From Moraxellaceae bacterium (GTDB lineage Bacteria; Pseudomonadota; Gammaproteobacteria; Pseudomonadales; UBA3067): a stretch of DNA of 10,644 bases. Location: positions 6,868-17,511 of the forward strand of contig NVTH01000060.1 of assembly GCA_002401525.1 (NCBI GenBank), read 5' to 3'. Shown here piece after piece: positions 1 to 10,644 of the stretch (positions within the stretch are counted from its first letter, which is position 1; every line of letters starts with the position of its first letter). The notes below the pieces were generated by a model, which saw nothing but the letters and a program-made list of their open reading frames with translations, had not been told where the DNA came from and ran no database searches. Both the position numbers and the translations under genes were made by a program.

Positions 1-115
1 TTACTTTTCCCTCTCACTGATGCAAAAAACCATAATGCAAATACCCTAGGGAAACATCGAGCCAGTAATTTTAATTCTACAAAAGAGCCTCCCCCCTCGA
101 CGGATACACGATGTT

Positions 116-1291
116 ATGAACAATCAAGCTTCAAAGAATAAGACACCCAAAAATAAAGTAATCTTATTTGGTGCCAGCGGATACACCGGCAAACTGACTG
201 CGGAAGCGCTGGTTAAAATTGGCCTCCGTCCCGTCATTGCGGGCAGAAACGCAGCGAAGTTAGAAGCGCTGTCCTTACAATTGGGAGGGCTGGAAATCCA
301 TCTTGCGAATGTCGAGCAAGCTGATTCGCTTGATCCAATCTTAAATGAAGGCGATGTATTAATTTCCACCGTCGGACCCTTCACACGCTACGGCCAAAGC
401 GCATTAGGGGCAGCGATTCGATGCAAAGCCCATTACCTTGACTCCACCGGCGAACCTGGCTTTATTCGCAAAGTGTTTCAAACTTATGGGCCCCTCGCCG
501 AAGCCAATAAAATTGCCGTCATTACAGCGTTCGGTTACGACTACGTTCCCGGTCACTGCGCAGCCGGAGCGGCCATTGAAAGTTCCGACGTTGAAATTGA
601 TCGGGTTGATATTGGTTACTTCACCACTGAAAACAGTCGATTTAGCATGAGCCAAGGCACCCTTTCCTCCGTTCAAAGTGCAATGTTTGAACCGGGTGTT
701 TTTTATTCCAAGCAACAACTCAACGAATCTTACAGTGATGGCAAGGTGCGTAATTTTGTTTTAAATGGCAAAAGCCGCAGCGCCGCATCAATCCCAGGAA
801 GCGAACACCTTGCGCTTCCCAACAGTTATCCCAGCTTGACTGAAATCAATACCTATTTAGGATGGTTCGGTGCCGCCTCCAAACTAATGCCGGCAGCGGC
901 GAAATTTCAATCCTTGTTATTCAAAATCCCCGGCTATAAATCCGGCTTGCAAAAACTGCTTAATCGATTTTCCAACAGCCAAGGCAAAGGCCCTAACGCA
1001 ATACAACGAGGTCAATGTGGCTCTCACATTGTTGCGTTAGCGTACGATAAATCAGGACGGCAAGTGGCAAGAACGGAATTAGCGGGTGCCAATCCATATA
1101 GTTACACTGCGGATATGCTTGCCTGGGGGGCAGAATATCTATTGTCGAATGAAGTAAAAAAATTCGGTGCACTGGGACCGATCGAAGCATTCGGCCTGGA
1201 CAATTTAATTGCAGGTTGCAAACAAGCAGGGCTTGAACTGACTCAAACACATCTGAACGAAGGGCTCGCGAAGACTCTTGTTTCGACCTAA
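116..1291 (+). CDS. Saccharopine dehydrogenase-like NAD(P)-binding oxidoreductase
   Basis: This 391-residue soluble protein opens with a Rossmann fold. The nucleotide-binding loop GASGYTG is at residues 19-25, and AGRN (42-45) sits at the end of the second strand where NADP-binding relatives grip the cofactor. VGPFTRYG (86-93) and HYLDSTGEPGF (106-116) are typical of the saccharopine dehydrogenase-like family that includes trans-acting enoyl reductases. The substrate cannot be read from sequence; lysine biosynthesis is unlikely to be its job, and lipid or polyketide reduction is one family role. The ATG at 116 is chosen because it directly precedes the fold. No Shine-Dalgarno is evident. A three-codon ORF (ATG TTA TGA, 111-119) overlaps the start. 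No signal peptide or membrane segment is seen. Residues 334-376 have a close relative in the stub at 3721-3906. Family is confident, function is not. Confidence 0.9.
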   Translation: MNNQASKNKTPKNKVILFGASGYTGKLTAEALVKIGLRPVIAGRNAAKLEALSLQLGGLEIHLANVEQADSLDPILNEGDVLISTVGPFTRYGQSALGAAIRCKAHYLDSTGEPGFIRKVFQTYGPLAEANKIAVITAFGYDYVPGHCAAGAAIESSDVEIDRVDIGYFTTENSRFSMSQGTLSSVQSAMFEPGVFYSKQQLNESYSDGKVRNFVLNGKSRSAASIPGSEHLALPNSYPSLTEINTYLGWFGAASKLMPAAAKFQSLLFKIPGYKSGLQKLLNRFSNSQGKGPNAIQRGQCGSHIVALAYDKSGRQVARTELAGANPYSYTADMLAWGAEYLLSNEVKKFGALGPIEAFGLDNLIAGCKQAGLELTQTHLNEGLAKTLVST

Positions 1292-1305
1292 AAAAATAAT
1301 AACCA

Positions 1306-1519
1306 CTAAAACCCTTTTATAACCGACTCCTGCAAGGCCTCAATGGTTGACTGGTTAAGCTCAGGGTATTTAGCCAGGTTCTTTCTGATCGTTTCGATCA
1401 AATTAGATGAGGGGATATTGGACCTAAGATGGGGCAGGCGAAACGTATTCTTTCGCTATTTCCCAAAAAAAACCATCGGCTATTTGAAGTGCTAAAAAAC
1501 CAGCGATAATGTGCGGTGT
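1306..1519 (-). pseudogene. Frameshifted C-terminal remnant of an unrecognised protein
   Basis: The minus strand holds two protein-like stretches in different frames. The upstream one (1519 down to about 1430) reads GFLALQIADGFFWEIAKEY. The downstream one (1455 down to a TAG at 1306-1308) ends NLAKYPELNQSTIEALQESV followed by IKGF. The frames can be joined near a CCCC run around 1431-1434, which suggests a single-base slip in an older gene. No start codon or ribosome site is seen, and an in-frame TGA lies at 1520-1522. I do not recognise the family. The helical, charged ending looks like a real C terminus rather than random translation, but this is inference from composition alone. Confidence 0.35.
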
Positions 1520-1551
1520 TCAGGTGCCTTTGATTAATTCTGAAATATAAA

Positions 1552-1722
1552 ATGATGATAATTCATAAGCTGCAAATTCCCGTGCCATTAGACCGCATTG
1601 CTTTGCAGCTGCCCGCCGAGACTCAATATGCGGAGCTATTAGATGACCATCCGGACCAGCCCAATCAGAATTTTATTTCATTGAGTTTCCTTACAATCCA
1701 CGGTGATTACCATAAATACTAA
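1552..1722 (+). CDS. Small hypothetical ORF, 56 residues
   Basis: The ORF runs from an ATG at 1552 (second codon also ATG) to TAA at 1720-1722, with an in-frame stop upstream at 1531-1533. The product begins MMIIHKLQIPVPLDRIALQL and is acidic in the middle (DDHPDQP). It has no signal peptide, membrane segment or motif I know. There is no convincing Shine-Dalgarno before the ATG. It lies between the dehydrogenase gene and a plus-strand terminator at 1771-1798, so it could be the last cistron of that transcript or a fragment of a lost gene. Its composition is closer to the core genes than to the AT-rich gene at 1822-2820. Confidence 0.25.
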   Translation: MMIIHKLQIPVPLDRIALQLPAETQYAELLDDHPDQPNQNFISLSFLTIHGDYHKY

Positions 1723-1770
1723 AAACCCTTAAGGCCTTAACCACGGACAAAAGATAGTGTGCCAACTGAG

Positions 1771-1798
1771 AGCAGCGAAAATAGCGCGCTGCTTTTTT
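1771..1798 (+). terminator. Rho-independent terminator
   Basis: A 7-bp stem AGCAGCG (1771-1777) pairs with CGCTGCT (1787-1793) around a 9-nt loop and runs into six T (1793-1798). Polarity is plus. It could end the transcript of the dehydrogenase gene and the small ORF at 1552-1722, and it shields the convergent minus-strand nuclease gene. The reverse strand has no T tract after the stem. Confidence 0.65.
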
Positions 1799-1821
1799 CC
1801 CAAGCCCGTTAATGCGATATT

Positions 1822-2820
1822 TTATTGAAAATCAATATTCCAATATTTTTCAACAATTTCTAATGTTAAGTCAGCTAGGACCTCTCTAATCGTTTTAAGA
1901 TTATTATCTTTAAAAAAAACAATACAAACCTCTGATTCTTTCACCCCTCGATCAGATGGATCTGAAACACAAAGACCATGATTTTTAAACAGTGGCTTGA
2001 TCACCTCCCTTAACAACTCCAAATTTTCAAACTTTCTCCTTTCATCTATTGAATCAACCCTCGCATATTGGTTAAGCCTCAAGTAATAGCTTCCAGACCT
2101 TTTGTCAATCCGCCAAAAGAGATACTCTGAAATGTTGCTATATGCATGCTCTCTCTTACATATGTCTAATTGAGTCCATGGAGAACCACCCAAATTAGAA
2201 GATGATTTAAAATATAAAGCATCATTTAAGCCATCAATTTTTTCGTAAAGCAGATCAATCAAATACTGTTGCGCTTGTATATCGGAGAATAAATCATATT
2301 TATTCTCCGACACCAAAACACTTTCAATTTGGTTAATTGGTTCGATGAAATGATTTAGCAAAAACTGCTTATATTGGGCCAGAATCTCACTTTCCAACCC
2401 AATTAAATTGATGGCGTCAAAAAGATCGTACGAGGTTAGGACATCATATCCATATTTTTTAGCCAGCCGCCTTTCATTATAATTAACCCTCGCTAGCTTC
2501 AAATATTTATAGTGTTTAAAACCGGGGAATTGATCTCTATACCTAGCAAGCTGATCAGAATGTATTGTTGAATATGTTTTATTTTCAAACAAGGCTTGAT
2601 GGGGAGAAGAGTCAACATCGTATCTAATGATCAGATCTGTATTTTTTTCTTGTCGAGTTATTTTTACATTGGAAATTATTTTTGAATTGTTCGAACATAA
2701 ACCCAAACGAAAAAAGAGTGCTTTCATCCACTTTGGCTCACTTTCTACCTCACAGATCAGCCATGTCAAAAACCCATCGGTAGTTAGTTCTTTGGGAGAA
2801 TAACTGAATAAATTGTTCAT
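1822..2820 (-). CDS. PD-(D/E)XK nuclease-superfamily protein, lone accessory gene
   Basis: This is a 332-residue protein. The N terminus FSYSPKELTTDGFLTWLI (residues 5-22) and the core D62 ... E79-N-K81 match the D-x(n)-E-x-K active site of PD-(D/E)XK nucleases, in the group of stand-alone proteins that often start FSYxxKELxxDxFLxWL. Q90 follows the lysine at the usual helix position, and YKYLKLARV (104-112) is the likely next core strand. The remaining ~200 residues have no motif I can name. TAGGAG (2827-2832) lies 6 nt before the ATG and supports this start. The gene is clearly richer in A+T than its neighbours, uses more AT-ending codons and sits beside repeat debris, all signs of transfer. 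No methylase or helicase partner is adjacent, so a classical restriction system is not supported. A role in phage or plasmid defence is possible; the family assignment is fairly secure, the role is not. Confidence 0.75.
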   Translation of the reverse strand: MNNLFSYSPKELTTDGFLTWLICEVESEPKWMKALFFRLGLCSNNSKIISNVKITRQEKNTDLIIRYDVDSSPHQALFENKTYSTIHSDQLARYRDQFPGFKHYKYLKLARVNYNERRLAKKYGYDVLTSYDLFDAINLIGLESEILAQYKQFLLNHFIEPINQIESVLVSENKYDLFSDIQAQQYLIDLLYEKIDGLNDALYFKSSSNLGGSPWTQLDICKREHAYSNISEYLFWRIDKRSGSYYLRLNQYARVDSIDERRKFENLELLREVIKPLFKNHGLCVSDPSDRGVKESEVCIVFFKDNNLKTIREVLADLTLEIVEKYWNIDFQ

Positions 2821-2829
2821 TCAACGCTC

Positions 2830-2913
2830 CTAATATAAAGCCTCGCTCGCCATGCATATTGCGGACGAAGATGTGCAAGCGACAAGCGATAGTGCAAGCG
2901 ATAGGACATCCAT
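2830..2913 (-). CDS. Possible 27-residue leader peptide before the nuclease gene
   Basis: An ATG at 2913 is preceded 10 nt upstream by GGGAGAG (2924-2930). It opens a 27-codon frame starting MDVLSLALSLVAC. The TAG stop at 2830-2832 forms part of the nuclease gene's TAGGAG ribosome site, which would allow translational coupling. The N terminus is hydrophobic and, with LVAC, loosely resembles a lipoprotein signal, but three CAAGCGA-type units (2876-2901) generate part of it and it may be chance. The ribosome site and ATG lie inside the end of repeat copy A. Confidence 0.25.
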   Translation of the reverse strand: MDVLSLALSLVACTSSSAICMASEALY

Positions 2914-3100
2914 TTTAATTTCGCTCTCCCCCGCCCGCGCATAAAATGCAGTCAGTTCGTGCATTACTGAGCTCTCGCTGAAACCTATGCGAGTGGTGGT
3001 TTTCCGAAAAAACTATTATTGACCTTTTTATATCCTTTCCTTGGAATATAGTCGATTGATTCGGAAGGTGAGGTGCTTGATTGCAAGACTTGACCCTAGC
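2901..3100. repeat. ~200-bp direct repeat, copy A
   Basis: This copy begins ATAGGACATCC and ends GCAAGACTTGACCCTAGC. It is alignable over its whole length to 3520-3715 in the same orientation, by eye roughly 80-85% identical with a small length difference around 2928-2945. Long identical blocks include GTGGTGGTTTTCCGAAAAAA and TATCCTTTCCTTGGAAT. The open frames of the two copies differ, so it is not coding. The GCAAGACTTGACCC edge resembles a motif I associate with the flanks of REP-type Y1 transposase genes; that link is recollection and unverified. Confidence 0.85.
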
Positions 3101-3208
3101 GGTGGTGTTCATTTTTCTAAAATCAGTGCTATGCGGAAATATTTCCAGGGTTGATGCGCAATTATTTATCTTTAATTTCCTGATTTTTATCTAAATAATC
3201 GAGAGGCG

Positions 3209-3512
3209 CCTATTCCGGAACAAGATAAACTCCTATTCCGAATTATGCTGAACACCTATTTTCGGCGCAAGATGAACACTTTTGTAGATTTTGCGAAATC
3301 CGTGTTCAACCTCTGAAATAGAGGGTCAATCACCTCAAAAAATACCTCCTGTTAAATGGATGGTTGGGGCTTGGAGGCGCTCACACGCTGAGATTGAAGG
3401 GAGGCTCGATGATAAAGCGAATGTCCTCATTGACTGATGATGAACATTTAGGCTAAAGAGTAACAGGGCAATGTTTGAGTGGCTTTAGGTCTTCATCTTG
3501 CGCCGGAATGAG
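3209..3512. mobile_element. Transposase-less element with tandem end repeats (IS21-like remnant or MITE)
   Basis: The left end has three head-to-tail degenerate repeats, at 3209-3231, 3232-3254 and 3255-3278, each of the form CCTATTCCGG..CAAGATGAACA. One inverted copy, containing TTCATCTTGCGCCGGAAT, lies at the right end (3490-3512), about 20 of 23 positions matching the reverse complement of the consensus. Multiple short repeats at both ends are characteristic of IS21-family elements, whose transposase binds them. The ~210 bp core has no transposase reading frame. On the minus strand it does have AGGAGGT (3345-3351 region) before a short GTG frame, and a small hairpin CCTCTGAAATAGAGG (3310-3324). 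It is either a deletion derivative or a MITE. Family assignment is tentative; the repeat structure itself is directly visible. Confidence 0.55.
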
Positions 3513-3519
3513 TCGAACA

Positions 3520-3715
3520 ATAGGACCTCCATTTTAATTTCGCTCCCCTCAGTGCAGAAAATTCGGTCAGTTCTTACACTACTGTACTCTCACTGAAACC
3601 TATACGAGTGGTGGTTTTCCGAAAAAACTATTGTTGATCTTTTAATATCCTTTCCTTGGAATTAAGCCGATTGATTCGGAAGGTGAAGTGCTTGATTGCA
3701 AGACTTGACCCCAGC
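3520..3715. repeat. ~200-bp direct repeat, copy B
   Basis: This is the second copy of the repeat at 2901-3100, running from ATAGGACCTCC to TGACCCCAGC. It starts 7 nt after the right end of the 3209-3512 element and ends 6 nt before the dehydrogenase homology begins at 3722. It keeps the minus-strand AGGGGAG plus ATG (3532) found in copy A, here reading a 15-codon frame that stops at 3485. Confidence 0.85.
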
Positions 3716-3720
3716 TGCAT

Positions 3721-3906
3721 GTGCTTGCCTGGGGGGCAGAATATTTGCTGTCGAATGAAGTAACGAACTTTGGCGCCTTAGGGCCTATTGAAGCCTTTGG
3801 CCTGGATAATTTAATTGCAGGCTGCAAACAGGCAGGGCTGGAATTAACCCAAGTTAATTTGCCCGTGTCTTTTCCAAATGCAAAAGATCAGGCCAGCATC
3901 CATTAG
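3721..3906 (+). pseudogene. 3' stub of a second saccharopine dehydrogenase-like gene
   Basis: Codons 2-44 match residues 335-377 of the intact protein at 116-1291, with only K-K changed to T-N. Over 132 nt the two copies are about 82% identical. I count 17 synonymous codon differences and 2 nonsynonymous ones. After LTQ the C-terminal tails differ completely (the stub ends DQASIH before TAG). The GTG at 3721 is an accident of the junction: homology starts at 3722, six bases after repeat copy B. About 330 upstream codons are missing and no ribosome site is present, so this is a truncated gene, not a small protein. The pattern says the fragment belonged to a functional paralogue or xenologue before it was cut, not to a recent tandem copy of its neighbour. 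Confidence 0.85.
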
Positions 3907-3975
3907 AAATGCTTAAATCCAAATTTAAGGTTCATTCGGTAGGGAGCGATACCGAGGATCTTACCTAACATATTA

Positions 3976-3988
3976 TTACCGTACGTGA
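3976..3988. promoter_or_regulatory. Operator-like site 1 (CGTACG core)
   Basis: TTACCGTACGTGA, with the CGTACG core at 3980-3985. It is the exact reverse complement of the site at 4027-4039. It is the farthest upstream of three sites before the hipB-like gene. Confidence 0.55.
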
Positions 3989-4026
3989 TTATTACCCAAA
4001 ACAACAAGCACCGCCCTACAACTTAG

Positions 4027-4039
4027 TCACGTACGGTAA
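4027..4039. promoter_or_regulatory. Operator-like site 2 (CGTACG core)
   Basis: TCACGTACGGTAA, core 4030-4035, is a perfect 13-bp inverted copy of site 1. It lies 7 bp upstream of the predicted -35 box, a position where a bound repressor could contact or exclude polymerase. Confidence 0.6.
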
Positions 4040-4046
4040 CTATTTG

Positions 4047-4075
4047 TTGATTCCCCGATCTTACCCTGCTACTTT
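4047..4075 (+). promoter_or_regulatory. Predicted sigma-70 promoter of the hipB-like gene
   Basis: TTGATT (4047-4052) and TACTTT (4070-4075) are separated by exactly 17 bp. Transcription would start near 4082, inside operator-like site 3, giving a leader of about 27 nt. No other promoter of similar quality is seen between 3907 and 4108. Confidence 0.55.
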
Positions 4076-4076
4076 T

Positions 4077-4088
4077 TATCGTACGATA
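4077..4088. promoter_or_regulatory. Operator-like site 3 over the transcription start
   Basis: TATCGTACGATA is a perfect 12-bp palindrome with core 4080-4085. It shares TTAYCGTACG with site 1 and covers the predicted start of transcription. This is the classical place for autorepression by an antitoxin such as HipB. Confidence 0.65.
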
Positions 4089-4108
4089 CTATTGATGGCT
4101 GTATTACG

Positions 4109-4420
4109 ATGACCAAACCAAAAGCAGTCAAAAAAGAGACTCACTATGGCCTGGTGCGCTCAGCCAAAGAACTCGGTCAACTGGTGCGCGCCCACCGTAA
4201 AAACCGCCAATTAACACTGGAGACTGTTTCCGGGTTAAGCAATTTAAGTCCGCGCTTTCTCTCTGAATTTGAGCGCGGTAAGGAGACCGCCGAGATCGGC
4301 AAAGTATTAAAAGCACTGCGAACGCTTGGGCTTGAAGTCATCATTCAACCCCGTGGTGGGAGATTAGGAAACGCAGCAGCCTCGACCTTCAAGGATGGAG
4401 AAGGGCAAACGAATGATTGA
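4109..4420 (+). CDS. hipB: HipB-like Xre-family antitoxin and repressor
   Basis: This 103-residue DNA-binding protein has a Cro/C1-type helix-turn-helix at residues 19-78. LTLETVSGLSN (35-45) forms the positioning helix and SPRFLSEFERGK (47-58) the recognition helix, followed by IGKVLKALRTLGLEVIIQ, the usual end of HipB proteins. In the family, HipB dimers neutralise the HipA kinase and repress the hipBA operon. The gene overlaps hipA by 8 nt (4413-4420), typical of a coupled toxin-antitoxin pair. Three CGTACG palindromes upstream are probable operators. The ATG at 4109 lacks a clear Shine-Dalgarno, and its TGA neighbour ends a five-codon ORF beginning at 4094. The gene looks intact although its toxin partner is broken, so it may persist as an orphan antitoxin or regulator. 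Confidence 0.85.
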   Translation: MTKPKAVKKETHYGLVRSAKELGQLVRAHRKNRQLTLETVSGLSNLSPRFLSEFERGKETAEIGKVLKALRTLGLEVIIQPRGGRLGNAAASTFKDGEGQTND

Positions 4421-5106
4421 CCTGGATTCACTTAATGTCTGGAACGATCAGCGCTTAGTGGGACATTTGTGGCGCAACCCAATCGGTGCGATCGGCTTTA
4501 GTTATGCCCCAGAATGGCTGTCACGAGATGGTTTTAGGGTTTCACATACCTTGCCATGCGGTAGCCACGACTTTACCCCTGAAGAGGGGATTGCGCATCG
4601 TTTCTTTGCCAACCTACTGCCAGAGGGTGGTGTCCGCGAACAAATTGTCCGCGATCTAAAAATATCAAACACTGACTTTAACTTGTTACGAGCCATTGGT
4701 GGTGAGTGCGCTGGCGCTTTATCAATCCTGCCGGTAGAGCAACAACCGCCGCCACGCTAAAAACCTGTCTCTACTTTATTTGGCCAATGGCGAGATACGA
4801 TTGACACCCTTCTATGACCTAGTGTGCACCCGCGCCATTGAACGCATCGACGATCACCTCGCTTTTGCTGTCGGCGACGAGAGAAACCCCAGCGTGGTCA
4901 CCCGAAAAAACTGGGAATCCCTCGCCTTACAGTGCGACATTCGTCCGCAATGCCTACTCAATCAGATTGATGACATAGCGACTCGGTTACTGAACAATCT
5001 CGCGCTCGCACGGACTACCTTTGAATCTCAATACGGCCCCTATCCGGCGCTACAGCGTATTGAAAAAATCGTTTCCAAACAGTGCCAACGAGCAAAAGAA
5101 ATTTAA
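4413..5106 (+). pseudogene. hipA: hipA-like toxin kinase gene with internal deletion and frameshift
   Basis: HipA is a Ser/Thr kinase that in Escherichia coli inactivates glutamyl-tRNA synthetase. Here the N-terminal part (4413-4760, also readable from 4395) is normal up to GALSILPVEQQPPP. It carries the family signatures YAPEWLS, FFANLLPEG and AIGGECAGALS. The sequence then jumps near 4747-4752, in another frame, to HAKNLSLLY ... RLTPFYDLVCT and on to a TAA at 5104-5106. The catalytic loop normally reads D-x-H-A-K-N; its aspartate and everything before it, including the ATP-binding segment, are gone, roughly 190 residues by comparison with a ~430-residue family length. The ATG at 4413 is preferred because GGAGAAGG (4397-4404) lies 8 nt upstream and the gene then overlaps hipB. 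Neither half can be an active kinase. The second half has no ribosome site of its own. Confidence 0.85.
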
Positions 5107-5175
5107 CTCTACGTTAGGCATGACACTGAATCGATAACAACAATCAATAGCAACAATCGACCGGTATAAATCTAA

Positions 5176-5200
5176 ATTCGAGTCTAATTATTCGAGTCTA
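5176..5200. repeat. Tandem pair of 11-bp direct repeats
   Basis: ATTCGAGTCTA occurs at 5176-5186 and 5190-5200. The pair lies in the AT-rich 174-bp gap between the converging hipA and fic genes, beside a 14-bp palindrome AATAAAATTTTATT (around 5210-5224). No strong terminator stem is visible in this gap. Function unknown. Confidence 0.5.
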
Positions 5201-5280
5201 CTAAATAGTAATAAAATTTTATTTGTAGGCTCAAATGTTGTTGCTTATCATCATCGAACACCCCCAATTCCCGAAGAAAA

Positions 5281-6426
5281 TCATTGTTTCCTCAGACGTT
5301 GCACCGCCGGTTTAGCGGTCGTTAACTCATAACGCGTAGTTCTACCACCACCGGATAACGGCATGATAATCCCCTTGGCAACCAAGTCAGAAAGATCCCG
5401 GCTGGCTGTTCGATTGGGGCACTTGGTTATAGCTTCATATTTCCGGGTCGTTATTCCGCCTTCAAAGCCCTTTCGACCTTCAGCAAACACTCGAGAGACC
5501 ATCTTGGCCTGCCGGTTATTCAGTTGATCGCCATAAGCTTCGTAGAAACGCGTCTTGCCCAATACAAAGTCCACCTCTTCCTTAGCAATTTCCTGCGCAT
5601 TGGTTATTGTGTCTGCGAAATAATCCAGCCAAACGTTAACATCCAGGCTTCCACGACTCGCTTTCTCCAGCTGCAGATAATAGGATTTTTTGTCGCTCTC
5701 TATCGCCGTGGCAAGACAAGCGGTGGTCGGATAGCCGAGAGTCTGCGAAAGCGCATGATCAGCAATCGCCCTGCCGACTCGGCCATTCCCGTCATCAAAG
5801 GGGTGAATTACTTCGAACCAGAGGTGTGCAATACCCGCTCTGGCAATATCGGGTAGCTTCTTATTTCCACTCAAAGGGTTGATCTCGTTATACCAGGCGA
5901 TGAACCTTGCCATTTCTTCAGGCACCTGAGTCGCTGGCGGGGCCTCATAGTGAACCTTTTCCCGGCCGTAAGGCCCGCTGACAATTTGCATTGGCGACGG
6001 ATCGTTGCGGTATGCGCCGCGTAGAATTGAGGTGTAGCGCTGCTCCGGGACAGCCATTGATTGCCACTTGCCCAGCAATTCATTCGTCAGGGATGATTGC
6101 CAGTTTTTGCGCACGTCCACCAGCAGCGAAGCTGCCCCAGCAGCTTTCTGGTCTGAGTTGTCCGGCAGCGCATCCGATGTTATCAAAGAGAGTAACGATG
6201 ACCTGACAGATTCCCTATCCAGATACTCTCCCTCAATAGCGTTGGTTTTGATGGCTTCTGAAAGCATCAAATCGATCATGGCATCCTCTTGTGACGCCAT
6301 TGGCAGCGCCTCAAAGCGGCCTGCCAAACGCTCTGAGTTGATGCGAAATCCAAGTTCCCGGTCATTGAGCCCGCCATTATCAAAGCGAAAATCAGGCCAG
6401 TCGGGCTGTTGCCATATCCATTTCAT
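5281..6426 (-). CDS. fic: Fic-domain protein adenylyltransferase (class II type) with C-terminal winged helix
   Basis: The 381-residue protein begins MKWIWQQPDWPDF, the start of the DUF4172-type N-terminal domain. TNAIEG (61-66) fits the [S/T]xxxE[G/N] inhibitory helix that precedes the fold in class II Fic proteins; E65 would block the ATP gamma-phosphate. The flap region is around 146-164. The active-site motif HPFDDGNGRVGR (208-219) is complete, with catalytic H208, so the enzyme should transfer AMP from ATP to a protein hydroxyl and can autoinhibit. Residues ~303-370 (RQAKMVSRVF ... TRKYEAITKCPNRTASRDLSDLVAKG) look like a winged helix, as in many stand-alone Fic proteins. A GTG at 6450 would add 8 residues, but the ATG at 6426 matches the family start and sits 6 nt after a perfect TATAAT. 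There is no Shine-Dalgarno at either. The gene follows guaA on the same strand but has its own promoter. The target protein is unknown. Confidence 0.9.
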   Translation of the reverse strand: MKWIWQQPDWPDFRFDNGGLNDRELGFRINSERLAGRFEALPMASQEDAMIDLMLSEAIKTNAIEGEYLDRESVRSSLLSLITSDALPDNSDQKAAGAASLLVDVRKNWQSSLTNELLGKWQSMAVPEQRYTSILRGAYRNDPSPMQIVSGPYGREKVHYEAPPATQVPEEMARFIAWYNEINPLSGNKKLPDIARAGIAHLWFEVIHPFDDGNGRVGRAIADHALSQTLGYPTTACLATAIESDKKSYYLQLEKASRGSLDVNVWLDYFADTITNAQEIAKEEVDFVLGKTRFYEAYGDQLNNRQAKMVSRVFAEGRKGFEGGITTRKYEAITKCPNRTASRDLSDLVAKGIIMPLSGGGRTTRYELTTAKPAVQRLRKQ

Positions 6427-6455
6427 GGCGCGATTATAGCGCTTATTCACGCCAT
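6425..6455. promoter_or_regulatory. Palindromic box O1 of the fic promoter
   Basis: This 31-bp box has arms ATGGCGCGATTA and TATTCACGCCAT, an imperfect dyad (10 of 12 arm positions pair). It covers the -10 box and spacer exactly and touches the ATG. It matches box O2 at about 24 of 31 positions. Confidence 0.65.
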
Positions 6456-6461
6456 ATTACA
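6426..6461 (-). promoter_or_regulatory. fic promoter predicted to give a leaderless mRNA
   Basis: On the minus strand TATAAT (6438 to 6433) is a perfect -10 box. Six bases separate it from the ATG at 6426, so transcription should begin at or within a base or two of the start codon. The -35 position 17 bp upstream (6461 to 6456) reads TGTAAT, a weak match, which would leave room for control by a bound protein. Confidence 0.6.
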
Positions 6462-6469
6462 GGCTGTTA

Positions 6470-6500
6470 ATGGCGTGATTATGACCCGTAATCACGCCAC
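6470..6500. promoter_or_regulatory. Palindromic box O2 of the fic promoter
   Basis: This is a second 31-bp box with perfect 11-bp arms, TGGCGTGATTA (6471-6481) and TAATCACGCCA (6489-6499), around 7 bp. Its start is 45 bp from that of O1, the same length and orientation. The DNA-binding-like C terminus of Fic makes autoregulation a natural guess. Confidence 0.7.
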
Positions 6501-6686
6501 ATCGGCTCGAGAAAAGAAACCTAAACGCCGTCAATCACCATGCCGGCATCAACTCCCCTCTCATGGTATCCACGTTTTCTGCCTTGCTACGCGCAATAAA
6601 CACCCTAAAAAACACCATTGATGATGCATACTTATTGTCGGTCCTGCTTATTTTATTAGTGTATTTTCAATAGGTTACAGGTACAG

Positions 6687-8151
6687 CTACTCCCACTCAA
6701 TCGTGGCAGGAGGCTTGGAAGAAATGTCGTAGGTCACGCGAGAGATTCCAGAAATTTCATTAATAATCCGGTTCAACACCACCTCTAAAAACTCATACGG
6801 TAAATGCGCCCAACGAGCAGTCATAAAATCGATGGTTTCCACGGCACGCAATGACACCACAAATTCATAGCGCCGCGCGTAATAAATCTGCGTACTGTTT
6901 ATTCACTTCGCCTAAAATTCTCACCCCTAATCCTGGGCCAGGGAAAGGATGGCGATAGACCATGTCGTAAGGCAAACCTAACTCCATGCCCATCTTACGC
7001 ACTTCATCTTTAAATAATTCACGCAGCGGCTCCACCAACTTTAATTTCATATCTTCAGGCAAGCCACCGACATTATGATGGGACTTGATCAAGTGGGCTT
7101 TGCCGGTTTTGGAACCTGCGGATTCAATCACGTCGGGGTAGATCGTGCCTTGAGCCAGCCATTTCACATTGTCTAATTTAGCCGCTTCTTGCTCAAAGAT
7201 TTCGATGAATTTATTGCCAATAATTTTTCGTTTTTTCTCAGGGTCAGAAACGCCTTTTAAGGCATTAAGAAACAAATCTTCAGCGTTGACGCGAATCACT
7301 TTAATGCCCACGGAATCCGCAAACATTTTCATCACTTGATCGCCTTCATTGAGACGCAACAAGCCATTATCCACAAACACGCAGGTGAGTTGATCACCAA
7401 TGGCTTTGTGCAACAACATCGCCACGACCGACGAATCTACTCCGCCAGACAAACCTAAAATTACCGGCTCTTTCCCCACTTGCTCGGCCACGCGCTGCAC
7501 GGCATCGTCCACAATATTGCTCACATTCCAAAGCTTTTCGCAGCCAGCAATGTCCACGACAAAACGCTCAACAATCTCAAGGCCTTGCTTGGTATGGGTT
7601 ACTTCAGGATGAAACTGCACCCCATAAAATTGCCGCTGCTCATCGGCCATGGCCGCAACAGGTGCGCTGTCAGTGGAGGCGATGATTTCAAACCCGGAAG
7701 GTACCTGAGTGACTTTATCGCCGTGACTCATCCAGACATCCAGTTCAGACCCGCCGCTTTCGATGGATTGATCTGCAATGCCTTTCAATAAAGCCGAGGT
7801 ATTTTGATGCACGACTTTGGCATAGCCAAACTCACACACATCGGAGCTTTGTACTTCGCCGCCCAACTGATTCGCCATCGCCTGCATACCGTAACAAATC
7901 CCTAGTACAGGACAGCCTAAGTCAAAAATAATGCCCGGCACGGTGGGCGTATCGTCTCCAAGCACGGTCTCGGGGCCACCGGATAAAATCACCGCTTTCG
8001 GCTTGAAGCTCTCAATATGGCTAAGCTCAACATCGTATGGATAAATTTCACAATACACGCCAATCTCGCGAACACGGCGGGCGATCAGCTGGGTGTATTG
8101 AGAACCGAAATCTAACACGAGTATTCGATGGGAATGGAGATCCTGGGACAT
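6687..8151 (-). pseudogene. guaA: GMP synthetase gene with internal deletion and frameshift
   Basis: GuaA makes GMP from XMP, ATP and glutamine. The ATG at 8151 is chosen because GAGAAG lies 6 nt upstream and the protein then starts like its orthologues; a GTG at 8184 is spurious. The glutaminase domain is complete (GICYG with C86; H181 and E183). The ATP pyrophosphatase loop SGGVDSS (235-241) and [12 protein letters not shown] (400-411) are present. After KQYADLLRA the frame runs into TGA at 6865-6867. In another frame the sequence resumes as [15 protein letters not shown] and continues to the canonical C terminus KPPATIEWE with TAG at 6687-6689. Compared with Escherichia coli GuaA, about 38 residues of the XMP-binding/dimerisation domain are missing, an inferred deletion near 113 bp. 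The truncated 428-residue product should be inactive. The alternatives are an assembly or sequencing error, or a second guaA elsewhere. Confidence 0.9.
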
Positions 8152-8226
8152 AAAAAACTTCTCGATAAAAATGACTTGGCACACTGAACTAATTTCAGCG
8201 TTAACCCGGATTTAAACTGGCTTTAG

Positions 8227-8245
8227 CTAGACCTTCACTAGACCT
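8227..8245. repeat. Tandem 8-bp repeats upstream of guaA
   Basis: CTAGACCT occurs at 8227-8234 and 8238-8245, one helical turn (11 bp) apart, 76-94 bp upstream of the guaA ATG and downstream of the guaB terminator. They could be a binding site for a regulator of guaA or be chance. Confidence 0.3.
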
Positions 8246-8291
8246 CAACCAGGCTCAACACTGTGTAAGCCTTAATTGCGAAAACGAAAAC

Positions 8292-8317
8292 GGGGCTACT
8301 CATTAGCCCCATTTTTT
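8292..8317. terminator. Bidirectional-type terminator between guaB and guaA
   Basis: GGGGCTA (8292-8298) pairs with TAGCCCC (8304-8310) around a 5-nt loop. On the plus strand it is followed by A and six T. On the minus strand, the direction of guaB, it is followed by GTTTTCGTTTT. It starts 53 nt beyond the guaB stop. guaB and guaA are usually one operon in gammaproteobacteria, so this implies partial or complete separation of their transcription. Confidence 0.7.
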
Positions 8318-8363
8318 ATTGATTCCTGCTTACCTACACCACCTAATCTACTTCCGCACTCGA

Positions 8364-9919
<1,556 letters not shown>

Positions 9920-9928
9920 CCAACTAAA

Positions 9929-9945
9929 TTGACTAGTCTAGTCAA
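9929..9945. promoter_or_regulatory. 17-bp perfect palindrome upstream of guaB promoter
   Basis: TTGACTAG-T-CTAGTCAA has 8-bp perfect arms around one base. It lies about 10 bp upstream of the guaB -35 box in the guaB-xseA divergent region. It looks like a binding site for a dimeric regulator; I do not recognise which. Confidence 0.5.
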
Positions 9946-9969
9946 AAAAACTCATTTTAAGCAGATAAA

Positions 9970-9998
9970 TTGCTTCATTTTGGCTTATTTGGCTAATT
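9970..9998 (+). promoter_or_regulatory. Weak candidate promoter for xseA
   Basis: TTGCTT (9970-9975) and CTAATT (9993-9998) are 17 bp apart, placing a start about 95 nt before xseA. The match is modest and other AT-rich hexamers nearby could serve. Confidence 0.25.
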
Positions 9999-10099
9999 GT
10001 GTTCTTACTAGGCTATTTCCCATTGCTTCGGTGGATGTCACAATGGCGAACGACCTTCACAGGCTTTAAGTAGTACCCACCCCGCACCGATATAAACTC

Positions 10100-10644
10100 A
10101 TGGCCCAAACCCCTCAATCAAGCACCACTAAAATCGTATTGAGCATCTCCCAGCTCAACCAACAATCGCGAAACCTACTGGAAAGCGCCTTATCCAGGGT
10201 TTGGGTGGAAGGCGAAATATCCAATTTTGTACGCCCCTCTTCAGGACATTTCTACCTCACCCTCAAAGACGAGCAATCACAAATTCGAGCGGCGATGTTT
10301 CGCGGCCAAAATCGCACCTTAAGCTTCACACCAAAAAACGGCCAGCTGGTGCAAGTGCGAGGCAAAGTCAGCCTTTACGCACCCCGAGGCGATTATCAGC
10401 TGATCATCGAGCATATGGAAGAAGCCGGAGACGGTGCTTTGCGTCGTCAGTTCGAGCTACTCAAACATCAATTGCACAGTGAAGGGTTGTTTGATGCCGA
10501 TGAAAAACAGCCCCTGCCCGAATTACCCACACGATTGGGCGTTATTACCTCGCCTACCGGTGCGGCGATTCGCGATATTCTCAGTGTGCTCAAACGCCGT
10601 TTCCCCGGCATACCGGTGTTGATTTATCCTGTGCCAGTGCAAGG
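10100..10644 (+). CDS. xseA: Exonuclease VII large subunit, 5' part
   Basis: XseA, with several copies of the small subunit XseB, degrades single-stranded DNA in both directions. The window holds the first 181 codons of a protein normally about 450 residues long, and the frame is open to the window edge. The N-terminal OB-fold shows WVEGEISNF (35-43) and [10 protein letters not shown] (48-57), with [16 protein letters not shown] (87-102) behind it. The catalytic domain begins with [20 protein letters not shown] (142-161). The ATG at 10100 is chosen because the protein then starts like its orthologues (VLSISQLN at 13-20). No Shine-Dalgarno is obvious before it. Divergent xseA next to guaB-guaA is a known arrangement in this class of bacteria. 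Confidence 0.95.

What the first reader, a model, noticed from the sequence alone, without database searches (positions are those of the whole stretch)
6425..6500. Two 31-bp palindromic boxes exactly 45 bp apart in the fic promoter
O1 (6425-6455) and O2 (6470-6500) are equal in length and orientation and match at about 24 of 31 positions; O2 has perfect 11-bp arms. O1 fills the space from the -35 box to the start codon. Seen directly: the repeats and their position. Known: many stand-alone Fic proteins carry a C-terminal winged helix. Inference: Fic represses its own gene, coupling toxin-like AMP-transfer activity to transcription. I know of no described operator of this form for this Fic group.
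Basis: partly seen in the sequence, partly recalled or inferred. Interest (0 to 1): 0.75.

Follow-up and report, generated by a model that had tools for sequence, protein, structure and literature searches.

The report
Fic enzyme's self-regulating DNA switch
Two matching palindromic boxes in front of a gene for a Fic enzyme (a protein that attaches AMP to other proteins) are very probably docking sites for the enzyme's own DNA-binding tail, which would switch its gene off; most related genes examined carry boxes of the same length whose letters change together with that tail.

Summary
In detail: O1 and O2 are 29-bp dyads (6426-6454, 6471-6499) 45 bp apart, beyond chance. O1 contains the -10 box and ends on the A of the fic ATG (6426), so the mRNA is probably leaderless.

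Of 174 DUF4172-Fic loci, 150 have a 29-bp dyad upstream, 10 more only a 28-bp one, 14 neither; the in-gene control gives 2 of 174. The length is fixed but the letters differ between clades. Spacings between boxes are 33/34, 44/45 or 53-56 bp in 118 of 124 cases. After correction for core protein distance, operator letters track the recognition helix and wing of Fic's own winged helix better than any other six-residue stretch. Helix residue 2 predicts base 3 (A/P to A, D to C, R to G, M to T): 61.5 of 62 held-out rows that had a rule. Genome scans place 35 of 37 sites at fic.

Best explanation: direct autorepression by Fic, apparently of its own gene only. One published Fic (CccR) does this through a site of different geometry; the family-wide operator and code appear new. 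Nothing here measures binding, and independent evolutionary switches are few.

The parts
6426..6454 (-). O1, promoter-proximal 29-bp dyad; overlaps the -10 box and the first base of the start codon
6471..6499 (-). O2, distal 29-bp dyad with perfect 11-bp arms, 45 bp from O1
6433..6438 (-). -10 box TATAAT inside O1, six bases before the ATG; TAnnnT at this place in 30 of 32 orthologues of the same layout
6424..6426 (-). likely start codon ATG; mRNA inferred to be leaderless (no Shine-Dalgarno-like motif in 0 of 32 orthologues of the same layout)
5281..6426 (-). fic gene, 381 aa: DUF4172, Fic domain, C-terminal winged helix
6229..6246 (-). TNAIEG, inhibitory-helix motif of class II Fic proteins (residues 61-66)
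   Evidence: for the letters; motif meaning from PMC10628234 passage
5770..5805 (-). HPFDDGNGRVGR, Fic catalytic motif (residues 208-219)
5377..5415 (-). recognition helix of the winged helix (residues 338-350); N338 and R339 couple to the operator
5323..5367 (-). wing of the winged helix (residues 354-368); G361 couples to operator base 7

Best explanation
O1 and O2 are the operators of a direct negative feedback loop. A dimer of the DUF4172-Fic protein sets its two C-terminal winged helices on one 29-bp dyad, whose base-reading parts lie about 20 bp (two helical turns) apart. Two dimers sit on O1 and O2, 45 bp apart. O1 covers the -10 box and the start codon, so occupancy shuts off fic transcription and Fic limits its own dose. 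Shown by sequence: the dyads, their places and spacing, the -10 box. Computed here: conservation, fixed length, coupling to recognition helix and wing, near-exclusive presence at fic. Inferred: that Fic binds, that binding represses, that two dimers cooperate, and that the mRNA is leaderless. More speculative, carried over from CbFic2: the DNA-bound dimer is also the AMPylation-off (deAMPylating) state, so the operator may restrain the enzyme as well as the gene.
For: Dyad of fixed span 29 in 109 of 174 loci by the strict rule, against 0.33 per shuffle set; 150 of 174 by the looser rule, in-gene control 2 of 174. Spacings of 33/34, 44/45 or 53-56 bp in 118 of 124, with more than one value in three helix classes. 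Helix residue 2 and base 3 agree in 91 of 92 proteins from which the rule was read. Of all six-residue windows of the protein, the five best by partial correlation with the operator overlap the recognition helix and the next two lie in the wing; partial Mantel 0 of 2000 permutations. Held-out loci: base 3 right in 61.5 of 62, base 7 in 59 of 66. Sites at fic: own genome 2 of 3, 12 of 12 in six genomes, 12 of 12 in seven, 9 of 10 in five of 114. The model has a winged helix with these residues in its recognition helix and wing. Precedents: CccR represses its own promoter; CbFic2 binds DNA and dimerises on it.
Against: No binding or expression data. 14 of 174 loci and 18 of 85 held-out loci (14 without even a 28-bp one) lack the 29-bp dyad. 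Independent contrasts on the tree are few (about 2 to 5 concordant per residue-base pair, none opposite) and no single test reaches p 0.05. Held-out loci share clades with the first set, so shared ancestry alone would predict much of their operators. Uncorrected mutual information peaks outside the winged helix, and two of the three best corrected pairs are not in helix or wing; single columns such as K384 and R79 (call numbering) also rank high. K1-A2 to C at base 5 held in only 8 of 11. The -35 box is weak.
Confidence: 0.85

Rival explanations
1. A separate regulator binds the dyads and controls fic; the co-variation with Fic's winged helix is only shared ancestry.
For: Operator classes largely follow the clades of the protein, core distance alone correlates with operator distance at r 0.60, and independent switches are few.
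Against: After removing core distance, recognition helix and wing outrank every other six-residue window. No second gene would be tied to the boxes in so many genomes while sites lie almost only at fic. Chemically sensible pairs (D with C, R with G) recur.
Confidence: 0.08
2. Fic binds the dyads but activates its own gene, or uses them mainly as an enzyme-control site rather than for repression.
For: CbFic2 activity changes on DNA binding even with random DNA (PMC10628234, sections 13 and 16 part 1). O2 lies upstream of the promoter, where activators can sit.
Against: O1 covers the -10 box and start codon in the window and in 32 of 44 window-clade loci, a place where a bound protein would block polymerase. 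CccR represses.
Confidence: 0.05
3. The dyads are an RNA hairpin or a terminator of the upstream guaA gene.
For: guaA lies upstream on the same strand and palindromes can form stems.
Against: No terminator-like site in 6380-6720. O1 lies before the predicted transcript start and O2 further upstream. Fixed 29-bp length with letters tied to a protein helix is not expected of RNA stems.
Confidence: 0.01

Closest known systems
CccR of Yersinia pseudotuberculosis (PMC9755527; passages read)
   Same: One polypeptide with Fic and C-terminal HTH domains; binds a palindrome near the -35 and -10 boxes of its own promoter and represses it; needs dimerisation.
   Different: Its footprint is a single 46-nt site, AGATAATCAT-N26-ATGATAATCT; here two 29-bp dyads (11-7-11) with phased spacing, O1 reaching the start codon. 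CccR is a secreted toxin; nothing of that kind was tested here.
CbFic2 of Coxiella burnetii (PDB 8CIL; PMC10628234, abstract, passages, sections 13 and 16 part 1)
   Same: Closest solved structure: phmmer E 6.9e-78; Foldseek 37-38% identity, TM 0.82-0.89. Same DUF4172-Fic-winged helix order; DNA binding induces dimerisation.
   Different: Studied with random DNA and host histones; the authors leave a specific binding sequence to future work. No operator is described in the passages I saw.
SoFic / Sofic (PDB 3EQX and others; PMC12249575, abstract and passages)
   Same: Class II Fic protein; PADLOC SoFic model matches the window protein at 1.3e-36.
   Different: Far below the NCBIfam SoFic cut-off (38.5 against 550 bits); about 17-18% identity by Foldseek. 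The CbFic2 paper says DNA binding of SoFic has not been shown.
Type II toxin-antitoxin autoregulation (general knowledge; search listings only)
   Same: Toxin dose is held down through palindromic operators in the promoter.
   Different: There the antitoxin usually carries the DNA-binding domain; here enzyme and presumed repressor are one polypeptide.

Membership tests
DUF4172-Fic-winged helix proteins (class II Fic) | DUF4172 and Fic domains over the Pfam cut-offs | tested here: met
   81.5 bits (cut-off 25) and 58.6 bits (cut-off 24)
DUF4172-Fic-winged helix proteins (class II Fic) | Catalytic HPFx(D/E)GNGRxGR motif and N-terminal inhibitory motif ending in EG | tested here: met
   HPFDDGNGRVGR at 208, TNAIEG at 61; H210, P211, F212, D214, G215, N216, R218, G220, R221 (alignment numbering) invariant in 25 sequences
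DUF4172-Fic-winged helix proteins (class II Fic) | C-terminal winged helix | tested here: met
   AlphaFold2 model, pLDDT 87.3; whole-length match to 8CIL. Pfam gave no separate hit for this domain at E 0.001
Fic autorepressors (CccR type) | Palindromic site in the gene's own promoter | tested here: met
Fic autorepressors (CccR type) | Site geometry 10-26-10, 46 nt | tested here: not met
   29 bp, 11-7-11, in two copies
Fic autorepressors (CccR type) | Binding to the site and repression shown by experiment | not testable with these tools
   only co-variation evidence
SoFic equivalog | NCBIfam NF046030 curated cut-off | tested here: not met
   38.5 bits against 550
SoFic anti-phage system | PADLOC SoFic profile match | tested here: met
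   E 1.3e-36, residues 52-368 of the query; the table gives no curated cut-off
SoFic anti-phage system | Protection against phage | not testable with these tools
   no such data here

The most novel reading that the evidence does not exclude
DUF4172-Fic proteins in three bacterial phyla are one-protein toxin/repressor modules in which the operator DNA plays the antitoxin: binding of phased 29-bp dyads silences the gene and also holds the enzyme as a non-AMPylating dimer, so that losing or titrating the operator-bound dimer would release gene and enzyme together. Specificity drifts through a readable helix-and-wing code that keeps each lineage's switch private to its own promoter.
Probability: 0.3. 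Interest if true: 0.9.

Novelty: new variant of a known kind. Interest (0 to 1): 0.74.

Why it matters
Class II Fic enzymes are abundant, and how they are held in check is mostly unknown (so the CccR authors write, PMC9755527, passage). This gives a testable answer for a whole subfamily: an operator in the gene's own promoter with fixed 29-bp geometry and a predictive recognition code. It offers a concrete kind of candidate for the specific DNA that the CbFic2 authors left to future studies (PMC10628234), and ties an AMP-transfer enzyme to transcriptional control without a partner antitoxin.

Tried and rejected
RNA hairpin or terminator: no terminator-like site in 6380-6720, and O1 precedes the predicted start of transcription. 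A wider regulon: in the own genome (74% complete, so not exhaustive) the only further site within 3 mismatches lies inside an aldehyde dehydrogenase coding sequence (L197). In 13 other genomes all 24 sites found are at fic (up to 3 mismatches, up to 2). In 114 genomes of the class 5 match within 2 mismatches; all five carry DUF4172 genes (for four, for the own genome); one of their ten sites (G774:C26:29534) is not at a DUF4172 gene and tblastn with the window protein found nothing in the 4.1 kb around it, so it is unexplained or chance. Raw mutual information was uninformative because of phylogeny.

Literature: searches for DUF4172 (3 papers), Fic with autorepression, operator or winged helix, SoFic with winged helix, CccR and Fic with leaderless gave only CccR and CbFic2 as close precedents among the rows listed. 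The listings were capped at 6 to 20 rows where more papers matched, and the library lacks most subscription papers and all preprints.

Rows dropped: 182 hits, 176 after removing duplicate proteins, 175 scored, 174 with at least 135 bases upstream; 157 with a located start and a qualifying 28- or 29-bp dyad, 10 of which gave no 29-bp site by the similarity rule; 135 with dyad score at least 9 and a complete helix, 92 after removing proteins 85% or more identical. Held out: 108 loci, 101 complete, 85 under 85% identity to the first set and to each other, 67 with a dyad scored. One held-out row (L221, the only one with R at helix residue 2) lies in a genome that the operator pattern itself had brought up, though the family search lists it too.

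Full report
Observation. The two boxes are as described. Positions 6425-6455 and 6470-6500 match at 24 of 31 bases and start 45 bp apart; O2 has perfect 11-bp arms around 7 bp, O1 pairs 9 of 11. In 2000 dinucleotide shuffles of 6350-6599 a perfect 11-bp-arm palindrome appeared in 2 and such a direct repeat in 0. Read on the coding (minus) strand they are TGGCGTGAATAAGCGCTATAATCGCGCCA (O1) and TGGCGTGATTACGGGTCATAATCACGCCA (O2), each 29 bp. The likely fic start codon is the ATG at 6426-6424; the last A of O1 is its first base, and TATAAT inside O1 lies six bases before it. The -35 position is a poor match and a strict promoter scan did not list this promoter.

The gene. The ORF (5281-6426, minus) encodes 381 aa with DUF4172 and Fic domains, TNAIEG and HPFDDGNGRVGR, and a C-terminal winged helix in an AlphaFold2 model (pLDDT 87.3, pTM 0.83, 25-sequence alignment). 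The nearest solved structure by sequence and by fold is 8CIL, CbFic2. In the model the recognition helix is 340-352 and the wing about 356-370, numbered from two residues before the Met; residue numbers below count from the Met.

Close orthologues. Of 77 loci from the genome collection I printed 66 upstream regions. Among the 174 loci used later, 45 share the helix letters NRTASR; 44 of these have a 29-bp dyad, 42 of the 44 have two, and L029 lacks one at the threshold. The proximal dyad ends on the start-codon A in 32 of the 44, lies 74 bp further up in 11 and 89 bp in 1; for 10 loci with the 74-bp layout a 25-codon mini-ORF between O1 and fic was listed. In the 32, a TAnnnT hexamer sits at -12 in 30, TG precedes it in the extended -10 position in 22 (not in the window itself), and a Shine-Dalgarno-like motif occurs in 0, hence the inference of a leaderless mRNA.

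Distant relatives. In the first set of 174 loci, TG..CA-anchored palindromes with at least 9 of 11 pairs occur at span 29 in 109, span 28 in 16, and every other span from 23 to 45 in at most 5, against 0.33 per shuffle set at span 29. With at least 8 pairs and one anchor, 150 have a 29-bp dyad, 10 more only a 28-bp one and 14 neither; coding segments of the same length give 2 of 174. An open search that fixed neither length nor ends gave a score of 9 or more in 102 of 175 upstream regions, 1 of 175 shuffles and 2 of 175 in-gene segments. So length is fixed while letters vary: TGGCGTGAATA, TGCGGAGAATA, TGCGGTGAATA, TGAGCCGAATA, TGAGGCGAATA, TGAGTTATAGA, TGTTACGAATA, TGATTAATAAA and others. In 78 of 157 promoters the proximal dyad ends on the A of the start codon.

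Spacing. Of 157 promoters analysed, 105 have two sites, 8 three, 1 four, 33 one, 10 none by the similarity rule. Of 124 start-to-start distances 118 are 33/34, 44/45 or 53-56 bp, about 11 bp apart from step to step, and more than one of these values occurs within three helix classes (KATATR, RATxTR and xDTAxR). This suggests two dimers on one face of the DNA. Many of the 44/45 cases are close orthologues (42 of 76 in the NRTASR class).

Who binds. In 92 proteins under 85% identical, helix residue 2 and base 3 go together: A with A 39 of 39, D with C 36 of 36, R with G 11 of 12, M with T 2 of 2, P with A 3 of 3. The wing column (G361 here) goes with base 7: G with G in 64 of 72, L, R, N or A with A in 19.5 of 20. 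Without choosing residues beforehand, all six-residue windows of the protein were ranked by partial correlation with operator distance after removing core distance: the five best overlap the recognition helix (0.54 to 0.46), the next two are in the wing (0.38, 0.37), mean of all windows 0.02, s.d. 0.13; partial Mantel 0 of 2000 permutations. Against this: single columns outside helix and wing (K384 and R79 in that call's numbering) also rank high; corrected mutual information puts R339 with base 3 first of about 3,500 pairs, but the second and third pairs (G328 and Q232 in that call's numbering) are not in helix or wing, and uncorrected sums peak elsewhere.

Held-out test. The rules were written down first and tried on 85 new loci: 67 had a 29-bp dyad and 18 did not (4 of these a 28-bp one); by the strict rule span 29 occurs in 55 and every other span from 24 to 39 in at most 3. 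Base 3 was right in 61.5 of 62 rows with a rule (5 rows had S, I or E, for which there was none), base 7 in 59 of 66 (47 of 53 for G, 12 of 12 for L or R, 0 of 1 for A), and K1-A2 to C at base 5 in 8 of 11. These loci belong to the same clades, so this shows predictive power, not independence. On a tree of 159 core sequences the independent contrasts were concordant or neutral, never opposite, but few: about 2.0, 3.3, 2.8, 5.0, 1.9 and 2.0 concordant for six residue-base pairs, two of them (helix residue 1 with base 4, helix residue 5 with base 4) chosen after seeing the data; no test alone reaches p 0.05.

Scope. In the own genome (74% complete) the boxes occur at fic and, with 3 mismatches, once inside an aldehyde dehydrogenase gene. 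In six genomes of the TGAGCC class each has exactly two sites within 3 mismatches, both at fic; in seven TGCGG-class genomes the 12 sites within 2 mismatches are all at fic. In 114 genomes of the class, 5 have sites of the window's class, 9 of 10 of them at fic. So the regulator appears to serve its own gene alone, at these stringencies.

Mechanism. Shown by sequence or computed: anatomy, conservation, coupling, scope. Inferred: a Fic dimer occupies each dyad through its winged helices; O1 occupancy blocks polymerase at the -10 box and start site; O2 aids by in-phase cooperation. CccR supports the logic: footprint on an inverted repeat, higher expression when it is mutated, dimer needed (PMC9755527, passages). 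For CbFic2, DNA induces dimerisation and favours deAMPylation (PMC10628234, abstract and sections 13 and 16 part 1); if that holds here, operator-bound Fic is also enzymatically restrained. What relieves repression is unknown.

Known and new. Fic autorepression is known from CccR. I found no report of the tandem phased 29-bp operator, its spread over three phyla, the helix-and-wing code, or the overlap with a leaderless start in the searches listed under Tried and rejected. The window protein fits the domain definition of the DUF4172-Fic group but not the NCBIfam SoFic equivalog cut-off, so I do not file it as SoFic. The CbFic2 authors used random DNA and left the specific sequence to future work.

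Noticed in passing
L004, L006, L008, L010, L011, L017, L018, L025, L033, L054, just upstream of fic: A 25-codon mini-ORF (MTKWQDRQFARPKAARQGAAHGCAA-like) starts at the ATG that ends O1; its stop codon overlaps the fic start. Codon-position differences 43/73/133 over all pairs look protein-coding: perhaps a leader peptide or a small partner of Fic.
   Followed up: partly
window 6690-6900, minus strand: guaA reads in two frames (…YADLLRAAL* and then …PPATIEWE*): a frameshift, perhaps a sequence error in this draft genome.
   Followed up: partly
window 4109-5106, plus strand: A HipB-like regulator followed by a HipA N-terminal piece and a weak HipA C-terminal piece: a hipBA locus that looks broken.
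   Followed up: no
window 2282-2310: A perfect palindrome (13-bp arms, 3-bp loop) inside the ORF 1822-2820, which has no Pfam hit. Its CGGAGAATA halves resemble the TGCGG operator class but with a spacing 2 bp wider.
   Followed up: no
G774:C26:29534-29562 (L223 2035-2063): A window-class dyad with 2 mismatches and no Fic gene found within the 4.1 kb fetched.
   Followed up: partly
L070, upstream of fic: Four 29-bp dyads in a row at 33-bp steps, three of them identical.
   Followed up: no
Published CccR site (PMC9755527): Its 10-bp repeats can be read as TGA-starting half-sites that face away from each other, so the 46-nt footprint might be the inner halves of two dyads. Only a reading of the printed sequence.
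   Followed up: no
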